In this document: positions 1-64,000 of the stretch, piece by piece
Layout: every line of letters begins with the position of its first letter
Numbering within the stretch: the first letter of the stretch is position 1
NCBI RefSeq assembly: GCF_004335015.1
Contig: NZ_RQRU01000001.1
Coordinates: forward strand, 744,001-808,000
Direction of reading: 5' to 3'
DNA from: Psychrobacter pygoscelis
GTDB lineage: Bacteria; Pseudomonadota; Gammaproteobacteria; Pseudomonadales; Moraxellaceae
Length of the DNA: 64,000 bases
The notes under the pieces: model-generated
What the model was told of the DNA's origin: nothing
Database searches by the model: none
Seen by the model: the letters and a program-made list of their open reading frames with translations, nothing else
Made by a program: the position numbers and the translations under genes

Positions 1-191
1 ATCTGAATGGTTTGGGGTGGTAACTCATTAACCTCAGCACTAGTCTGTGGTAAGTCTAACGGTACAGAAGGGTTCAATACTGTCGCTGTTACCATAAAAA
101 TAATCATCAGTACCAGCATGATATCAATCAAGGGAATGAGATTCATCTCACTCATGTCTTGCATATCATCATTGCCTAAATGAAACGCCAT
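1..191 (-). CDS. exbD: ExbD/TolR-family biopolymer transport protein, truncated by the window edge
   Basis: Reading from an ATG at 191 the protein begins MAFHLGNDDMQDMSEMNLI and continues into one hydrophobic segment (about residues 22-43) with the PLIDIMLVLMIIF pattern typical of ExbD. The aspartate in that helix is the proton-path residue of the family. ExbD is an inner-membrane protein with a periplasmic domain that works with ExbB and TonB to energise outer-membrane receptors. Only about 63 codons are present; the rest lies beyond position 1. It follows exbB by 66 bp on the same strand, so the two are probably co-transcribed and serve the adjacent heme receptor. Family assignment is firm; its role in heme uptake is inferred from position. 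Confidence 0.9.
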   Translation of the reverse strand, partial: MAFHLGNDDMQDMSEMNLIPLIDIMLVLMIIFMVTATVLNPSVPLDLPQTSAEVNELPPQTIQ

Positions 192-257
192 AACCTTCTC
201 CAAAATCTACTATTATAAAAAACCCTAACTCGACTACACCCTGCGTGATTAAATTCT

Positions 258-938
258 TTACGAGTGAGTAGAAGCAGATAAAGGGCTTTCGGTATTTGGC
301 GATTTCACTTTTAAATTATCTGACTGCTTAGCATTATTAAGTACTGGCTGGGCGTTAGTCGAACTTGACTTAACAGTATCAACCTCGCTTTGAATGGACT
401 TACCAAGTAGACCATGAGCTGTATCATGGGCGATATAGAGGGTTTTACGGTTTAAACGCATGGCAATGTTATAAAAGATAACTGCAGGAATAGCGACGGC
501 CAGACCAAGCCCTGTCATAATTAGTGCTTCACCAACGGGTCCGGCGACTTGACCAAGGCCCGCTTGACCGCTCTGACCAATGTTATGCAGTGCATGAAAG
601 ATACCCCAAACTGTACCAAATAGCCCGATAAATGGCGCGATAGCAGCAGTTGTTCCTAGGATAGGTAGACCTTTTTCACCTTGATAGCGGTAGCGGCCAA
701 TATGCTGCATCAAGGTCTGCTCAGTCAATATCTTTCGCTGCTCTATACCGATAGGTGTCCGACTGCCCTGAGCATTAATAACTTGGGTCAAATCGGTTGA
801 GACAGTTTTGGAGAGCTTAATACTATGGATAATTCGAATAATGCCAGTAATCCAAGAGGCAATAGACAGCGCAAATAAGATAAAAAATAAAGATTTGGTT
901 ACGATGTCGGTATATTGCCAATAAGATGCAAAGTCCAT
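258..938 (-). CDS. exbB: ExbB/TolQ-family proton channel protein
   Basis: 226 residues with three hydrophobic segments (about 13-33, 90-115 and 135-157) and the MotA/TolQ/ExbB signature around GLPILGTTAAIAPFIGLFGT and GLGLAVAIPAV. In this family ExbB pentamers surround ExbD in the inner membrane and convert proton flow into TonB motion. The last 40 residues are a polar Ser/Asn-rich tail that the core fold does not need. It is followed by exbD, and a Fur-box-like site lies about 230 bp upstream, in keeping with iron control. It sits downstream of hmuV but is separated from it by 507 bp, so it probably has its own promoter. It could in principle serve other TonB receptors as well. Confidence 0.92.
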   Translation of the reverse strand: MDFASYWQYTDIVTKSLFFILFALSIASWITGIIRIIHSIKLSKTVSTDLTQVINAQGSRTPIGIEQRKILTEQTLMQHIGRYRYQGEKGLPILGTTAAIAPFIGLFGTVWGIFHALHNIGQSGQAGLGQVAGPVGEALIMTGLGLAVAIPAVIFYNIAMRLNRKTLYIAHDTAHGLLGKSIQSEVDTVKSSSTNAQPVLNNAKQSDNLKVKSPNTESPLSASTHS

Positions 939-1170
939 GGTATTTCCTAAAACGGTTGGTATTTAAATATTTTCAGTGCCCACTAACTCAGCTTGAGGCT
1001 ACTAACTAAACAAGTTAAAGATAAAAATCGATAGCTATTGTGCTATATGAATTATGAGTGATTTTTACCCGCTCAGACATAGGAGCTTTCTAGTGTTAGC
1101 TGGCTAAAGTTACAAAGCCTTAATAAAGCAGTTAAGGATTTACAATAAGATTAACGAATAATAATACAAA

Positions 1171-1185
1171 CGAGAATTATTATCA
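1171..1185 (-). promoter_or_regulatory. Fur-box-like site upstream of exbB
   Basis: The 507-bp gene-free stretch 939-1445 between exbB and hmuV is AT-rich. It contains CGAGAATTATTATCA, which matches the 7-1-7 Fur consensus TGATAATCATTATCA at 12 of 15 positions, with the right half perfect. It lies about 233 bp before the exbB start. No clear sigma-70 boxes were assigned. I see no credible gene elsewhere in this stretch. Confidence 0.55.
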
Positions 1186-1445
1186 ATAAATAATTAAACT
1201 ATTCGTTCTATTCAGCGAATTAATGCTTAATATTGACCTAAAAAGTGCTAACTACTGCCTAAATTATTAAAAAACGCCTAAGAAAATGAACAAGAAAGTC
1301 TATAAACAACATTCAAAGCAAAAAATCAGATAACGACCTTAGCTGACTTCTATACTACCTATTTGTAATCGCACTATAGCCTCGTAATCACTTAGCTCTA
1401 GCAAAATCTGGTTTCTAGGTTGCTGTCTGGAATAGTATCTGAAAG

Positions 1446-2342
1446 CTACATAAACACCCGGCCACCTTCAGTATCATAAGCATTAATATCTGTCTGATAG
1501 ACCTTACTTAATTGCTGATGGGTCATCACCATGCTAGGACTGCCTTGCGCTACAATTTGACCTTGATCAATCAAAACCACCTCATCACTATAGCGATAAG
1601 CGTGGGTTAAGTCATGCAGCACAACGACAATACTTTTACCAGACTCTTCAACCAGTCGCTTTAAATAACGCAGTAAAAATCGCTGATGACGGATATCTAG
1701 ATGGTTGGTCGGCTCGTCAAACATCAGAATTTCCGTATCTTGCATTAGTGCTCTTACGATAGCTAAGCGCTGCTTTTCACCGCCTGACAGTGTTTGTACT
1801 CGAGCAGTACTTAAAGCCGTTAACTCAAAATCATGAAGTAAATTTTGCGCTTTTTCAAGGTGGTATTGGTTTGGCCGCTGATACCATGACAGTACTGGCG
1901 AAACCCCGAGCAGAGCATACTCAAGTGCTGTAAGCGGTAGCTCAAAGCGCTCGTGCTGCCCGACCCAAGCTATCTTACCACGGCGAATCAGCTGCTCTGA
2001 GCTGACCCATTGAGAGTTATGTAGAGCGTTGGGGTCACCGTTCTCTATCTGCACTGGCATCGCAGCTGTTATTGTTCCTGCTACCGTTAGCCCAGAACCG
2101 ATATGTTGATTAAGAATGGCGTGCAGTAGCGTACTTTTACCTGCCCCATTAGGACCAATAAAAGCCACCAGACTCTGGCTTGGTATCATCAGCTGCTCAA
2201 CCTGAACCAAGATTTTACTGGTCGTGGCAATGCGAACATCATTGAGAGCAAATAAGGTCTTATCCTCACTTACAGTATTCTTACCGACAATACTGCACGC
2301 AGGCATTTCTCTATCCGCAGGTCTATTGGTTAACTTGGACAT
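1446..2342 (-). CDS. hmuV: Heme ABC transporter ATP-binding protein HmuV
   Basis: 298-residue ABC ATPase. Walker A is GPNGAGKSTLL, the signature is LSGGEKQRLAIVRAL, Walker B is ILMFDEPTNHLD, and the H-loop is VVVLHDLTHAYRYSD. This is the arrangement of siderophore/heme importers of the FecE/HmuV type. It hydrolyses ATP on the cytoplasmic face to drive import through HmuU. The N-terminal 30 residues are a loose extension. It follows hmuU by 72 bp on the same strand and closes the run hmuS-hmuT-hmuU-hmuV. Heme as substrate rests on the neighbouring hmuS and the receptor/HmuY pair; on sequence alone vitamin B12 or siderophore ATPases look alike. Confidence 0.92.
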   Translation of the reverse strand: MSKLTNRPADREMPACSIVGKNTVSEDKTLFALNDVRIATTSKILVQVEQLMIPSQSLVAFIGPNGAGKSTLLHAILNQHIGSGLTVAGTITAAMPVQIENGDPNALHNSQWVSSEQLIRRGKIAWVGQHERFELPLTALEYALLGVSPVLSWYQRPNQYHLEKAQNLLHDFELTALSTARVQTLSGGEKQRLAIVRALMQDTEILMFDEPTNHLDIRHQRFLLRYLKRLVEESGKSIVVVLHDLTHAYRYSDEVVLIDQGQIVAQGSPSMVMTHQQLSKVYQTDINAYDTEGGRVFM

Positions 2343-2414
2343 AATAGAGGGTAGTGGAACTCCTAGAGAACAGGTGAATTAAATAAGCCCATAGCAGACC
2401 AGTTAGGTTAGCCA

Positions 2415-3407
2415 TTAAAACTTACTACCGCGAATAAATAGCCAAATAAAAAATGGCCCGCCGATTAAGGCCAACACAATACCGACGGGAACATCAACCG
2501 GATACGCCACATGCCGTGCTAAGCTATCGACGACCAGTAAAAATATCGCCCCAAGCCAGCCTGACCAAATCATCAGCCGCATGCGGCCGCCGCCAAAGAT
2601 AATCGCTAGTAGGTTAGGAATCATCATCCCCACAAAGCCAATAACACCTGCCAGTGACACTGCCGCACCGGTAAGCAGCGCTGAAGCTATGACCACTAAG
2701 GCTCGAGCCATGCCCACACGAATACCTAGCGACATCGCTGTCGTCTCACCCAGCATAAGCCCATCGAGCTGACGCCCTAAAGGCAATAAGATAACAAGTC
2801 CTGCCAGCATCGATATCACCGCGTAACGTAGCGGCACAAAGCCAGCTTCAGCCATACTGCCAGATAGCCAATTGGTCGCGCTGCGCAGTACCATATCATC
2901 AGACATAAATAGCACCAAACTGACTATAGCCGCACAAAAGGCACTAATGACGAAGCCTAATATCAATAACCCCATCTGCCCGCCCCCTAAAAAGCGGTGA
3001 ATGGCTAAAATAAACAAGCAGACAACGACGCTACCAGTAAAAGCAGCGAGCGGTACTCCTACCCCAGAGATACCGAGGGCTAATACTAAAACGACACCTA
3101 GCGCTGCGCCGCCTGAAGTGCCTATCAGACTTGGGTCAGCAAGCGGATTTTCAAACAGTGCTTGCAGCGCAGCCCCGCTAACCGACAAGGCCATTCCGAC
3201 AAGTAGTGCCGTGGCAATCCTTGGATAGCGCAACTGCCAGATGGTCTCATCCAAAGACATGGGATTGGCCCACTCACCAAAGCCTACGCCCAATGCTAGC
3301 CAAATGAGCATCAGCGAAGCGATAGCTGCTAATAGATATCTGCCCATCTGACGATAAACGTTCGATGCCGGCGCTACTTTTACTGAAATCGTTGGGGATA
3401 GGGACAT
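2415..3407 (-). CDS. hmuU: Heme ABC transporter permease HmuU (FecCD family)
   Basis: 330 residues with 8-10 hydrophobic helices, the FecCD/BtuC permease family. Family features are LRYPRIATALLVGMALSVSG near residue 60, the ENPLADPSLIGTSGGAALG loop near 87, and GFVGMMIPNL near 260. It forms the inner-membrane channel as a homodimer and couples to HmuV. It lies between hmuT (147 bp upstream) and hmuV (72 bp downstream). No strong ribosome binding site is visible before the ATG at 3407, but the length agrees with the family. Several overlapping frames on the other strand are shadows of this GC-richer coding region. Confidence 0.92.
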   Translation of the reverse strand: MSLSPTISVKVAPASNVYRQMGRYLLAAIASLMLIWLALGVGFGEWANPMSLDETIWQLRYPRIATALLVGMALSVSGAALQALFENPLADPSLIGTSGGAALGVVLVLALGISGVGVPLAAFTGSVVVCLFILAIHRFLGGGQMGLLILGFVISAFCAAIVSLVLFMSDDMVLRSATNWLSGSMAEAGFVPLRYAVISMLAGLVILLPLGRQLDGLMLGETTAMSLGIRVGMARALVVIASALLTGAAVSLAGVIGFVGMMIPNLLAIIFGGGRMRLMIWSGWLGAIFLLVVDSLARHVAYPVDVPVGIVLALIGGPFFIWLFIRGSKF

Positions 3408-3554
3408 AATGGTGACTTATATTGATTAAAACATGTCATCTCAAAGGTTTATCAATGGGCTACTAATCCGCTCTATTTAATATTTTTATTTTATTTAATG
3501 GGCTACTTAAGCAGCCAAATAAACGCCACATCTTGCGACTCTTATTCAAGAGCT

Positions 3555-4376
3555 TTACTTAGCTAGACTATTGAGTTTTTTGACCACCTGCGGCGAGTCG
3601 AGACCATAGCGCAAGAAATCATTGGCGGGCCAAAAATAGACATGGCCTTTTTTACCAGCCGGGCTAATAGCAACCTCTGGTCGCTGACGGAATTTTGCCA
3701 AACTACCGATGATGGGTTTGTTATGGTCAGCGATAATGATGACGTCAGGCTTGGCCGCGAGCCAGCCCTCTCTTGATAGCGGTTTTAACCCTGATAAGTT
3801 GGCAGCATTGATACCGCCTGCACGGCGAATTAACTCATCACCAACGGTGCCTTTACCTGCGACGATACGACCATCATAGCTAAGTAGATAGCGCTTACCA
3901 GTCTTTGCCATTGGGCTCATTCCCTGCTGCCAACGACGCGCTAACTGATCGGCCTTTTGCGAGGCACCGACGTAGCTGCCAACAGTCTTAATACTCTTAG
4001 CAAAAGTAGCAACATCCTCTTTGGGGGCGACGTTCACAGCCTTGACTTTTAGACCATTAAGACGCTGATAAATACTGGCGGGCTGCACCATATAGCTACC
4101 AAGTACCAAGTCAGGCTTTACCGATAATACGGACTCGGCGGTAATATTGCGGTGCATACCCACCGCTTTGGCTCTTTTAAGCGCAGGGTTGCTATTTAGA
4201 GCATTTTTTCCCACTACCTTATCAGCCTCACCTAATGCGACGACAATATCAGCGACATCAGGACTCATGACGACGATGCGCTCATAGGCTTGTGCAGATA
4301 GGCTAGCCATACCCAGTAAGGCCGCTACTGATACCGAGCGAAAGAGTGATTTTGCAATGAATAAGGTCTGCGCCAT
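3555..4376 (-). CDS. hmuT: Periplasmic heme-binding protein HmuT
   Basis: 273 residues. A signal peptide spans about 1-30, with likely cleavage after SLSAQA. A class III periplasmic binding domain (TroA/BtuF fold) follows, with VVALGEADKVVGK and ESVLSVKPDLVLG. It would carry heme from the outer-membrane receptor to HmuUV. The start is supported by an AAGGA site about 8 nt before the ATG. One point is unusual: the family motif GYMR, whose tyrosine is an axial heme ligand in PhuT/HmuT proteins, reads GMHR here (residues 73-76). Tyrosine is absent and a histidine stands one position later. Substrate is inferred from context. Confidence 0.9.
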   Translation of the reverse strand: MAQTLFIAKSLFRSVSVAALLGMASLSAQAYERIVVMSPDVADIVVALGEADKVVGKNALNSNPALKRAKAVGMHRNITAESVLSVKPDLVLGSYMVQPASIYQRLNGLKVKAVNVAPKEDVATFAKSIKTVGSYVGASQKADQLARRWQQGMSPMAKTGKRYLLSYDGRIVAGKGTVGDELIRRAGGINAANLSGLKPLSREGWLAAKPDVIIIADHNKPIIGSLAKFRQRPEVAISPAGKKGHVYFWPANDFLRYGLDSPQVVKKLNSLAK

Positions 4377-4502
4377 GATGGATCCTTATAGCCTAGCGTT
4401 AATAGTGATTATAGTGGCCACGATGATATGACCATGTGCTGTGAGAATGCTGCTATGAGAATGGTACCGTGCTCAATACTGATTAGGCATTACCGATAAA
4501 TG

Positions 4503-5642
4503 TTAAGCAGCATACTTACAGGTCTGCATCAGCTCATCGGTCGTGACTTGCCATTCCCTAAGCTCAGGCTGACCTTCTAGACGCTGACCAAATATGGTCA
4601 AGACACTAGTACCAGACGCATCAAAACCTTCGATGCAGGTCACTACGCCATCTTTAGTGGGGCGCTTGACACACCATACTTGCGCAAGCTCGCGGTCTTT
4701 TAGATGAAGGGTAAAATCAGTATCTTCTTTGTCAAGAATATTAATCCAGTCGCCCATGCGCTTTAATTTAAAGACCTGACCCGTCTGAATCTGCACGACA
4801 CCCGTATTACCTACAAAGATCATAATTGGGCAACCATTATCTCGAACTTGCTCTAACAAAGTCTCCACCGCACTCACTTCTAATTCACAAGCCATCCCCT
4901 CAGGGGCTTGTCGAAAGCTACTTGCCCGATCAATGTCTAGCTTTTCTAATAAAAAATGGAATTGATGCACATCGGTAATATTCTGCCATTCACTCTGTAA
5001 AGTGTTCAGATCTTCATCGTTTAGGGCTTTATATTGCCAAGACTTTTTCTCAATTAACGGTTTTAACTCAATCGTATTTGCGGTAGAGGCAACAGACTGC
5101 ACTTCAGAGGACTGCCGATTTTGAGACTTCTGCCATGCCTGTTTTTGTTGTTCAATAACAGTGTTCCACCGCGCCAGACGCTCCTCAGTAATATCCCTTA
5201 GATACACCTTATTAATCGAATTGCCACTACCATCATAAAACTGAATGCTATAGCTGGGTTTGTCTGGATTGCTCGTGTCACTGACTGCTAACATATGATG
5301 CCACTGGCTCATGAAAAAGCGCAGGTCGAGACCACCGACATTGAGCGCTATCCCCACCTTGTCACCGAGCTTGAGGTTCTTATACTCTCCAAGCTTTTCA
5401 TGTACCGCTAGATCATTTCTGACAATACTCTCAAGTCGGCCAAATGACTCGAACTGCTTAAGGACGACCTTACAATCGCTACCCATATAGTCACTAAAAG
5501 GCGCTGCTAGCATCAGCTCAAGCTCACTTACGCCTAAAGCCCGCGCCCCCTCAGTCGGGAATAACATCCGATCTTGTGCTTTTTTATCCTGATAGTGTTG
5601 CCAAAGGTCACTATTTTTGGTGGTCAGCGAAATCGTCGTCAT
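4503..5642 (-). CDS. hmuS: Cytoplasmic heme-degrading/heme-carrier protein of the HemS/ChuS/HmuS family
   Basis: 379 residues, soluble, two repeated halves as in ChuS/HemS. The first half contains VGIALNVGGLDLRFFMSQW and HHMLAV (about 115-135); the second contains PIMIFVGNTGVVQIQTG and TDFTLHLKDRELAQVWCV. These proteins bind incoming heme in the cytoplasm and either degrade it or pass it on. An AGGAG site 7 nt before the ATG fixes the start. It is the first gene of hmuSTUV and lies divergent from the receptor gene. No Fur-like box was found directly in front of it; the nearest is 540 bp away, beyond a MITE-like insertion. Confidence 0.92.
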   Translation of the reverse strand: MTTISLTTKNSDLWQHYQDKKAQDRMLFPTEGARALGVSELELMLAAPFSDYMGSDCKVVLKQFESFGRLESIVRNDLAVHEKLGEYKNLKLGDKVGIALNVGGLDLRFFMSQWHHMLAVSDTSNPDKPSYSIQFYDGSGNSINKVYLRDITEERLARWNTVIEQQKQAWQKSQNRQSSEVQSVASTANTIELKPLIEKKSWQYKALNDEDLNTLQSEWQNITDVHQFHFLLEKLDIDRASSFRQAPEGMACELEVSAVETLLEQVRDNGCPIMIFVGNTGVVQIQTGQVFKLKRMGDWINILDKEDTDFTLHLKDRELAQVWCVKRPTKDGVVTCIEGFDASGTSVLTIFGQRLEGQPELREWQVTTDELMQTCKYAA

Positions 5643-5766
5643 AAAATCTCCTCAAGTCTATACTGCTCTGTCGGGTACTAGTTACTGGCGTTAGACCAAG
5701 CTAATTATTCATTTGCTTCACTTAGCACACCCCTTTTTATTGGACTAACAATTAGATCGCAAGGGT

Positions 5767-5959
5767 CTAGGGCATGTCCTCAATTAGCTCATAAGGCTTA
5801 AAATGAGATAGGTTTTTGTCAATCAAAGTAACTTTTATAATATAAAAATATTTATAGAGAATATGAAAATATTGTCTGCAATGTTTGCAACGATTGACGG
5901 AAATATAGCTATTTTAGGTGCATTAAACGTTAGTTTTGGCAAGTGAGGACACACCCTAG
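5767..5959. mobile_element. MITE-like element with imperfect terminal inverted repeats in CTAG sites
   Basis: The left end reads CTAGGGCATGTCCTCAATTAG. The right end, read on the other strand, is CTAGGGTGTGTCCTCACTTGC. About 17 of the first 22 bases match. The about 190-bp interior is AT-rich and has no ORF of use. Both ends sit in CTAG, as expected for an element that duplicates a TA target (IS630/Tc1-like behaviour). It lies in the gene-free region 5643-6309, between hmuS and its divergent neighbour. The transposon family is inferred, not recognised. Confidence 0.55.
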
Positions 5960-6051
5960 TCACACCATCAAAAGTATTCCAAATAACAAAAGCGATTTAG
6001 GGAACCGATTTAGCGGACCGACTTTGGGAAGTAAGGCTAACTGAGTCCACG

Positions 6052-6111
6052 CTCGGTCCTTCTTAACTCGGTCCTTCTTAACTCAGTCCTTCTTAACTCG
6101 GTCCTTCTTAA
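6052..6111. repeat. Four tandem copies of a 15-bp unit
   Basis: The unit CTCGGTCCTTCTTAA is repeated four times without gaps (6052-6066, 6067-6081, 6082-6096, 6097-6111). Only the third copy differs, by one base (CTCAGTCC). It lies 72 bp upstream of the Fur-like site in the hmuS-hmuR intergenic region. It is too short and has no spacers, so it is not a CRISPR. Confidence 0.9.
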
Positions 6112-6182
6112 GAATAAGCCTCAGGGTCTTATTATGACCAAACAATATTAACTTGTAAACGATAATAATTATAATTACGTAT

Positions 6183-6197
6183 TGATAACCATTCTCA
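6183..6197 (+). promoter_or_regulatory. Fur box upstream of the heme receptor gene
   Basis: TGATAACCATTCTCA matches the 7-1-7 Fur consensus TGATAATCATTATCA at 13 of 15 positions. It lies 113 bp before the first possible start of the receptor gene and about 300 bp before the likely mature start. This fits iron-repressed expression of the receptor and the HmuY-like gene behind it. Binding is inferred from the match only. Confidence 0.7.
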
Positions 6198-6309
6198 ATA
6201 GTAATAACATAAGTATAGTATTCCAGTAGTATTCCTGCTGCGGTATTAAGAGTGCTTGTTAGCGGTGTTGAATTAACTAACGGCAAGGTGTCTCGCTATC
6301 AGCCCATTA

Positions 6310-8631
6310 GTGCCGCACTTTGACTTACTGCTAGCCATTAATCCGTTACTAATTAACCCTTATTGTTATTCATTTTGGTCGAATACTATTATGCGTCTCA
6401 CTCTATTGTCTTTACTTAATCCTGTTAGCAAAGGGCCGCGCTTATTAGACAGTAGCTATTCACCTATGTTGTGCAAGCCTATGTTCTCATTACCCATAGT
6501 TTCAATACCTACCGTCGCCCCCTCCTTATTCAACACCACTCGTGTAGCGCTTGTCATCTTTAGTGCAGCATGGAGTAGCGCTACTTTAGCCGCTGACAAC
6601 CAGAGTGCCTTTAGTAGTGACCTAGCACAAGTTAATCTTGACCCCATCGTGGTCACTGCCACTCGCTCCAATCGAGCGCTCAGTGATGCGCCTGTTCCTG
6701 TTCAAGTTCTAAGCCAAGATGATCTACAAAAGCATCATGCCCATACCTTAAAACAAGCCATCGCCCTACTGCCCAATGTCTATCTGCGCGAGATTCACGG
6801 TAAGACTGGCTACGAGGTACTGATGCAAGGGTTATCAGGAGATCAGGTGTTGGTACTTATCGATGGCTTGCCCGTAACTGCCAGTACTGGCTCGACAGTC
6901 AATCTCAACCAGTATTTAAATGTTGATATTGCTCAGATTGAAGTCATTCAAGGGGCAGCATCGGCACAATATGGCAGCTCAGCCATGGGCGGGGTTATCA
7001 ATGTCATCACCAAGCCTATCGCCAATAGTAGCGCTCATATTAGCGCCGAGATAGGTAGTAATGGTCGACAAAATCCATCTGAGAAGTCACTAGATGCCAA
7101 TCGTCAATATATTGAAGCCAGTATGGAAGGTGCATTAGATTCAGCTGGCCATATTCGCGCACGGCTATCAGGCTCTTACCTCGATGATGGCGGATTGACA
7201 CTAGATACAGGTGCTTGGCCACGATTAAAAGACGCCAGTGAGCAGTCGCAAATCACTACTAGGCTCTCCTATAGCGCCGACCCTTCGATAGGTAGTAGCC
7301 TTCAGACCGATAAAGGCACTTCCAGCCAACTGTTTAACAACACTCAGCTTTGGGCTGAGGCAAGCCTATACACAGAGGACGACTCGCGGCGCTATAACTA
7401 TTACGCTGCACCACGGTATCTTCCGCAGCAAAAGGATGAGCACATTACCAAGCAGCGTTATAGCGCAGGTGGACGCACCAATATCACACCGACTGGTAAT
7501 GCTGATACGGTTTATCAGCTCTCGGCTTCTGCGCTTTTCGAGAACTATCAGAGCGAGTCTGATACTAGCTCTAAAGGAATTATCACTAGCGCTCGAGATG
7601 CTGATATCACTACCGCCCTTGCTCAGGCTCAGCTTGATCTGCCAATGTGGAGTCCCTCAAGCAGTCCTTTCAAAGACCATACTCATCTCGTGCAAATTGG
7701 CGCTCAATATCAACAAGATACGCTAAGTCAAACTAAAAATGAAGTTAGTGAGCTTATCAAGGATGAAGTCAGTCGTGATGTCGGTGAAGTCTATCTGCAA
7801 GATGACTGGTTTATCGGCGATTCATGGGAGGTCTTGGCTGGGGTTCGCTATCAAGACGACACTGACTTTGGTGGTCATGCCGCTCCTAAAGTGTCGGTAA
7901 AGTATAATCATGTGGATGAGCAAGGTCATGATCATATTTTGCGCGCTAGCGTGGGTAATGGCTACCGAGTACCCAATCTAAAAGAGCGCTACTATGTCTT
8001 TGACCACAGCAACCTAGGCTATAAGGTTATGGGTAATCCAGACTTGCAGCCTGAGACATCAACCAGCTACCAAATCGGCTACTCGGGACAACTAACGGAC
8101 TCCCTGAACCTCAATATCAACGGCTTTTATAACGAGATTGACGACTTAATTCAGACAGACGCAAACCAAGTAACCTATGAAGGGAATATCGCCGTCTATC
8201 ACTATATGAATGTCGATAGTGCTAAGACCCATGGCGTAGATATTGGCATAGATTGGCGCATAACCCCTGAGGCAGTACTTAAGGCCGCCTATACTTATAC
8301 CAAGACTAAAAATGATGCTACAGGTAGTGATCTGACCTTACGCCCCGAGCACAAAGCGCAAGTGTCATTAGACTACCAGCTTACTCCTAAAATTCAGCTG
8401 GTTGAGCAAGTGAACTATGAGGGCAAGCAGCTCGTCAATAGTGCAAACCAGAGCTACTCGCCTGCTTGGTGGTCACTCGATAGTAAGCTTAATTATCAAG
8501 TTGATAAGCATATCAATATCTATGCAGGGGTTAATAATGTATTTGATGTACAACGCGACCCCGCTGATAGCAGTGACTACCGTCCTATAGATAACCGTGA
8601 ATGGCTACTCGGTGCCAGCTATCACTGGTAG
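6310..8631 (+). CDS. hmuR: TonB-dependent heme receptor, HmuR-like
   Basis: The open frame gives up to 773 residues from a GTG at 6310. Later ATGs at 6391, 6466 and 6481 are better candidates, because the h-region VALVIFSAAWSSATLAA is at residues about 78-94; from 6481 this is a normal signal peptide. A TonB box, DPIVVTATRS, follows, then the plug (LIDGLPV, IEVIQGAASAQYGSSAMGGVINVITK) and a 22-strand barrel ending in aromatic YHW. The barrel carries YRVPNLKERYYVFDH and GNPDLQPE. These correspond to the YRAP and NPDL boxes and intervening histidine reported for Porphyromonas HmuR; the usual gammaproteobacterial form is FRAP/NPNL. A HmuY-like lipoprotein gene follows by 116 bp, and a Fur box lies upstream. 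Receptor identity is firm, heme specificity likely. Confidence 0.88.
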   Translation: MPHFDLLLAINPLLINPYCYSFWSNTIMRLTLLSLLNPVSKGPRLLDSSYSPMLCKPMFSLPIVSIPTVAPSLFNTTRVALVIFSAAWSSATLAADNQSAFSSDLAQVNLDPIVVTATRSNRALSDAPVPVQVLSQDDLQKHHAHTLKQAIALLPNVYLREIHGKTGYEVLMQGLSGDQVLVLIDGLPVTASTGSTVNLNQYLNVDIAQIEVIQGAASAQYGSSAMGGVINVITKPIANSSAHISAEIGSNGRQNPSEKSLDANRQYIEASMEGALDSAGHIRARLSGSYLDDGGLTLDTGAWPRLKDASEQSQITTRLSYSADPSIGSSLQTDKGTSSQLFNNTQLWAEASLYTEDDSRRYNYYAAPRYLPQQKDEHITKQRYSAGGRTNITPTGNADTVYQLSASALFENYQSESDTSSKGIITSARDADITTALAQAQLDLPMWSPSSSPFKDHTHLVQIGAQYQQDTLSQTKNEVSELIKDEVSRDVGEVYLQDDWFIGDSWEVLAGVRYQDDTDFGGHAAPKVSVKYNHVDEQGHDHILRASVGNGYRVPNLKERYYVFDHSNLGYKVMGNPDLQPETSTSYQIGYSGQLTDSLNLNINGFYNEIDDLIQTDANQVTYEGNIAVYHYMNVDSAKTHGVDIGIDWRITPEAVLKAAYTYTKTKNDATGSDLTLRPEHKAQVSLDYQLTPKIQLVEQVNYEGKQLVNSANQSYSPAWWSLDSKLNYQVDKHINIYAGVNNVFDVQRDPADSSDYRPIDNREWLLGASYHW

Positions 8632-8747
8632 CTTATTAGTACCCTATATCTGGTTTGCAGCCCGCAAGATTAAGCACAGAATTCGAGATTTACCGCTTAC
8701 ATTCTCTTAAAACATAACACAAAGTCAACACTTATAAGGAAACCCCA

Positions 8748-10025
8748 ATGACCTCACAAACTTCAACTTTAACCACTAAGCCGGTCACTACCATCTTTAG
8801 CGCACATCGATTAGCGTTTGCCATATCTACGAGCCTATTATCTTTAAGCCTTATTGGTTGTGGCGGTGATGGTGGCAGTAGCGCTACAGGCGGTAATGCA
8901 GACACCAATAAAGATGGCGGTACGCCAGCACAAATGAGCTTTAGTGAGACGGCCACATGGTCTATTGACAGTACAACACCAGGTACTAGCTGCTATGATT
9001 TTGATGCTCAAAGTGAAGTTAGCTGTGATAGCGCCGTATGGGATTTAAAGTTTGATAACCAAGCTCGCTCGGTAAACCTTTGGTCAAATAGCGGTGTCAG
9101 TGGCGATGGTAAAGGCGGCGTATTCGGCCTAATGGACTGGTCAGCACTCAAAAAATATACCAATGCAACCATAGACCCAGACTCTGGTCGTGATATCAGC
9201 TCGCACTATCGTATGGATAAAAGCGCTGGTGTCTTTAAGGATAAGCCATGGTATGAGTACAACCTTCAAGACCGCCATCTTCTCTATCCCAATAACCGCG
9301 TTTATCTTGTCACCACCGATAACAGTGATGCTAGCACTGTCAGTACCGTCAATCGCCCTGTCTATGCGCTACAAGTCATTAACTACTATAATGATGTCGC
9401 TACCTCAGGCTTCCCGACGCTGCGGTGGATAAATACCGCACTGCCAACACAGGTCCAGACTAAGACCTTTGACGCTTCTTCATCTGATAGTTGGGTGTAT
9501 ATCAATCTTGCATCTGGCGAGACGACTAGCAAAGATGGCGACTGGCAGGTTGGACTTCGTCGCAACAATCTGATCCTAAATAGCGGCGACTCGGGCAGTG
9601 GTAAGGTTGGTGGTTATGTTGCTAAGACCCCAGCGGGATTCTGTGATGAGAGCGGCGCACCAATTACTAGCAAATTTATCACTGATAATTCAGCGTCAAC
9701 CTTAAGTGATCTGACTGATACAGCGAATTATCAGGTATCAGCCGATGGCGTACCTTGGATTGTCGATCAAAAAAGCTCTAATCTAAACCCTGGCTATTCG
9801 GGTAACTTCCCTATGCTTGATTATGGCTGGTATACCTATAATGGTAACAACCATATATTAACTGCCAAACCTATCGATACGGCGAAAGGCGCGCTTGTAC
9901 GCTCGGCTGAAGGCAATAGCTATGCTCGGATTCGCTTAGATGAGATCGTCTACGCTAATCCTAATGTGCTTGCTGCCACTAAATGGGTATATAAACTGGA
10001 TATTCAGCCAGCTCCTAAAAAATAG
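8748..10025 (+). CDS. HmuY-like heme-binding lipoprotein with two tandem HmuY domains
   Basis: 425 residues; AAGGA sits 8 nt before the ATG. The lipobox LSLIGC puts the lipidated cysteine at residue 38, followed by a Gly/Ser linker. Two homologous domains follow. Domain 1 (about 65-238) has CYDFDA, VWDLKFD, SGVSGDGKGG, then WYEYN, VYALQVINYY and TLRW. Domain 2 (about 240-425) has SDSWVYINLASGETT, DWQVGLRRNNLILNSG, SGSGKVGGY, then YGWYTYNGNNHIL, YARIRLDEIVY and KWVYKLDIQ. These are the N- and C-terminal signatures of HmuY proteins, which capture heme at the cell surface. It probably hands heme to the adjacent receptor. I infer the fold from motifs; axial ligands cannot be named from sequence alone. 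Confidence 0.8.
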   Translation: MTSQTSTLTTKPVTTIFSAHRLAFAISTSLLSLSLIGCGGDGGSSATGGNADTNKDGGTPAQMSFSETATWSIDSTTPGTSCYDFDAQSEVSCDSAVWDLKFDNQARSVNLWSNSGVSGDGKGGVFGLMDWSALKKYTNATIDPDSGRDISSHYRMDKSAGVFKDKPWYEYNLQDRHLLYPNNRVYLVTTDNSDASTVSTVNRPVYALQVINYYNDVATSGFPTLRWINTALPTQVQTKTFDASSSDSWVYINLASGETTSKDGDWQVGLRRNNLILNSGDSGSGKVGGYVAKTPAGFCDESGAPITSKFITDNSASTLSDLTDTANYQVSADGVPWIVDQKSSNLNPGYSGNFPMLDYGWYTYNGNNHILTAKPIDTAKGALVRSAEGNSYARIRLDEIVYANPNVLAATKWVYKLDIQPAPKK

Positions 10026-10072
10026 GGGCGACCAAAGCAAAATCTAACTTTATAAAGTTGTCTTAAAGCAAA

Positions 10073-10104
10073 AAGCCCTAGTCCAACGATGTGGATTAGG
10101 GCTT
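10073..10104. terminator. Bidirectional hairpin between the HmuY-like gene and the transglutaminase gene
   Basis: AAGCCCTAGTCCA pairs with TGGATTAGGGCTT around a 6-nt loop. Runs of A precede it, and moderately T-rich sequence follows. It lies between two genes that converge, so it can serve both. Confidence 0.75.
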
Positions 10105-10156
10105 GGTATTATTAGTTAAAAAGAATATTACGCCATCTATTCGCTCGTATACTCAT

Positions 10157-12364
10157 TTATTTTATTTTACTCGCAAGCGTTTTTAGCGCTTTTAACGTGC
10201 TCTGGTAGTCTGGATCATCAGGCGGCGCTTCGCTCAAGCGGCCATAACGAAGGCGGCGATAGTCGTCCTTTATCCGCTCTAAATCTTTTTTAATATCAGC
10301 ATCCTGCGTCTGAGACTGTAGCCGCTCAAGCCAAATCAGCAACCCTTCATTATCATCATAAGCCAGCGTAGCATCCGAGCGACCAATCCGCCGTGACAAC
10401 TGTACCAGTGGTATATCGACAGGGTGCCAGCGACGCCGACGCCGTAACCAAATCAGCAGCCCAACCGTAGCCAATAACGTCACGGCTAGGGCCATCATCC
10501 AGATAATTTGCTGCATAATGGAGGTTATATTCAGCCACTTTAGCAGGGCATTTGACTGCTTATCTTGATCATAGCCGACGACATCTTTTTGCCAATAGTA
10601 GCTGGCTTGGTCAGATAGACGACGAAGGGTTTGCAGCATTCTAAACTGCTGATAGCTCAGCTGCGCACGCGTTCCTGAGCCAAACATAGCCGCACCTTGC
10701 TCCTGCGTTAGTGACTGCATCCCCCGCTCGACACGGCTAGGAGCAACAAAAGCTGTGGGATCAACTCGTACCCAGCCTCGACCGTCAAGCCATACCTCAC
10801 TCCACGCATGAGCATCCATTTGCCGTACTTCCCAGACATCGCCACCACGGCTCATCTCACCACCTTGATAACCCGCCACCACACGAGCAGGGATGCCAGC
10901 AGCGCGCATCATAAAGGTAAAGCTTGAAGCGTAATGCTCACAAAACCCTGCTTTGGTCTCAAACAAAAAACTATCAATCCGCTCATCGGTCAATGGCGGC
11001 GGTGATAGCGTATAGCGAAATTGAGTTTGATTAACCCAAGCCTGAATGGCGTTAATGTAGCGTTCAGGATCATTATCTGCCTCCTTAAACAACTGCTTGG
11101 CTAGCGCACGCGATTTTTGGTTGCCTTCAGAGGGCAGCGCAAGATTGATCTGACGTTCTTGTTCACCTAATGTCGAATCGAGACGCATCTGAGCAAAACG
11201 CGTGACATCATAACGCAGCTGCTGGGTCACTGGCCGCGACCTTCGTAAGGTAAACTGCGGGGTAATACCAATACCCCTTAACTGGCTATAGGGGTAATCC
11301 AGCCCAAACAGCCAGTTTTGTTGCGTAGGCTCCAAAATGACTTGATAAGCCAAGGGCTGCTGCTTTTGCGCATCAGGCACACTATCGATGGCTTGAGCCA
11401 GCCAATCTGGTACAGCGCCGCCCCACCATGATCTCTGAACACTGGCACTAGGCGACCATGTTACTCCATCAAAATTACTAAAGACCAAACCACGCCAGTA
11501 CATCTCACTTTGCGCTGGTTGCTCAGCTGGGAACGATACTCGAAAAGCCAGCTCTGTAGATTGGCTAAGATTGGCAAAGTCACCTGCTGACATACTATCC
11601 GATACGCCTGTCACTGCCTGCTGACCTGATAATTGGACAGACCATAAGGGCGGCAAACGAGGAAAAAATAAAAACAACACTACCAACAGTGGCAAAGCCG
11701 AAACACCAAGCAAGCCCAGAGTACGAACTCGCCCCTCACCGCTATCATTGCCGACATCATTTAACGCAATAAAGGCCAGTAGTACCATGACTGCCCCAAA
11801 TGCTACGGTAAGGCTCGTAAACAGGCCTTGATCCATCAAAAATAGCGACGCCAATACAAATAACGATAAGTTGAGCACCACATAGGCATCGCGGCGCTGA
11901 TACAGCTCCCACAGCTTACTAATCAAACACAGCAGCAAAAAAGCAACGCCCATATCGAGGCCAAATGCCGACTGATAAGTCAGCCATAACCCCGCTATAC
12001 CCGTCAAAAACCCAGCCATCTGAATGCCTTGATAAATGCGCTTAAGCTGCTTTACGGTTTTGAAGCGGGCCTTTATTCTAGGCAATTGCGCAGCGATACT
12101 CAGTATCCCAAAGATGATGAGCCAAATTGGTAAATGAGAAACATGAGGCAAAATAACAAACAACTGGGTGATTAATACCCAATAATAAGCAGGTAGGCCA
12201 ATCAGTCTTTTTAACCACCCTAACTTAGACTTACTACTGGCCCGTTGTTTAGGTTGCCGCCCCTGAGCCAATTGGATAAAGCTGGCATCAAGATCAGGAT
12301 GATTAGCTATAGCTATGCGGGTTGTCGTAGCAGTAGAGGACTGTCGGCGAAATAATAGAGCCAT
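10157..12364 (-). CDS. tgpA: TgpA-like membrane transglutaminase (DUF3488 plus transglutaminase core)
   Basis: 735 residues. Five or more transmembrane helices lie in about residues 55-245, followed by a periplasmic transglutaminase-like domain. The Cys is in AGFCEHYASSF (about 473), the His in DAHAWSEVWL, and the Asp in VRVDPTAF. A further helix lies at about 620-645, with a basic RRRRR stretch after it and a soluble tail. P. aeruginosa TgpA has the same layout and is essential there; its substrate is unknown. The gene begins 5 bp after the DUF58 gene ends and belongs to the moxR-DUF58-tgpA group. Function in the envelope is inferred from the family. Confidence 0.88.
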   Translation of the reverse strand: MALLFRRQSSTATTTRIAIANHPDLDASFIQLAQGRQPKQRASSKSKLGWLKRLIGLPAYYWVLITQLFVILPHVSHLPIWLIIFGILSIAAQLPRIKARFKTVKQLKRIYQGIQMAGFLTGIAGLWLTYQSAFGLDMGVAFLLLCLISKLWELYQRRDAYVVLNLSLFVLASLFLMDQGLFTSLTVAFGAVMVLLAFIALNDVGNDSGEGRVRTLGLLGVSALPLLVVLFLFFPRLPPLWSVQLSGQQAVTGVSDSMSAGDFANLSQSTELAFRVSFPAEQPAQSEMYWRGLVFSNFDGVTWSPSASVQRSWWGGAVPDWLAQAIDSVPDAQKQQPLAYQVILEPTQQNWLFGLDYPYSQLRGIGITPQFTLRRSRPVTQQLRYDVTRFAQMRLDSTLGEQERQINLALPSEGNQKSRALAKQLFKEADNDPERYINAIQAWVNQTQFRYTLSPPPLTDERIDSFLFETKAGFCEHYASSFTFMMRAAGIPARVVAGYQGGEMSRGGDVWEVRQMDAHAWSEVWLDGRGWVRVDPTAFVAPSRVERGMQSLTQEQGAAMFGSGTRAQLSYQQFRMLQTLRRLSDQASYYWQKDVVGYDQDKQSNALLKWLNITSIMQQIIWMMALAVTLLATVGLLIWLRRRRRWHPVDIPLVQLSRRIGRSDATLAYDDNEGLLIWLERLQSQTQDADIKKDLERIKDDYRRLRYGRLSEAPPDDPDYQSTLKALKTLASKIK

Positions 12365-12369
12365 AACGA

Positions 12370-13524
12370 TTATCTTACCTTAGCTAAACGCAGCATGGAC
12401 GCCTGAACAAAAGCATCCCCTTGACCGATCATGCCTGCTCCACCGACCCCCTCAGCAAGATCGTTAGGTAAGATGACCTGAAAGGCAGCACCGCTTGTCG
12501 GCATCTTCTGCAGGGCATAAGCAAGCTGTGACAGCTTCTGTTCATGGTGCGCTGCGGGCATATCAGCATAGTCCAAACGCAGCTCTTGTCCCACAGGATC
12601 GGCAAAGTGTTTGGTCAACATACCCTGACCTCGAGCGACATGGGGCCAAGAGACGCGTGCAAGGGACTGGCCGGGCGTATAATCATCCAATCGATCAAAG
12701 TCATGTTGACCTTGCATAACATGATGACTTTGCACAGCTGCCTCGTCACTGGCAATTATATACTGCGCCTGCCAATCAAAGGCTAGTGGTTTTGGCGTAA
12801 CCCATGCCGGCGTCGCAAAATACACATAAGACCAAGCACGCATAATGCCTAGGGGATAGACACTACTAATCTTCAACCGAGGCAGTATCATTCGGCCGCG
12901 CTGATGAGTCATTACCGGTAGCTTGATGATGTGTTCGCCAGAAATGCTTGGAACGATATGACTATAAGTATAGGCAGGAACACTACTGGAGGCTTCACCT
13001 TCATGTACCGCCATCTGACTACTCTCTTGTATTTGGCTACTTTCTTTTGCCTGATTGTTATTGGCTAACTGCTGCTCAAAGGTAAAGCTAAGCTGCCGTC
13101 TGGGCTTAGTACTGGTGCTGGTCACTTTTAAAGTTACCCAAGCAGGCGAGCCTGCTTCTGCCATTGAGACTTCAAGCAGCTGTATTTTTAGTCCTATCAC
13201 ATGAGCAAAGGTTAGATGAAAGCTAATAACCCAGACGCTAGCGAGATAAAAACATAAGCCCAATATCAAGTTATTGGCATAATTAATACCTGCAATAAAG
13301 GTAATTATCAGCAGCAAAGCGAACAGCGCCCCTTCACGGCTAAAGAATATATAGACATTGCGCAGACTGAGTGTGGCTGAATCTTGCCTTGGCGCGCGCT
13401 TAGCAAACCAACGATCGAGTCTAGACGACTTCTTATCATCCACTATACGAGTGCGATATTGAGAGGGAGAAGGTTGCGAAGCTATATTCATGAGCATATC
13501 ATCATATTGGCTGGTCAGCGCCAA
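12370..13524 (-). CDS. DUF58-domain membrane protein
   Basis: 384 residues at most. Two hydrophobic helices lie at about 58-105, followed by a beta-rich section. The C-terminal DUF58 core has the conserved DDYTPGQSLARVSWPHVAR. The frame opens with a TTG at 13524; ATGs at 13497 and 13491 are alternatives, and none has a convincing ribosome binding site. DUF58 proteins are usually encoded next to MoxR ATPases and transglutaminases, as here, and have a von Willebrand A-like fold. The insert at about 160-185 is Ser/Gln-rich and may be species-specific. The biochemical role is not known. Confidence 0.85.
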   Translation of the reverse strand: MALTSQYDDMLMNIASQPSPSQYRTRIVDDKKSSRLDRWFAKRAPRQDSATLSLRNVYIFFSREGALFALLLIITFIAGINYANNLILGLCFYLASVWVISFHLTFAHVIGLKIQLLEVSMAEAGSPAWVTLKVTSTSTKPRRQLSFTFEQQLANNNQAKESSQIQESSQMAVHEGEASSSVPAYTYSHIVPSISGEHIIKLPVMTHQRGRMILPRLKISSVYPLGIMRAWSYVYFATPAWVTPKPLAFDWQAQYIIASDEAAVQSHHVMQGQHDFDRLDDYTPGQSLARVSWPHVARGQGMLTKHFADPVGQELRLDYADMPAAHHEQKLSQLAYALQKMPTSGAAFQVILPNDLAEGVGGAGMIGQGDAFVQASMLRLAKVR

Positions 13525-13564
13525 AGCAGATTTTATAAGTCTCCGTTATGTTGAGTGATAAAGC

Positions 13565-13666
13565 AGATAGTGAATTCAATCTAAAAAGAGTACAGCAATA
13601 CTGGAATGAATTTTTTGCAGCTTCTTTTAGCATACTTACAGCATGCTAGAAAAGTTTATACCAGTA
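13565..13666 (+). repeat. Copy A of a dispersed ~100-bp palindromic repeat
   Basis: This copy fills much of the 327-bp spacer 13525-13851 between the DUF58 gene and moxR. Its core arms are TACTGGAATGAATTTTTTGC on the left and AGAAAAGTTTATACCAGTA on the right, which are imperfect inverted repeats. The left flank (ATTCAATCTAAAAAGAGTACAGC) is shared with copies C and D. See the finding on this family. Nothing else was recognised in the spacer. Confidence 0.75.
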
Positions 13667-13851
13667 TCACGCTTAAACTTCTTTTTATCTCTTCAATTTT
13701 TGACTGGATATAAAAAATGAAGACCACAGTCATAAATCAATGTGGCGCTTGCGGCAAAGCTAGCTAGCAACACTATCAGCGAGTTTATCAAGATATGAAA
13801 AGATAGAAGATTAAAAAAAGTGGCCTACACAATGTAAAAAACGTCTCTAAG

Positions 13852-14865
13852 CTATACCATGACCGGCACATCAGCTAAGATTCGCTGTGCAATCGTACTT
13901 TGGCTCTGGCCGCCGAGATGATGAAAGGGTATAAAACGCTGCCCTAAACGGTGATCGGCTACCGCAGCAAATACAGCTTGGATGTCCTCTGGTGTCACCT
14001 CATCATGGTCACTGATAAAGGCATGTGCTTGAGCTGCCCGCTGAAGCGACAATACGCCACGTGGTGATAACCCATGATAATCTTGACTGCTACGAGTTTT
14101 GGCGACCAACCGCTGAAGATAATCGATAACCACATCAGCCACATAGACCTGGCGAACACTTGCCTGAATCTCTCTTAGCTCCTCTGCGCTCATAACATGG
14201 TCAAGACTTGCCAGATAGCGTCGTCTATCTTCGCCTTTTAATAAAGCGCGTTCAGCAGCAGCAGAGGGATAACCGAGCGACAAACACATCAAAAACCGAT
14301 CAAGCTGTGACTCAGGGAGTGGATAGACCCCTACTTGCTGAGCTGGATTTTGTGTCGCGATGACAAAGAATGGCTCAGGCAAGGCATAACTATGACTGTC
14401 TTGGGTAACTTGGTGCTCTTCCATGGCCTCTAGTAGGGCACTTTGCGTCTTAGGACTAGAGCGATTAATCTCATCAGCTAGCAAAATCTGAGTAAAGATT
14501 GGCCCTTTACGAAAGTCAAACTGCATATTGCTCTGATTATAGATATTCATACCCAAAATATCAGCGGGCAACATATCATTGGTAAATTGTACCCGGTTAA
14601 AGTCAAGGCCTAGAAGTTTAGCAAGCGCATGTGACAATGTGGTCTTACCCATACCCGGCAAGTCTTGCAGCAACAGATGGCCTTCTGCCAACAGACAGAC
14701 CACAGCCAATTTGATCACTTGCGGCTTATCAAGTATCACTTGATTGAGGCGCTCTAATAACTGCGACAACTTAGCCCTATTCACAAACCCCATATTTGAG
14801 CTTATAGAGTCGGTAGAATGAGAGTTTACGGTAGATGAATTTGAGCGAATAGAGTTTGGATTCAT
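13852..14865 (-). CDS. MoxR-family AAA ATPase
   Basis: About 337 residues from the ATG at 14865; the frame stays open to a TTG at 14946. Walker A is GLPGMGKTTLSHAL, Walker B is ILLADEINRSSPKTQSALLEA, sensor 1 is FFVIATQNPAQ, and an arginine-finger region is present near PESQLDRFLM. The C-terminal AAA lid contains GLSPRGVLSLQRAAQAHAF. MoxR ATPases act as chaperone-like remodelers for the DUF58 and transglutaminase-type partners encoded beside them. It is the upstream gene of the three-gene group, separated from the DUF58 gene by a spacer with a repeat. Family call is firm; partner is inferred. The Ser/Asn-rich N-terminus before residue 30 is not conserved. Confidence 0.9.
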   Translation of the reverse strand: MNPNSIRSNSSTVNSHSTDSISSNMGFVNRAKLSQLLERLNQVILDKPQVIKLAVVCLLAEGHLLLQDLPGMGKTTLSHALAKLLGLDFNRVQFTNDMLPADILGMNIYNQSNMQFDFRKGPIFTQILLADEINRSSPKTQSALLEAMEEHQVTQDSHSYALPEPFFVIATQNPAQQVGVYPLPESQLDRFLMCLSLGYPSAAAERALLKGEDRRRYLASLDHVMSAEELREIQASVRQVYVADVVIDYLQRLVAKTRSSQDYHGLSPRGVLSLQRAAQAHAFISDHDEVTPEDIQAVFAAVADHRLGQRFIPFHHLGGQSQSTIAQRILADVPVMV

Positions 14866-15156
14866 GGTAATGTTAGACAACTTTGAGGGAGGGGCTAAAG
14901 CTAAAGAGGGACTAAATAAATGACAGGGATCGACTAAAATACACAATAAATTGATGCTTTATAGCGCACTCACAACTGCCAAAAAGACATATTAAAAGCA
15001 GCAGTAATACTAACTTTGTCACAGTTACTGCTACCATATAAGCCAATGATAACAAACAAGAGTATAACTTAACCACCGTTTTTAGATATATAAATATAGC
15101 TGGGATATTCACTAGCATTGAGGCACGGCTGGTTATGATGGTTTGGTCAGCCTCTT

Positions 15157-15765
15157 CTACTTATTCTCTTCTACGGGCGCTGGTACGGGTGCTTTTAGTG
15201 TCGATAAATAGGCGATAATATCAGCGCGCTCTTCGGCGTCCGGGATAGGGTCTGAGAGCATTTTTGTCTCTGGCAGTACCTTTGCTGGATCGGCAATATA
15301 AGCATCAAGGGTTTTGACATCCCAGACCCAATCCTTTGACTGCAATGCCTGACTATATTGATAGTCTTTTAATAGTGCTGCCGGTGCGCCATATATATTC
15401 ATCAGCTGTGGCCCTTTTTTATTCAAGCCAGGCGTCAGCTGGTGACACTGAGAGCAATAGTCCTTAAATAACAGTTTGCCATTATCTGCATCACCCTGAG
15501 TGTAAGCTGGTAGGGTCGCTTCTGGTCTGTAGTCAGGAGGCGGCTGCTGACAAGCGCTCATCGCCAATGACAACAAACCCAGCCATAAGCTGCGGCTCAC
15601 TGCGGTACGGTTAATAGTGAAGTTAGATAAATGTCTTTGACCATGGTCTGACCATTGATAATTTGATTTAGCGAGTTTTTTAGTGCCACTACCACTGATT
15701 TTAGTCAGACTACACTTTACGACGTCTTTCACTGCGCTGCGACCTTCTTGTAATGCATCATTCAT
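15157..15765 (-). CDS. Lipoprotein-type c-type cytochrome, single heme
   Basis: 202 residues. A hydrophobic segment LWLGLLSLAMSAC ends in a lipobox cysteine at residue 72, and a mono-heme cytochrome c domain follows. The heme site is CSQCH (104-108), with candidate axial methionines in PETKML and a final helix ADIIAYLSTLKAP. The 50 residues before the signal sequence are unusual for an export signal; a GTG near 15602 would give a normal one. The ATG at 15765 lies 4 bp after the end of the FimX-like gene, so the two are probably translationally linked. It would carry electrons at the periplasmic face of a membrane; the partner is unknown. Confidence 0.82.
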   Translation of the reverse strand: MNDALQEGRSAVKDVVKCSLTKISGSGTKKLAKSNYQWSDHGQRHLSNFTINRTAVSRSLWLGLLSLAMSACQQPPPDYRPEATLPAYTQGDADNGKLLFKDYCSQCHQLTPGLNKKGPQLMNIYGAPAALLKDYQYSQALQSKDWVWDVKTLDAYIADPAKVLPETKMLSDPIPDAEERADIIAYLSTLKAPVPAPVEENK

Positions 15766-15769
15766 AAAT

Positions 15770-17857
15770 TTATGACTCTTGCGCTAGTATCATTGTCTTT
15801 GCCGGCTCTTGCAAATAGTACCCTTGCAGATAGCGAGCGCCCATGGTCCAAGCAGTGGTCATGGTCGCTGCATCTTCGATATACGGAATCAGGACATTTA
15901 GCCCACGCTCATTCGCTTTAGTAACCAAAGACTTGACAGTCTCGATACCGCTATCGTTACTCATCTCGTCCACATAGCCTTTTGCCAAATACACCATATC
16001 AGGATTAACATATTCAGCGGTTTCAATAGATTTGCTGGTCACGCCAAAGTTATGAATACTAAGCTGACAGTCGACATTACTTAACGCCGAAAACTGCTTT
16101 TTGGCAACCGCTAAATAGTCAACGACGTCTTGCTCATTGAACTGAATGGTCAAAGCACCTGCTGGTCCACCTACGGCTTTTATAAGCTGGCTGACCAAGC
16201 TAGCAAGACGACTGTCTGCTAATGAAGCACTACTAAGCGATACTAGCAGCCTACTCTCTGGATGCTGCTTACGCACTTCACTCAGCTGCTTACAAGCATT
16301 AATTAATACCCAGCGGTCTATCTTTTCAAGTAGTTGATGACTCTTTGCCACACTCATAAAGTCCTTTGGCAGCATTTGACTACCATCAGACAAAGGCAAT
16401 CTTAGATATACTCCAAAGAAGTCGCTGCGGTCGGCATTAATATCATAGATAGGCTGGTACAGTAGCTCAAAGCGATTATGACTAATCGCATTCACTAGAT
16501 ATTCTGCTAACGCCTCATCATCACTATTCACATGTTGGCTAGGATCATACAATTGAATGCTATTACCAACATTTTTGGTCTCTATCATCACCTGATCTAG
16601 GGCATCCATCGCGCGTTCAATCACCGCCTCTTTGCTTGGGCTGTGTTTGTCGACCATTGCCATACCGATACTTACCGTGGTACTGGTTGTACGCTTGCCT
16701 ACCTCAATGATTAAGTCACTGATTTTTTCGCGAATGGTATCCGCGCGCTGCTTAAGCTCCGCCTCCCCTATCGCCTCTAATAATACCGTAAACTTACTAT
16801 CACTAAAGCGGCTGACAAAGCCTAATTCAAAATACTCATCTAGTGTATAAGCCACTTGTTTGACGACCTCATCCGTCCCCTGAAGGCCTAAGCTTGAATT
16901 GATCTTGCCGATATTATCTATTCGCACATACAGTAACGCAGCCTGCTTATCTTCAGCCTTAATTTGCTCATAAAGTGCAGCAAAATGAGTTTCAAAGCCT
17001 TGCCTATTTGCCAGTCCGGTCAGGTTGTCTTTACGCTGCGCTGCTGCTAACTGCTTGGCAAGCTCGGCAGCATTAGCGTTATTTTGCTGAATGATAATTT
17101 GGGTAACAGGCTCCCCCTCAAGAGTGGCAGCCGCCAGCTGTAATTTTGCCTCAAACGTCGTGTCATCTTTACGCCGACTCTCAAAGTTAAACTCTACTTG
17201 ATCGCGGTTGCCCTTATCAAATCGACTTAAAAACTTTTTGAAGGCTTTGACGTTATCCCCACCTGCGATCAAATCAATGACGGGCACACCGATAATCTCT
17301 TCAGGAGAGTCAAAACCAAACATCGCCAGATAAGGGTCATTAGCAAATATGTGAATACCTTGATCAAGATAAGCCACAGCACTTTTGGAGTTTTTAATTA
17401 ATATATTTGCTCGTTGCTCTGCCTCAGACAATATATTTTGTAGACCGGCAATCTGCCTGCGAGTCTTTAAGCTTTCGTGTAATATCCGAGTCGCTATCAC
17501 GACTTTTACTTCATCCTCAGCAGGTAACGCTTTGATCATATTATTATCAAGGACGACAGGTAGTCCCTCGCTATTTTGCCCAGCTGAACTTGATGCATCC
17601 ATGTCAAGACAGATCAGCGGTAGATCAATATTTTGCTCTTGGACAATACCCACAACGTCCGTAAATGTCATATCGTAAGCGCGACCAAACAATAAGACAT
17701 CCCATTGATGGCGCAAACTTCTTAACAGTTCACTCTTTGCATCTAAGAACCCTAGGTTAATATCACTATAATAAGTAGACAGTAAGGAGACCAGATGTTC
17801 AGCGTAAAGCTGGTCACTATCGATAACCAAGAGATTTAGTGTCGTGTTAGTTGCCAT
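15770..17857 (-). CDS. fimX: FimX-like protein: REC-like, PAS, degenerate GGDEF and EAL domains
   Basis: 695 residues, close to P. aeruginosa FimX (about 690). A REC-like N-terminus (LLVIDSDQLYAEHLVSLLS, residues 9-110) is followed by PAS (about 150-260), GGDEF (about 275-430) and EAL (about 450-690). The GGDEF signature is replaced by SDSKF in FSDSKFTVLLEA. The EAL motif region FFGVYLRLPLSDG has lost the catalytic glutamate (GVY in its place). Enzyme activity is therefore unlikely. Such proteins bind c-di-GMP through the EAL fold and control type IV pilus assembly and twitching. The cytochrome gene follows directly and an unknown 627-residue gene lies upstream on the same strand. Assignment to FimX rests on architecture and double degeneration. 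Confidence 0.78.
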   Translation of the reverse strand: MATNTTLNLLVIDSDQLYAEHLVSLLSTYYSDINLGFLDAKSELLRSLRHQWDVLLFGRAYDMTFTDVVGIVQEQNIDLPLICLDMDASSSAGQNSEGLPVVLDNNMIKALPAEDEVKVVIATRILHESLKTRRQIAGLQNILSEAEQRANILIKNSKSAVAYLDQGIHIFANDPYLAMFGFDSPEEIIGVPVIDLIAGGDNVKAFKKFLSRFDKGNRDQVEFNFESRRKDDTTFEAKLQLAAATLEGEPVTQIIIQQNNANAAELAKQLAAAQRKDNLTGLANRQGFETHFAALYEQIKAEDKQAALLYVRIDNIGKINSSLGLQGTDEVVKQVAYTLDEYFELGFVSRFSDSKFTVLLEAIGEAELKQRADTIREKISDLIIEVGKRTTSTTVSIGMAMVDKHSPSKEAVIERAMDALDQVMIETKNVGNSIQLYDPSQHVNSDDEALAEYLVNAISHNRFELLYQPIYDINADRSDFFGVYLRLPLSDGSQMLPKDFMSVAKSHQLLEKIDRWVLINACKQLSEVRKQHPESRLLVSLSSASLADSRLASLVSQLIKAVGGPAGALTIQFNEQDVVDYLAVAKKQFSALSNVDCQLSIHNFGVTSKSIETAEYVNPDMVYLAKGYVDEMSNDSGIETVKSLVTKANERGLNVLIPYIEDAATMTTAWTMGARYLQGYYLQEPAKTMILAQES

Positions 17858-18153
17858 AGTTTGCCTTAATTAGCTATATTGCTGAGTTATATATTTTAAT
17901 AAGTATTGACCAAAATTATCCTAAGATAAAGTGATATGTTACCAAACAAATTTAAAAAATGAGTGCCGATTATACCTTTAATATCAAATTAAGGGCTGGT
18001 TATCTGAAACAACTTTATTAATCTAGATCAATCATCTAAATATTGACGGTCGCCATAGCCCTAGGCTATTTTAGTAAAATGCACACTCAAGAGGTGTGTT
18101 CACTTGTTAATGAGATACCGTCACTACAATAAAGCACGACTGCAGCACTATTG

Positions 18154-20037
18154 TCAGACTGAGGGGTGAGCGGCCCTAGCAATTTCATACTGATCTATAT
18201 CATCGGTTCGAAGAATATTCTTTTGTAATACGAGCCGGTTCTGATGGCTACCAATTCGCAAGACAACCTGATCACCTTCCTTGAAAGAATATCGCGCCAT
18301 AATGAGACTGGGCTTGGTGTTGAGATCAAGATCGCCTGCGAGCAATAACCCCGCCACAAAATTTTGCCGTCGTCCATCGTTGCTCTCTAAGCGAATACCG
18401 CAAGCAGTGACGTTCACTCCCAGCACCTTGCCCCCTGCTTCTAACTGCCCTTGACTGGTATCAATCCAACGAACGATGCCAAGCTCCCACCTGATAGGGG
18501 ATGGCGCTCCATCACTTGACTGGGTTTCACTTGGCGTCTGGCTTTGAATGGCAAAAAGGCTCATGACTTGTAAGATTGGTACTGCTTCGCGATTAAGATC
18601 CAGTGCTTTTTTGCTAAAGTCTGAGTCTGAAAACAGCCAATTGGCTTCTGAACCATCTCTTAGCTGCAAAATATCAGCCGTCTCTTTTCCTCTTGCTTGA
18701 TGGTCCATGTCAACGCTAGAAACTTGCTTGGTACGAAAGCGATAGCCCGAGACACTTTGATCAAGCAGACTCACCTCGACAATGATCTCCGAGGATGCTC
18801 GATCGGTTTGGACATAACCTTTAGGCTGACAGTTAGTCGGCAGCTCTTTTTGATGAATCAAATCGCCAAGCGAGCGTCCACCTGCGATATGGTAGTGAAT
18901 TTGATGAAAACCAGTGAACAAGGTAGTAGCGTGACTTATTTTGCTTCTTGGCTCCGTTCGACGCTGAGAACTGAAATATTGGTGCTGTAAAGATAATAGT
19001 GCCTTTTCACTTAATCGCAGCTCAAGTAGCACCTCTCTTTGATCATTCGGCACTATCTGACTCTGCTGCTTTAAATAGTCCATTAGCGGTATCAATTCAA
19101 TAAATAGACATTGATATTGGTCATCATAAGGGTTGATAGCAGTCGTCGGATTCAAATATTCAGGACCGGCATCACTACCGAGATTGACAAAGAACCGAGT
19201 CTTTGATTGTGGCAGGAGACTGGCTGAAATATAGCTGGACCACTTTGGCAAGATGCGATTAATGGCAATAATATCTTGGCGTCTGTAAGTCGCAAGGTTT
19301 AATAGCGCCGCCAGACAGACTTGGCAATATAACTTATGAATGCTAGACGCCTGCTTGGATAAGCTGTGACGACTCAAGTCAACATTGGCTATATCGCCTT
19401 TTACTGCCAGTAAATATAATTGATTAAGCTGCCGCCACACTATAGCTATCGGCTTTTGGTAAGCAAAAGCGAATTCTAACAACAGCTTTTGGTAGCTTAA
19501 TATTTCTCCATAGATGGCAATTGCCAGATGATTCGATGGTACCTTAGGCCGAGCTAGCAGCTGTCGCCAAGAGGCTTTACGATTGGTCTCTACAGGCTCA
19601 GTGGACTCTTGAAGCCGCTCTACCACCCCATTAAATACCAAAGCGCTCAAATAATATAAAGACCTGACTTGCTCTGATGTTTGCAGCTGATCCGGATTTA
19701 ATGGACCTATTTCATATTGATATGTATTGCGTAACTGCGCCGCCACACGCTCTATGACTATGAATAAATTAGTCATAAGCTTAAGGCGTTGGCTATCTTT
19801 TATTTGTGCCACTACCAACTCGCCCAAAGTTGTCTTTATTTGCACGCATTGTTCTAATACATCGTACGCACTCAAGTTATTGATCCACTCATCAATATAC
19901 TTGCCATTTTGACCAATATGACGGAATGAAAGAGCTTGAAGCTTAGGAGGTTCTGCCAGATATTTTGTAAATGTAGACGGCGCTATCATAGGGACTCTTG
20001 GTATCCATTTTAGAGTAGTGGCTATCCTAAAAGCCAA
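18154..20037 (-). CDS. Large hypothetical protein, possibly with a PilZ-like C-terminal domain
   Basis: 627 residues, soluble, no signal peptide. I do not recognise it with certainty. The N-terminal two thirds are mainly helical, for example LVVAQIKDSQRLKLMTNLF. The C-terminus is a beta-rich module that includes WELGIVRWI and NVTACGIRL (about residue 541). The latter fits the N-x-S/T-x-x-G pattern of PilZ domains, but no clear RxxxR partner motif was found at the expected spacing. Its position upstream of the FimX-like gene on the same strand (296-bp gap) would suit a c-di-GMP or pilus role. That is inference. The start at 20037 is the first ATG; a later one is possible. Confidence 0.6.
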   Translation of the reverse strand: MAFRIATTLKWIPRVPMIAPSTFTKYLAEPPKLQALSFRHIGQNGKYIDEWINNLSAYDVLEQCVQIKTTLGELVVAQIKDSQRLKLMTNLFIVIERVAAQLRNTYQYEIGPLNPDQLQTSEQVRSLYYLSALVFNGVVERLQESTEPVETNRKASWRQLLARPKVPSNHLAIAIYGEILSYQKLLLEFAFAYQKPIAIVWRQLNQLYLLAVKGDIANVDLSRHSLSKQASSIHKLYCQVCLAALLNLATYRRQDIIAINRILPKWSSYISASLLPQSKTRFFVNLGSDAGPEYLNPTTAINPYDDQYQCLFIELIPLMDYLKQQSQIVPNDQREVLLELRLSEKALLSLQHQYFSSQRRTEPRSKISHATTLFTGFHQIHYHIAGGRSLGDLIHQKELPTNCQPKGYVQTDRASSEIIVEVSLLDQSVSGYRFRTKQVSSVDMDHQARGKETADILQLRDGSEANWLFSDSDFSKKALDLNREAVPILQVMSLFAIQSQTPSETQSSDGAPSPIRWELGIVRWIDTSQGQLEAGGKVLGVNVTACGIRLESNDGRRQNFVAGLLLAGDLDLNTKPSLIMARYSFKEGDQVVLRIGSHQNRLVLQKNILRTDDIDQYEIARAAHPSV

Positions 20038-20189
20038 TCAATCGGTGAATAGCTAATTGAGGCTGTAGAATCGCCATTTTAAATACTACTACCCTACCGA
20101 GCCTCTGATTTATAAGCAATACCTTAAATCTGTTAATACGACGGCTTATCATAGTCACTGCTATGGGTAGCCATGCCTTAAAGACCACT

Positions 20190-20232
20190 AAAAATACCCC
20201 CTAGCCAGTCAATATGTACCGATCACTGGCTA
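20190..20232 (-). terminator. Terminator downstream of epmB
   Basis: CTAGCCAGT (20201-20209) pairs with ACTGGCTAG (20224-20232) across 14 nt. Read on the minus strand the stem is followed by GGGGGTATTTTTAG, giving a T-run. It lies 57 bp after the epmB stop. Confidence 0.65.
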
Positions 20233-20288
20233 GCGGCTGTTAAATCGGATTGACTATAGCGACAATGATTGACAATAATTCGACAATA

Positions 20289-21296
20289 TTAATCCGCTTG
20301 GTAAATATCAATGGGGGTTTTAAAGGCGAAGTTTGGCAGCTCACGGACCAACTTAGGCACTAGATATCCCGGTAACTTACTTAATAGCTGCCAATAAAGA
20401 GTAATGGCTTGCTGCTCATCACAGTCAAAATGCGCAGCACCCGCTACTTTATCCAAAACATGCAGATAATACGGCAATACCCCAGCAGCAAATAGGCGAT
20501 GGCTTAATGCCACTTGCGTCTCCACCTGATCATTGATACCTGCCAGCAAGACTGTTTGATTTAATAAGGTAACGCCGATTTGTTTGAGTCGCTGTAAATA
20601 CTGAGCCGTATTATCGTCAATCTCATTAGCATGGTTACAGTGAATGACCATCACCAGTTGGCAACGGCTTTGGGCCAATCGCTGCAATAACTCTGCATCA
20701 ATACGCTCTGGTATCACCAAAGGTAGCCGTGTATGTAAGCGGATGGTCGTCAGCTGAGGTATAGCTTCAAGACAATCTAGCCAAGCAAATAGTCGCCGGT
20801 TACTGATGCTCAGTGGGTCGCCACCACTGAGTATAACCTCATTAATATCAGGGTTATCGCTGATATAATCTACGATAGCCTCTTGCTCTTTACTCGTTGG
20901 TAGATTAGCACCATAATCAAAATGTTGGCGAAAGCAATACCGACAATGGATTGCACAGGCCCCGGTAATGGTCAGGAGCACCCGCGATTGGTATTTGTGC
21001 AGTAGTCCCTTGATTGGGTTGTGCGCATTCTCAGCCAAAGGGTCTTGAGTATAGCCACTGACACTGATTTGCTCCTCCGCTGTGGGCAGTACTTGGCGTA
21101 GTAAAGGATCATTGGCATCACCAGCCTGCATCTTGTTGACGAACGCTCGCGGTACTCTAAGACCAAAGTTATCTGGCACGATGACTGATAGCTCAGAGCG
21201 CTCTAACTTAAGTAGGCTTAATAATTCATCTACTGAGGTAATGGCAGTGGATAATTGCGTTTGCCAGTTTTTTTGTGTGATTAAATGGTTTATCAT
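20289..21296 (-). CDS. epmB: EF-P beta-lysylation protein EpmB (lysine 2,3-aminomutase)
   Basis: 335 residues. The radical SAM cluster motif is CAIHCRYCFRQHF (near residue 115-127), the CX3CX2C of lysine 2,3-aminomutases. SAM- and PLP-binding patterns are also seen: VILSGGDPLSISN, and a lysine in the C-terminal HVLDKVAGAAHF. In E. coli EpmB converts lysine to (R)-beta-lysine, which EpmA attaches to EF-P. The short length and the lack of the extended C-terminus fit EpmB, not clostridial KamA. The substrate protein gene efp lies divergent, 316 bp away. EpmA is not in this window. Identification is firm. Confidence 0.93.
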   Translation of the reverse strand: MINHLITQKNWQTQLSTAITSVDELLSLLKLERSELSVIVPDNFGLRVPRAFVNKMQAGDANDPLLRQVLPTAEEQISVSGYTQDPLAENAHNPIKGLLHKYQSRVLLTITGACAIHCRYCFRQHFDYGANLPTSKEQEAIVDYISDNPDINEVILSGGDPLSISNRRLFAWLDCLEAIPQLTTIRLHTRLPLVIPERIDAELLQRLAQSRCQLVMVIHCNHANEIDDNTAQYLQRLKQIGVTLLNQTVLLAGINDQVETQVALSHRLFAAGVLPYYLHVLDKVAGAAHFDCDEQQAITLYWQLLSKLPGYLVPKLVRELPNFAFKTPIDIYQAD

Positions 21297-21612
21297 GGCA
21301 GCCTAAATGCGTTTAAAAATCGTCATTATATAGACCAGTCATGCGATAGTGAACCTAGCATTACTCTGACTTGTAGATACTGAGCTAATCTAGCGGCATT
21401 TGAGGTACTTAAGCTTAATATCGTTACCAACCTATAAATTAAGGTAGAGACTAGCGGCTTATAAAAGGTTTACCGTTGACCTCAATATCGACGTGACAAT
21501 ACTAAGGTTAGGAAGATGCGTGAAGCGTCGCTATCACGCAGTAACGATGACGATGGCGCAGGGTTATATTGGATGACCGGCGCCTCTCAAAATTGAAAAT
21601 TAGGAGTGTAGT
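21297..21612. other. Divergent control region between epmB and efp
   Basis: 316 bp without a gene. The strong AGGAG ribosome binding site of efp is at its right end (21603-21607). No Fur-like box, clear sigma-70 pair or repeat of the dispersed family was seen. Confidence 0.5.
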
Positions 21613-22185
21613 GTGGCAACTTTTTCTACCAATGAATTTAAAGCAGGCCTCAAAGTAATGCTCGATGGCAACCCCTGCTCTATCATCGAAAACGAGTTTG
21701 TAAAGCCAGGTAAAGGGCAAGCGTTTAACCGCGTTAAGCTACGTAATCTTCGCACAGGCAAAGTACTAGAGCAGACTTTTAAATCAGGGGATAGCTTAGA
21801 GGCAGCCGATGTCTTAGACACCGAGATGAATTATCTCTATAACGATGGCGAGTTTTGGCACTTTATGCACCCAGAAACTTTTGAGCAGTTGCAAGCTGAT
21901 GCCACCGCCATGGGTGATACACCGCAATGGTTAAAAGAAAATAGCAATGAATTATGTACGATTACGCTATTTAACGGTGTGCCATTATCTGTCACTGCAC
22001 CAAACTTCGTTGAATTAGAAATTACTGAGACTGATCCTGGCGTGCGCGGTGATACCTCTGGTGGTGGCGGCAAACCTGCTACTCTAGAGACCGGCGCTGT
22101 AGTACGAGTTCCTCTTTTTGTACAGCAAGGAGAAGTGGTACGAGTAGATACGCGAACTGGTGATTATCAAACTCGGGTAAACTAA
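21613..22185 (+). CDS. efp: Translation elongation factor P
   Basis: 190 residues starting at a GTG, preceded by AGGAG at 6-8 nt. Three beta-barrel domains of the EF-P family are present: KOW-like domain 1 (1-65), domain II (66-126) and the C-terminal OB domain with [16 protein letters not shown]. The lysine that receives beta-lysine is K34 in [15 protein letters not shown] binds near the ribosomal E site and rescues polyproline stalls. The neighbour epmB provides the beta-lysine, so the modification route is visible here. A typical terminator follows. Confidence 0.97.
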
Positions 22186-22231
22186 GCAGCCACTGAACCT
22201 AGGCTGTCTTACTTTTTGATTGATAGTTCTG

Positions 22232-22274
22232 ACTGGTAATAATTGTTGATATGACAATCATTACCAGTTTTTTT
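22232..22274 (+). terminator. Rho-independent terminator of efp
   Basis: ACTGGTAATAATTGT pairs with ACAATCATTACCAGT around TGATATG, with a run of seven Ts immediately after. It lies 47 bp past the efp stop. Confidence 0.9.
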
Positions 22275-22362
22275 ATGCGCATTTTATGCTTTATGATAGC
22301 TTTTATGGCTTGTCTTTTATAATCTGAAGTTTAGAAGACGTTAAATTGAGCAGACGTTGAAT

Positions 22363-24213
22363 TTAAGAGACATTGCTATCTTGCGCTTCTTTTTGCTTTC
22401 GCCCGACAGTAAGCCAGTACTGAATCAATGCGTTAAGCTGCTCTTTATTAAAGGGTTTAGTACAGTAGTCCTGCATCCCCGCTGCCAAGTATTTGTCACG
22501 CTCACCATCCATCGCATTAGCCGTCAGGGCAATAATTGGCGGTAGCCTATCCTGACTATATTGCGTATAAAGCTGCTGAGTCGCCTCTACCCCATCTAAT
22601 ATTGGCATATGATGATCCATCAAGATAATATCATAGCTATCTGGATTAGCCGCAAAAGTCTCAATGGCTTTCTTACCATCTGTGACATGGGTCACACGGT
22701 GACCACCAAACTCCAAGGCTTTTTTGGCAATCATGGCATTGACGGTATCGTCTTCTACCAACAAGACATGACCAGTATGCTTAGGAGCATCATTCGCTGT
22801 CTCTGGCAAGCTATTATTAGCGGTTGTACCTGTATTCGCGCCACTACTAGTGCTTGAATCATCAGCTAAATCTTTCAGTATCGGCTTATCGTTTGCACGC
22901 GGGTCTGGTGCGTCTGCCTGAAACTCAGCAGCCGTTAATAATGGTAATGGCAGCAAGATAGTGAATGTTGAACCTTCTCCAACCTGACTGTCTACCCAAA
23001 TGTGACCGCCCATATGACTAACCAGCGCTTTACACACTGACAGTCCTAATCCAGTACCGCCATATAAGCGATGTGTCGATTGATCCGCTTGATTATACGC
23101 ATCAAATATGGCGGCTAGTGACTCAGCTTCAATGCCCACCCCAGTATCATTCACTTGTAAGCATAAGGTCATCTCATCCTGATTTATGCTATCGGCTACC
23201 ACACCTTCTTTAAAAAACCGCTGTTCGGGCTGCTCTGATATCGGAGTGACAGAGATATAAACTTCACCACCATCATCTGTAAATTTGATAGCATTATTGA
23301 CCAGATTGGCCAATATCTGCTTCAACCGTACAGGATCGCCCTTTACAAAGGGTGTTAGCGTCTCTGAATAACGGTAGCTCAACTGTAGATTGCGCTTATG
23401 TGCTTTACTCTTAAAGAGCCTAATAACTTCCTCACATAAGTCAGCTAAGTTCATTGGCACAGCGTCTACCGTCATCTTTCCTGACTCAACCTTAGATAAA
23501 TCCAAGATATCATTGATAATAGCCAATAGGTGCGTCGTCGATTCCTGAAGGTGACAAACATAGTCTTGCTGCTCAGCCGTCAATGGCGTTTCATTAAGCA
23601 TGTCAACCATCCCAATGATGCCATTCATAGGAGTACGAATCTCATGACTCATATTGGCTAGGAATTTCGACTTCATGATATTGGCTTGCTTAGCCAAACG
23701 TTGATTCTTTTGTAGGCGCAGGGCATCACTTGCAATAACCGCGAATTTGGCCAACTGCGCGGCTTTTTTATGACCAAAGTCATAGCGAGGTTGGGTATCG
23801 AGCAGACACAAGGAGCCTAGACGAAAGGTTTGGTTATCTTCAAACAATAAAATAGGTGCGCCCGCATAAAAGCGCAAAAAAGGCGCGCCCTTCACCAGCG
23901 GATTATTAGCAAAGCGCTCATCTTGACTTAGATCATAAACCATGAATACATCGTCTGATAGCACGGTGTAGTTGCAAATAGCGGCTTCACGGGTGGTCGT
24001 ACATGTATCCCCTAGACCATGCGGTGATTTGAGATACTGGGTGTTCTCATCCATAAAGGTGATTGTCACCATGGGCATGTCAAAGAATAACTTCACCAGC
24101 TCAGTTAGACGCTCAAAAGCTGGATCGTCATTATTATTTAAGACTTGATACTCGTGAAGTTTGGCAATGCGCTCAGCTTCATTATTGGCGACAGGATAAG
24201 TGAGTGTGCCCAA
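22363..24213 (-). CDS. GAF-domain hybrid sensor histidine kinase
   Basis: 616 residues, no transmembrane helix. A GAF domain (about 20-165) is followed by HisKA with [17 protein letters not shown] (His near 190). The HATPase domain has [19 protein letters not shown] (N box), [11 protein letters not shown] (G1) and [19 protein letters not shown] (G2). A Thr/Ser/Asn-rich linker (about 430-470) leads to a receiver domain with [13 protein letters not shown], the phosphoacceptor aspartate. It is therefore a soluble hybrid kinase that would pass phosphate to its own receiver or onwards through an Hpt protein. No response regulator gene with DNA-binding domain lies beside it. Signal and targets cannot be read from sequence. 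The 139-bp spacer upstream separates it from tcdA. Confidence 0.9.
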
Positions 24214-24353
24214 AGGGACCTCCTAAATTAATCTTACAACCTCATAAATGGCGCAAACAATACATCGCACATCTGATATTTAACAAGGCTCATCAATACA
24301 AAAGTAACGATACAGAAACCAGCAACCTAACTTACTGAACTAAGTTACTGACT

Positions 24354-25169
24354 TTACTTACTAATAATCTTCAGTGCTTCACTAACCATAATCATAGCCA
24401 CTACCGAGGTGACCGCCACTGCTGAGCCATAGCCACCACAGTGAAGGCCACCGACTGGACATTCGCTCTTTGCCTTAAGAGTAATCGGTGGCTGGATCGA
24501 GTAGACACAGCGAATACCAAACTTATCTTTTAGCTCAGTATTGATACCCTTTTCATGACGCAGCTTACTACGTAGCCGTGCCAGCAGAGGGTCTTGAAAA
24601 GTATCTTTTAAGTCGCTAACCGTGACTTGTAGCGGGTCGGTCTTTCCTCCCGCCCCACCAGCGCAGATTAACTTTAACTTATGAAAGCGGCAATGGAGGG
24701 CAATAGCGAGCTTAGCAGCCATATCATCAACGCAGTCAAGTATGACGAGCTGCTGACCATTGTCACGCGCTTGTTTAGCACTGTGCCGACTGGGCAATAA
24801 GGTAGCGACATTATCAGGGGTCAAAAAGTCATCCACTAAATTTAGTGTGACATGGGGGTTAATCTCGCGAATTCTCTGCGCCATTGCTTCAATCTTACTT
24901 TGTCCAAAGGTGCTGTCCAATGCTGGCAGCTGCCGATTGACATTAGAGGCGACGAGGATATCTAAATCAATGAGGGTAATATGACCAACGCCTGTCCGAG
25001 CCAGACCCTCTGCGGCCCAAGAGCCCACGCCGCCGACGCCTATTACCACTACGTGAGCGCGCTCAAACGCCGTTAGCCCCTCAGCGCCATATAGACTTTG
25101 CGTACCTTGAAAGCGGCGCTGGTACTGAGTGTTATCTTCTGTCGATGTGTTATCGGCAATTACTGACAT
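24354..25169 (-). CDS. tcdA: tRNA threonylcarbamoyladenosine dehydratase TcdA
   Basis: 271 residues, E1/ThiF/MoeB-like fold. The nucleotide-binding motif is VVIGVGGVGSWAAEGLARTG. The usual TcdA elements DIDILVASNVNRQLPAL-type (seen as LDILVASNVNRQ) and GQSKIEAMAQRIREINPH follow. TcdA uses ATP to cyclise t6A at tRNA position 37 to ct6A. Length agrees with E. coli TcdA (268). It lies alone between the hybrid kinase and tatD, all on the minus strand. Also relevant: tsaB, for t6A synthesis, is at 61987-62685, so two genes of the same tRNA modification route are present. Confident. Confidence 0.93.
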   Translation of the reverse strand: MSVIADNTSTEDNTQYQRRFQGTQSLYGAEGLTAFERAHVVVIGVGGVGSWAAEGLARTGVGHITLIDLDILVASNVNRQLPALDSTFGQSKIEAMAQRIREINPHVTLNLVDDFLTPDNVATLLPSRHSAKQARDNGQQLVILDCVDDMAAKLAIALHCRFHKLKLICAGGAGGKTDPLQVTVSDLKDTFQDPLLARLRSKLRHEKGINTELKDKFGIRCVYSIQPPITLKAKSECPVGGLHCGGYGSAVAVTSVVAMIMVSEALKIISK

Positions 25170-25298
25170 GCGAAGTTCTAATCCTGTTATCGCTACCTTT
25201 TACTGACCACTAAAGATAGGTTAATTTATAATCTATTCAATCAAAGTCGAGGCTAATATACGCTTTGGTCCGTAGAGCAGCTTAAGTCATCGCTATGG

Positions 25299-26378
25299 TT
25301 AATCCAGTGGATAATGCCACGCTACTTTTAAAGCCTCACAGCTATTTTGCCATAGTTGCTGTGCTAGAGTATCTAAAGGGACAGCAAGCAGCTCACTCAA
25401 AGTGGCTAAAACATATGTTAAGTGCGCGGGAGTATTACGCTGAGGGTGAGCTACCGTATTTAAGCTGTTAGCCCCGTCGCTCTCATTACTCAAGACGTTC
25501 TCATTAGTGCTTCGCGACTGCTCATCACTCTGATCGATAAGGGGAAGCATATCTGGGCAATCTGTCTCGATGACCAGACACGACAACCCATAGCTATCGA
25601 CAGCAGCGCTAATGGCCCGCCGTAGTTTTTTAGCATTTGGATTAGTGACTTGACCGGTGACCCCCAACTTGAATCCTAGCTTTACAAAGGCCTTGGCTTC
25701 TTGCTCACCACCACTAAAGCTATGAGCAATGCCACCGAGTTTATGGGCATCGTAAGCATGATTTTTAAGAATTTTTAGACAGTCTGCATGCGCTTTTCGA
25801 ATATGCAATAACACTGGTAAACCATGTGCTACCGCCATATCTAACTGTGATATAAAATAGCGTTTTTGCTTCTCATACACACTAGGCTGCTTCATCTGCG
25901 CGGTATAGGTATCCAACCCAATCTCTCCAATCGCTATAATATCTGAACGCTGGCTAAGCGTAGTCGCTAGATACTGCAAATCGTCTTCATCATGCGATTC
26001 GATATAAAACGGATGTAACCCTAGAGCAATATGCGCTTGTAGCCTGTCTTGAGGTTGGCTTTGAAGGTCATGTTGAGGATCGTATTGAAAGTCGTATTGA
26101 GTATATTGTAAACAACTATCTTGAGTATTGTTGCGCAGATCAGCTACTGCGACCTTTGCCGTGCCTTTTGAGTTAATCTCTGCCTGCACATCATACAGCC
26201 GTGAAAAATACTGCCGAACATACCCAATCAATAATAGATGACGCACACCGACTGACTGTGCCTGCGCCATCTGCACTATTCTATCAGGCAAAAATACAGG
26301 GTCATCAAAATGCGTATGGGTATCGATGAGCGGATAGCACCCCTCATAAGGTGGAGAGACAATTCGGTTAGCAGTCAT
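25299..26378 (-). CDS. TatD-family metal-dependent hydrolase, enlarged
   Basis: 359 residues against about 260 in ordinary TatD enzymes. Metal-binding motifs are LIDTHTHFDDP (19-27), IAIGEIGLDTY, PVLLHIRKAH, GGIAHSFSGG and IETDCPDMLP. TatD proteins are 3'-5' deoxyribonucleases. The extra length comes from two inserts. One is Gln/Asp/Tyr-rich (about residues 88-113), encoded by imperfect short repeats at 26040-26115. The other is Ser/Asn-rich (about 290-318). Both lie between conserved blocks, so they are loop expansions and not a frameshift. The conserved core looks intact and active. Confidence 0.85.
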   Translation of the reverse strand: MTANRIVSPPYEGCYPLIDTHTHFDDPVFLPDRIVQMAQAQSVGVRHLLLIGYVRQYFSRLYDVQAEINSKGTAKVAVADLRNNTQDSCLQYTQYDFQYDPQHDLQSQPQDRLQAHIALGLHPFYIESHDEDDLQYLATTLSQRSDIIAIGEIGLDTYTAQMKQPSVYEKQKRYFISQLDMAVAHGLPVLLHIRKAHADCLKILKNHAYDAHKLGGIAHSFSGGEQEAKAFVKLGFKLGVTGQVTNPNAKKLRRAISAAVDSYGLSCLVIETDCPDMLPLIDQSDEQSRSTNENVLSNESDGANSLNTVAHPQRNTPAHLTYVLATLSELLAVPLDTLAQQLWQNSCEALKVAWHYPLD

Positions 26379-26710
26379 TATTAATCATAGTGATTATGGA
26401 TAAGCAGATAGGTGAGAATTTAAGACTAAGATATCTTAAATGCGTAAATCATGTAAATATTCAAAGTGATTGGCAAGCTAAGTATCGATAGTGAGCGAAG
26501 AATAAAGTAATAATAGCAATTATGCTACCAAAGTATGATGATTAAGGCCTATTTAATCAGCCTCAACGCTAAGCGAGAATCATACACAAAATATTATTAA
26601 AAAAACCGTTAAATAACTACCTTAAAAGAGTTTTGATAATACGTCAACCAACCACATGCTCCCCAATATCACCTTTAATTTCAAACCCATATAGCCGCCG
26701 CTATCCTATT

Positions 26711-26750
26711 AATAAGGCAAGCGCAAGTTTAATAAGGCAAGCGCAAGTTC
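26711..26750. repeat. Tandem duplication of a 20-bp unit
   Basis: AATAAGGCAAGCGCAAGTTT at 26711-26730 is repeated at 26731-26750 with one difference at the last base. It lies in the 420-bp gene-free stretch 26379-26798 between tatD and a small gene. I see nothing else of note there. Confidence 0.85.
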
Positions 26751-26798
26751 AATATAGGTAGCAATAAGCTTACTAGACTTATTCTACTTGTTAGCGCA

Positions 26799-26942
26799 CT
26801 AGGACGCTGATTTGTCCTCAGCAGATTTTGGCTGTTTAGACTTTGCTGACTCAATGTCTTGCGACTGCTTGCTGCTGCGTCTTGGGATCAATAATAAAGC
26901 CGCAGCGACTAATCCAAGCTTTAACCAACGCTTTTTAACCAT
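26799..26942 (-). CDS. Small membrane-anchored protein, 47 residues
   Basis: An ATG at 26942 is preceded on the minus strand by AAGGAGA with a 5-8 nt spacing, a strong ribosome binding site. The product is MVKKRWLKLGLVAAALLLIP followed by a basic, then polar Ser/Lys/Gln tail. It therefore has a positive N-terminus, one hydrophobic helix (about 8-20) and a charged tail. It has no lipobox. The function is unknown. It lies alone between tatD and gspD, on the same strand. The ribosome site and the organised composition make it more than a chance frame. Confidence 0.65.
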   Translation of the reverse strand: MVKKRWLKLGLVAAALLLIPRRSSKQSQDIESAKSKQPKSAEDKSAS

Positions 26943-27039
26943 GCCATTCTCCTTACTAGAAAGCTAGCGCCTATCAGAAAAGACGTCATGCAAATAAGCC
27001 CCACTGACGGCTGGTCACTCTTCATCTGTTCACTATTTA

Positions 27040-27139
27040 TATTGCAGCTTCATTATAAAAACAATACAGCGGTACTGCGATGAATTTGTCGCAGCCTCTA
27101 TCTTCATGCCCGCAGCAAGCCAGAAAAATTTATACCAGT
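27040..27139 (+). repeat. Copy B of the dispersed ~100-bp palindromic repeat
   Basis: It lies in the 272-bp spacer between the small gene and gspD. It begins with CTTCATTATAAAAACAATAC, then GTACTGCGATGAATTTGTCGC, and ends AGAAAAATTTATACCAGT. The outer arms are imperfect inverted repeats. It is downstream of gspD in its direction of transcription. Confidence 0.8.
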
Positions 27140-27214
27140 TGCGCATCAGATTACGATGACTCTGTTTTATTCAGACTCAACTATACTAACAATGATGCTG
27201 CAAAGCTTACCGCA

Positions 27215-29461
27215 CTACTGCGTAACCTGTGTAAAGCCCTGTGGTAGATTTTTTGGGGTTTGGTCAGCCTTTGGTACCAGTGGGTTAAGTGGCATGAGTG
27301 TGTAATTAGGATTAACTTGGTCACCCCAGCCTTGAACCCCTGACAGGGGCAGCTGCTTGATCGTGCCGTTTTTATCGATGATCAGCTGCATGGTGCGCAT
27401 CTGATTATAGCGGCGCTCTGTCACGCTAGCTACCGCGCCGCCATCACGTAATATAGTGGGCTGCAAAAATATAATTAAGTTGCTTTTATCAGTCTTAGTA
27501 CTGTCTGAGCGGAACAATCGACCCACGACAGGAATATCACCTAGTCCGGGGACTTTTTGATTGCCATTGGTGGTGTTGTCACGCATCAGTCCGCCCAAGG
27601 CGATGGTTTGCTGATCATCGGCCAAAATAGTGGTGTTGATTAGGCTTTTATTGGTGACAAGGCCAGTACTATTGCCCGTCGAGCCATTGACCACAGACGA
27701 TACCTCTTGAGAGACCTCTAAGCGCACAGTACCATTTTCACCGATATGCGGGATGACATTAAGGTTAATACCGACATCTTGGCGATCAATCGTCTGAAAG
27801 GGATTGGTCGATGAGTTACCACTGGTGGTATAAGAGCCGGTAACAAATGGTACATTTTGTCCCACGAGGATACTGGCTTTTTCGTTATCAAGGGTCAGGA
27901 TAGAAGGCATCGATAGCAAGTTAGCGCTGGTAGTAGAGTCTAATGCTTGCAGTATCGCCCCATAGAACCGGGTATTGCCATTACTGTCGTGACTGCTGTC
28001 ACCTATACCCAGCAATGCACCTGCGATAGACCCTGCAGCACTACTAATCCCTGATGTCGTACCGCTAAGTGCGGCGGCGGCTAACGCTGTGGCACTGGCA
28101 CCGGCGTTATTAAAGTTGACAACGCCATAGCCGCTGTTGGCATTACCCAGCGCCCATTGAACGCCAAGCTGCTTGGCATCGTCGCCTGAGACTTCTACGA
28201 TAGCAGCTTGAATCAGCACTTGTGCGCGGCGGGTATCGAGCTGATTGACGGCCTCTTCTATCTCAATCATCAGCTCTGGTGGCGCATTAACTATCACAGC
28301 ATTTTGTGTCTCATCAGCAATAATACTAAATGGCTTCTGTCCACTACCCGTCGTACCAACACCTTGTGAGCTGGCCGGACCCGCCGAGCCTGAGTTGACC
28401 ACCTCATTGCCCACGTTAGTGGTCAAGGCAGCAGAGTTGGCGCTGCCATCCGTTAGCGATGCAGACTCCAATGTAGAGACTGCGCCAGTGCTATTTAACG
28501 ACTGATTGGACAGTAGTCCCCTGAGCATATCCGCAATATGTCCTGCACTAGCATACTTAAGCCGGAAGACCCTTAGACCACTGAGCCGCTTAGATGGCAT
28601 TGTGTCTAGCTGATTGACCATGCTCTCAACTTTGGCAATCATCTCTGGGCTACCTTTGACCAGCAACCTGTCACCTGAGGGGTCAGCAATTATCTTGAGC
28701 TGATTGATGCCTTGATTATTAGCAGCATTGGTCATGCCCGTGAGGGCACTAATCAGATCCATCATTCGCTCTGCATCGACATGACGTAGCGGAATTACGC
28801 TCATAGTGTCGTTATTGTTACTGTCTAGATCACGAATTAGCGTGGTCAACTCATTGAGACTATCAGCGCGATCAGATAGTACGAGGGCATTGATGCTAGG
28901 AACAGCGGCTGCATGTGCCGATTGCGGCATCAGCGGCCGGATTACCGTTAGTATTTCAGCAGCTTGCGTATTGGTCAGATAGAGCACTCGCGTGGTCAGT
29001 GCCTCACCACTACTCTCGCCTGTCAAATCTACCGCAACGCCCGACTGCTTAGCGACATTATCCGGCACCAACTTAATGGTACTGCCAGTATCAATAGCAG
29101 CGATACCATTGACCTGCATGACACTCAAAAAAAGCTGATAGATTTCGGCTTTGGACAAGGCGCGATTAGATATGACAGTGACATTGCCATTAATCCTTGG
29201 GTCTAAAACAAAGTTTTCATCCGTAATGGTGGCGACTTCATTAATAAAAGCCTTGATATCAGCATCTTGCAAGTTTACTTTCCAGCTCTCAGCGTGTACC
29301 GCGCTTTGCGAAACCAGCCAAATTGGTATCGCCATTAACACTGGTCGCGACCATCGTAGCGTTAGGCTAACTGCCCACACACTGCCTTGTAACAACCGAT
29401 GACGCATATAATGCCCCGACGTATCAGTAGAACACTGTAAAATTTTATGCAAACTTAGCAT
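27215..29461 (-). CDS. gspD: Type II secretion system secretin GspD
   Basis: 748 residues. The first long frame ATG is 29461, but the signal peptide is best read from the ATG at 29407 (hydrophobic VLMAIPIWLVSQSAVHA before ESWKVNLQD). The N0 domain VNLQDADIKAFINEVA and repeated N1-N3 domains follow (for example VIPLRHVDAERMMDLISAL). Then comes the secretin core with VPFVTGSY, GINLNVIPHIG and VPGLGDIPVVGRLFRS near the C-terminus. The long Gly/Ser/Ala stretch at about 450-500 is typical of the gate region. It makes the outer-membrane channel for folded exoproteins. It lies 117 bp after gspC. No pilotin gene is recognisable nearby. Confidence 0.94.
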   Translation of the reverse strand: MLSLHKILQCSTDTSGHYMRHRLLQGSVWAVSLTLRWSRPVLMAIPIWLVSQSAVHAESWKVNLQDADIKAFINEVATITDENFVLDPRINGNVTVISNRALSKAEIYQLFLSVMQVNGIAAIDTGSTIKLVPDNVAKQSGVAVDLTGESSGEALTTRVLYLTNTQAAEILTVIRPLMPQSAHAAAVPSINALVLSDRADSLNELTTLIRDLDSNNNDTMSVIPLRHVDAERMMDLISALTGMTNAANNQGINQLKIIADPSGDRLLVKGSPEMIAKVESMVNQLDTMPSKRLSGLRVFRLKYASAGHIADMLRGLLSNQSLNSTGAVSTLESASLTDGSANSAALTTNVGNEVVNSGSAGPASSQGVGTTGSGQKPFSIIADETQNAVIVNAPPELMIEIEEAVNQLDTRRAQVLIQAAIVEVSGDDAKQLGVQWALGNANSGYGVVNFNNAGASATALAAAALSGTTSGISSAAGSIAGALLGIGDSSHDSNGNTRFYGAILQALDSTTSANLLSMPSILTLDNEKASILVGQNVPFVTGSYTTSGNSSTNPFQTIDRQDVGINLNVIPHIGENGTVRLEVSQEVSSVVNGSTGNSTGLVTNKSLINTTILADDQQTIALGGLMRDNTTNGNQKVPGLGDIPVVGRLFRSDSTKTDKSNLIIFLQPTILRDGGAVASVTERRYNQMRTMQLIIDKNGTIKQLPLSGVQGWGDQVNPNYTLMPLNPLVPKADQTPKNLPQGFTQVTQ

Positions 29462-29577
29462 GGTAATTATGACCCATTATTTATGTTTATCCGCCTTAAC
29501 CTTGTGCTAATGACTGCCAAGTAGAGAGAGACGTAATCGAATATCACAGTATATTTAATATCATTGATGATAGGACG

Positions 29578-30510
29578 CTAAAACTGCTGACGAATCGTAA
29601 TCACTTGATCGCCGCGCTGCACAGCAATTTGCGCCTCACCAGATTGCTTGATTTGATTAAGAAGTGCCGCATCTTGACCAGGGTTACTACCTACGCTCTG
29701 ACCATTGACTGACAAGACTTTATCGCCAGGTTCAAGACCCAGTCTGTTTTTTATGTTAGCAGGCATAGCATCAGTAACTTGATAACCCTCACCCGTTGCC
29801 ATCACGCCCATCCGGCTCAAATAGCTGGCTGGATTTTGTTGTAGCGCTTCTACAGCCTCAGTGATAGCAGATTGCGGATTAGCGTTTTCTGAATTACCTT
29901 CGGCTATTGGTTGAGCGGACTCGAGAGTCTCTGATGGTTGAGCCTCCTCTAATGGCTGAGACATTAAAGGCTCGTCATCAATACTCAGTCGCTGATTACT
30001 AATCTGACCTGCCGGCGTTTTAGCAGCTACTTGTCCTTGGTCCAAAGCCAATGGCTCTGTTAAGGTAATCACTACCTGCTGCGCTGAAGAATCTTCTAGT
30101 ATCACCTCATTCCACGATACCGCAATAAGCTTATAGTCGCTGTCATCAAGCATGCTGCCTATCCGATAGTTTTTTACCGAACCATTGACGTCTAGCATAG
30201 CCGCTGAGTTGCTTTCTGGACTAGCGAGCATCACCCCTTTTAGTGAAACGTTCGGTGGCGGTTTAGCGACAGGGGCGACAGGAGCAGGCTGTTCAAATAT
30301 CATAAAACTACTGGCATAGTCGACCGGACTGCTGGTTGCTTGTAATGGCGCAATAGGCAGTATTGGCGCTTGCGGCGGTGCTAATAACAGCCATAATAAC
30401 CGCGCTATTGCCCAGCACAGCCAGCCTATTGTCAGTAGCAATAACCAACCTGATAGGCGGTTTAACCAGCCCACTATCGGCTTTAATCGAGGCGCTATCG
30501 CAATAGTCAT
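29578..30510 (-). CDS. gspC: Type II secretion system protein GspC with PDZ domain
   Basis: 310 residues: a short cytoplasmic tail, one transmembrane helix (about 20-40), and an HR domain near residues 60-165 with KGVMLASPESNSAAMLDV. An acidic linker (about 175-215) leads to a C-terminal PDZ-like domain, with SRMGVMATGEGYQVTDAMP and LEPGDKVLSVNGQSVGS. GspC links the inner-membrane platform to the secretin GspD. Start and stop fit the overlap with gspN upstream (4 bp, 30507-30510), and gspD follows. Assignment is firm from domain order and neighbours. Confidence 0.93.
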   Translation of the reverse strand: MTIAIAPRLKPIVGWLNRLSGWLLLLTIGWLCWAIARLLWLLLAPPQAPILPIAPLQATSSPVDYASSFMIFEQPAPVAPVAKPPPNVSLKGVMLASPESNSAAMLDVNGSVKNYRIGSMLDDSDYKLIAVSWNEVILEDSSAQQVVITLTEPLALDQGQVAAKTPAGQISNQRLSIDDEPLMSQPLEEAQPSETLESAQPIAEGNSENANPQSAITEAVEALQQNPASYLSRMGVMATGEGYQVTDAMPANIKNRLGLEPGDKVLSVNGQSVGSNPGQDAALLNQIKQSGEAQIAVQRGDQVITIRQQF

Positions 30511-31313
30511 TTGCTCACCCCTTGCGCTGAAGATAGACCAGATAATAATGGCTGACGTACACTAACTACAGGAGTATCCTGTGGTGCTTCGCCTTTATAC
30601 TCTGGCATATTTTCTAATAAACGCTGGGTAAGATTAACATCTAACATATTATCCGTATCTAAATAGAAGTCACCTAGACGCTTGTCTTGATTATTCAATA
30701 AACTGGCATGCAATAGAGACTTCTCACCTTTTTGTTCAGCGCTTAGCTCTGCTCGCATTGCCGGCAGTGTAATCTGATAGGTCTTATTACCACTTGGGTA
30801 ACCAAGCTCACCACCTACCCATGTTAGCTGACCATCTGCCTGAACGAAGCCGCGCTGCTGTTCACTATCTAAGCTCAGAGCATTTACCTGAATAGGCGCA
30901 TCAGGCAGCTGCCAGTCAACCACCGCTGCTAAGGTATCGGGACTGATCTTGCCAGACATATCTGCGACCGACCAGCCGCTGCGACCGATATTAACATCTC
31001 CGTTTAAGCGAGTACTCTTGCCTGAGGTCACAGTAACCTCAGCACCAAGACGACCTATCAATAGCTTCCAAGGCTGCCAAGTCCAGTCAACAGCTCCACT
31101 CAAAGCGGACTGTGCTTGAGGCACTTGCCAGATCGCTGAACCCTGCCAAAGATTGCCAGACACGTGCTGTAAATAAGGTGAATCTGGCGCATATTTCTGC
31201 ACGATCCACGCCGCAGGCATTTGTACCAAAACGCAGCCGACCAATAATACAGCACCGATAAGCCACCATAGCTTTCGAGGACGCTTTTGAGACGGGGAGG
31301 AAGCCGCAATCAC
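30507..31313 (-). CDS. gspN: Type II secretion system protein GspN
   Basis: 268 residues with one N-terminal transmembrane helix (about 16-38) and a periplasmic beta-rich domain. The LWQGSAIW and VDWTWQPWKLLIGRLGAEV patterns are typical of GspN. GspN is an accessory bitopic protein of the type II secretion system, not essential in every species. It overlaps gspC by 4 bp and heads the gspN-gspC-gspD group, an order seen in Acinetobacter-type systems. The remaining gsp genes are not in the window. No promoter was identified in the 738-bp spacer upstream. Confidence 0.88.
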   Translation of the reverse strand: MIAASSPSQKRPRKLWWLIGAVLLVGCVLVQMPAAWIVQKYAPDSPYLQHVSGNLWQGSAIWQVPQAQSALSGAVDWTWQPWKLLIGRLGAEVTVTSGKSTRLNGDVNIGRSGWSVADMSGKISPDTLAAVVDWQLPDAPIQVNALSLDSEQQRGFVQADGQLTWVGGELGYPSGNKTYQITLPAMRAELSAEQKGEKSLLHASLLNNQDKRLGDFYLDTDNMLDVNLTQRLLENMPEYKGEAPQDTPVVSVRQPLLSGLSSAQGVSK

Positions 31314-31411
31314 AATATAATTACTCTACTTATCAAGGTCACACACCATTCTTTATCATTATTCAGGTAACTATCGTCAGCCCTATTTAAAACTGGTACG
31401 TAAAACAGTAT

Positions 31412-31510
31412 TTGGTATAAATTTACTGGCTAGAAGTCATAAGATGACTAAGGCAAGTGTAAACTCATCCCAACGACTTTGTGGCAAATCTAAAATGGAT
31501 GGACTATAGC
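31412..31510 (-). repeat. Copy E of the dispersed ~100-bp palindromic repeat
   Basis: It lies in the gene-free stretch 31314-32051, upstream of gspN. The arms are TTGGTATAAATTTACTGGC on the left and GCAAGTGTAAACTCATCCC on the right. It is very similar to copy F at 50287-50383, including the outer flank AATCTAAAATGGATGGACTAT. Apart from this and the terminator near 31800, the 738-bp stretch shows nothing recognised. Confidence 0.85.
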
Positions 31511-31784
31511 TTGAAAATATAGCATGAAACATTCTTAGTTTTACAACAATCTAGGACAATCATCCGATTATGCTCCTCATCTTTGCGCGCTTCACTTTTA
31601 GCAATAGCATCTTAATCAGCAGTGAATCAATGATATGCGCTGATTATCAATAAGATGTGACACGATAGTGAATTTATGAAGGAAGCATTAACACCAAAAA
31701 GAAAGCGCTAAAAGAATGTCAGTCGCTACTTCTAAATACATCAATAAAACGCCATTATCATAACAAACAATGAGCCAAAGGTGA

Positions 31785-31822
31785 CAAAAAAAAGCTGACA
31801 CCTTTAAATAAAAGGTGTCAGC
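31785..31822 (-). terminator. Terminator downstream of the H-NS-like gene
   Basis: GCTGACACCTTT (31794-31805) pairs perfectly with AAAGGTGTCAGC (31811-31822) around a 5-nt loop. On the minus strand the stem is followed by a T-run (AAAAAAAA on the plus strand). It lies 230 bp past the stop of the H-NS-like gene, so that gene would have a long 3' tail. Confidence 0.85.
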
Positions 31823-32051
31823 TCAATAAAGCCTCAAATAGACTGATGGTTAGATTGCTTTAAAACCGCCACCTCAAACCACTGTCAGTAGCATAAGGCA
31901 TGGCTTGTTATTTTCCAGCTTGCTCTATTATGGCACTGACTAAGGTAGACTCAGTATGCATCCTACAACCAAATAGCGACATGGGATGAGGGGCAACCTT
32001 AATTAAGAGCAAGTTTGGTTAAGAGCAACCTTACCGTTACGTAAATATTGG

Positions 32052-32375
32052 CTAAATGGCAAAATCTTCTAGCGATTGACCTTGATCAAGCGCATTGACT
32101 AGCCAAGTTGGTTTACGGCCACGGCCTGTCCAAGTCTCTTCACTATTTTTTGGATTGCGGTATTTAATGCTGCGTTTTTTCTCAAGCTGCTCACCGGCTT
32201 TCAAGATTTCATCAATACTGGTGTTGCAAGACTCTGCAATCTCTTCAAACTTTTCAAACGCATCATATAGACGCTGATGTTGCTTTTCAACGATAAGTTG
32301 CTGCGCATTTTTGGTGATGGCCATTAACTCATCAACATCCAACGCTTCTAAATCTACTGGACTCTTCTTAGACAT
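32052..32375 (-). CDS. H-NS-family nucleoid-associated protein
   Basis: 107 residues. An N-terminal helical oligomerisation part (1-65) is followed by the H-NS DNA-binding core with KYRNPKNSEETWTGRGRKP. The sequence TWTGRGRKP contains the Q/RGR-type hook that enters the minor groove of AT-rich DNA. The protein would silence AT-rich genes and shape the nucleoid. The gene is flanked by long AT-rich spacers (31314-32051 and 32376-33504), and the upstream spacer would be a natural self-repression site. That is inference. Alternative family members such as MvaT lack this TWTGRGR motif. Confidence 0.92.
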   Translation of the reverse strand: MSKKSPVDLEALDVDELMAITKNAQQLIVEKQHQRLYDAFEKFEEIAESCNTSIDEILKAGEQLEKKRSIKYRNPKNSEETWTGRGRKPTWLVNALDQGQSLEDFAI

Positions 32376-33135
32376 AATAACCTCGGTAATAAAATATATA
32401 AATGGAAAGGAATAACCTACCTTCTACTAGAATCTGACTATTGTCTTACTAATAAGAAAAATAACCAAGCCGCTATTTTATGAAAAATCTTCATAAAAAG
32501 AGCGATATTTAATAAAAAACTGACTATAGTATGGGGAAAAAGATAATGAATAAGCCAATCATTTTATAATGCTAGCATAAAAAGCTTGCCACTCTAGCAA
32601 CAGATCACCCAAAAGAATAGTTTGGGTGATATAAAGATTACAGAATGCTACAAAATGATACGAGAATTCGCAACCAGCTTCATCGATTACTTTTAGACAT
32701 AGCGAATCGTAACACATAATATTAATAAAAAGAAATTTAATAGTTTTAAACGATATCATTTAAAAGGCAGTATTACTTTAATTTTAATCATAGCAGGTGT
32801 AATATCGTTATCCGTCTTTGGAATTTTAGTATTTATCTATACTATAAATTAAGATAGATTTTATTTATCAATAAAAATCTATAGTTAATAACTTTGTATT
32901 ACATTACTTTAGTTTTGTTTTGGTTTAGATAGCAAAACTCTGCAAACAATATTAAGCTAATGTTGAAGAAATTTTGTAGATTTTGTATTTCCTTGCTTAA
33001 AGCAAAACTATTCATTATAGGTGGTTAGGCTGATACAGTATTAAAGGTGATAGTCTCGTTTTAGCTAGGCTATATCTCATATATATTTGTAGCTTTGTTG
33101 CTCGTGCTGTCTCAATACTACTGAGCTTTATTCCA

Positions 33136-33235
33136 CTATGGTAAGTTTATTATAAAAATAATACCGCTATACTGGCATGAATTTTTTGCAGCCTCTGTCA
33201 GTGCACCAACAACCAACCAAAAAATTTAGACCAGT
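33136..33235 (+). repeat. Copy C of the dispersed ~100-bp palindromic repeat
   Basis: It lies in the very AT-rich stretch 32376-33504 between the H-NS-like gene and ssb. It begins TTATTATAAAAATAATACC, continues ACTGGCATGAATTTTTTGC, and ends AAAAAATTTAGACCAGT. Other than this and the terminator at 33411, I found no credible gene in this stretch. Confidence 0.82.
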
Positions 33236-33410
33236 GCTGTATCCTAATATAGCGACTCTATTGTATTTAGGATCGGCTACAACCCCATCTCATTACGCAA
33301 TACACAACAATCTAGTCATCATCTTTAGCTGCTAAAGATGCAATCTTTGCCATGCGTGGTCAATGATTTCTATAGTTTATTATTCTTTATACATCACGGC
33401 CTGACACAAC

Positions 33411-33437
33411 AAAACCCCCTTAACGAAGGGGGTTTTT
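33411..33437. terminator. Terminator downstream of ssb (reads in both directions)
   Basis: AAAACCCCCTT pairs with AAGGGGGTTTT around AACG, with T-runs on either strand. It lies 68 bp past the ssb stop codon and blocks minus-strand transcription. Confidence 0.85.
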
Positions 33438-33504
33438 AAAATAACAACAAACCAAAAAAGCTCAGTCAAGCGAGTAGCCCTTATGGGGTGTAGAAGTCGC
33501 AGAT

Positions 33505-34089
33505 TTAAAATGGAATATCATCATCTACAGGAGCGTCTGACATTGGCATCGCATTACTAGGCTTGCTTGCATTACCTTGACCTGGCTGCGGTGCAGTGTT
33601 GCTACTGAAGCTATTTTGGCTGCCTTGGCCGCCCTGATTATTATAAGATTGAGAGTTATTCTGAAAGCCGACTTGACCTTGATTGCCACCATTACCACCG
33701 AAGTGATTCTGCGGCGCAGATTGAGGGCTTTGATAGCCTCCTTGTCCACCGCCACTAGGGCTGCCTAACATTTGCATGTTTTCTGCGCGAATTTCGGTAG
33801 TATAACGGTCTTGGCCGTTTTGATCTTGCCATTTACGTGTGCGCAGACTACCCTCAATATAGACTTGGCTACCTTTGCGTAGATATTGAGCGGCAATCTC
33901 ACCGAGACGATTAAATAGTGCTACACGGTGCCATTCAGTCGCTTCACGCTTTTCACCAGACTGCTTATCCGTCCACTGCTCAGAGGTTGCTACTGAGATG
34001 TTAGTGACGCTGCCCCCGTTGCTGAATTGACGCGTCTCTGGATCATTACCTAAGTGACCAACAATAATAACTTTATTTACGCCGCGCAT
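33505..34089 (-). CDS. ssb: Single-stranded DNA-binding protein
   Basis: 194 residues. The OB fold is in residues 1-110, opening with [20 protein letters not shown] and including [20 protein letters not shown] and [22 protein letters not shown] long Gly/Gln/Asn-rich linker follows. The acidic tip is [14 protein letters not shown], ending DDIPF as in E. coli SSB, which docks repair and replication proteins. It coats single-stranded DNA in replication and repair. It follows the MFS gene by 50 bp and both read away from uvrA, which is divergent. The linker is longer than in E. coli (178 residues). Confidence 0.96.
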
Positions 34090-34139
34090 ATTGAATCCTT
34101 ATTAAAATAGATTTGAATTCTACTTTACCCAATTTATTA

Positions 34140-35504
34140 TCAAATATCTAGCACTGTGTCAGTGAGTTGCGACAACTGTTGACGTGAAGTGTCCGTCAGC
34201 CTTTGTTTATCAAGTTTTAAATAAGCAACTTGCTCTGATGCCATGACCACAATGTCATCGACACCATCGATATTCATGATTCGCTTTGACCATGACTGAA
34301 TATCTGTATTATTTGGAATTTTGAGTGTGGTACTGCTTAAATAAGGTGGCTGACGAATCGGGAAGATCAATGCCAGTGCTATCGCCATTACTAACGCCAA
34401 AGCACCCCATGCCAGTAGTGTGCTTTGGGTCAATAATAATCCGCCCATAGCGCCACCCACAAAAGCCCCAAAGAATTGACTTGAAGAGTTGAGACCCATT
34501 GCAGTGGCTTTATTGGCAACAGGGGCTTTTTTAGATATCCACGACGGGATAGTCGCTTCTAGTAAATTAAAGCCAATAAAGTATAGCCCAAGACCAATAA
34601 TTAACCCTACCCCAAGCTGGCTATCGAAGGCCAAAAGACCAAGAGCAGCAGCCATGAGAGCTATCGCCGCTAAAAAGACCTGACGCATTTTTTGCCGTTT
34701 TTCCGCGATGATAATAAACGGTAGCGCAATAGCAAAGCCAACAATTAACAGCGGCATGTACACATACCCTTGCTGACGCACGCTTAGCCCCAATACGTCT
34801 GACAATTGCTTGGGCACGATGACGAATATGGCAGTCATCGTCAGGTGCAAAGCAAAAATGCCCAAATGCAACCGATTAAGATCGCCAATAGCCAATACCT
34901 CTTTTAGCTGTTGAACGATGGATTTATCCGCCAAATTATGGGTTAAAACACGAAGCGGCGTAGGAATAAATGCCAGTAGTAGCATGGCACAGACCGCAAA
35001 GGCGGCAGTTAGCCAAAATAATCCAGCAATACCAAGACTCGCCACCAGCATCGGCCCAATCGCAAAGGCCAGCATGATTGAGGTCGCAATAGTCAGGCCC
35101 ATAGTCGCCATTGCTTTGGTACGAACCTGCTCCCGGGTAAGGTCTGCTAACAACGCCATCAAGACCGCCGATACAGCGCCGCTGCCCGCTAAGGCGCGAC
35201 CAATAATCACTTGATAAATATTGTCTGCAGTCGCTGCTAAAATACCCCCTAAAGCAAATAGTATAAGCCCGAACAAGATCATTGGCTTTCGCGGAAACCG
35301 GTCTGCCGCCAGACTCATAGGGATCTGAAAGATAGCTTGCCCTAACCCATAAATCCCCACTGCTAGACCAATAAGAAATGGCGTCGCTTGGGCATAATCA
35401 CTGCCGTATACAGAAAATACTGGCACGATCATAAACAGTCCAATCATTCGTAGAGCAAAAATACCGCCCACGCCTGCAATGGCTCGTTTTTCAATACTAT
35501 TCAT
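34140..35504 (-). CDS. MFS transporter (YajR-like, with C-terminal soluble domain)
   Basis: 454 residues with 12 transmembrane helices and a short soluble C-terminus (about 395-454). The MFS loop motif is AADRFPRKPMILFG (about 65-78). The C-terminal tail VDDIVVMASEQVAYLKLDK resembles the ferredoxin-like domain of YajR. The substrate is not known. It is a proton-coupled exporter by family. The order uvrA <> MFS-ssb recurs in related Moraxellaceae by my recollection. Upstream is the 1.2-kb spacer shared with uvrA. Family is certain, substrate open. Confidence 0.88.
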   Translation of the reverse strand: MNSIEKRAIAGVGGIFALRMIGLFMIVPVFSVYGSDYAQATPFLIGLAVGIYGLGQAIFQIPMSLAADRFPRKPMILFGLILFALGGILAATADNIYQVIIGRALAGSGAVSAVLMALLADLTREQVRTKAMATMGLTIATSIMLAFAIGPMLVASLGIAGLFWLTAAFAVCAMLLLAFIPTPLRVLTHNLADKSIVQQLKEVLAIGDLNRLHLGIFALHLTMTAIFVIVPKQLSDVLGLSVRQQGYVYMPLLIVGFAIALPFIIIAEKRQKMRQVFLAAIALMAAALGLLAFDSQLGVGLIIGLGLYFIGFNLLEATIPSWISKKAPVANKATAMGLNSSSQFFGAFVGGAMGGLLLTQSTLLAWGALALVMAIALALIFPIRQPPYLSSTTLKIPNNTDIQSWSKRIMNIDGVDDIVVMASEQVAYLKLDKQRLTDTSRQQLSQLTDTVLDI

Positions 35505-36154
35505 GATAGCGCTCTCTTAATCACTCAAAAATGTCTCATTATAAGTGATTATCAAAGGCTATGTATGCCTCGTTGACTTAAGAGTTTTATTTCACAAATA
35601 TGTCTTAGCAGATTGCGTTCCTAGACTTGAATTTAGCAGCAATCGTAACCATTAATATCAAGTTCAAGTCAGTATTGGCGCGCTAAAGTGCAGTACTCTT
35701 GTACCCCTTAACTTGACATTTATTTGATGACTCAATTTGAGACCTGGTTTTGGTAACTGGTTTTGATATCTGGTGTAGAGCAGTATACTTTGGTAATAAA
35801 AAACCACCTTAGAAAAAGTGACTATCGTTCAATACAATAGATTTTCTAATGTTCAGTTTGTCTTTAATTTATTGTTCGTTAGAAATTCTTAACACTTATC
35901 GACCGTAACGGGTAAATATACGATTCACTTATTAATAGCTTTTCACGCTTTTAATTATATTTGTTTTCGTTTCATCATTTATTAAATAATGCTTATCAAT
36001 CATTGTCTGTATTAATAGTTAATGATTAATATAAACGACATCTAGAATGCAGTATTGATCTACGAGCGGTATTAATAAGTAAGATAGCTACTTTGCAGAG
36101 TCGCTTTATAGAGTCAATTCTAAGTAAAATAGAGTGGCTGTATTATGCTATCGC

Positions 36155-36270
36155 ACTGATATAAATTTTTCTGACAAGCTACGCACATACCGACAGACAC
36201 TGTAAAAACTCATCCCAATATCTATATAACCGTTTTGCTGTATTGTTTTTATAATGAATCTACCATAGAT
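36155..36270 (-). repeat. Copy D of the dispersed ~100-bp palindromic repeat
   Basis: It lies in the 1.2-kb gene-free stretch 35505-36729 between the MFS gene and uvrA. On the minus strand it reads ATTCATTATAAAAACAATAC, then TTGGGATGAGTTTTTACAG, and ends AGAAAAATTTATATCAGTG. It is the same family in inverted orientation relative to copies A-C. It shares the GGGATGAGTTT block with copy E. Confidence 0.82.
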
Positions 36271-36288
36271 TTGCAGGCAGTTATAGGT

Positions 36289-36307
36289 AATAAGAATCGT
36301 TCTTATT
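36289..36307. promoter_or_regulatory. Fur-box-like palindrome in a gene-free stretch
   Basis: AATAAGAATCGTTCTTATT is a perfect 8-3-8 palindrome and matches a common Fur-site form AATGAGAATCATTCTCATT at 16 of 19 positions. It sits 18 bp from copy D of the dispersed repeat and about 420 bp before uvrA. No gene with an obvious iron role reads from it. It could control a small RNA, or be a chance or hairpin site. Confidence 0.4.
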
Positions 36308-36729
36308 GACACTGATATTAATAGTTTTTATAGGGTTATTTATCATAAACCCAGTAGCCAATCCCCTAGTCAAAGCTATAATAAAAAGCGTTAAGCTTTC
36401 AATGTAGTTAATTGATAAAAGAATTGATACATGCCAGCTCTTAGCAAGCGATATATTAGTCAAGTTAAAACCTTAACTAAACGGCTATTGTCTGGTCAAC
36501 TGTTAAGTAAGATGAGCGTAATATTCGCCACCTATAGGTAGAGTCGTCCCTATTAATCACAAATAAATCAATTGGATCAAGTTTGCTGATCGACACAAGT
36601 TAATATTTTGACCAATTTAGCTACTCTAGCACGCTTCATCAACCGTATAGACAACCAATAACTAGCAAATCAATGACGTAACTATATCCTTTATAGCTCA
36701 CTACTTTATAAATGAATAAAAGGCATTCT

Positions 36730-39714
36730 ATGGCACATGAAAGTATCAAAATTCGCGGCGCTCGGACTCATAATCTAAAAGACATTGATCTTGATATTCC
36801 TAGAGATAAGTTTGTGGTTATCACAGGTTTATCAGGATCTGGAAAGTCTTCATTGGCTTTTGATACGCTTTATGCCGAAGGTCAGCGCCGCTACGTCGAG
36901 AGCTTATCGGCGTATGCCCGTCAGTTTTTGTCACAAATGGACAAGCCTGAAGTTGATAGTATCGAAGGGTTGTCACCCGCCATTGCTATCGAGCAGAAAT
37001 CGACCAACCACAACCCGCGCTCGACCGTGGGCACCATTACTGAAATCTATGACTACTTGCGCCTGCTTTATGCCCGCGTAGGCACGCCATTTTGTCCGGT
37101 TCACAATGAGCCAATGGTCGCGCAAACCATCACCGAAATGGTTGATGACATCATGGCGCTACCTGAAGATACCAAACTCATGATTCTTGCCCCCGTGGTC
37201 CGTGACCGTAAAGGCGAGCATGTGGTACTACTTGAGCAGCTGGTCGGCCAAGGTTTTGTGCGTGTGCGCGTCGATGGCAATGTCTATGATATGGACGAGC
37301 TACCGCCCCTTGAGAAGAATAAAAAACACACGATTGAAGTCGTGGTCGATCGCTTCAAAGTGCGTGATGACCTTGGCAATCGTGTCGCAGAGAGCTTAGA
37401 GACCGCCCTCAGACTTGGTGGCGACGTAGCCGTGCTGCATTATATGGATGGCAACCCTAACCCAGAGGCGTCGAATACTGATAGCGACGATCAGATATTA
37501 TCAGCCAAGCACAGCTGCCCGGTGTGCGACCGCGCTGTCTCTGAGCTTGAGCCAAAGCTATTTAGTTTTAACAACCCTTACGGTGCGTGCCCCGCTTGTG
37601 ACGGCCTTGGCAAACGCCAGTACTTTTCAGCAGAGAAGTTAATTACCCATCCAGATAAGTCGCTCAATCAAGGCGCGGTTAATGGTTGGGACAAGCGTCA
37701 TGCCTACTACTTTGGCTTACTTACCACCGTCTGTAAGCACTTTGATATCGATATGGATGCCCCTTGGAGCAGCTTACCAAAAGCGCAAAGAGATATTATC
37801 TTAAAAGGCTCTGGTAAGGAAAAAATCCTCTTTAACTTCACCGATGAGCGTGGCCGCAAGACCAAAAAGACCACCCCATTTGAGGGCGTTCTACCCTACC
37901 TCGAGCGCCGCTATGCCAAAACGCAGAGCAACTTGGTGCGTGATGAGCTGGCTAAATATCTGGCAGATACCACTTGTAATGTCTGTGATGGCGCACGGCT
38001 TAACGAAATCGCTCGCAATGTGCGCGTGGACGGTCGTGATATCGCCGAGATTGTGCAGCTGTCTATAGGTGACGCTGCTGAATACTATGCCAACCTAAAT
38101 ATGAGCGGCGCTAAAGGTGAAGTGGCTGAGAAGATCTTTAAAGAAATCAATGAGCGTCTTAATTTCTTGGTAAGTGTCGGTCTAGACTATCTCAATCTGG
38201 CACGCTCAGCTGAGACCCTATCGGGCGGTGAAGCACAGCGTATTCGACTCGCCAGCCAGATTGGCGCGGGCCTCATGGGCGTCATGTACGTACTGGATGA
38301 GCCATCTATCGGTCTGCATCAGCGTGACAATGATCGCCTACTGCAAACCTTGGTGCGCCTGCGCGACCTTGGTAATACCGTACTGGTGGTCGAACATGAT
38401 GAAGATGCTATCCGTCAAGCAGATCATATTATCGATATTGGCGTCGGTGCAGGGGTGCATGGTGGCCGCGTTATCGCACAGGGCACTGCTGAGGATATCA
38501 AAAATACCAAAGGCTCACTCACGGGTCAGTATCTATCAGGCGAAAAAGAGATTGCGATACCAAAAGTGCGCCATAAAGCCAAAACGATCGACCTAAATAA
38601 TCCGCCGCCTCGTGTCAATATCATGCCAATGGGCAAGGCAAAAGCTGCCGCTGCCAAAAAGGCTGCTGCCAACAAGAAAGAAAAACCTAAGAATATCGTG
38701 CCCATGCAGATTGAGCTAAAAGGCGCTTCGGGCAACAACCTTAAAGATGTCGATTTGACGATTCCGGTTGGCGTGTTTACTTGTATTACTGGGGTATCTG
38801 GCTCAGGAAAATCAACACTCATTAACCGTACCTTAATGCCACTGGCCGCCACTCAGCTAAACAATGCCTCAACGCTGATCGCGGACAAGCACGAGAGCAT
38901 TACAGGTCTTGAATATCTGGATAAGATGGTGGATATTGACCAAAGCCCAATTGGCCGCACACCGCGCTCTAATCCGGCGACCTATACGGGTGTCTTTACG
39001 CCGATTCGTGATTTGTTCTCACAAACGCAGGAAGCCAAAGCACGAGGTTATAAAGCAGGCCGCTTTAGTTTCAACGTGAAAGGTGGCCGCTGTGAGACTT
39101 GCCAAGGCGATGGTCTAATCAAGGTGGAGATGCATTTCTTACCAGATATGTATGTGCCTTGTGATAGCTGTCATGGTCAACGCTATAACCGTGAAACGCT
39201 TGAGATTCACTATAAAGGTAAAAATATCGCCGAAGTATTAGATATGACGGTCGAAGATGCGACGGAGTTCTTCTCTGCTATTCCGCCCATTCATCGTCGA
39301 CTTGAGGCTCTGATGGATGTAGGGCTGAGCTATATTCGCCTGGGTCAATCTGCGCCAACGCTGTCTGGTGGGGAAGCTCAGCGCGTCAAGCTGGCTCGTG
39401 AGCTGGCCAAGCGTGATACTGGTCAGACGCTATATATTTTGGATGAGCCGACTACTGGTCTACACTTCCATGATATCGCCAAGCTGCTCCATATCTTGCA
39501 TACCTTGCGCGATAAGGGCAACACCATCATCGTCATCGAGCATAATTTAGACGTTATCAAGACCGCAGACTGGATTGTTGACTTAGGCCCTGAAGGCGGT
39601 AAGGGCGGTGGTATGATTATCGCTGAGGGTACGCCGGAAGAGGTTGCAGACACTAAAGCGTCTTATACCGGTCAGTTTTTGAAGCCGATGCTTGAGAAAA
39701 AGAAATCTGCTTAG
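36730..39714 (+). CDS. uvrA: Excinuclease ABC subunit A
   Basis: 994 residues from the ATG at 36730, which starts [20 protein letters not shown] as in other UvrA proteins and has AAAAGG 8 nt before it; an in-frame ATG at 36712 has no such site. Two ABC ATPase halves are seen: Walker [12 protein letters not shown] and [11 protein letters not shown], and signatures [16 protein letters not shown] and [17 protein letters not shown]. Zinc modules include [21 protein letters not shown] and [16 protein letters not shown]. UvrA dimers detect DNA lesions and load UvrB. A Lys/Ala-rich insert (38578-38706) lies between the halves and makes the protein longer than E. coli UvrA (940). No LexA-type site was found upstream. 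Confidence 0.97.
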
Positions 39715-39752
39715 CTATACATTAATTGTCGGTTAGTTATCTTTCAATAGTG

Positions 39753-39786
39753 AAAAAAGGCCATTCTTTAGAGAGTGGCCTTTTTT
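39753..39786 (+). terminator. Rho-independent terminator of uvrA
   Basis: AAAAAAGGCCA pairs with TGGCCTTTTTT, with a loop of 12 nt whose ends can pair further. It ends in a T-run, 39 bp after the uvrA stop. Confidence 0.88.
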
Positions 39787-39954
39787 GTTGGTTGAGTTTT
39801 GGGTTTTACTTTAAAACAAATAGTGTGTAAAACCGCACCTAACATCGAAATAACATTAAAACACCGCTACAGGAAAATAAAACCCTTATGCTATTCAGCT
39901 TTGCAGACTTATAACCTCTCAATATATCTCCACACTCCACACATTTTCAGCCAT

Positions 39955-40638
39955 TTAAAGTTGGTCGTTTAAAGCGTCAAATTCATTAAATAAGGTGTCT
40001 ACTTTGTTTAAGATAACTTTGAGATCGTCTGCTTTAAAGCCAATTGTATTAGACGGTAGAACCGAACGTTTATAGTCCTTATGAAGAATTAGGAGTGGCT
40101 CTTGGGTCTCAGTGTCATTCATAACGTACCAGAAGTTTTCTTTCGAATATGACTTCCTTTCACTGTCTCCCATACCATATGTCTTTAGATAGCTGTTAAT
40201 CGAGTCTTTACTGCTCTCGCGCTGTGAATAAGGAAGTTTGGACCAAGAAACGAATTTATCTATACTTTGATGGAACTGGGAAAGCTCTTTTTTATCTTCA
40301 ATCCTAACAAACGGTGTGCCGCCATAATAACTAGGAAGTTCAATTAAAATAAGCCCCCATTTTAGATTATCACTTGTAATATCTTTACTTTTATCAATCT
40401 TCTTTTTCGATACATTCAGCGTGACCCTTTGAGTTGCGGGGCCTTCTGCTAATAATCCTTTTCTATCCATAGATTTGGCATTGACCGCAAAAATGTTTTG
40501 CGACTCAGTCAATTTAACAAGGTTCTCATAACTTGAAGATGGCAATAAAGTCGTACAACTCGTTAGGACAACGGGTGGTATGGTCATCATTAATGACAAT
40601 AAGACTGGTTTAAAACATACATTAATACGATTAGACAT
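39955..40638 (-). CDS. Hypothetical lipoprotein
   Basis: 227 residues. A signal sequence (MSNRINVCFKPVLLSLMMTI..) ends in the lipobox VLTSC with the cysteine at residue 28. After it comes a polar, mixed alpha/beta protein with many Lys and Ser. I do not recognise a family. The lipid would place it in the inner or outer membrane facing the periplasm. It converges with uvrA and borders the array of tiny membrane proteins on the opposite strand. The start codon at 40638 is preceded by an AGGAAGC-like sequence on the minus strand (spacing about 8). Confidence 0.7.
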   Translation of the reverse strand: MSNRINVCFKPVLLSLMMTIPPVVLTSCTTLLPSSSYENLVKLTESQNIFAVNAKSMDRKGLLAEGPATQRVTLNVSKKKIDKSKDITSDNLKWGLILIELPSYYGGTPFVRIEDKKELSQFHQSIDKFVSWSKLPYSQRESSKDSINSYLKTYGMGDSERKSYSKENFWYVMNDTETQEPLLILHKDYKRSVLPSNTIGFKADDLKVILNKVDTLFNEFDALNDQL

Positions 40639-41059
40639 TTGGAAGCTTCCTTATTAGGAGTTTAGGAATAAAACAAAATAATAAAATCAGCTGTTATAAG
40701 CCTTACCTTCTACACGGGCTACTTTATGGTCTATCTTTTAAAGTAAAACCTTAGTCATAAAATCTGATTTCATTATATGCTTTTTTGAGATAAGAAACTT
40801 CGCCAACTCTTCCAGTCAGTAAAGGGTAGGTTATTAACAGTAAAGTTCTCTTTTGACGGTACGTTGAATACGACTACTCAACCTATACTCACCGCCTCGT
40901 CTACTTGAGCAGATTTGAGCAAAAAGCGGAATTAGCTTTCACAGTCAGCGTATAATAGCCCAATAATCGACCAACCCTATTATAAGCGCCAGCATTTACC
41001 CGTTTAATGATAGTGCGGTATCCTTCGATAAAGTCACCCTCTCACCTTGGTCACCCCTA
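40639..41059. other. Gene-free stretch between a lipoprotein gene and the small membrane-protein array
   Basis: 421 bp, AT-rich, lying between divergent genes. I see no RNA gene, repeat of the dispersed family or clear regulatory site. It must hold promoters for both directions if the array is expressed from here. Confidence 0.4.
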
Positions 41060-41242
41060 ATGAACCCTCTTCTTATCCCTGTCGGTCTTAGCTTTTTATT
41101 TTGGCTTATGATACCGGTGTTACTCATTGCTAAGCTTTTTCTCAAGCCCTCACTCAAAGAAAGAGCAGATGTAATGGCTTTTGTTTTAGTCCTTCTAGGT
41201 ATTGTTAGTTTCTGCGTATTTTTAGTGCTCGCTAGAAATTAA
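41060..41242 (+). CDS. Tiny two-helix membrane protein 1 of the array
   Basis: 60 residues. Helix 1 (about 5-27, LIPVGLSFLFWLMIPVLLIA), a charged loop FLKPSLKERADV, then helix 2 (about 37-57, VLVLLGIVSFCVFLVLAR). No signal peptide or lipobox. The ribosome binding site is weak. The layout (helix, short basic/acidic loop, helix with the IVSFCV motif) is shared with the products at 41915 and 42208, so I treat it as their distant relative. Function is unknown. Confidence 0.5.
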   Translation: MNPLLIPVGLSFLFWLMIPVLLIAKLFLKPSLKERADVMAFVLVLLGIVSFCVFLVLARN

Positions 41243-41359
41243 GTAAGGCTTTCTGATACTTAGATATCCCTCAGGTGGTGTTTCAAACGTCACCCAAAAG
41301 TGGCGTTTTTTGCTATAGTGAGCTTTATAGGCTTTAGCCATTTATTGTTGAGTTTAATT

Positions 41360-41581
41360 ATGATGGAAGACGTTTTAATACCGCTTTTTATCGGTATTTC
41401 CGTTATTAGCCAGATTATATTATTGGTTGCGGTAATATTTGCACTACTCGGTTATTTTGGCAAGGAAGCATTAGCTAAGCAGCGTTATTATACTAAGGCG
41501 GCCAAACTGCTGCTCATTTACGCTCTGATGTTTGTCGTGGGTCTAGGTAGCTGCCTTGTACTGGTCTCAACAGGAAGTTAA
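41360..41581 (+). CDS. Tiny two-helix membrane protein 2 of the array
   Basis: 73 residues from the ATG at 41360; the frame is open back to 41300, but the ATG pair gives a size like the neighbours. It reads MMEDVLIPLFIGISVISQII, then helix 1 to LLGYFG, a basic loop KEALAKQRYYTKAAK, and helix 2 LLLIYALMFVVGLGSCLVLV. Layout and the LxGY..K..LLL pattern resemble the next product (41599). No family is recognised; an inner-membrane location is inferred. Confidence 0.5.
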   Translation: MMEDVLIPLFIGISVISQIILLVAVIFALLGYFGKEALAKQRYYTKAAKLLLIYALMFVVGLGSCLVLVSTGS

Positions 41582-41598
41582 AAGGATAACGAGATCGT

Positions 41599-41805
41599 AT
41601 GCAGTGGACTCTATACATCGCTATCCTGCCAGTTGGCTTTGGCATGATGACGCTAGTAGGTAGCCTAATATGTTTGATTGGCTATCTGACCAGTGATGAT
41701 AGCGCAACCAAGCGCAAGCTATGGCCATGGTTTACACGACTGCTGTTACTTGCATTTTTGTTACTGAGCGTGGGGTTGTTTTTTACAAGTCGACATTTTC
41801 TATAA
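41599..41805 (+). CDS. Tiny two-helix membrane protein 3 of the array
   Basis: 68 residues. Helix 1 ends LICLIGYLT, a loop SDDSATKRKLWPW follows, then helix 2 LLLLAFLLLSVGLFF. An AAGGA lies about 12 nt before the ATG. It begins 17 bp after the previous stop, so they are probably co-transcribed. The pairing of helix layout and loop with product 2 suggests an old duplication. Unknown function. Confidence 0.55.
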   Translation: MQWTLYIAILPVGFGMMTLVGSLICLIGYLTSDDSATKRKLWPWFTRLLLLAFLLLSVGLFFTSRHFL

Positions 41806-41914
41806 ATACCTTACTAATGACACCTGCTCTAATAACTACTTTTAAAATAGACAAAATAAATAATTTATTTTAGGGTGAAATAATGATCGATTAATTGGTA
41901 ATGGGGGTTATGTT

Positions 41915-42109
41915 ATGCCCCTCTTCGGAACAAGTGCACTCGCTTTAACGTCTATATTTACTCTAATTATTATTTTACTATTTACCAAAGAGCCAGAGAA
42001 GATGCAGCCTCTTAATCATATCCTAAAGGTAGCGACTTTAATTAGTATTGCCTGCTTTTGTATGGTTTTTAGGCTCTGTACTTTTAGCATGACCCAAGTA
42101 TCTGCATGA
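41915..42109 (+). CDS. Tiny two-helix membrane protein 4 of the array
   Basis: 64 residues. The start is well supported by GGGGG at 41903-41907, 7-8 nt before the ATG. Helix 1 is LALTSIFTLIIILLF, the loop is TKEPEKMQPLNHILKVA, and helix 2 is TLISIACFCMVFRLCTF. The loop xKxxxKxQPLxxxL recurs in the product at 42208 (FIKDADKRQPLERLL), and the second helix shares the S/C-F-C pattern. These two are clear paralogues. Function unknown. Confidence 0.6.
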   Translation: MPLFGTSALALTSIFTLIIILLFTKEPEKMQPLNHILKVATLISIACFCMVFRLCTFSMTQVSA

Positions 42110-42207
42110 AATTAAAACCAACTTACTGACTTTTATAACTGTCTTTTGTAGTGGTTCTGGCTAGTATATTTATACTGTAAAGCAAATAGACTCATGGAGT
42201 GAATTGT

Positions 42208-42420
42208 GTGACAGATATTATAGAACCGCTGTTTATGGCCTTACTTGGGCTTTGCGGTTTATCAGGAGTATTGGCGATACTATTACTCATCTATCTAATT
42301 TTTATCAAAGATGCTGATAAAAGACAGCCGCTTGAAAGATTGCTTAATGCCTCCTTATTGGTCTGTATCATTAGCTTTTGTGTTGGCTTTGGGATATGTA
42401 GTTATATTTTAGTGACCTGA
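42208..42420 (+). CDS. Tiny two-helix membrane protein 5 of the array
   Basis: 70 residues from the GTG at 42208, which has GGAG 8 nt before it; the frame also opens at a GTG at 42199. Helix 1 is ALLGLCGLSGVLAILLLIYL, the loop is FIKDADKRQPLERLLNA, and helix 2 is SLLVCIISFCVGFGICSYIL. It is a paralogue of product 4 (see the shared QPL loop). Function unknown; inner membrane inferred. Confidence 0.6.
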   Translation: MTDIIEPLFMALLGLCGLSGVLAILLLIYLIFIKDADKRQPLERLLNASLLVCIISFCVGFGICSYILVT

Positions 42421-42533
42421 AATCTTAAAATTATTTATAATAAATTTTTAATAATTCTTTATGAATAATTACAAACTAGTGCTAAAAGAATAAGGGTCTT
42501 TTGTGACCTTTTAATAAAAGCAGTTATTAATTA

Positions 42534-42704
42534 ATGAGTGACTTGAGCACATTATTTTGGACCGTCAATATTTTTATTATTTTAGTGTGGCCAGTCGTTC
42601 GTCCTATTCACCTTATAATTGGGTCCGTGGACGACTGTAAAGTAAATCAGCCACTCATAGCGTATTCGGCTAATAAGCCTCACTATAGGAGTTGTTGGAC
42701 TTAG
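42534..42704 (+). CDS. Possible decayed sixth member of the tiny membrane-protein array
   Basis: A 56-residue frame, MSDLSTLFWTVNIFIILVWP and on to a polar end SVDDCKVNQPLIAYSANK. The hydrophobic first half and the D..K.NQPL segment recall the DADKRQPL loop of products 4 and 5, but the second helix is missing. It could be a remnant of another copy or a chance frame. It stops 31 bp before the Lgt-like gene. Confidence 0.3.
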   Translation: MSDLSTLFWTVNIFIILVWPVVRPIHLIIGSVDDCKVNQPLIAYSANKPHYRSCWT

Positions 42705-42735
42705 TGGTTGATACCCCACCATGCCAATTTATTAA

Positions 42736-43545
42736 ATGATTTATTACCCCCTCTCCCCGCAAACTGCCCACATTGTCCATTTTATTTTTGAATGGTTGGC
42801 GCTACTTGTCGGCGTTCAGACTTACCGAATCCTGAAGAAACGTTATGTTCAGCACAACCCCACTACTCCCCAGCAAGCAGGACTACTGTCGAAAGGCAGC
42901 TTTGCCGTGGCCGTCGGTTGTATCTTAGGTGCAGGCATCGGTAATAAGCTGTTGTTTCTCATTGAAACGCCGCAAGCTTGGGGACAGTTCGGCGCGATGT
43001 CACTGGCAATGGGTCAGACCATCGTCGGTGGTATGATTGGCGCGCTTATCGGTATCGAGATCGCTAAGAAACTCTCGGGCATTCGCTACTCCACAGGTGA
43101 TTTATTCATTGTACCGTTCTGTGTGGGGTTAATCGTCGGGCGTATTGGCTGCTATTTAGCCGGGCTAAATGACGGTACTTTTGGTGTCGCAACTACTCTA
43201 CCTTGGGGCATGGACTTCGGTGATGGTATTGCCCGGCATCCAACGCAAATCTATGACATGCTTTGGGCAGTAGCGATGTTAGCTTTCTTTTATTTTGCTT
43301 ACCCTAAGCTAAAGGCGGTTAGCGGATTGAGCTTTAAGCTGCTGTTTATGGGCTATATGGGTTGGCGGCTGATGGTAGATGGTATTAAACCGATACCTTA
43401 TGAGTACTGGTTAGGACTGTCGGGTATTCAATGGGCTTGTCTGATAGCTCTGGTTATTTATGCGCCATTCGTGATGAGAGATTTTAAGCGTTTACCAAGC
43501 CAAACTAAGAAGACAGCGGAGACGTCAAAGGCGTCAACATTATAA
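42736..43545 (+). CDS. Lgt-like (prolipoprotein diacylglyceryl transferase family) membrane protein
   Basis: 269 residues, about seven transmembrane helices. Lgt landmarks are FEWLALLVGVQTYR (helix 1), GQTIVGGMIGALIGIEIAKK, and the family core VGRIGCYLAGLNDGTFG with its arginine, followed by HPTQIYDMLWA. Canonical Lgt transfers diacylglycerol from phosphatidylglycerol to lipoproteins. This one sits beside an unknown protein and a radical SAM enzyme, which is not the usual lgt neighbourhood (lgt-thyA). I therefore read it as a paralogue with its own substrate; the housekeeping copy should be elsewhere. No strong ribosome site is visible before the ATG. Confidence 0.75.
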   Translation: MIYYPLSPQTAHIVHFIFEWLALLVGVQTYRILKKRYVQHNPTTPQQAGLLSKGSFAVAVGCILGAGIGNKLLFLIETPQAWGQFGAMSLAMGQTIVGGMIGALIGIEIAKKLSGIRYSTGDLFIVPFCVGLIVGRIGCYLAGLNDGTFGVATTLPWGMDFGDGIARHPTQIYDMLWAVAMLAFFYFAYPKLKAVSGLSFKLLFMGYMGWRLMVDGIKPIPYEYWLGLSGIQWACLIALVIYAPFVMRDFKRLPSQTKKTAETSKASTL

Positions 43546-43568
43546 ATTAATCAAAGTAATGAATTACT

Positions 43569-44522
43569 ATGACAGACCATAAAAAAGACTCAGAGGGAAT
43601 GGGCGCTGCTGGCGGCATACTTATAGGGGTACTATTGACCGTGATGGTGGGCTTTGGTTCGTGTCTATTGATGCTTAGCCCTATAGGTTCAAGCTCAAGC
43701 AACTATAAATCTCAGCTTGCTGAAGAACAAACCAACCAATTACAACAACTCTATAAAGATGCTAACCAATCCAAGCCTGATCCTAAAGCGTCATGGCTAT
43801 TAAGCTTGGCTATACTGCATCCCGAAGCGCGTGAAATGCTCAAGCTGGAGATAAGTGAAGCGCAAGCGCAAATAACGTCTGACAATTACTACCAGCAAGC
43901 ACTAAAAGCAGGCTTACCTGCGGCGCTCGTTAAAAACGCATACTCGCTCATCAATTCGGGAATAACCATCAATAATGCCGATAGTGTGACAACAGATAGC
44001 GATGATGCCGCGGTGCAGCTCAAAGATCCTGAGTCCGTCGAGCGCGGTGTCCAGCAAATTGTCGATGTACTAAAATCGCATTGTACGACTTATTACTCTC
44101 TTGATAATGAGGATAATTCTGACGATTTAGAGTATGTCCTTAACAGCTATAAAACAACGATTCCACTCGATTTTAATAACTTTTCACCATCAGTGATTAA
44201 GCCCTATGCTAAATTGCAGAATCTCATGGATATTGCTGAGTTAAGACAGCAAATCTATTGTGAGGACAGATGGGATGTCGAGCATCAGTTAATTAAGTTC
44301 TTAATGGATGACGATACATTCACACCAACTCATCGGCTTGTCTATTTATCAGTATTAGCAGAGCTTCTGGATAAGCCTGATATTGTCTATCTAATTAATC
44401 GCCGCGCGCCAGCAGATGCTCAGGATGATTTTATTAAAGAACGCAACTCCTTATTGACCGCTTATAAAACGACCTTTGGTAATCAGATCCCTATGGACGC
44501 TGTCAGTTTAGACAATCATTAA
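43569..44522 (+). CDS. Hypothetical membrane-anchored protein between the Lgt-like and radical SAM genes
   Basis: 317 residues. One hydrophobic helix (about 13-38, GGILIGVLLTVMVGFGSCLLML) follows a short charged start. The rest (about 45-317) is a soluble, mostly helical, acidic domain with alpha-solenoid-like stretches (LAILHPEAREMLKLEISEA). The residue after the helix, SPIGSSSS, is a flexible linker. I do not recognise a family. It starts 23 bp after the Lgt-like gene and 109 bp before the radical SAM gene, all on the plus strand, so it may be a subunit of the same pathway. It may also be an unrelated passenger. Confidence 0.65.
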   Translation: MTDHKKDSEGMGAAGGILIGVLLTVMVGFGSCLLMLSPIGSSSSNYKSQLAEEQTNQLQQLYKDANQSKPDPKASWLLSLAILHPEAREMLKLEISEAQAQITSDNYYQQALKAGLPAALVKNAYSLINSGITINNADSVTTDSDDAAVQLKDPESVERGVQQIVDVLKSHCTTYYSLDNEDNSDDLEYVLNSYKTTIPLDFNNFSPSVIKPYAKLQNLMDIAELRQQIYCEDRWDVEHQLIKFLMDDDTFTPTHRLVYLSVLAELLDKPDIVYLINRRAPADAQDDFIKERNSLLTAYKTTFGNQIPMDAVSLDNH

Positions 44523-44631
44523 GCAGGTAAAGCCAGACTACTAGTTACAAATAGGTAAACACAGATAATTAGACGGTGAATAAATGCGTTTACCTTACTT
44601 ATTGTTCTCAACTTAGATTAGGTCATCACCC

Positions 44632-46287
44632 ATGTCTCATAAAAATCGCCCTTACGAGTTTTACGACACTACCAGCTCTGTTTGTAGTACCTGCCTGTAT
44701 CCTGTCGAGGCCAAAATTATTTTTAAAAACAACCATGTCTATATGGATAAATGGTGTCCAGTCCATGGCGTCGAGCGCGTCCTAATGATGGACGATGTGG
44801 CCTATTATCGTAGCTGCCGCGAAGTCTACGTCAAGCGTCCTGAGATGCCCGAGACTTTTGCCACGCCGATGCAATACGGCTGTCCCTATGATTGTGGCCT
44901 CTGCCCTGACCACATGCAGCACTCCTGTCTTACCATCGTCGAGATTACCGATGTCTGCAACCTTGACTGTCCTGTCTGTTTTGCCGACTCTGGCATGAGC
45001 CGTGAGACCAATCTGCCGCATCTATCGTATAAGCATAAACCTTTGGAAACCGTGAAAGCCATGCTCGATACGGTGGTTGCCTCTGAGGGTGAGCCAGATG
45101 TGGTGCAGCTCTCTGGCGGCGAGCCGACGATGCACCCGCAGCTGTTTGAAATTCTAGACTATATCCAAACCTTGCCCATTCGCCATGTGATGATTAACAC
45201 TAATGGTATTCGCTTGGCAAAAGAGCCTGAATTTGTCGCTAAATTAGCGGACTATGCCTATCGCTTCAGTAATAAAAAACAAAACAGCGCCGCTGAAAAC
45301 TCCAAGAAGGTTCAAGGATTAGAGATTTACCTGCAATTCGACTCGCTTGATGATGAGCACATAACCGTGCTGCGTGGTGCTAAACTTGCTCGTATCCATG
45401 AGAAAGCCTTGGCTCATTTAGAGTCGCACAACTTATCAACGACGCTAGTAGCGACGATTAAAAAAGGTCTTAATGACGGTGAGATGGGCAAAATTATTGA
45501 GCATGCGCTTACCTATCGCTGTGTTCGCGGCGTCAGCTTTCAACCACTGTCTGAGTCAGGCCGCGTGGGCATCGATGAGGCTTTGCTCGATTCAAGCAAG
45601 CAGCGTCTTACTATATCTGAGATGCGTCGCCAAATCGCTGAGCAGTCAGAGGTGTTTACCTTAGACGATATCGTGCCAGTGCCCTGCAATCCTGATACTT
45701 TAGCCATGGGCTATGCGTTAAAAACCCACTCAACCGCTGATGAAATTAATACGCAGAATAATACGATCAATAATATGACACAGGTAGCGCCGCTTACTCG
45801 CTATCTAACCCCTGATGTCATTATGAATGGCGGCGGCAATACGATATTGTTCGAGCAGAACCCTGAGGTTCAGACCAAGGCAAAAGAGCAGTTGTTTAAA
45901 GTACTCAGCACCAACCACTCCCCAGAGTCGCAAGCCAACTGTTTGTCTGAGCTACTATGCTGCTTGCCTAAGATCGATGCACCGCATCTGAGCTATGACA
46001 ATGTATTCCGAGTAATGATCGTACAATTTATGGATGCGCAAAATCTTGATATCCGCGCGCTCAAGAAGTCTTGCATCCACTTTGCTCAGCCCGATGGTAC
46101 GATGATACCGTTTGAGAGTTTCAATCTATTTTATCGCGATGATCGCAAGGAGACGCTGGCGAAGATTCAGCAGACGTTAACGCAAGGCTTTGCAGCAAGG
46201 AAAGTAACAGTAAAATCGCATACTGAGGTTAATGCTGATGTCAATAAAGACAAAGGTAGAATTACTATTACTCCAGTAGTATTTTAA
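44632..46287 (+). CDS. Radical SAM enzyme of the Tes-like group with extra cysteine clusters
   Basis: 551 residues. The N-terminal part has rubredoxin-like cysteines, CSTC and CPVH (residues about 17-46), then MQYGCPYDCGLCPDHMQHSC, and the radical SAM cluster site CNLDCPVCF in ITDVCNLDCPVCFADS. SAM-binding blocks such as VVQLSGGEPTMHPQLFEIL and HVMINTNGIRL follow. This layout resembles the tetraether synthase (Tes)/MJ0619 group, where extra clusters assist carbon-carbon or methyl chemistry on lipids. Here it is the third gene after an Lgt-like protein. I infer lipid or lipoprotein chemistry, but substrate is unproven. An AGGT site 9 nt before the ATG supports the start. Stop is 20 bp from the converging GNAT gene. 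Confidence 0.78.
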   Translation: MSHKNRPYEFYDTTSSVCSTCLYPVEAKIIFKNNHVYMDKWCPVHGVERVLMMDDVAYYRSCREVYVKRPEMPETFATPMQYGCPYDCGLCPDHMQHSCLTIVEITDVCNLDCPVCFADSGMSRETNLPHLSYKHKPLETVKAMLDTVVASEGEPDVVQLSGGEPTMHPQLFEILDYIQTLPIRHVMINTNGIRLAKEPEFVAKLADYAYRFSNKKQNSAAENSKKVQGLEIYLQFDSLDDEHITVLRGAKLARIHEKALAHLESHNLSTTLVATIKKGLNDGEMGKIIEHALTYRCVRGVSFQPLSESGRVGIDEALLDSSKQRLTISEMRRQIAEQSEVFTLDDIVPVPCNPDTLAMGYALKTHSTADEINTQNNTINNMTQVAPLTRYLTPDVIMNGGGNTILFEQNPEVQTKAKEQLFKVLSTNHSPESQANCLSELLCCLPKIDAPHLSYDNVFRVMIVQFMDAQNLDIRALKKSCIHFAQPDGTMIPFESFNLFYRDDRKETLAKIQQTLTQGFAARKVTVKSHTEVNADVNKDKGRITITPVVF

Positions 46288-46307
46288 GGCTAATTTTGCG
46301 CCGTGAG

Positions 46308-46925
46308 TTAGCCACTCACCTTCTCCAGCTCCAACAGCCGTAAGTCCTCGCGTAGTGGCTCGCCATTATTACCATCAGTAGGAAATGGCATACTCCTACC
46401 CGTAAGCTGATAGCCGCGGCGTTGATAATAAGCCAGTAGTTCAGGGCGATGGTTTAAGATACTCATGGTTAGGCGGCACGGCTGCTCTTCACTGCCAAAA
46501 TGTCTACAAGCGAACGACTCCGCAGCGCTAAATATCACATTGCCAATACCCTGCCCTTGAAGCTCTGGATGTACAGCAAACATGCCTATATAAGCTTTAT
46601 TATGGCCTTCGGTCTCTTCAGCCGTGTCTGACTGTCCTTGCACCGAAATACAGGCTAGAATCTCGCCTGTATCCTTACCCTCTCGCTGACCATTATCGGT
46701 CTTTGGATAGACGAACAGATATTGAGCCGGGTCATTGATAACCTTTTGCAGCTCTTGTTGCGTGGTTCGAATACCGCCGACTAAGTGCGCTTCGTTGGTC
46801 CAGCCCTCATCATTTCGGTAGCAGCGATTCAATAGCGACTCTATGGCTGGGGCATCATCTGCAGTGGCTGTCCTTAAAAATACCTCACCATTAATATCAT
46901 TATAGTTATGCGCACCATTTTTCAT
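46308..46925 (-). CDS. GNAT-family N-acetyltransferase
   Basis: 205 residues with the GNAT fold: FLRTATADDAPAIESLLNRC (beta1-alpha1) and the acetyl-CoA loop GMFAVHPELQGQGIGNVIF, where Q/RxxGxG/A appears as QGQGIG. The C-terminal half has LAYYQRRGYQLTG, the usual end of the fold. The substrate is not predictable. It converges with the radical SAM gene on the other strand, 20 bp apart. It is divergent from truD. Confidence 0.85.
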   Translation of the reverse strand: MKNGAHNYNDINGEVFLRTATADDAPAIESLLNRCYRNDEGWTNEAHLVGGIRTTQQELQKVINDPAQYLFVYPKTDNGQREGKDTGEILACISVQGQSDTAEETEGHNKAYIGMFAVHPELQGQGIGNVIFSAAESFACRHFGSEEQPCRLTMSILNHRPELLAYYQRRGYQLTGRSMPFPTDGNNGEPLREDLRLLELEKVSG

Positions 46926-47044
46926 CTTAGCCTCTTATCTTTGTTTACTGTACCCTGAGCTTTATCATAATGGATATTGTATCTGCTCACTTGGATGATA
47001 GTATAGACACAATCTATTATTCTTAACTACACGGCTTATCCACT

Positions 47045-48379
47045 ATGTCTGATCACCCCGCTTCGACTGCTAACCATTCTACTTATAATGATCCCACTCT
47101 CAATGGCTCTACCCTTAATGACGACTCTACCCTTAATGACGACTCTCCCGATGAAACCTCACACCATGTAGCACCTTTAGTAAGCTCTGATGCCTTGAGT
47201 AAGTTACTAAGCGATACAGATTTTGCAGTGTTTAGCGATCCAAACCAACTGGCTCAACCAGTCGCACCGCCTATAGAGCGCGCCACCTTTAAGTCCTGCC
47301 CAGAGCACTTCATCGTTAATGAACAGCTCAATATCGACTTTACCGAGGAAGGTGAGCATTTATGGCTATTGATTAAAAAAACTGGGATGAACACCGCGCA
47401 TACCGCACAGCTGCTAGCAGATTGGGCCAGTATTCCTGTTCGCGATATTGGCTATTCAGGACTCAAAGATAGGCAAGCGGTGACGACGCAGTGGTTTAGT
47501 CTAAGGATCCCCAATCGCACCCTCCCAGAGACTGTATTTGCGCCAAATAATCTTCCTGAGCATGAGCAGGTTGAAATCTTAGACCAGCACTGGCACAACA
47601 AGAAACTCAACCGCGGTACTCACAAGTCTAATCAATTTATTATTACCTTAACCGACGTTCAGTATGAGGATATAAAAGCTGTTGACCACGGCTTGCAGCA
47701 CATCAGTGAAGAAGGCGTACCCAATTACTTTGGCGCGCAGCGTTTCGGTCACTATGGTAACAATATCAGCGAGGCGTTAAAGTGGTTAAGCTCGCTTCAA
47801 GACAGTAGCGGTAACGCGAATGCAGAGCAAAAAGGCAGTGATAGTAAATCCCGATCTACTCGAAAGAGCCATCACAAGCGGCGTATCAGTAAGCGTCAAC
47901 GTGAGCAGCAGTCCATGTTATTATCAGCAGCACGGAGTCTGATATTTAACAAGATATTAGACGCGCGAGTAAAAAATAAGACTTGGAACAGTGGCTTGCT
48001 CGGAGAGGTTTATAATCTTGCTGGGACTGGGTCAATATTTACCAGCGATACCCTAAGCGGCGAGCTTATCCAGCGACTGCGCATCAAAGACATTCATCCA
48101 ACAGCGCCACTCTGGGGTACAGGTAATGATCAAGTGACTGGCGCTGCCCTGCATCTAGAACGTAGTATCGTCAAGGAAGACTTGATTTTGTCGCAGTTAG
48201 CACAGGGGTTAGAGACTCACGGTATCAAGGCACAAAGACGTGCATTGCGACTCATGCCTCAAGCATTATCATGGCGCTGGCTAACCCCTCAAAGTCTTGA
48301 GCTGCAATTTAGCTTGACCACCGGCAGCTATGCCACTAGCGTCCTTGCCAGCGTGGTCAATGACATCCACTCAAGCTAA
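47045..48379 (+). CDS. truD: tRNA pseudouridine(13) synthase TruD
   Basis: 444 residues. The catalytic aspartate is D142 in IGYSGLKDRQAVTTQWFSL. The second family block is GVPNYFGAQRFGHYGNN, and a third is FSLTTGSYATSVLASVV. The protein is about 60 residues longer at the N-terminus than E. coli TruD (D80). That start contains a short in-frame repeat STLNDD, encoded by two 18-bp copies at 47107-47142. A basic insert with RKSHHKRRISKRQREQQ lies near residues 275-300. TruD makes pseudouridine at tRNA-Glu position 13. No other start codon exists before the conserved region. Confident. Confidence 0.94.
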   Translation: MSDHPASTANHSTYNDPTLNGSTLNDDSTLNDDSPDETSHHVAPLVSSDALSKLLSDTDFAVFSDPNQLAQPVAPPIERATFKSCPEHFIVNEQLNIDFTEEGEHLWLLIKKTGMNTAHTAQLLADWASIPVRDIGYSGLKDRQAVTTQWFSLRIPNRTLPETVFAPNNLPEHEQVEILDQHWHNKKLNRGTHKSNQFIITLTDVQYEDIKAVDHGLQHISEEGVPNYFGAQRFGHYGNNISEALKWLSSLQDSSGNANAEQKGSDSKSRSTRKSHHKRRISKRQREQQSMLLSAARSLIFNKILDARVKNKTWNSGLLGEVYNLAGTGSIFTSDTLSGELIQRLRIKDIHPTAPLWGTGNDQVTGAALHLERSIVKEDLILSQLAQGLETHGIKAQRRALRLMPQALSWRWLTPQSLELQFSLTTGSYATSVLASVVNDIHSS

Positions 48380-48452
48380 ATCTAATCTTTCCTCTGAGAG
48401 CTATGAAGCTTTTGGTTGCTTGGATGACTGACCTCTCAGTAATCTTACGACA

Positions 48453-49973
48453 CTAAGCCAGTTCAAAATCTGGCTTTTCAATTTGATTAGTCGTGATAAG
48501 TTGATCTGCACTTGCCACACAATTACGCCCTTTATGCTTGGCCTTATAAAGAGCCGCATCCGCCAAATCGATTAAACTATAGATAAGCTTTTCTGTTAAT
48601 TGGGCGCTTTTTAGAGTTTTAATCTTGTCCGCGACTAGTGTTTCTCGATAAGTCGCTTGCAAAGCTACAACTTCACGCCGCGGCAAGGTAGCGACGCCAA
48701 AGCTTGCTGTGACTTGCAATGAGGCAACCTCATCTAGATAGATCATATGCGCTTCTATCTCTTTTCTAAGCGCTTCTGCTATAAGCAAAGCGGCAGTGTG
48801 AGTGGTTTGTGGTAAGGCCAATAAGAACTCTTCCCCCCCGTACCTGCTAACCACGTGACGACGCACTAGGGCTTTACTTAATAACTCCGCGATATGCTGA
48901 AGAACTTGGTCACCAACATAATGACCATAGGTATCATTTACCGCTTTAAAATAATCTAAATCTAACAATATAACGCTAAAATCCTGTCTCTCTTCTTGTC
49001 GGTAACTGCTATTAAACAGCGCCTGATGAATCCAACTTAAAATACCGCGGCGATTCTTGATACCTGTTAGCGCATCGTGATCTGCATTGTATTGAATTTC
49101 ACGCTTATTATGCTCAATAATAGACAGCAATATTCGAAATAAAAACACAATGATAATAGCTTTTGGTAATGCAAAATAGATATAAGTTAGCCGCCAAAAT
49201 AAAATATTATCACGCTGTAAGACCACAGAGCTATCAAGCTCTGCACTTGGGTTGTATTGGTTCTTAATACCGATAACTCTAATGTCGCCAGCATTGTCAA
49301 AATCTGGCGACATTTGTACTAGCTGCTCATGGATAGCATTGACATTTATAGACGCCTTATAGAAGCTAGGAAAGGTAGTTAAGGTGCTATGTTCAATACG
49401 AATAGGTAGTTTTCGTAAGCTTGGAGAATTAATACCAAAATATGGAAATAGCGCAAATATCACGATAAAGCTGATATAAGACATAAAACCATACCAAACA
49501 ATACGTCTATCCATTAGTAACATAGCAAGCATCGTACCGCCCACTAAAGAGGCACCAGCGATTAAACTACTATACCCCATTAACAAAGTAATCATAGAGA
49601 TATAGCAGCTATAAATCAGCGTGAGCAACCACTGCCAGAACTTTAGAGTTTTTTTGGAGGCCCTAAGCTGGTTTAAGTAAAAAATTAACCAACAATAAAA
49701 GATTGCTACTATGGTAGAGCACAACCAAAGTATTTTGGTCAACTCAATATCAATATAGTCCTCAATATTACGGCTGTTAAGCCAGACCATCAAACACCAA
49801 GCCCACTGTAGCAAGACCTCTATTAAAATAAAAAATGCTAATAATGAAGCACGATCAGCACTGCGCCACTCAAAAACAATTTGAGACAGCTTTTTATAGA
49901 CTCGCCGATAAAATGATAATCTTATTAACAGAAAGGTCCTATAATTTTTTAATAGCATCACAAAGCGATCCAT
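48453..49973 (-). CDS. Membrane-anchored diguanylate cyclase (GGDEF)
   Basis: 506 residues. The first half has about six transmembrane helices (residues 38-300) with a periplasmic or loop part at 180-265. The second half is a GGDEF domain: DALTGIKNRRGILSW, FSVILLDLDYFKAVNDTYGH and RYGGEEFLLALP. GGEEF keeps the active residues, so c-di-GMP synthesis is likely. The inhibitory I-site RxxD is not kept: VRRH stands where RSSD is in WspR. Output may therefore not be feedback-inhibited. It converges with truD. No partner gene is adjacent. The FimX-like protein in this window could be a reader of its product, which is inference. Confidence 0.9.
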   Translation of the reverse strand: MDRFVMLLKNYRTFLLIRLSFYRRVYKKLSQIVFEWRSADRASLLAFFILIEVLLQWAWCLMVWLNSRNIEDYIDIELTKILWLCSTIVAIFYCWLIFYLNQLRASKKTLKFWQWLLTLIYSCYISMITLLMGYSSLIAGASLVGGTMLAMLLMDRRIVWYGFMSYISFIVIFALFPYFGINSPSLRKLPIRIEHSTLTTFPSFYKASINVNAIHEQLVQMSPDFDNAGDIRVIGIKNQYNPSAELDSSVVLQRDNILFWRLTYIYFALPKAIIIVFLFRILLSIIEHNKREIQYNADHDALTGIKNRRGILSWIHQALFNSSYRQEERQDFSVILLDLDYFKAVNDTYGHYVGDQVLQHIAELLSKALVRRHVVSRYGGEEFLLALPQTTHTAALLIAEALRKEIEAHMIYLDEVASLQVTASFGVATLPRREVVALQATYRETLVADKIKTLKSAQLTEKLIYSLIDLADAALYKAKHKGRNCVASADQLITTNQIEKPDFELA

Positions 49974-50286
49974 TTCTTATTTAGTGGCTCGGCTTAGACC
50001 AATACTTATTGTTGTTCAACGATATTTTTAAAATAAAGCGGCTAAAATTAATAATAAATACCAAAATATCAGGTGCAAGAACAGTCAGACAACGCCTATT
50101 TAAAGTTGCCTATTATAAGATAGATATGTTTGCTGCTTTTAATTTAAGGGATATCCCTATCATAAAGCAACTTATTACTGAATAAACCTGATTAAAGGTA
50201 AGCTTGACTAGTTATCGTATTAAATAATAGATAGCAACGACTTTTATATAGTTAATCCTATTCAAAACGATACACAAAGGAGTGGC

Positions 50287-50383
50287 TGGAATAAATTTAC
50301 TGGCTAGAAGTCATGATATGCTTGAGGCGAGTGTAAATTCATTCTAGCTGCTTTGTATCGAATCTAAAATAGATTGACTATGA
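50287..50383 (-). repeat. Copy F of the dispersed ~100-bp palindromic repeat
   Basis: It lies in the AT-rich gene-free stretch 49974-50713 between rnm and the diguanylate cyclase gene. It reads TGGAATAAATTTACTGGC, then GAGGCGAGTGTAAATTCATT, then AATCTAAAATAGATTGACTA. It is nearly identical in order to copy E. The rest of the 740-bp stretch shows nothing recognised beyond high A+T. Confidence 0.85.
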
Positions 50384-50713
50384 ATTATTTATAGCGGCTT
50401 GACATTGTTATTCTAATTCTTACAATTTATGCTATTTTTACTAATTTTTAATATTAAAATAAAGCAAGTTGCTGATATTTATATGATTTACAAAATATCA
50501 GCTCGTTAATTAAGACTTTTGATTTAAAACATTTAGTTAGCGTTTAATCAAGATTATTTTATATGAAATAAATTTAGTTACTTGCACCATCTTAAACCAT
50601 CTAAGGTATTTTCTAACCTCTAGCATTTCACTGCAAGAGCCGAGCCAATTAAATAATTTTTGAGTAAAAATAGTTTTTTTACATTGAAATACTAAAAATT
50701 AAATTGTTTAAAA

Positions 50714-51604
50714 TTACCCAGATAGGTTAAATTTCTGCCAGATACCTTGCTGCTCTGGTGTTGGTTTTGGTGTATCACCGAGTCGCCGCCACGGCATACT
50801 GGTGCCATGATAGTCGCTGCCTATTGACACACTCAGCTCATGCTCAGAGACGCTGCGATCGACCATTTTTCGCGTACTAACAGGCTCGTCTGTACTGGGC
50901 AGCTCGGTCGCATCACCGCCCATCTGTGCAAACTCTCCGATTAACTTTCGAACCCGCGTAGCGGATAGCCTGTAACGGGTAGGGTGTGCAAGCACCGCCT
51001 GACCACCGCAGTCATGAATGAGTTGAATTGCTTCTTCCATGCTGAGCGCTTCAATAGCAACGTATGCCGGCTTATTGTCTGCTAAGTATTTATCAAAAGC
51101 TTGCTGAACGGTCTTTACGTCACCACGGTCATAGAGTACCTGACCGATGTGCGCGCGGCCTACTGCTTGTGGATTACCACCGGCTTTATCGAGTACTGCT
51201 TGCCACAATGCTTGGCGCTGCTCATCTTCAAGTTTTAATATCTCACTGAGTTTCTCTACGATACGCTGACCTCTGTTGGCGCGGCTATCTTGTAGCTTTT
51301 CTAATGCTGACTGCATGGTCTGAATATCGCTAAAGTCCAACCCTAGGACATGGATGATTTTATCTTTCGCCTTGTTTTTACCATAACCACCGGTCAAGGT
51401 ATGCTCGCAGCTTATCTCGACGCCATTGATAAGCTTGATACCGCACTTTGTGGCACAGTCTCTTGCTTCTTCTATCCCGAGTATAGTGTCATGATCGGTA
51501 AGCGCGAGAACCTCAATACCTGCATTAGCGGCCCGCGTGACCAATTCAGTCGGTGAGTCGCTACCATCTGAGCGAGTGCTATGACAATGTAAATCTATCT
51601 TCAT
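50714..51604 (-). CDS. rnm: PHP-domain phosphoesterase, RNase AM / 3',5'-nucleotide phosphatase (YciV family)
   Basis: 296 residues, PHP fold. Metal-binding motifs are MKIDLHCHSTRSDGSDSP, LALTDHDTILG, NGVEISCEH, AHPTRY and IGSDYHGTSMPW. The family (E. coli YciV/Rnm) matures 5S rRNA 5' ends and hydrolyses 3',5'-bisphosphonucleotides. It is divergent from yciB, with yciI next, an arrangement like the E. coli yci region. A Thr/Ser insert (about 230-250, GDATELPSTDEP) is probably lineage-specific. High confidence in family; the exact RNA role in this organism is inferred. Confidence 0.9.
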   Translation of the reverse strand: MKIDLHCHSTRSDGSDSPTELVTRAANAGIEVLALTDHDTILGIEEARDCATKCGIKLINGVEISCEHTLTGGYGKNKAKDKIIHVLGLDFSDIQTMQSALEKLQDSRANRGQRIVEKLSEILKLEDEQRQALWQAVLDKAGGNPQAVGRAHIGQVLYDRGDVKTVQQAFDKYLADNKPAYVAIEALSMEEAIQLIHDCGGQAVLAHPTRYRLSATRVRKLIGEFAQMGGDATELPSTDEPVSTRKMVDRSVSEHELSVSIGSDYHGTSMPWRRLGDTPKPTPEQQGIWQKFNLSG

Positions 51605-51838
51605 CTAAAGTCCTAATTTGTAGGTAATTTATGGCTATAAAATGTGGCTTTGAGGTAACTCATTAAGCAAAAAACAAGTAACAACGCCTCTAAATTGGTT
51701 GATTGTTACTACTCGATTGTATCTTAATCGTATAAGGACATTGTAGCGTGACCACCTAGCTGATGTTTGATTGCTTTTTTTTCGCTACCGCGCAGTGTAA
51801 ACTACGCACTACGTTTTAATTGAGCCAACTCACACGCT

Positions 51839-52393
51839 ATGAAAGCCTTATTAGACTTCATTCCCTTAATTGCCTTTTTCATTGCCGCCAGACATAGTGG
51901 TATATTGGCCGCTGCTGGCGCTTTACTGGTGGCCACGCTCATCGTCTATGTGATTCATCTGATTAGACAAAAAGGTAAGTTAGAAAAGCAGCAGTGGGTG
52001 GTGTTATTGTTAACCATACTATTCTGCAGCGGTACGCTACTATTACGCGACGATATCTATCTGCGCTGGAAATCGCCAATTATCAACGGCGTATTCGCCT
52101 TGACACTGATTGGTAGTGCCTTGATGAATAAGCCACTCATGCAGCTGGCTATGAAAGATGTGTTTCGCTTGTCACTTAGCGGCTGGAAAAAGCTCACCAT
52201 CGCTTGGGGGTTATTCTTTGCGTTTATGGGAGTTCTGCATTATATCACTGCCTTTACCATGTCTGATGCCGCTTGGATTAACTTTAAGACCTATGGCTGG
52301 ATTCCCATTATGCTGGTCTTTATTATTGCCCAGTTTGCTGTATTAAAAAACCACATTAACCCAGAGCTCACCGACAAGACAACGAATAAATAA
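51839..52393 (+). CDS. yciB: Inner membrane protein YciB/IspZ (septation protein A)
   Basis: 184 residues with five or six transmembrane helices. Starts MKALLDFIPLIAFFIAAR, the typical start of YciB/IspA proteins, and contains KPLMQLAMKD and AWINFKTYGW near the end. The protein affects septation, envelope integrity and osmotic balance in E. coli; the biochemical activity is unclear. It is followed by yciI, 56 bp on, as in enteric bacteria. Confidence 0.94.
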   Translation: MKALLDFIPLIAFFIAARHSGILAAAGALLVATLIVYVIHLIRQKGKLEKQQWVVLLLTILFCSGTLLLRDDIYLRWKSPIINGVFALTLIGSALMNKPLMQLAMKDVFRLSLSGWKKLTIAWGLFFAFMGVLHYITAFTMSDAAWINFKTYGWIPIMLVFIIAQFAVLKNHINPELTDKTTNK

Positions 52394-52449
52394 GTGCTGT
52401 CATACCTATTATAACGAACAGCACTGCTTTTGCTAATTAAGGATCTTCA

Positions 52450-52755
52450 ATGTCATTATTTGTTATAATTGGCCATGACGTCGCTGAAAGTACTGAGTTA
52501 CGTCAAGCCACACGCCCTGCTCATATTGCTAGACTAAAAGAGCTCGAATCAGAGGGACGGCTGGTGATCGCTGGCCCAAATCCTGTTAACCATGAGGCTT
52601 CTGAGATGAGCGGTAGTATTATCATTGCTGCCTTTGACTCGCTTCAAACTGCCCAAGACTGGGCAAATAATGACCCCTATTTCACCGCTGGCGTCTATAG
52701 CCATGTAGAGATCAAACCATTTATTCAAGCCCTCCCGCAAGTAGTCGCTTCATGA
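52450..52755 (+). CDS. yciI: YciI-family protein
   Basis: 101 residues. Starts MSLFVIIGHDVAESTELRQA and has the YCII pattern RPAHIARLKELESEGRLVIAGP and NDPYFTAGVYSHVEIKPF. A small ferredoxin-like alpha/beta fold with a conserved His/Asp pair; the E. coli product is of unknown function. Its stop overlaps the next gene's start by 4 bp (ATGA). An AGGATC site at 52440-52445 supports the start. Confidence 0.92.
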   Translation: MSLFVIIGHDVAESTELRQATRPAHIARLKELESEGRLVIAGPNPVNHEASEMSGSIIIAAFDSLQTAQDWANNDPYFTAGVYSHVEIKPFIQALPQVVAS

Positions 52756-53201
52756 GACATTCTGTAGCCAAACCTTCACTCAGCTTAGCCCTGTTAATCA
52801 CGATGAGTGTCACTTTAGGTGTCAGTAGCGCTCTAGCAGCGCCCATGGTCACCGTGACAGACCCTGAGAGTGGTCAGCCTATCGTACAAGATTCAGCCAC
52901 TGACTCGCCATCACTGACCGCCAATAGCTCAGACCCAGCGGCGACCAGTGTGGTAGAGCCAAATAGTCTTGCAGCGCAGCTACAACCGACCGATAGTGAG
53001 CTGTCAGCGGCCAATCAGGAGCTTCTTAGCCGTAATGCTAAGCTGCAACGGCAAGTCAATGATTTGCAGACTCAAGTTAACGTGTTGCTCTATGAGAGTC
53101 AGGGTCAGCTGTTTTTGTATGGGGCGTTCACAGTGCTCATTAGTCTATTGGTGGGCATTTTTATCTCATGGTTGGTATTCGTCCGCCGTCAGCGTTGGTA
53201 G
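52752..53201 (+). CDS. Hypothetical protein with signal peptide, coiled coil and C-terminal membrane helix
   Basis: 149 residues. A signal peptide (1-30, ending SSALAAP) is followed by a Ser/Thr/Pro-rich linker. A coiled coil (about 80-115) has heptad leucines and LQRQVNDLQTQVNVLL. A transmembrane helix (about 118-143) ends in RRQRW. The topology is therefore a periplasmic coiled coil tethered at its C-terminus. Overlap with yciI (4 bp) implies co-translation. Such a layout recalls small divisome or envelope scaffold proteins, but I do not recognise it. mnmC follows. Confidence 0.75.
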   Translation: MRHSVAKPSLSLALLITMSVTLGVSSALAAPMVTVTDPESGQPIVQDSATDSPSLTANSSDPAATSVVEPNSLAAQLQPTDSELSAANQELLSRNAKLQRQVNDLQTQVNVLLYESQGQLFLYGAFTVLISLLVGIFISWLVFVRRQRW

Positions 53202-53445
53202 CTGACATTGGCAGCTGGTTGATAGTTTGCAATTGCCTGCTGATTAATGACTACTAGTGGAATCACGCTCACAATCACATATCGGCTTAAGTCAGTCTCG
53301 GCGTCATTGCCAAGTCCGAGACAATTTTGCTGACTTTACTTTATTGCCTTTAGGATTTTGTGCGCTCCCAAATTGCTCCTTAGCGGTGCGATTACCGGTG
53401 TGTAGAATTTATTTTAAACTGCCCTCACTTAGCTTTAAGCCCACT

Positions 53446-55566
53446 ATGCCTAACTCTTTTCAGCCTAATCAGCCCATACCACACATTGTCCCTGCTCAGC
53501 TAGACTGGCAAACTGACGATCAAGGCCACACTGTACCTATCTCTCAAGCTTTCGGTGACGTCTATTACTCTATGGTAGATGGCTTAGCAGAATCGCGATA
53601 CGTCTTTGTCGAGCAAAACTATCTTTCAGAGCGCTTCAATTGGCTATTTTCAGAAACTTTGCAGTCTCCGGCTACGAGTACTACAAAAACTTTTACAATT
53701 ACTGAGCTGGGCTTTGGTACTGGGCTAAATTTACTGGCCACTTGGCAGCTATGGCAAGAGGTCAAGGCGCACTATGCTAATAACGATACTGCCGCGTACA
53801 CAGTAGACCGAAACATCCCTCGACTGCATTTTATCAGTACGGAGAAGTTTCCGTTAACTAAAGCTGACCTCACGCGCAGTCTTAAAAGTTGGCAAACTGC
53901 TGAGCCAACGCTAGCGCCACTTATCAAGCAGTTAATAGCTTTATATCCGGTATTAGTACCCGGTTGTCACCGTCTGCATCTAGCCGACGATGTGACCCTA
54001 GACTTGTGGTTAGGCGATGCGGCAGACAGCCTTAGTCAGCTAGATAACAGCTATGGTGCTTGTGTAGACGCTTGGTTTTTAGATGGCTTTGCACCGTCAT
54101 GCAATGAGGCGCTTTGGGCACAGCAGATATTCGAGCAACTTCAGCGCCTGTCAAAGCCGGGAACCACTGTAGCAACCTTTAGCTGTGCTGGTGTAGTGAA
54201 GCGCGGTCTAAAGTCAGCCGGCTTTGATATCCAAAAGGTTAAGGGCTTTGGCCGCAAGCGTGAGATGCTAACCGCTACCCTGCCGCCGCCATCAACCCTA
54301 GATAAAGACACAGACTCTCTGTCTGCAATAACTACGACTGAGCAAAACGCTCTGATTCCTGCTACAGTCAACCGAATCACTATCATTGGCGCAGGTATCT
54401 CAGGACTCATGAGCGCTTGGTCATTAGCGCAGCGAGGCACAGACGTCTTACTACTCGACCAGTCCGCACCGCTATCAGGCGCATCAGGCAATCCGCGCGC
54501 ACTGCTGGCCCCAAAGATGACGCCAATTCATCATGTGGCTGAGCACTTGCATAGTATTGGTTATCTGTATAGCGCTCGTCTTTATCAGGCGCTAGATAGG
54601 GCAAATAATACTCATGGCCGTGCTCCTATTTTTGAGGCGACGGGCGCGCTAGACTTACTCACCAAAGCCAATATTGATACCGAGCAGATTGCAGATTATC
54701 CAGATGAGATGGCAACGACACTCAGTGCCTCTGAAGCCAAGCTGCGCTCAAATCTTGCTGAGCAAGACCTTGATGATAACTTATATCTACCACAGGCAGG
54801 CTTAGTTAATCCGCAAGCCTTAGCTACGACTGTCTTAGCGCACCCCCTTATTCGCTTTGAGCAGCGCGATATTGTAAAGATAGAAGCCGATAATAATAAG
54901 GTGAGACTATATGGCACAGATGCATCACAATTAGAAGCCGATAGTGTGATCATAGCCGCTGCCCATGCCAGCTGTCTCTTAGACCCGCGAATTTTTGACT
55001 TTCGTAAGATTCGTGGTCAGCTGTCTTGGTTTACCCCCGAGCAACTTAGCAAATTACCCAAACTGCCACTAAAGTTCGGTGGCTACTGTGCCCCTTTTGT
55101 CCCGCAAGCAGGCGATAGCAATCTAAACCCAGTCACCGAGGGCCAGCCGCATTTTTTATTGGGCGCCAGTTTTGTGCGCAATGACACCGATACGGATATT
55201 CGCGACTCAGAGCATCAGCTCAATCGTGATAAGTTGGTTAATGCTATTGCAGAATTAGATGAGGTAATCCCAAAAGATGTGGTTAACTGGCAGGCCCGTG
55301 CTGGTATTAGGGCGCAGACACCCGACTATCACCCACTAGTAGGCAAGGTGACAGCCTGTGAGGACAAGGAGTCGGTAATGCAGAGCAATAAACCAGTTAG
55401 AATCTGGACACTTAGCGGCATGGGCTCTAAAGGTTACGCCTTTGCCCCTATCTGTGCCGAGGCGCTCGCAGACATGATAACGGGGTCATTTGCACCTTTT
55501 TCACAGGCGCTTGTTAAGCGACTATCGCCAAGTCGCGCGCGGTTGCAGTCGGCGTTAAAGAGATAA
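53446..55566 (+). CDS. mnmC: Bifunctional tRNA mnm5s2U biosynthesis protein MnmC
   Basis: About 706 residues from the ATG at 53446 (MPNSFQPNQPIPHIVPAQ); an open frame back to 53257 is a poor protein start. The N-terminal methyltransferase domain has ITELGFGTGLNLLATW (SAM motif) and DAWFLDGFAPSCNEALW. The C-terminal FAD oxidase domain has ITIIGAGISGLMSAWSLAQ and, later, WTLSGMGSKGYAFAP. MnmC first removes carboxymethyl from cmnm5U34, then methylates to mnm5. It is downstream of the yciB-yciI group but may have its own promoter in the 244-bp spacer. Confident. Confidence 0.94.
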   Translation: MPNSFQPNQPIPHIVPAQLDWQTDDQGHTVPISQAFGDVYYSMVDGLAESRYVFVEQNYLSERFNWLFSETLQSPATSTTKTFTITELGFGTGLNLLATWQLWQEVKAHYANNDTAAYTVDRNIPRLHFISTEKFPLTKADLTRSLKSWQTAEPTLAPLIKQLIALYPVLVPGCHRLHLADDVTLDLWLGDAADSLSQLDNSYGACVDAWFLDGFAPSCNEALWAQQIFEQLQRLSKPGTTVATFSCAGVVKRGLKSAGFDIQKVKGFGRKREMLTATLPPPSTLDKDTDSLSAITTTEQNALIPATVNRITIIGAGISGLMSAWSLAQRGTDVLLLDQSAPLSGASGNPRALLAPKMTPIHHVAEHLHSIGYLYSARLYQALDRANNTHGRAPIFEATGALDLLTKANIDTEQIADYPDEMATTLSASEAKLRSNLAEQDLDDNLYLPQAGLVNPQALATTVLAHPLIRFEQRDIVKIEADNNKVRLYGTDASQLEADSVIIAAAHASCLLDPRIFDFRKIRGQLSWFTPEQLSKLPKLPLKFGGYCAPFVPQAGDSNLNPVTEGQPHFLLGASFVRNDTDTDIRDSEHQLNRDKLVNAIAELDEVIPKDVVNWQARAGIRAQTPDYHPLVGKVTACEDKESVMQSNKPVRIWTLSGMGSKGYAFAPICAEALADMITGSFAPFSQALVKRLSPSRARLQSALKR

Positions 55567-55694
55567 CTGGGGGTTCATTACCATAAATCTAGCTTGAGTC
55601 TATTAAGACGATGGCTTGCCGAGCCATATCTAAAGGCGCAACTAGCCTTCTTAGGTCGTGCCTTATACATTTCTCAAAAGAGTAATTGTTTCCT

Positions 55695-56120
55695 ATGCCC
55701 TATTATCAAACCACTTTGACATTACCACCTTACCCTCGCGGCATTCATATAATTACCTCGCAAATTGATGCTGCTATCGATAGGCTCTTACCTACTTCAG
55801 CTCATACAGGTTTGGTGCATCTTTTTTTGCAGCACACCTCAGCGAGTCTCGCCATTAATGAGAACGCTGACCCTGATGTGAGATTGGATACAGAAGACTG
55901 GCTGAATAAAGTAGCGCCAGCGGACCAGCCGGGATACCGTCATACCTTAGAAGGCTCTGACGACCTGCCAGCGCATTTTAAAAGTATGATGCTTGGCGTG
56001 AGTCTTACCGCTCCTTTGGTAAATGGAGGTTTAGGATTGGGGACTTGGCAAGGTATTTACTTGTGTGAGCATCGAAACCACGCTGGCAGTCGAAAGCTAG
56101 TCATTACGGTAAGCTGTTAA
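55695..56120 (+). CDS. yjbQ: YjbQ family protein (UPF0047, secondary thiamine-phosphate synthase enzyme)
   Basis: 141 residues from the ATG at 55695 (MPYYQTTLTLPPYPRG); a TTG at 55686 is an alternative. It has the family blocks TGLVHLFLQHTSASLAINENA, YRHTLEGSDDLPAHFKSMML and GTWQGIYLCEHRNHAG. The conserved His/Glu residues are intact. In E. coli the family gives weak thiamine-phosphate synthase activity, probably not its main role. A 77-bp copy of its 3' end lies 154 bp downstream (see 56201-56277). Confidence 0.92.
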   Translation: MPYYQTTLTLPPYPRGIHIITSQIDAAIDRLLPTSAHTGLVHLFLQHTSASLAINENADPDVRLDTEDWLNKVAPADQPGYRHTLEGSDDLPAHFKSMMLGVSLTAPLVNGGLGLGTWQGIYLCEHRNHAGSRKLVITVSC

Positions 56121-56158
56121 TACCATTGCCACGATGAGTCTTGTCGTTCACCAGTTAC

Positions 56159-56197
56159 GACGGGAAAAGTGTCTCCCAGACACTTTTTAATCCCGTC
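56159..56197 (+). terminator. Long hairpin between the yjbQ stop and its duplicated end
   Basis: GACGGGAAAAGTGTCT pairs with AGACACTTTT..TCCCGTC around CCC, with a 3-nt bulge. It is strong, but lacks a typical T-run after the full stem. It may end yjbQ transcription, or be part of the duplication event. The rest of the 333-bp gap 56121-56453 holds a partial gene copy and a 16-bp tandem repeat. Confidence 0.5.
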
Positions 56198-56200
56198 TCA

Positions 56201-56277
56201 GGCAAGGTATTTACTTGTGTGAGCATCGCAGCCATGCTGGCAGTCACAAGCTAATCATTACGGTAAGCGGTTAATAC
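56201..56277 (+). pseudogene. Duplicated 3' end of yjbQ (gene remnant)
   Basis: 56201-56277 is about 91% identical (70 of 77) to 56047-56123, the last 74 coding bases of yjbQ plus the stop region. In frame it gives QGIYLCEHRSHAGSHKLIIT and ends VSG before the stop. There is no start and no 5' part, so it cannot be a gene. It is a remnant of a second yjbQ copy or of a local duplication. Confidence 0.85.
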
Positions 56278-56335
56278 TCAGAATTGTTCCACAGCCCGTT
56301 TTATGCTTAAATAGCTAGGATTTTAAGATATCTGC

Positions 56336-56395
56336 TTTAAATAACAGTCTTTTAAATAGCGTTTCTTTTAAATAACAGTCCTTTTAATACTCACT
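56336..56395. repeat. Imperfect tandem repeat with a 16-bp period
   Basis: CTTTTAAATAGCGTTT (56350-56365) is followed by CTTTTAAATAACAGTC (56366-56381), with a partial copy on each side. It lies 59 bp before the lipoprotein gene. Confidence 0.6.
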
Positions 56396-56453
56396 ATAGT
56401 TAAAATAATGCCTACTTCTCAGGCCATATATTCATTAAGGTTGTCCATAAATT

Positions 56454-57092
56454 ATGAAGCCTTCAATCAAGCCCGCTCATTCTCTATTATTCCCTATTTT
56501 ACCTGCTGCTCTATGTAGTGTCTTGGCACTATCAGCCTGTCAGAAGCCTCAAGATAACGAAGTAGATGCCCAGACGGAGACAGTTCCTGTAGAAACGACA
56601 TCAGTAGAGACAACGCCTGTAGATGAGACGGCTCAGATAGATCAGTCTGAGCCTGATGCGTCAGTCAGCAATGATGAGGCGGCTAATCAGGTGGAGAGCG
56701 ACACTACGCAAGTGCAGACAGCGCCTTCAGACACTCAAGTGATCAGTAACGAGGACTTAGCCACTACGGCCACGCCTGAGATCAACGACTACGCTAAAGA
56801 AGCACAGATCACTGATGTCGATTATCGAAGTGCCGCAGGAGAGCAGCTGAAAGTGACTTTTCAGACCTCAGCCATTAATGAGCTGCAAGCTAATGTACTG
56901 CTACCATCTGGTAAACGTGTGATGCTAACAGCGCCTGAAGGTCAAGGTAATAACCCGACCTATCGCTCTACCGATGGTACTATAGAGTTAGTAAGTCATG
57001 GTGGTGGCGGATCAATTGATTTACTGCAAAATGGTAAGTTGACCAGTTATGACGCCGCCAGCGTCGATGCTGAGGTCGTGACTAGCAAGTAA
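56454..57092 (+). CDS. Lipoprotein with Thr/Glu-rich linker and MliC-like C-terminal domain
   Basis: 212 residues. The signal ends in the lipobox LALSAC (cysteine at residue 29). A long acidic Thr/Val/Glu linker (about 35-110) follows. The C-terminal domain (about 118-205) has ITDVDYRSAAGEQLKVTFQ, NVLLPSGKRVMLTAPEGQG and YRSTDGTIELVSHGGGGSI. The pattern F/Y-x-C-x(G)..L.V.F / Y..G...L...G resembles the C-type lysozyme inhibitor MliC, without its cysteines. It would then inhibit host lysozyme at the envelope. This is a motif-level inference; it may be a different beta-barrel. Confidence 0.65.
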   Translation: MKPSIKPAHSLLFPILPAALCSVLALSACQKPQDNEVDAQTETVPVETTSVETTPVDETAQIDQSEPDASVSNDEAANQVESDTTQVQTAPSDTQVISNEDLATTATPEINDYAKEAQITDVDYRSAAGEQLKVTFQTSAINELQANVLLPSGKRVMLTAPEGQGNNPTYRSTDGTIELVSHGGGGSIDLLQNGKLTSYDAASVDAEVVTSK

Positions 57093-57136
57093 ATTTAGCT
57101 GCCATGAATAAGTAAGAATGAGCAAAAATAAAAAGA

Positions 57137-57177
57137 AATAAGGCTGAGTCACCTAATTTGGCTCAGCCTTATTTTTT
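57137..57177 (+). terminator. Terminator of the lipoprotein gene
   Basis: AATAAGGCTGAG pairs with CTCAGCCTTATT around 13 nt, with a T-run immediately after and A-run before. It lies 45 bp past the stop and 62 bp before the next gene. Confidence 0.85.
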
Positions 57178-57238
57178 GGGACTTAATGCTATAGTGGTAA
57201 AAAAGGCTACAAAACAATTTATAAGACCGAGAGAAATT

Positions 57239-57973
57239 ATGCACTCAAAACGAGTTATAACTATCGCAATCGGGCTTTCAAGTGCTTTGTTATTGACTGC
57301 GCTGCCATCAATGTCTTTAGCAATAAATACTACCGGTAAGGCTGACTCTAGTAAAACCGCTATAACGACAAAACCTGTCCAAACCAACTCTGTAGCGTCA
57401 ATGAATCAAGTTCAGCAGCGTAGCCTTGGCCTGTTAATGCAAAACTATCAGCATTGTTTTGTTGCAAGGCTAGAAAATCACGCTAACCCTTCGCTTCCTA
57501 AGACATTCGCAGTCACCATCTATGAAAAACACAATACCCAATGTGGCGGCGACCCTGATACCTTTCATCGACGAGCAAGCTATTTAATCGACCGCTATGG
57601 GCGAGTATTTAAACAAAGCGATATCGATAATACACTTGACTTGCAGTTTCAATTTAATGGAACCCCTACTGTCATCTCCAATCTAGCCCAATTTCAGCAC
57701 CCAACAAAATTGATACTAGAAAAATTTGGCCTAAAATTATATAAACTCGAAAAGCGAGCAGCAGATACTTTTGTCATTTTTAACGTCTTGGACGCGCCAA
57801 TACTAACGAATGAGCACAACAGTAAAATAGCAAATTCTCGCCAGCAGCTGTTTGAACAATTATTAATAGCAAATGGCGGTTGGGATTTTATGCTTCGAAG
57901 TGAAGGTAGGCATGAGTATTATGTCGAAGGCAGTAGGCGCAAAATTATAGATGCGAGCAGCTATCAAAAATAG
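57239..57973 (+). CDS. Hypothetical exported protein
   Basis: 244 residues from the ATG at 57239, with a GAGAG site upstream; the frame is open further left, across the terminator. A signal peptide (MHSKRVITIAIGLSSALLLT, cleaved near SMSLA) precedes a soluble domain of mixed alpha/beta composition with conserved-looking GWDFMLRSEGRHEYYVEGSRRK at the end. Two cysteines in the mature part (for example QHCF and TQCGGDP) could form a disulfide in the periplasm. I do not recognise the family. It converges with the DUF4112 gene. Confidence 0.65.
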   Translation: MHSKRVITIAIGLSSALLLTALPSMSLAINTTGKADSSKTAITTKPVQTNSVASMNQVQQRSLGLLMQNYQHCFVARLENHANPSLPKTFAVTIYEKHNTQCGGDPDTFHRRASYLIDRYGRVFKQSDIDNTLDLQFQFNGTPTVISNLAQFQHPTKLILEKFGLKLYKLEKRAADTFVIFNVLDAPILTNEHNSKIANSRQQLFEQLLIANGGWDFMLRSEGRHEYYVEGSRRKIIDASSYQK

Positions 57974-58040
57974 GCACTATCTAATAGAACATGAAGGATT
58001 GATGAGTTAACAGCTTGATAATAACTTGGGTAGTAAGGGC

Positions 58041-58715
58041 TTAAAACCCAGTGCTTTGCTGAAACAGGCTAAGCAGCCAGCTACCGGCAGTCCATAGTAA
58101 CCAACCTAGCAAAATGATAACCATTAACCCTAGAATATCGGGAATATGCAGGTATAGCCAAGCCAATAGCGGATTGCGCCACAGCTTAGAGCGCTGCTGC
58201 TTGTATTCTAAGGATTCATGTAAAAATGGCCGCTGCAAATGCATGGTGTCATCGATACCGTATTCTTCTTGAATATGCTGATGCACAATATTTAGCGTTC
58301 GGCGACTAGGACGAATAAAGATATCGAGCACGGTCCCAAGTGCAGGAATAACGCCCACGACCATGTCAATTAATGCCAGTTTCACCGCTGGCATCATCTT
58401 ATGAATAGGAACACCAAGCTGACGACCTAAGATAAACGCATAGCCTGTCAATATAAGCCCAGCCACATCCCCGGCGATAGGGACAGTCGATAGCGCTGCA
58501 TCTGCACCGATGCCTTGCTTGGTAAATGGAATGCGCACCATTGAGTCCATGGTATTGGCAAATTTCGCCAGCTTGCGCTCGGTGGCAATGACCTGCTCAC
58601 GAGTAAGACCTTGCTCGGCGAGGTTAGCGGTAAAGTCAGTCCGTACATTGTTGCCGTTACTATGCTCAAAAATGTTTGGCGAGGACTTTTTAAAGCGTCT
58701 ACGTTTACTATCCAC
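58041..58715 (-). CDS. DUF4112-domain membrane protein
   Basis: 224 residues. The region RIPFTKQGIGADAALSTVPI, then GDVAGLILTGYAFILGRQLG and DMVVGVIPALGTVLDI, is the DUF4112 signature. A second hydrophobic block near the C-terminus (LGLMVIILLGWLLWTAGSWL) is a transmembrane helix. The N-terminus is basic. The role is not known. It follows ubiA by 30 bp on the same strand, so co-expression is likely. Confidence 0.85.
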   Translation of the reverse strand: MDSKRRRFKKSSPNIFEHSNGNNVRTDFTANLAEQGLTREQVIATERKLAKFANTMDSMVRIPFTKQGIGADAALSTVPIAGDVAGLILTGYAFILGRQLGVPIHKMMPAVKLALIDMVVGVIPALGTVLDIFIRPSRRTLNIVHQHIQEEYGIDDTMHLQRPFLHESLEYKQQRSKLWRNPLLAWLYLHIPDILGLMVIILLGWLLWTAGSWLLSLFQQSTGF

Positions 58716-58745
58716 TCGCTACTCCTACTAAATGATAATAAAAAA

Positions 58746-59681
58746 CTACCCTTGTAAACTCACCCAAGCACAGCTGATAGCAATCACGGCAAACACATAG
58801 CGCCCAACCCAAACATTGGCCAAAAAAGCTTGAAAGCAGGCCAAAGGGTCACGAGTCGCACAGGCGGCATTTTGTTTGGCAAACATCATCGCCACTAGCC
58901 CTAACGCAAACAGCGGAATAAAACCGAGGGTAGTGGCAACAAAATAGTGCCACAAGATCACACCCATTAGCCCCAAAAAGGCGGTCTGTAATATTGAAAC
59001 TATGAGCACATCGTAACGACCGAATAATATCGCCGTAGACTTAACCCCAATCTTAAGGTCATCCTCTCTATCTGCCATCGCATACTGGGTATCATAAGCT
59101 ACCGTCCAGCACATATAGGCGATAAACAACAGCCAACACCAGATATCCGGCGCGCCTTGCACTGCGACATAAGCCATAGGAATCGCCCAGCCAAAAGCGG
59201 CGGCCAAAAATACTTGCGGCAAATGAGTGTAGCGCTTCATAAAGGGGTAAATAAAAGCTAGAGCCACCGCACCTAGCGACCAGTAAAATACGCGCAGGGG
59301 AAGAAATAACAATAGACTGGCACTGATGAGTGACAGTATAAGAAAAGTCCCAACCGCCTCCTTGCTAGAAAGGCGACCATCCGCCAAAGGCCGTCCTTTG
59401 GTGCGGCTAACATGGCCATCAACCTTACGGTCAGCAAAGTCATTAATCGCGCAGCCAGCGGCGCGCATCAGAATCGCCCCTAACGCAAAAATCACTACAA
59501 TTTTTAGGCTTGGTAATGCGCCACTCTGAGCGTTACCCGTACCAAAACTCCCTAGAAACACGCCCCAAAGCGTGGGCCATAAGAGTAGCTCAATACCTAC
59601 CGGCTTATCAAAGCGGGTCAGCTGCATGTAGGCGGTAACCTTGTCTTTTAGGCGGATGGGTCGACTGTTAGCTATCTTCAT
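58746..59681 (-). CDS. ubiA: 4-hydroxybenzoate polyprenyltransferase UbiA
   Basis: 311 residues with eight or nine transmembrane helices. The two aspartate-rich prenyl diphosphate motifs are [11 protein letters not shown] (in [10 protein letters not shown]) and [12 protein letters not shown]. It attaches a polyprenyl chain to 4-hydroxybenzoate in ubiquinone synthesis. Upstream, 10 bp away, is a small membrane-anchored gene, and DUF4112 follows. No ubiC was seen. Confident. Confidence 0.95.
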
Positions 59682-59691
59682 AAAGCGGTCT

Positions 59692-59940
59692 CTATTTTTG
59701 TTCCCACAGTTGTAGCGCTTCGATTAAGGGCAGTTCAGGATATTGCGCCCATAGCGCTTTAATAGCAGCAATGTTATCTTTATTTGGCAACTGTTCGCGT
59801 AAATATGCCAACTGGTCCTCGTAGCTGCTTAACTGTCTTAACCATGCCTCAAGTTGACGGATTCTCATATACTGCGCAATACTGACTGTCAGTAAACTTA
59901 AGCCAATAACCCATACCATGAATGACGACACAGTAATCAC
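59692..59940 (-). CDS. Small hypothetical membrane-anchored protein upstream of ubiA
   Basis: 82 residues: an N-terminal transmembrane helix (about 6-26, [20 protein letters not shown]) then a charged helical tail with [20 protein letters not shown]. The tail could form a coiled coil. It ends 10 bp before ubiA, so it is probably in the same transcript. Unknown function. Confidence 0.75.
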
Positions 59941-60018
59941 ACTCTATTGGGTAAATCTAATCAACGTTAATAACCATTAGCTTTCTTTAATCACAATCGA
60001 AGTGAGTTAACAAGTTAC

Positions 60019-60960
60019 CTACGCAAAATACCCATCAAATCTAACCACATCATTTTGCCAGACTTCATCAGGCGTTTGCCCTGCTAAGTGAGGTGCACTA
60101 ATGGGCCGTTTGATAATAAGGCGTCTGCCCGTAGCTTCTAAACGGTCTTGATTCTGACCTTGAGCATCTTGAGAGTCAGCTATAGCGTTTTTCGCCAAAT
60201 CAAACAATGATACCTCAGCCTCCTTACTTGGCGGCGCAACCAAACCATGCAGCGCTTGCATATGCTTACCGACCTTAGCCCCTTTACCTGTCTTGCTATT
60301 TTCATAGCTATCACCCGGAAACATAGGATCGAGGTAAACCACGTCAAATGCCATACGTTGCGGCAAAGCGTGGGCAAGATAACTTTCGGCAGTACAATGA
60401 ACAATATCAAGCCGCGCCATGAGCTTTTGCCAATTCGGTTCTTGCACCATCTTTTGCTGCTCTACCAGTAGCAACAAGGCAAGTAGCGGTTGCTGCTCGA
60501 GCATAGTGACCTGCGCGCCTGTACTGGCTAGGATCAGACTGTCATGACCGAATCCTGCGGTAGCATCTAATGCACTTTGCCCAGCACTCAACTTAGCCGC
60601 CTGCAGCAATAGCTCAGACTTACGCCCAGCACTGACCACGCGGCGCTGCAGCTTGGCCCAATTTGGCGCGACACTGATACCCTCAATGAGTAAGCTTAAT
60701 TCGCCCTTATCATCGATAATGAGAACAGGGGATTGGTACTCCTCACTCAACTGTTGGCGGTACTTTTGTGTCAGCTTTTGGTCACTTGCTTTAGGAGTTA
60801 GATGTATCGGTAACTGATTCTGCTCTATCAGTGTTGAGATAGCGTCAATACTAGACAGTGCTGAATGATTAGAAGGAGTAGACAATGTGGCCGCATAAAC
60901 TAACGGCACTGGCGCTGACCCTGACAACGCCTGACTGTCATCTCGCTTCTGTTGATTCAT
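60019..60960 (-). CDS. rsmJ: 16S rRNA (guanine(1516)-N(2))-methyltransferase RsmJ
   Basis: 313 residues from the ATG at 60960, which has GAGG at 8 nt; ATGs at 60993 and 60981 are in frame. SAM motif: LDATAGFGHDSLILASTGA. Catalytic-type motif: VVYLDPMFPGD, and the C-terminal IIKRPISAPHLAG. RsmJ methylates G1516 of 16S rRNA. Longer than E. coli RsmJ (250) because of a Ser/Asn-rich N-terminal stretch (about 1-60). uppP lies just upstream, on the same strand. Confident. Confidence 0.9.
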   Translation of the reverse strand: MNQQKRDDSQALSGSAPVPLVYAATLSTPSNHSALSSIDAISTLIEQNQLPIHLTPKASDQKLTQKYRQQLSEEYQSPVLIIDDKGELSLLIEGISVAPNWAKLQRRVVSAGRKSELLLQAAKLSAGQSALDATAGFGHDSLILASTGAQVTMLEQQPLLALLLLVEQQKMVQEPNWQKLMARLDIVHCTAESYLAHALPQRMAFDVVYLDPMFPGDSYENSKTGKGAKVGKHMQALHGLVAPPSKEAEVSLFDLAKNAIADSQDAQGQNQDRLEATGRRLIIKRPISAPHLAGQTPDEVWQNDVVRFDGYFA

Positions 60961-61023
60961 AGAGCCTACCTCGTTATCCATCGTGCTCTGCACTGACGTT
61001 CACTATTAATGCTTGCAGATTAC

Positions 61024-61875
61024 TTAGCCAGCAATCTGATAACCAAAACCCCAAGCCGCTACCAAGACCAACACCCCAGTGATAATACGCAGCCAAGCGA
61101 AGATGGTAAAGTCGCGGCGACTGACCCAAGCGACAAGCCAGCGAATACAAAGCAATGCAATAATAAAAGAGACCGCAACGCCGACCCCCAGTACTGCCCA
61201 ATCCTCACCCGTGCTCAAGGCATCTTTGTGTTTGAGTAGATCAAGCAAGCCTGCGCCTACAATGACCGGAATCCCCAAAAAGAAGGAAAACTCTGCCGCT
61301 GCTTTGCGCGAGACACCAAGCCAAAGTGCGCCAATAATAGTAGAGCCAGAGCGCGAAGTGCCCGGAATCAACGCCAGACACTGGAATAAGCCAATAAGAA
61401 GCGCTGTCTTAAGGCTAATGTCTTCGGCCTCGGCAGCAATAACTGTTTTCGGTCGACTCTCAACATAGAAGATAAGCAAGCCACCAATAATAAGCATAAT
61501 GGCGACAGTATAAGGATTGAACAGATACATCTTAATCTGATCGGCGAAGGTGAAGCCCACCAGCATGACCGGAATGGTTGCCACAATAAGGCTCAATCCT
61601 AGCTGCCGCGGATTAGCCAGACCTTCGGCTTTACCGGTAACCAGCCCCATAAAAGCATGCCACAGCCTAGCCCAATAGTCATAAATTACTGCCAAGATAG
61701 CACCTAGCTGGATGACAACGACAAACAGATCCGCTTTTTCTTTGGTCCAGAAATGCATTAAATCGGCTGATAAAATCAAATAGCCAGTACTAGAGATGGG
61801 TAAAAACTCAGTGATACCCTCAACAATGCCCATGATAATGGCTTGTAGTAGTAATAAAAGATCCAAAGCTGACAT
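61024..61875 (-). CDS. uppP: Undecaprenyl-diphosphatase UppP (BacA)
   Basis: 283 residues, about eight transmembrane helices. Family motifs are GITEFLPISSTGYLIL (E/SS active site) and LALIPGTSRSGSTIIGA. It removes a phosphate from undecaprenyl diphosphate so that the lipid carrier is recycled in peptidoglycan synthesis, and it gives bacitracin resistance. It lies 63 bp upstream of rsmJ's likely start. Confident. Confidence 0.95.
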   Translation of the reverse strand: MSALDLLLLLQAIIMGIVEGITEFLPISSTGYLILSADLMHFWTKEKADLFVVVIQLGAILAVIYDYWARLWHAFMGLVTGKAEGLANPRQLGLSLIVATIPVMLVGFTFADQIKMYLFNPYTVAIMLIIGGLLIFYVESRPKTVIAAEAEDISLKTALLIGLFQCLALIPGTSRSGSTIIGALWLGVSRKAAAEFSFFLGIPVIVGAGLLDLLKHKDALSTGEDWAVLGVGVAVSFIIALLCIRWLVAWVSRRDFTIFAWLRIITGVLVLVAAWGFGYQIAG

Positions 61876-61986
61876 CCTAAATATATAGAAATGGAGAAGA
61901 GTAATCGACTCACTATGAAAAATTATAAAAAGACATATAAAAAATAAGCCACTAAAGCCAGCTAGACTTGCTCAATTAGCTATGAA

Positions 61987-62685
61987 TTATGCCTTGCCCT
62001 GCTCTTTAAGCGTCTTCCAAGCATGATTGCGCAAGTAAACTGGCAGTGCTTGCTCAGCAGCTACGCCGCCATTAATAGCAAAGTGAGCCGCACCAAGACG
62101 ACCTAAAATAGCAGCATCGGTCTGAATATCCGCGAATATAGACTGATCGCCTTGTAAAGTTAGTAGCGGTGCACCATCACCGACCAGAGCAAGGTTAAGC
62201 AGCGTCTTAGCGTCATAATCCAATAGACACTCATGTCCCTGCGCCTCGATAGCCGATGGTAGGGGCTGTATAATACCGTTATTAACGGCAAAAGCTCCCA
62301 GATAGACCTGCTTCATACGCGCATCATGTGCCGCATAGCATCTGTCTAGCTGATACTGCTCATTTGCTGCTTGCGCCATAACTTGCAGGCTGGAGATACC
62401 GACACAAGGCAAGTCATGGGCGACTGATAGCGCTTGAACAACGGCGGTATTAATTCGAATACCACTAAATGCCCCAGGACCGCGATTGAATACTAGAGCG
62501 CTAAGCTCATCTAAGGTGAGATCAGTGTCCTTGAGCGCTGACTGCACCATCGGCAAGATTTGCTGGGTTTGCTCGCGTTTCCCAAGCTGCGTGTCATTAA
62601 ATAAAATATCACCTGATGACGAAACAACCGCCACCGAACATTGACCAAACACTGTATCAAGCGCAAGAAACATAACCGGTCTCAC
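61987..62685 (-). CDS. tsaB: tRNA t6A biosynthesis protein TsaB
   Basis: 232 residues of the ASKHA fold: start MRPVMFLALDTVFGQCSVAV, then KREQTQQILPMVQSALK and FNRGPGAFSGIRI. These are the TsaB/YeaZ signatures. TsaB assists TsaD in making t6A at tRNA position 37. TcdA (24354-25169) would then convert t6A further, so the pathway is represented twice in this window. The gene is oriented with uppP, rsmJ and ubiA. Confidence 0.92.
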   Translation of the reverse strand: MRPVMFLALDTVFGQCSVAVVSSSGDILFNDTQLGKREQTQQILPMVQSALKDTDLTLDELSALVFNRGPGAFSGIRINTAVVQALSVAHDLPCVGISSLQVMAQAANEQYQLDRCYAAHDARMKQVYLGAFAVNNGIIQPLPSAIEAQGHECLLDYDAKTLLNLALVGDGAPLLTLQGDQSIFADIQTDAAILGRLGAAHFAINGGVAAEQALPVYLRNHAWKTLKEQGKA

Positions 62686-63105
62686 TATTATTCAAAAATC
62701 GATAATCCAAAATGTCGATATTATTTAATAGCTTGCTAACACTTAGCACCGCAAGCTATAACGCAATCACTGTTAAATTGCAGGGCTTATCATAGCACTG
62801 ACAAATTGATAAAGGTACGCTCATCCGGAACTATCCTTTTTTTACTGCTAATCACCCTCAATAATTCAGGCAACTTGCGTATCTTGATATCTTTTCGTGC
62901 GTAATTCCCTCAGTAATTTTATGCAATTGTAAAATAAGGACACTATATCGTTTATCCTTTTATATTGATATTCGTCGCCAATTCCACTTTAATAACAGTG
63001 GTTTAATTTTAATTCTTCTAAATTACTAGTCTAAATCTTTTAAAACAGATAATAATATAGAACTAGGTTTCGACTTACTCTTCATTCATATTCGGAAGCA
63101 GATTA
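62686..63105. other. Gene-free divergent region between tsaB and an MBL-fold gene
   Basis: 420 bp, AT-rich. GGAAG at 63092-63096 forms the ribosome binding site of the next gene. No Fur-like palindrome or dispersed repeat was found here. Confidence 0.4.
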
Positions 63106-63921
63106 ATGAAAAGCTATACTCTCTATGACGACGGACATCACAAATGTGTGGCCTTCTCAATGCCCTTTGAAGATGAAAGTGTGCCATCCAATCAGTTTTT
63201 AATTATTGACGGTTCAGAAGCTGCAGTCATCGATCCAGGCGGTGATCTAACCTTCACGCCGCTGACAATGGGTATTGTAAAACATACCAATATGCATAAT
63301 ATCCGTTATGTCATTGGCTCACATCAAGACCCTGATATTATTGCCTCTATGCCGCGTTGGCTTATCCACGTCGAACACGCTAATCTACTGATTCCCAAAC
63401 TGTGGGAGCGCTTCTTGCCGCATTATAACTCAGCCTTTACCAAAGGCCGGTTAAAACAAAGCCTATCAGAGCGACTCATTACGATCCCAGACAGTGGCGG
63501 CTACTATCCGCTGGGGCAAAGCGGCATCATGGCTATTCCTGCCCACTTTCTACATTCCGTAGGTAATTTTCAGTTTTATGACCCGATCAGTAAGATACTG
63601 TTCTCAGGTGATATGGGCGCCTCACTGGTGGGCGACTCTAGCGAAGCTGTCGATAACTTCAGCGCCCATATTAATAATATGGAAGGCTTCCATCGCCGCT
63701 ATATGAACAGCCAAAAGGTATCTCGGCTTTGGGCGGAGTCAGTACGTGATCTTGATGTGTCTATGATGGTGCCGCAGCACGGTCGCAGGCTCGATGGCAA
63801 AGAGAAATTCCACGAGTTTTTGGATTGGATAAGTCACTTGCCTTGCGGTGTCGACCTTATGGAAGCTCGGCATTATCAGTGGCATAACCTCTTACCGGAT
63901 ACTGACAAAAACTTAGCTTGA
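63106..63921 (+). CDS. MBL-fold protein of the oxygen-binding di-iron (ODP) type
   Basis: 271 residues with a metallo-beta-lactamase fold. The N-terminus FEDESVPSNQFLIIDGSEAAVID is the ODP-domain start. The HxExD site is SHQDPDI, a form with Gln in place of Glu. Further metal ligands are likely in AHFLHSVGN, SGDMGAS and PQHGRR. This fold binds iron in flavodiiron-type proteins and phosphodiesterase-like signalling proteins. No flavodoxin domain follows, so it is a free-standing form. Physiological role is not certain. Confidence 0.75.
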   Translation: MKSYTLYDDGHHKCVAFSMPFEDESVPSNQFLIIDGSEAAVIDPGGDLTFTPLTMGIVKHTNMHNIRYVIGSHQDPDIIASMPRWLIHVEHANLLIPKLWERFLPHYNSAFTKGRLKQSLSERLITIPDSGGYYPLGQSGIMAIPAHFLHSVGNFQFYDPISKILFSGDMGASLVGDSSEAVDNFSAHINNMEGFHRRYMNSQKVSRLWAESVRDLDVSMMVPQHGRRLDGKEKFHEFLDWISHLPCGVDLMEARHYQWHNLLPDTDKNLA

Positions 63922-64000
63922 GCATTTAACCCTAAACTAAAGTGCTCCAGACAACTAGGCAGCACTATAAAGCAGACGGCTTCGCTTCATGGGCAACTGA

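Follow-up and report, generated by a model that had tools for sequence, protein, structure and literature searches.

A HmuY-type lipoprotein of two domains in reversed order, paired with a TonB-dependent receptor and encoded beside an importer of different history in Psychrobacter pygoscelis

The window, by which we mean the whole 64,000-nucleotide stretch of Psychrobacter pygoscelis DNA that was analysed, carries the gene of a TonB-dependent receptor and, directly downstream of it, that of a lipoprotein which, judged from its sequence, consists of two HmuY-related domains, the N-terminal half (domain B) being a diverged homologue of the C-terminal half (domain A). We propose, with a probability of roughly three in four, that these genes encode a HmuR/HmuY-type heme-capture pair with a two-domain lipoprotein in B-A order, standing beside an importer of different history. 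HmuY outside Bacteroidota is already known and is not new here, although the initial annotation had presented its presence in a gammaproteobacterium as remarkable: contiguous HmuY/HmuR pairs were reported from delta-Proteobacteria in 2009 (PMC2671838), gamma- and delta-Proteobacteria were listed with such pairs in 2013 (PMC3699645), and two HmuY clades found almost exclusively in Proteobacteria were described in 2018 (PMC6200708). What appears new beside these known pairs is the fusion of two HmuY-type domains and their reversed order. The features are:

1..203, minus strand: start of the ExbD gene, the rest lying beyond the window edge (PF02472, 9.2e-33 on the fetched continuation)
258..938, minus strand: ExbB (PF01618, 2.8e-28)
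1446..2342, minus strand: hmuV, ABC ATPase (PF00005, 1e-23)
2415..3407, minus strand: hmuU, FecCD permease used for the permease tree (PF01032, 2.6e-74)
3555..4376, minus strand: hmuT, periplasmic binding protein (PF01497, 9.5e-32)
4503..5642, minus strand: hmuS, HemS/ChuX-family protein (PF05171, 1.3e-55; PF06228, 1e-47)
6148..6175, plus strand: sigma-70-like promoter match, 10/12, a consensus match only, overlapping a Fur-like site
6161..6196, no strand assigned: two overlapping Fur-like sites
6391..8631, plus strand: hmuR-like TonB-dependent receptor (Pfam barrel and plug; His143, His566)
7963..7974, plus strand: YRVP box of the receptor
8035..8046, plus strand: NPDL box of the receptor
8748..10025, plus strand: hmuY-like two-domain lipoprotein (PF14064 and domain HMMs)
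8748..8861, plus strand: putative signal peptide and lipobox-like LIGC ending in Cys38, read by eye
8931..9443, plus strand: domain B, diverged HmuY-type, residues 62-232, with Cys82, Cys93 and His177
9444..10022, plus strand: domain A, plain HmuY, residues 233-425, with His369
10073..10104, plus strand: terminator-like hairpin behind hmuY, 13 pairs, 6 of them G-C, a pattern match only

The receptor reading frame (6310-8631) would encode 773 amino acids from a GTG start and 746 from the ATG at 6391, the likelier start as judged by eye. Pfam identifies it as a TonB-dependent receptor (PF00593 at 9e-52, PF07715 at 7.2e-22); against TIGR01785 ('TonB-hemin') it scores 185.4 bits, below the curated cut-off of 316.85, and it is not placed in that subfamily. 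When solved structures were ranked against it, the heme receptors PhuR and ShuA came after CirA and BtuB. The YRVP and NPDL boxes named in the initial annotation are both present, but NPDL loses its standing as a diagnostic box, as it occurs in only 28 of the 67 related receptors compared with 61 for YRVP. The boxes and two histidines, each kept in 65 of 67 aligned receptors (His143 and His566 in the numbering of the 773-residue frame), give this TonB-dependent protein the features by which HmuR is recognised, namely YRxP and NPDL boxes and two histidines, and the latter probably correspond to those of P. gingivalis HmuR.

Behind the receptor, the predicted HmuY-family lipoprotein of 425 residues was borne out by a profile search of 8748-10025, in which PF14064 (HmuY) is matched at E 1.1e-11 with 45.5 bits against a cut-off of 27, over residues 246-410 only; the NCBIfam models gave nothing at E up to 0.1. 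Domain A alone scores 42.7 bits with PF14064; at E 0.1, Pfam finds nothing in the window's own domain B taken by itself. Across the aligned domains (32 of 79 for each type), the Pfam HmuY model at E up to 0.1 matches all 32 A domains (best 4.5e-15) and 18 of the 32 B domains (best 9.4e-10). The profile of the A domains matches the P. gingivalis HmuY structure 3h8t along almost all of its length, at 6.8e-17, that of the B domains matches the HmuY-family structures 8b6a, 8b61 and 3h8t at 6e-7 to 7.8e-5, and hhalign gives 96.7% for domain A against domain B. A six-frame HmuY search at E up to 0.001 returned this single match in the organism's own genome and none in 14 control genomes. Cys38-Gly39 is invariant across the 17 aligned B-A rows, and one histidine per domain is conserved (His177 in 62/79, His369 in 60/79). 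The heme ligands of P. gingivalis HmuY, His134 and His166, are not conserved across the family (PMC6200708), and no counterpart of His134 was secured in the window lipoprotein.

The initial annotation had overlooked both that the lipoprotein has two domains and that their order is reversed. Related loci (78) were collected through domain B, with a scan that used one L-group pattern in B only; 51 of them have the order A-B and 27 the order B-A, the latter comprising 20 from Psychrobacter and seven betaproteobacterial loci. Domain HMMs trained solely on 11 A-B proteins give the N-half of the window protein 161.5 bits as B (at most 4.2 as A) and the C-half 88.4 bits as A (at most 5.0 as B), and they assign the order B-A to seven other members of the genus as well. 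In the receptor tree (67 rows including the window; six of the 72 adjacent receptors, shorter than 600 residues, were left out) the B-A loci form a single clade of 24 rows with support 100/99, and in the lipoprotein tree (60 rows, 19 of 79 being left out as near-copies, cut or partial) a single clade of 17 rows with support 100/100; since B-A is one clade in both, one reordering suffices. It is highly improbable that the B-A order is instead convergent, or that two similar domains were mislabelled. The domains are homologous, so that labels could in principle blur, and the L-group pattern in B was the sole pattern scanned; against this, the HMM margins of the window protein exceed 80 bits, each of the two trees requires one change, and in a domain tree of 52 rows (26 of 79 loci) A and B separate at 100/100 regardless of order, with the B-A sets as single clades (100/100 and 98/94). 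An alignment that mixed full-length proteins with loose A and B fragments was discarded, as A fragments fell on B columns. The B-A order would have a single origin in an ancestor shared by the Psychrobacter and betaproteobacterial forms, the simplest route being a tandem duplication of an A-B gene, after which the two outer domains were lost (ABAB to BA).

A receptor of the same kind lies directly upstream of the lipoprotein in 72 of the 78 related loci, which substantiates the pairing noted earlier. The nearest kin of the pair are betaproteobacterial, followed by gammaproteobacterial, in receptor and lipoprotein trees drawn up without Bacteroidota HmuR/HmuY rows. Searches of plasmids by tblastn gave no Bacteroidota among the best 50 of 99 records for the receptor, and Cupriavidus only (four records) for the lipoprotein. 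The hmuSTUV-exbBD cluster expected beside the pair is there as Pfam matches on the minus strand, from 5642 down to the window edge, divergent from the pair. In the permease tree, 12 Psychrobacter rows group with three other Moraxellaceae rows at 100/100, and the betaproteobacterial permeases are placed elsewhere, apart from this group. Because the Psychrobacter permease groups with Moraxellaceae and not with the importers of the pair's kin, pair and importer differ in history. Of the idea that a capture step was added to an existing importer, it is this difference between the receptor and lipoprotein trees and the permease tree that stands, and the trees are in line with such an addition. The three other Moraxellaceae permeases nest inside the Psychrobacter rows (95/85) and allow more than one course of events within Moraxellaceae. 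A single old unit of receptor, lipoprotein and importer travelling together was considered and dropped, as the permease trees disagree with it.

The first permease tree had 44 rows, 12 listed loci and short permeases being left out, and the second 47, after removal of six near-copies and addition of nine rows; three rows of these trees (L109, L111 and L113) sit on long branches. No other match to the permease was found at E 1e-60 among 369 genomes of the class, and the best 15 of 1329 plasmid records are all less than 40% identical to it. Of 149 Moraxellaceae genomes, only 15 yielded hmuS, four of them from other genera, and the gene is therefore no universal trait of the family. Among 60 genomes of the genus, HemS was found in 19, the receptor in 18, every one of which also has HemS, and the lipoprotein in 16. 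Three genomes (G001, G023 and G426) have receptor and HemS without the lipoprotein at E 1e-5, the receptor frame of G023 being broken, and in one (G020) the lipoprotein is present while both receptor and HemS are missing.

Fur-like sites near the pair, a further claim of the initial annotation, were recovered: the best agrees with GATAATGATAATCATTATC at 15 of 19 positions (6161-6179) and an overlapping one at 14 of 19 (6178-6196), and among 500 first-order Markov simulations of 5643-6400, the top-scoring site matched 15 positions in five and 14 in 20. The pair may be under Fur control.

The arrangement resembles hmuYRSTUV of P. gingivalis, in which the gene of a HmuY-fold lipoprotein likewise adjoins that of a TonB-dependent receptor with two histidines and an NPDL motif, with hmuSTUV alongside. 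It differs in that P. gingivalis HmuY has one domain and the Psychrobacter lipoprotein two; hmuY precedes hmuR there, whereas the lipoprotein gene follows the receptor gene here; the Psychrobacter importer genes are transcribed divergently from the pair, with which they do not share descent; and HmuS is of the HemS/ChuX type, in contrast to the CobN/chelatase-type de-chelatase of P. gingivalis (PMC12583661, PMC3832793). No HmuY lipoprotein is known to belong to HmuRSTUV/HemRSTUV of Yersinia or PhuR-PhuSTUVW of Pseudomonas. Those systems combine a Fur-controlled receptor bearing FRAP/NPNL-type boxes with an STUV importer (PMC3832793). With the proteobacterial HmuY homologues the lipoprotein shares its family and its occurrence outside Bacteroidota, and the accessible portions of PMC2671838, PMC3699645 and PMC6200708, supplementary trees aside, make no mention of a two-domain form or a reversed order, 'tandem' in PMC2671838 referring to genes in tandem. 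Literature searches on HmuY, which covered neither supplements nor most subscription papers, returned no description of a two-domain or permuted form; those combining HmuY with circular permutation, or Psychrobacter with heme uptake and TonB-dependent, found nothing, and HmuY with Psychrobacter nothing related.

The lipoprotein is predicted to have the HmuY fold. The eight top structure matches of a full-length model, itself of low confidence (pLDDT 65, pTM 0.50), all belong to the HmuY family (Z 9.1-11.8), as had been anticipated; the best is 3h8t (Z 11.8, rmsd 3.4, 145 aligned; Foldseek TM at most 0.30), and the first beyond the eight is 4ei0 (Z 7.8). The alignments of the HmuY entries have their end points at about residues 64 and 422, where B begins and A finishes, a low-confidence reading taken from end points alone. 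Domain B modelled alone (pLDDT 77.3, pTM 0.52) resembles HmuY only in residues 3-106 of the model, the best Z being 6.7 with 88 positions aligned, below the tool's 'clear' level; its best Foldseek match is 8b6a (E 6.7e-3, TM 0.28). Covariation among 79 sequences (effective number 50) places the antiparallel pairing A415-B71 second of the strand pairings that link the two domains, both for all sequences and for the A-B proteins; it is absent from the top eight of the B-A set, whose effective number is 10. The first-ranked pairing, A365-B226, is parallel, and strand exchange does not account for it. Among the top 50, 100 and 200 pairs there is no overall enrichment between A end and B start (0.83-1.08 of expectation) or between A start and B end (0.54-0.72). 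Covariation is thus suggestive at most of strand exchange between A and B, and gives a weak hint of a scheme in which B start joins A end, A start joins B end and each lobe makes one HmuY-type fold. That proteobacterial HmuY is an interlocked, two-lobed built-in dimer, in which the final strands of either domain complete the opening part of its partner, is a tentative idea and on balance doubtful. If true, A-B and B-A would represent one closed structure in two naturally occurring circular permutations, and a single order reversal that left the receptor partnership unbroken would be explained.

In the mechanism that we favour, the B-A lipoprotein would be displayed at the cell surface, bind heme or a porphyrin there and hand it on to the TonB-dependent receptor, ExbBD would energise uptake through the receptor, and the divergent HmuTUV with the HemS-type HmuS would bring heme into the cytoplasm. 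P. gingivalis HmuY is a dimer in the heme-free state and a tetramer when heme is present (PMC2671838); two domains per chain may provide a comparable built-in pair. Two other roles for the lipoprotein are each improbable, to about the same degree. It might carry free protoporphyrin or another tetrapyrrole, or be a mere lid on the receptor. BtuG serves as such a lid on BtuB, and the permease, the binding protein and the receptor also score against models of B12 systems. Some HmuY proteins favour protoporphyrin or bind neither ligand, and of the structures nearest to domain B by profile, 8b6a prefers protoporphyrin and 8b61 binds neither (PMC12106395). A heme ligand is favoured over these possibilities by the HemS/ChuX-type cytoplasmic partner, of which a homologue occurs in 53 of the 78 related loci within the stretch examined per locus, by the two near-invariant histidines of the receptor, and by the histidine kept in each lipoprotein domain. 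Alternatively, the lipoprotein might face the periplasm and pass heme from the receptor to HmuT, with no capture outside: the Bacteroidota lipoprotein-export signal is not known to occur in gammaproteobacteria, and the genome's three full Slam-type genes all lie beyond the window. Surface display is nevertheless better matched by known relatives, as P. gingivalis HmuY is located on the outer membrane or released, and the receptor-lipoprotein pairs HmuR/HmuY and HpuB/HpuA act at the surface (PMC3832793).

With a heme-capture pair as the preferred reading, the HmuR/HmuY idea gains a defined two-domain proteobacterial form that occurs in culturable Psychrobacter, Cupriavidus, Marinobacter and Comamonas. 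The reversal of order would amount to a natural experiment in domain reordering within a lipoprotein partnered with a receptor. In Psychrobacter, the pair stands beside an importer of a lineage found here only in Moraxellaceae, which puts a putative capture pair next to an importer that differs from it in ancestry.

The window receptor and lipoprotein genes are transcribed away from an hmuSTUV importer, and the locus comprises the following features:

6391-8631, right-facing (+): TonB-dependent receptor gene, in an ORF open from 6310
8748-10025, right-facing (+): gene for the 425-aa lipoprotein, 116 bases after the receptor gene
10073-10104: terminator-like hairpin behind the lipoprotein gene (pattern match)
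6161-6196: overlapping Fur-like sites and a promoter-like match, between the two divergent gene sets
left-facing (-): hmuS (HemS/ChuX-type), hmuT, hmuU, hmuV and ExbB, divergent from the receptor-lipoprotein pair
left-facing (-): ExbD, extending past the window edge

A 15-base unit, CTCGGTCCTTCTTAA, occurs in four head-to-tail copies with 95% matches at 6052-6111, shortly before the Fur-like sites and the start of the receptor gene.

The initial annotation assigned the lipoprotein to the HmuY family, and this assignment stands: the profile search put forward as its refuting condition returned a significant match (Pfam HmuY, 45.5 bits against a cut-off of 27), and the best eight structures for the predicted full-length model all belong to the HmuY family (Z 9.1-11.8, followed by 7.8), the model itself being weak (pLDDT 65, pTM 0.50). 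At E 0.001 the lipoprotein is the single HmuY match in its own genome, and the profile found no HmuY in 14 control genomes; within the genus 8 of 36 genomes have HmuY and within the class 14 of 369, the own genome being included each time. The family is indeed known mainly from Bacteroidota, as the annotation stated, and its occurrence in a gammaproteobacterium is not the novelty it was taken for, with proteobacterial HmuY already appearing in three papers: contiguous HmuY/HmuR gene pairs in delta-Proteobacteria are listed in 2009 (PMC2671838), a 2013 tree includes gamma- and delta-Proteobacteria (PMC3699645), and two clades, almost exclusively of Proteobacteria, are described in 2018 (PMC6200708).

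The Pfam match is limited to residues 246-410, and domain HMMs built from 11 relatives of the opposite layout divide the protein into an N-terminal domain B (72-228, 161.5 bits) and a C-terminal domain A (245-407, 88.4 bits). Domain A is a plain HmuY, with Pfam HmuY matching 32 of 32 A domains (E up to 0.1) and the A-domain profile retrieving P. gingivalis HmuY at 6.8e-17. Profile comparisons identify domain B as a diverged HmuY relative: at the same limit Pfam HmuY matches 18 of 32 B domains, the window's own giving no match, the B-domain profile retrieves 8b6a at 6e-7, 8b61 at 2.4e-5 and 3h8t at 7.8e-5, and hhalign links the two domains at 96.7%. Domain B contains two Cys, present in 76 of 79 each, and keeps His177 in 62 of 79; domain A keeps His369 in 60 of 79.

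A scan for the B-domain pattern in one genome per species (84,980 species) gave 82 stretches, of which 76 were confirmed, and with two of four Cupriavidus records from tblastn we obtained 78 loci, among which proteins without domain B could not turn up because the scan requires its pattern. The order is A-B in 51 loci, to go by record titles, chiefly of gammaproteobacteria (Marinobacter, Alcanivorax and others) but also of three Nitrospirota MAGs, and B-A in 27 (20 Psychrobacter, two Chitiniphilus, Comamonas badia, two Burkholderiales MAGs and two Cupriavidus). In either order the two HMM matches lie close together, with a median spacing of 2 residues for A-B and 7 for B-A. The B-A rows form a single clade nested in the A-B rows, both in the tree of receptors (24 of 67 rows, 100/99) and in that of lipoproteins with their domains in a fixed order (17 of 60, 100/100). 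When domains are treated singly, A and B separate at 100/100 regardless of order, and the B-A sets are each one clade (100/100 and 98/94). These phylogenies indicate that the domain order was reversed once.

Other architectures were also seen. A search of the family, in which 24 proteins were read, contained one A-A protein (L039) and two fusions of PKD domains with one HmuY domain (L038 11995-14334, 779 aa; L041 8096-10384, 762 aa). Some A-B proteins, 512-525 aa long, continue at the C terminus for a further ~125 residues (L049 9335-10888, L112 8284-9858, L118 2519-4054), a stretch that appears cupredoxin-like by eye and for which no Pfam match was found at E 0.001.

A receptor of the same kind immediately precedes the lipoprotein gene in 72 of the 78 loci. 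Of the six exceptions, five have a lipoprotein frame that starts <=450 bases from a contig end, and the sixth, from P. celer (L065), lacks besides the receptor also hmuS, hmuT and part of hmuU; on that contig (L028/L065, 3281-5081) hmuY adjoins a 131-aa hmuU piece. Among 67 receptors, YRVP occurs in 61, NPDL in 28, and His143 and His566 in 65 each; His566 lies between the YRVP and NPDL boxes, as does one His in receptors of the HemR type (PMC3832793). The receptor is broken into two reading frames in three Psychrobacter stretches (L053 7913-10051, L154 7092-9203, L152 10448-12664), in two of which, L053 and L154, no hmuY was found. In two Psychrobacter genomes that lack hmuY, the receptor is immediately followed by a second TonB-dependent receptor (L053 10135-12351, L054 7553-9709).

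In the receptor tree the rows closest to that of the window are from Psychrobacter, which places the window in a genome of this genus. In the permease tree, 12 Psychrobacter rows and three other genomes of the family group at 100/100 (stem 3.83), far from the permeases adjoining betaproteobacterial pairs, and 20-kb stretches of those three genomes (L155-L157) contain hmuSTUV, with no HmuY found in them. The pair thus seems to be a later partner of the Psychrobacter importer, a reading bounded by the nesting of the three other rows of the same family within the Psychrobacter rows (95/85) and by the presence of hmuS in just 15 of the family's 149 genomes. A fourth family genome, G474 (L158), has an importer of different type, and the divergent layout by itself proves nothing, since it occurs also in L109 and L113. 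Beside the Psychrobacter-type hmuSTUV, L156 (10902-17792) and L157 (2888-9751) carry a TonB-dependent receptor, a prolyl-oligopeptidase-like protein, a ChaN-type heme-binding protein and an Lcl_C lipoprotein, the L157 receptor and peptidase being assigned from position and length only.

Of 60 genomes of the genus, 19 have HemS, 18 the receptor (E 1e-40) and 16 the lipoprotein (E 1e-5). All 18 receptor-bearing genomes have HemS; one genome (G035) has HemS without receptor, one (G020) the lipoprotein without receptor, and three (G001, G023, G426) the receptor without lipoprotein. The receptors of G001 and G426 are placed, weakly, among lipoprotein-accompanied receptors, which is consistent with loss of the lipoprotein in these two genomes.

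Homology and gene order are shown by the sequence data. By analogy with P. gingivalis HmuY, which is dimeric in the absence of heme and tetrameric in its presence (PMC2671838), the lipoprotein would be displayed at the surface, take up heme or porphyrin outside the cell and hand it to the receptor, from which it would go on to HmuTUV and HmuS. The own genome has three full Slam-type genes, all outside the window, which are at most candidates for exporting this lipoprotein.

The two domains may also be structurally interlocked. Every HmuY entry aligned to the full model from about residue 64 to 422, which looks as if the end of A completes the start of B in the prediction; when domain B is modelled alone, its HmuY match is confined to its first part, and an antiparallel A415-B71 pairing ranks second by covariation in the full set. 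Counting against such strand exchange are the low model confidence, the few sequences and two covariation negatives, with no general enrichment found between the exchanged halves and no A415-B71 signal found in the B-A set taken alone. The completion of B by A is a hint, and if the exchange is real, the A-B and B-A proteins would share a single closed fold and differ by circular permutation.
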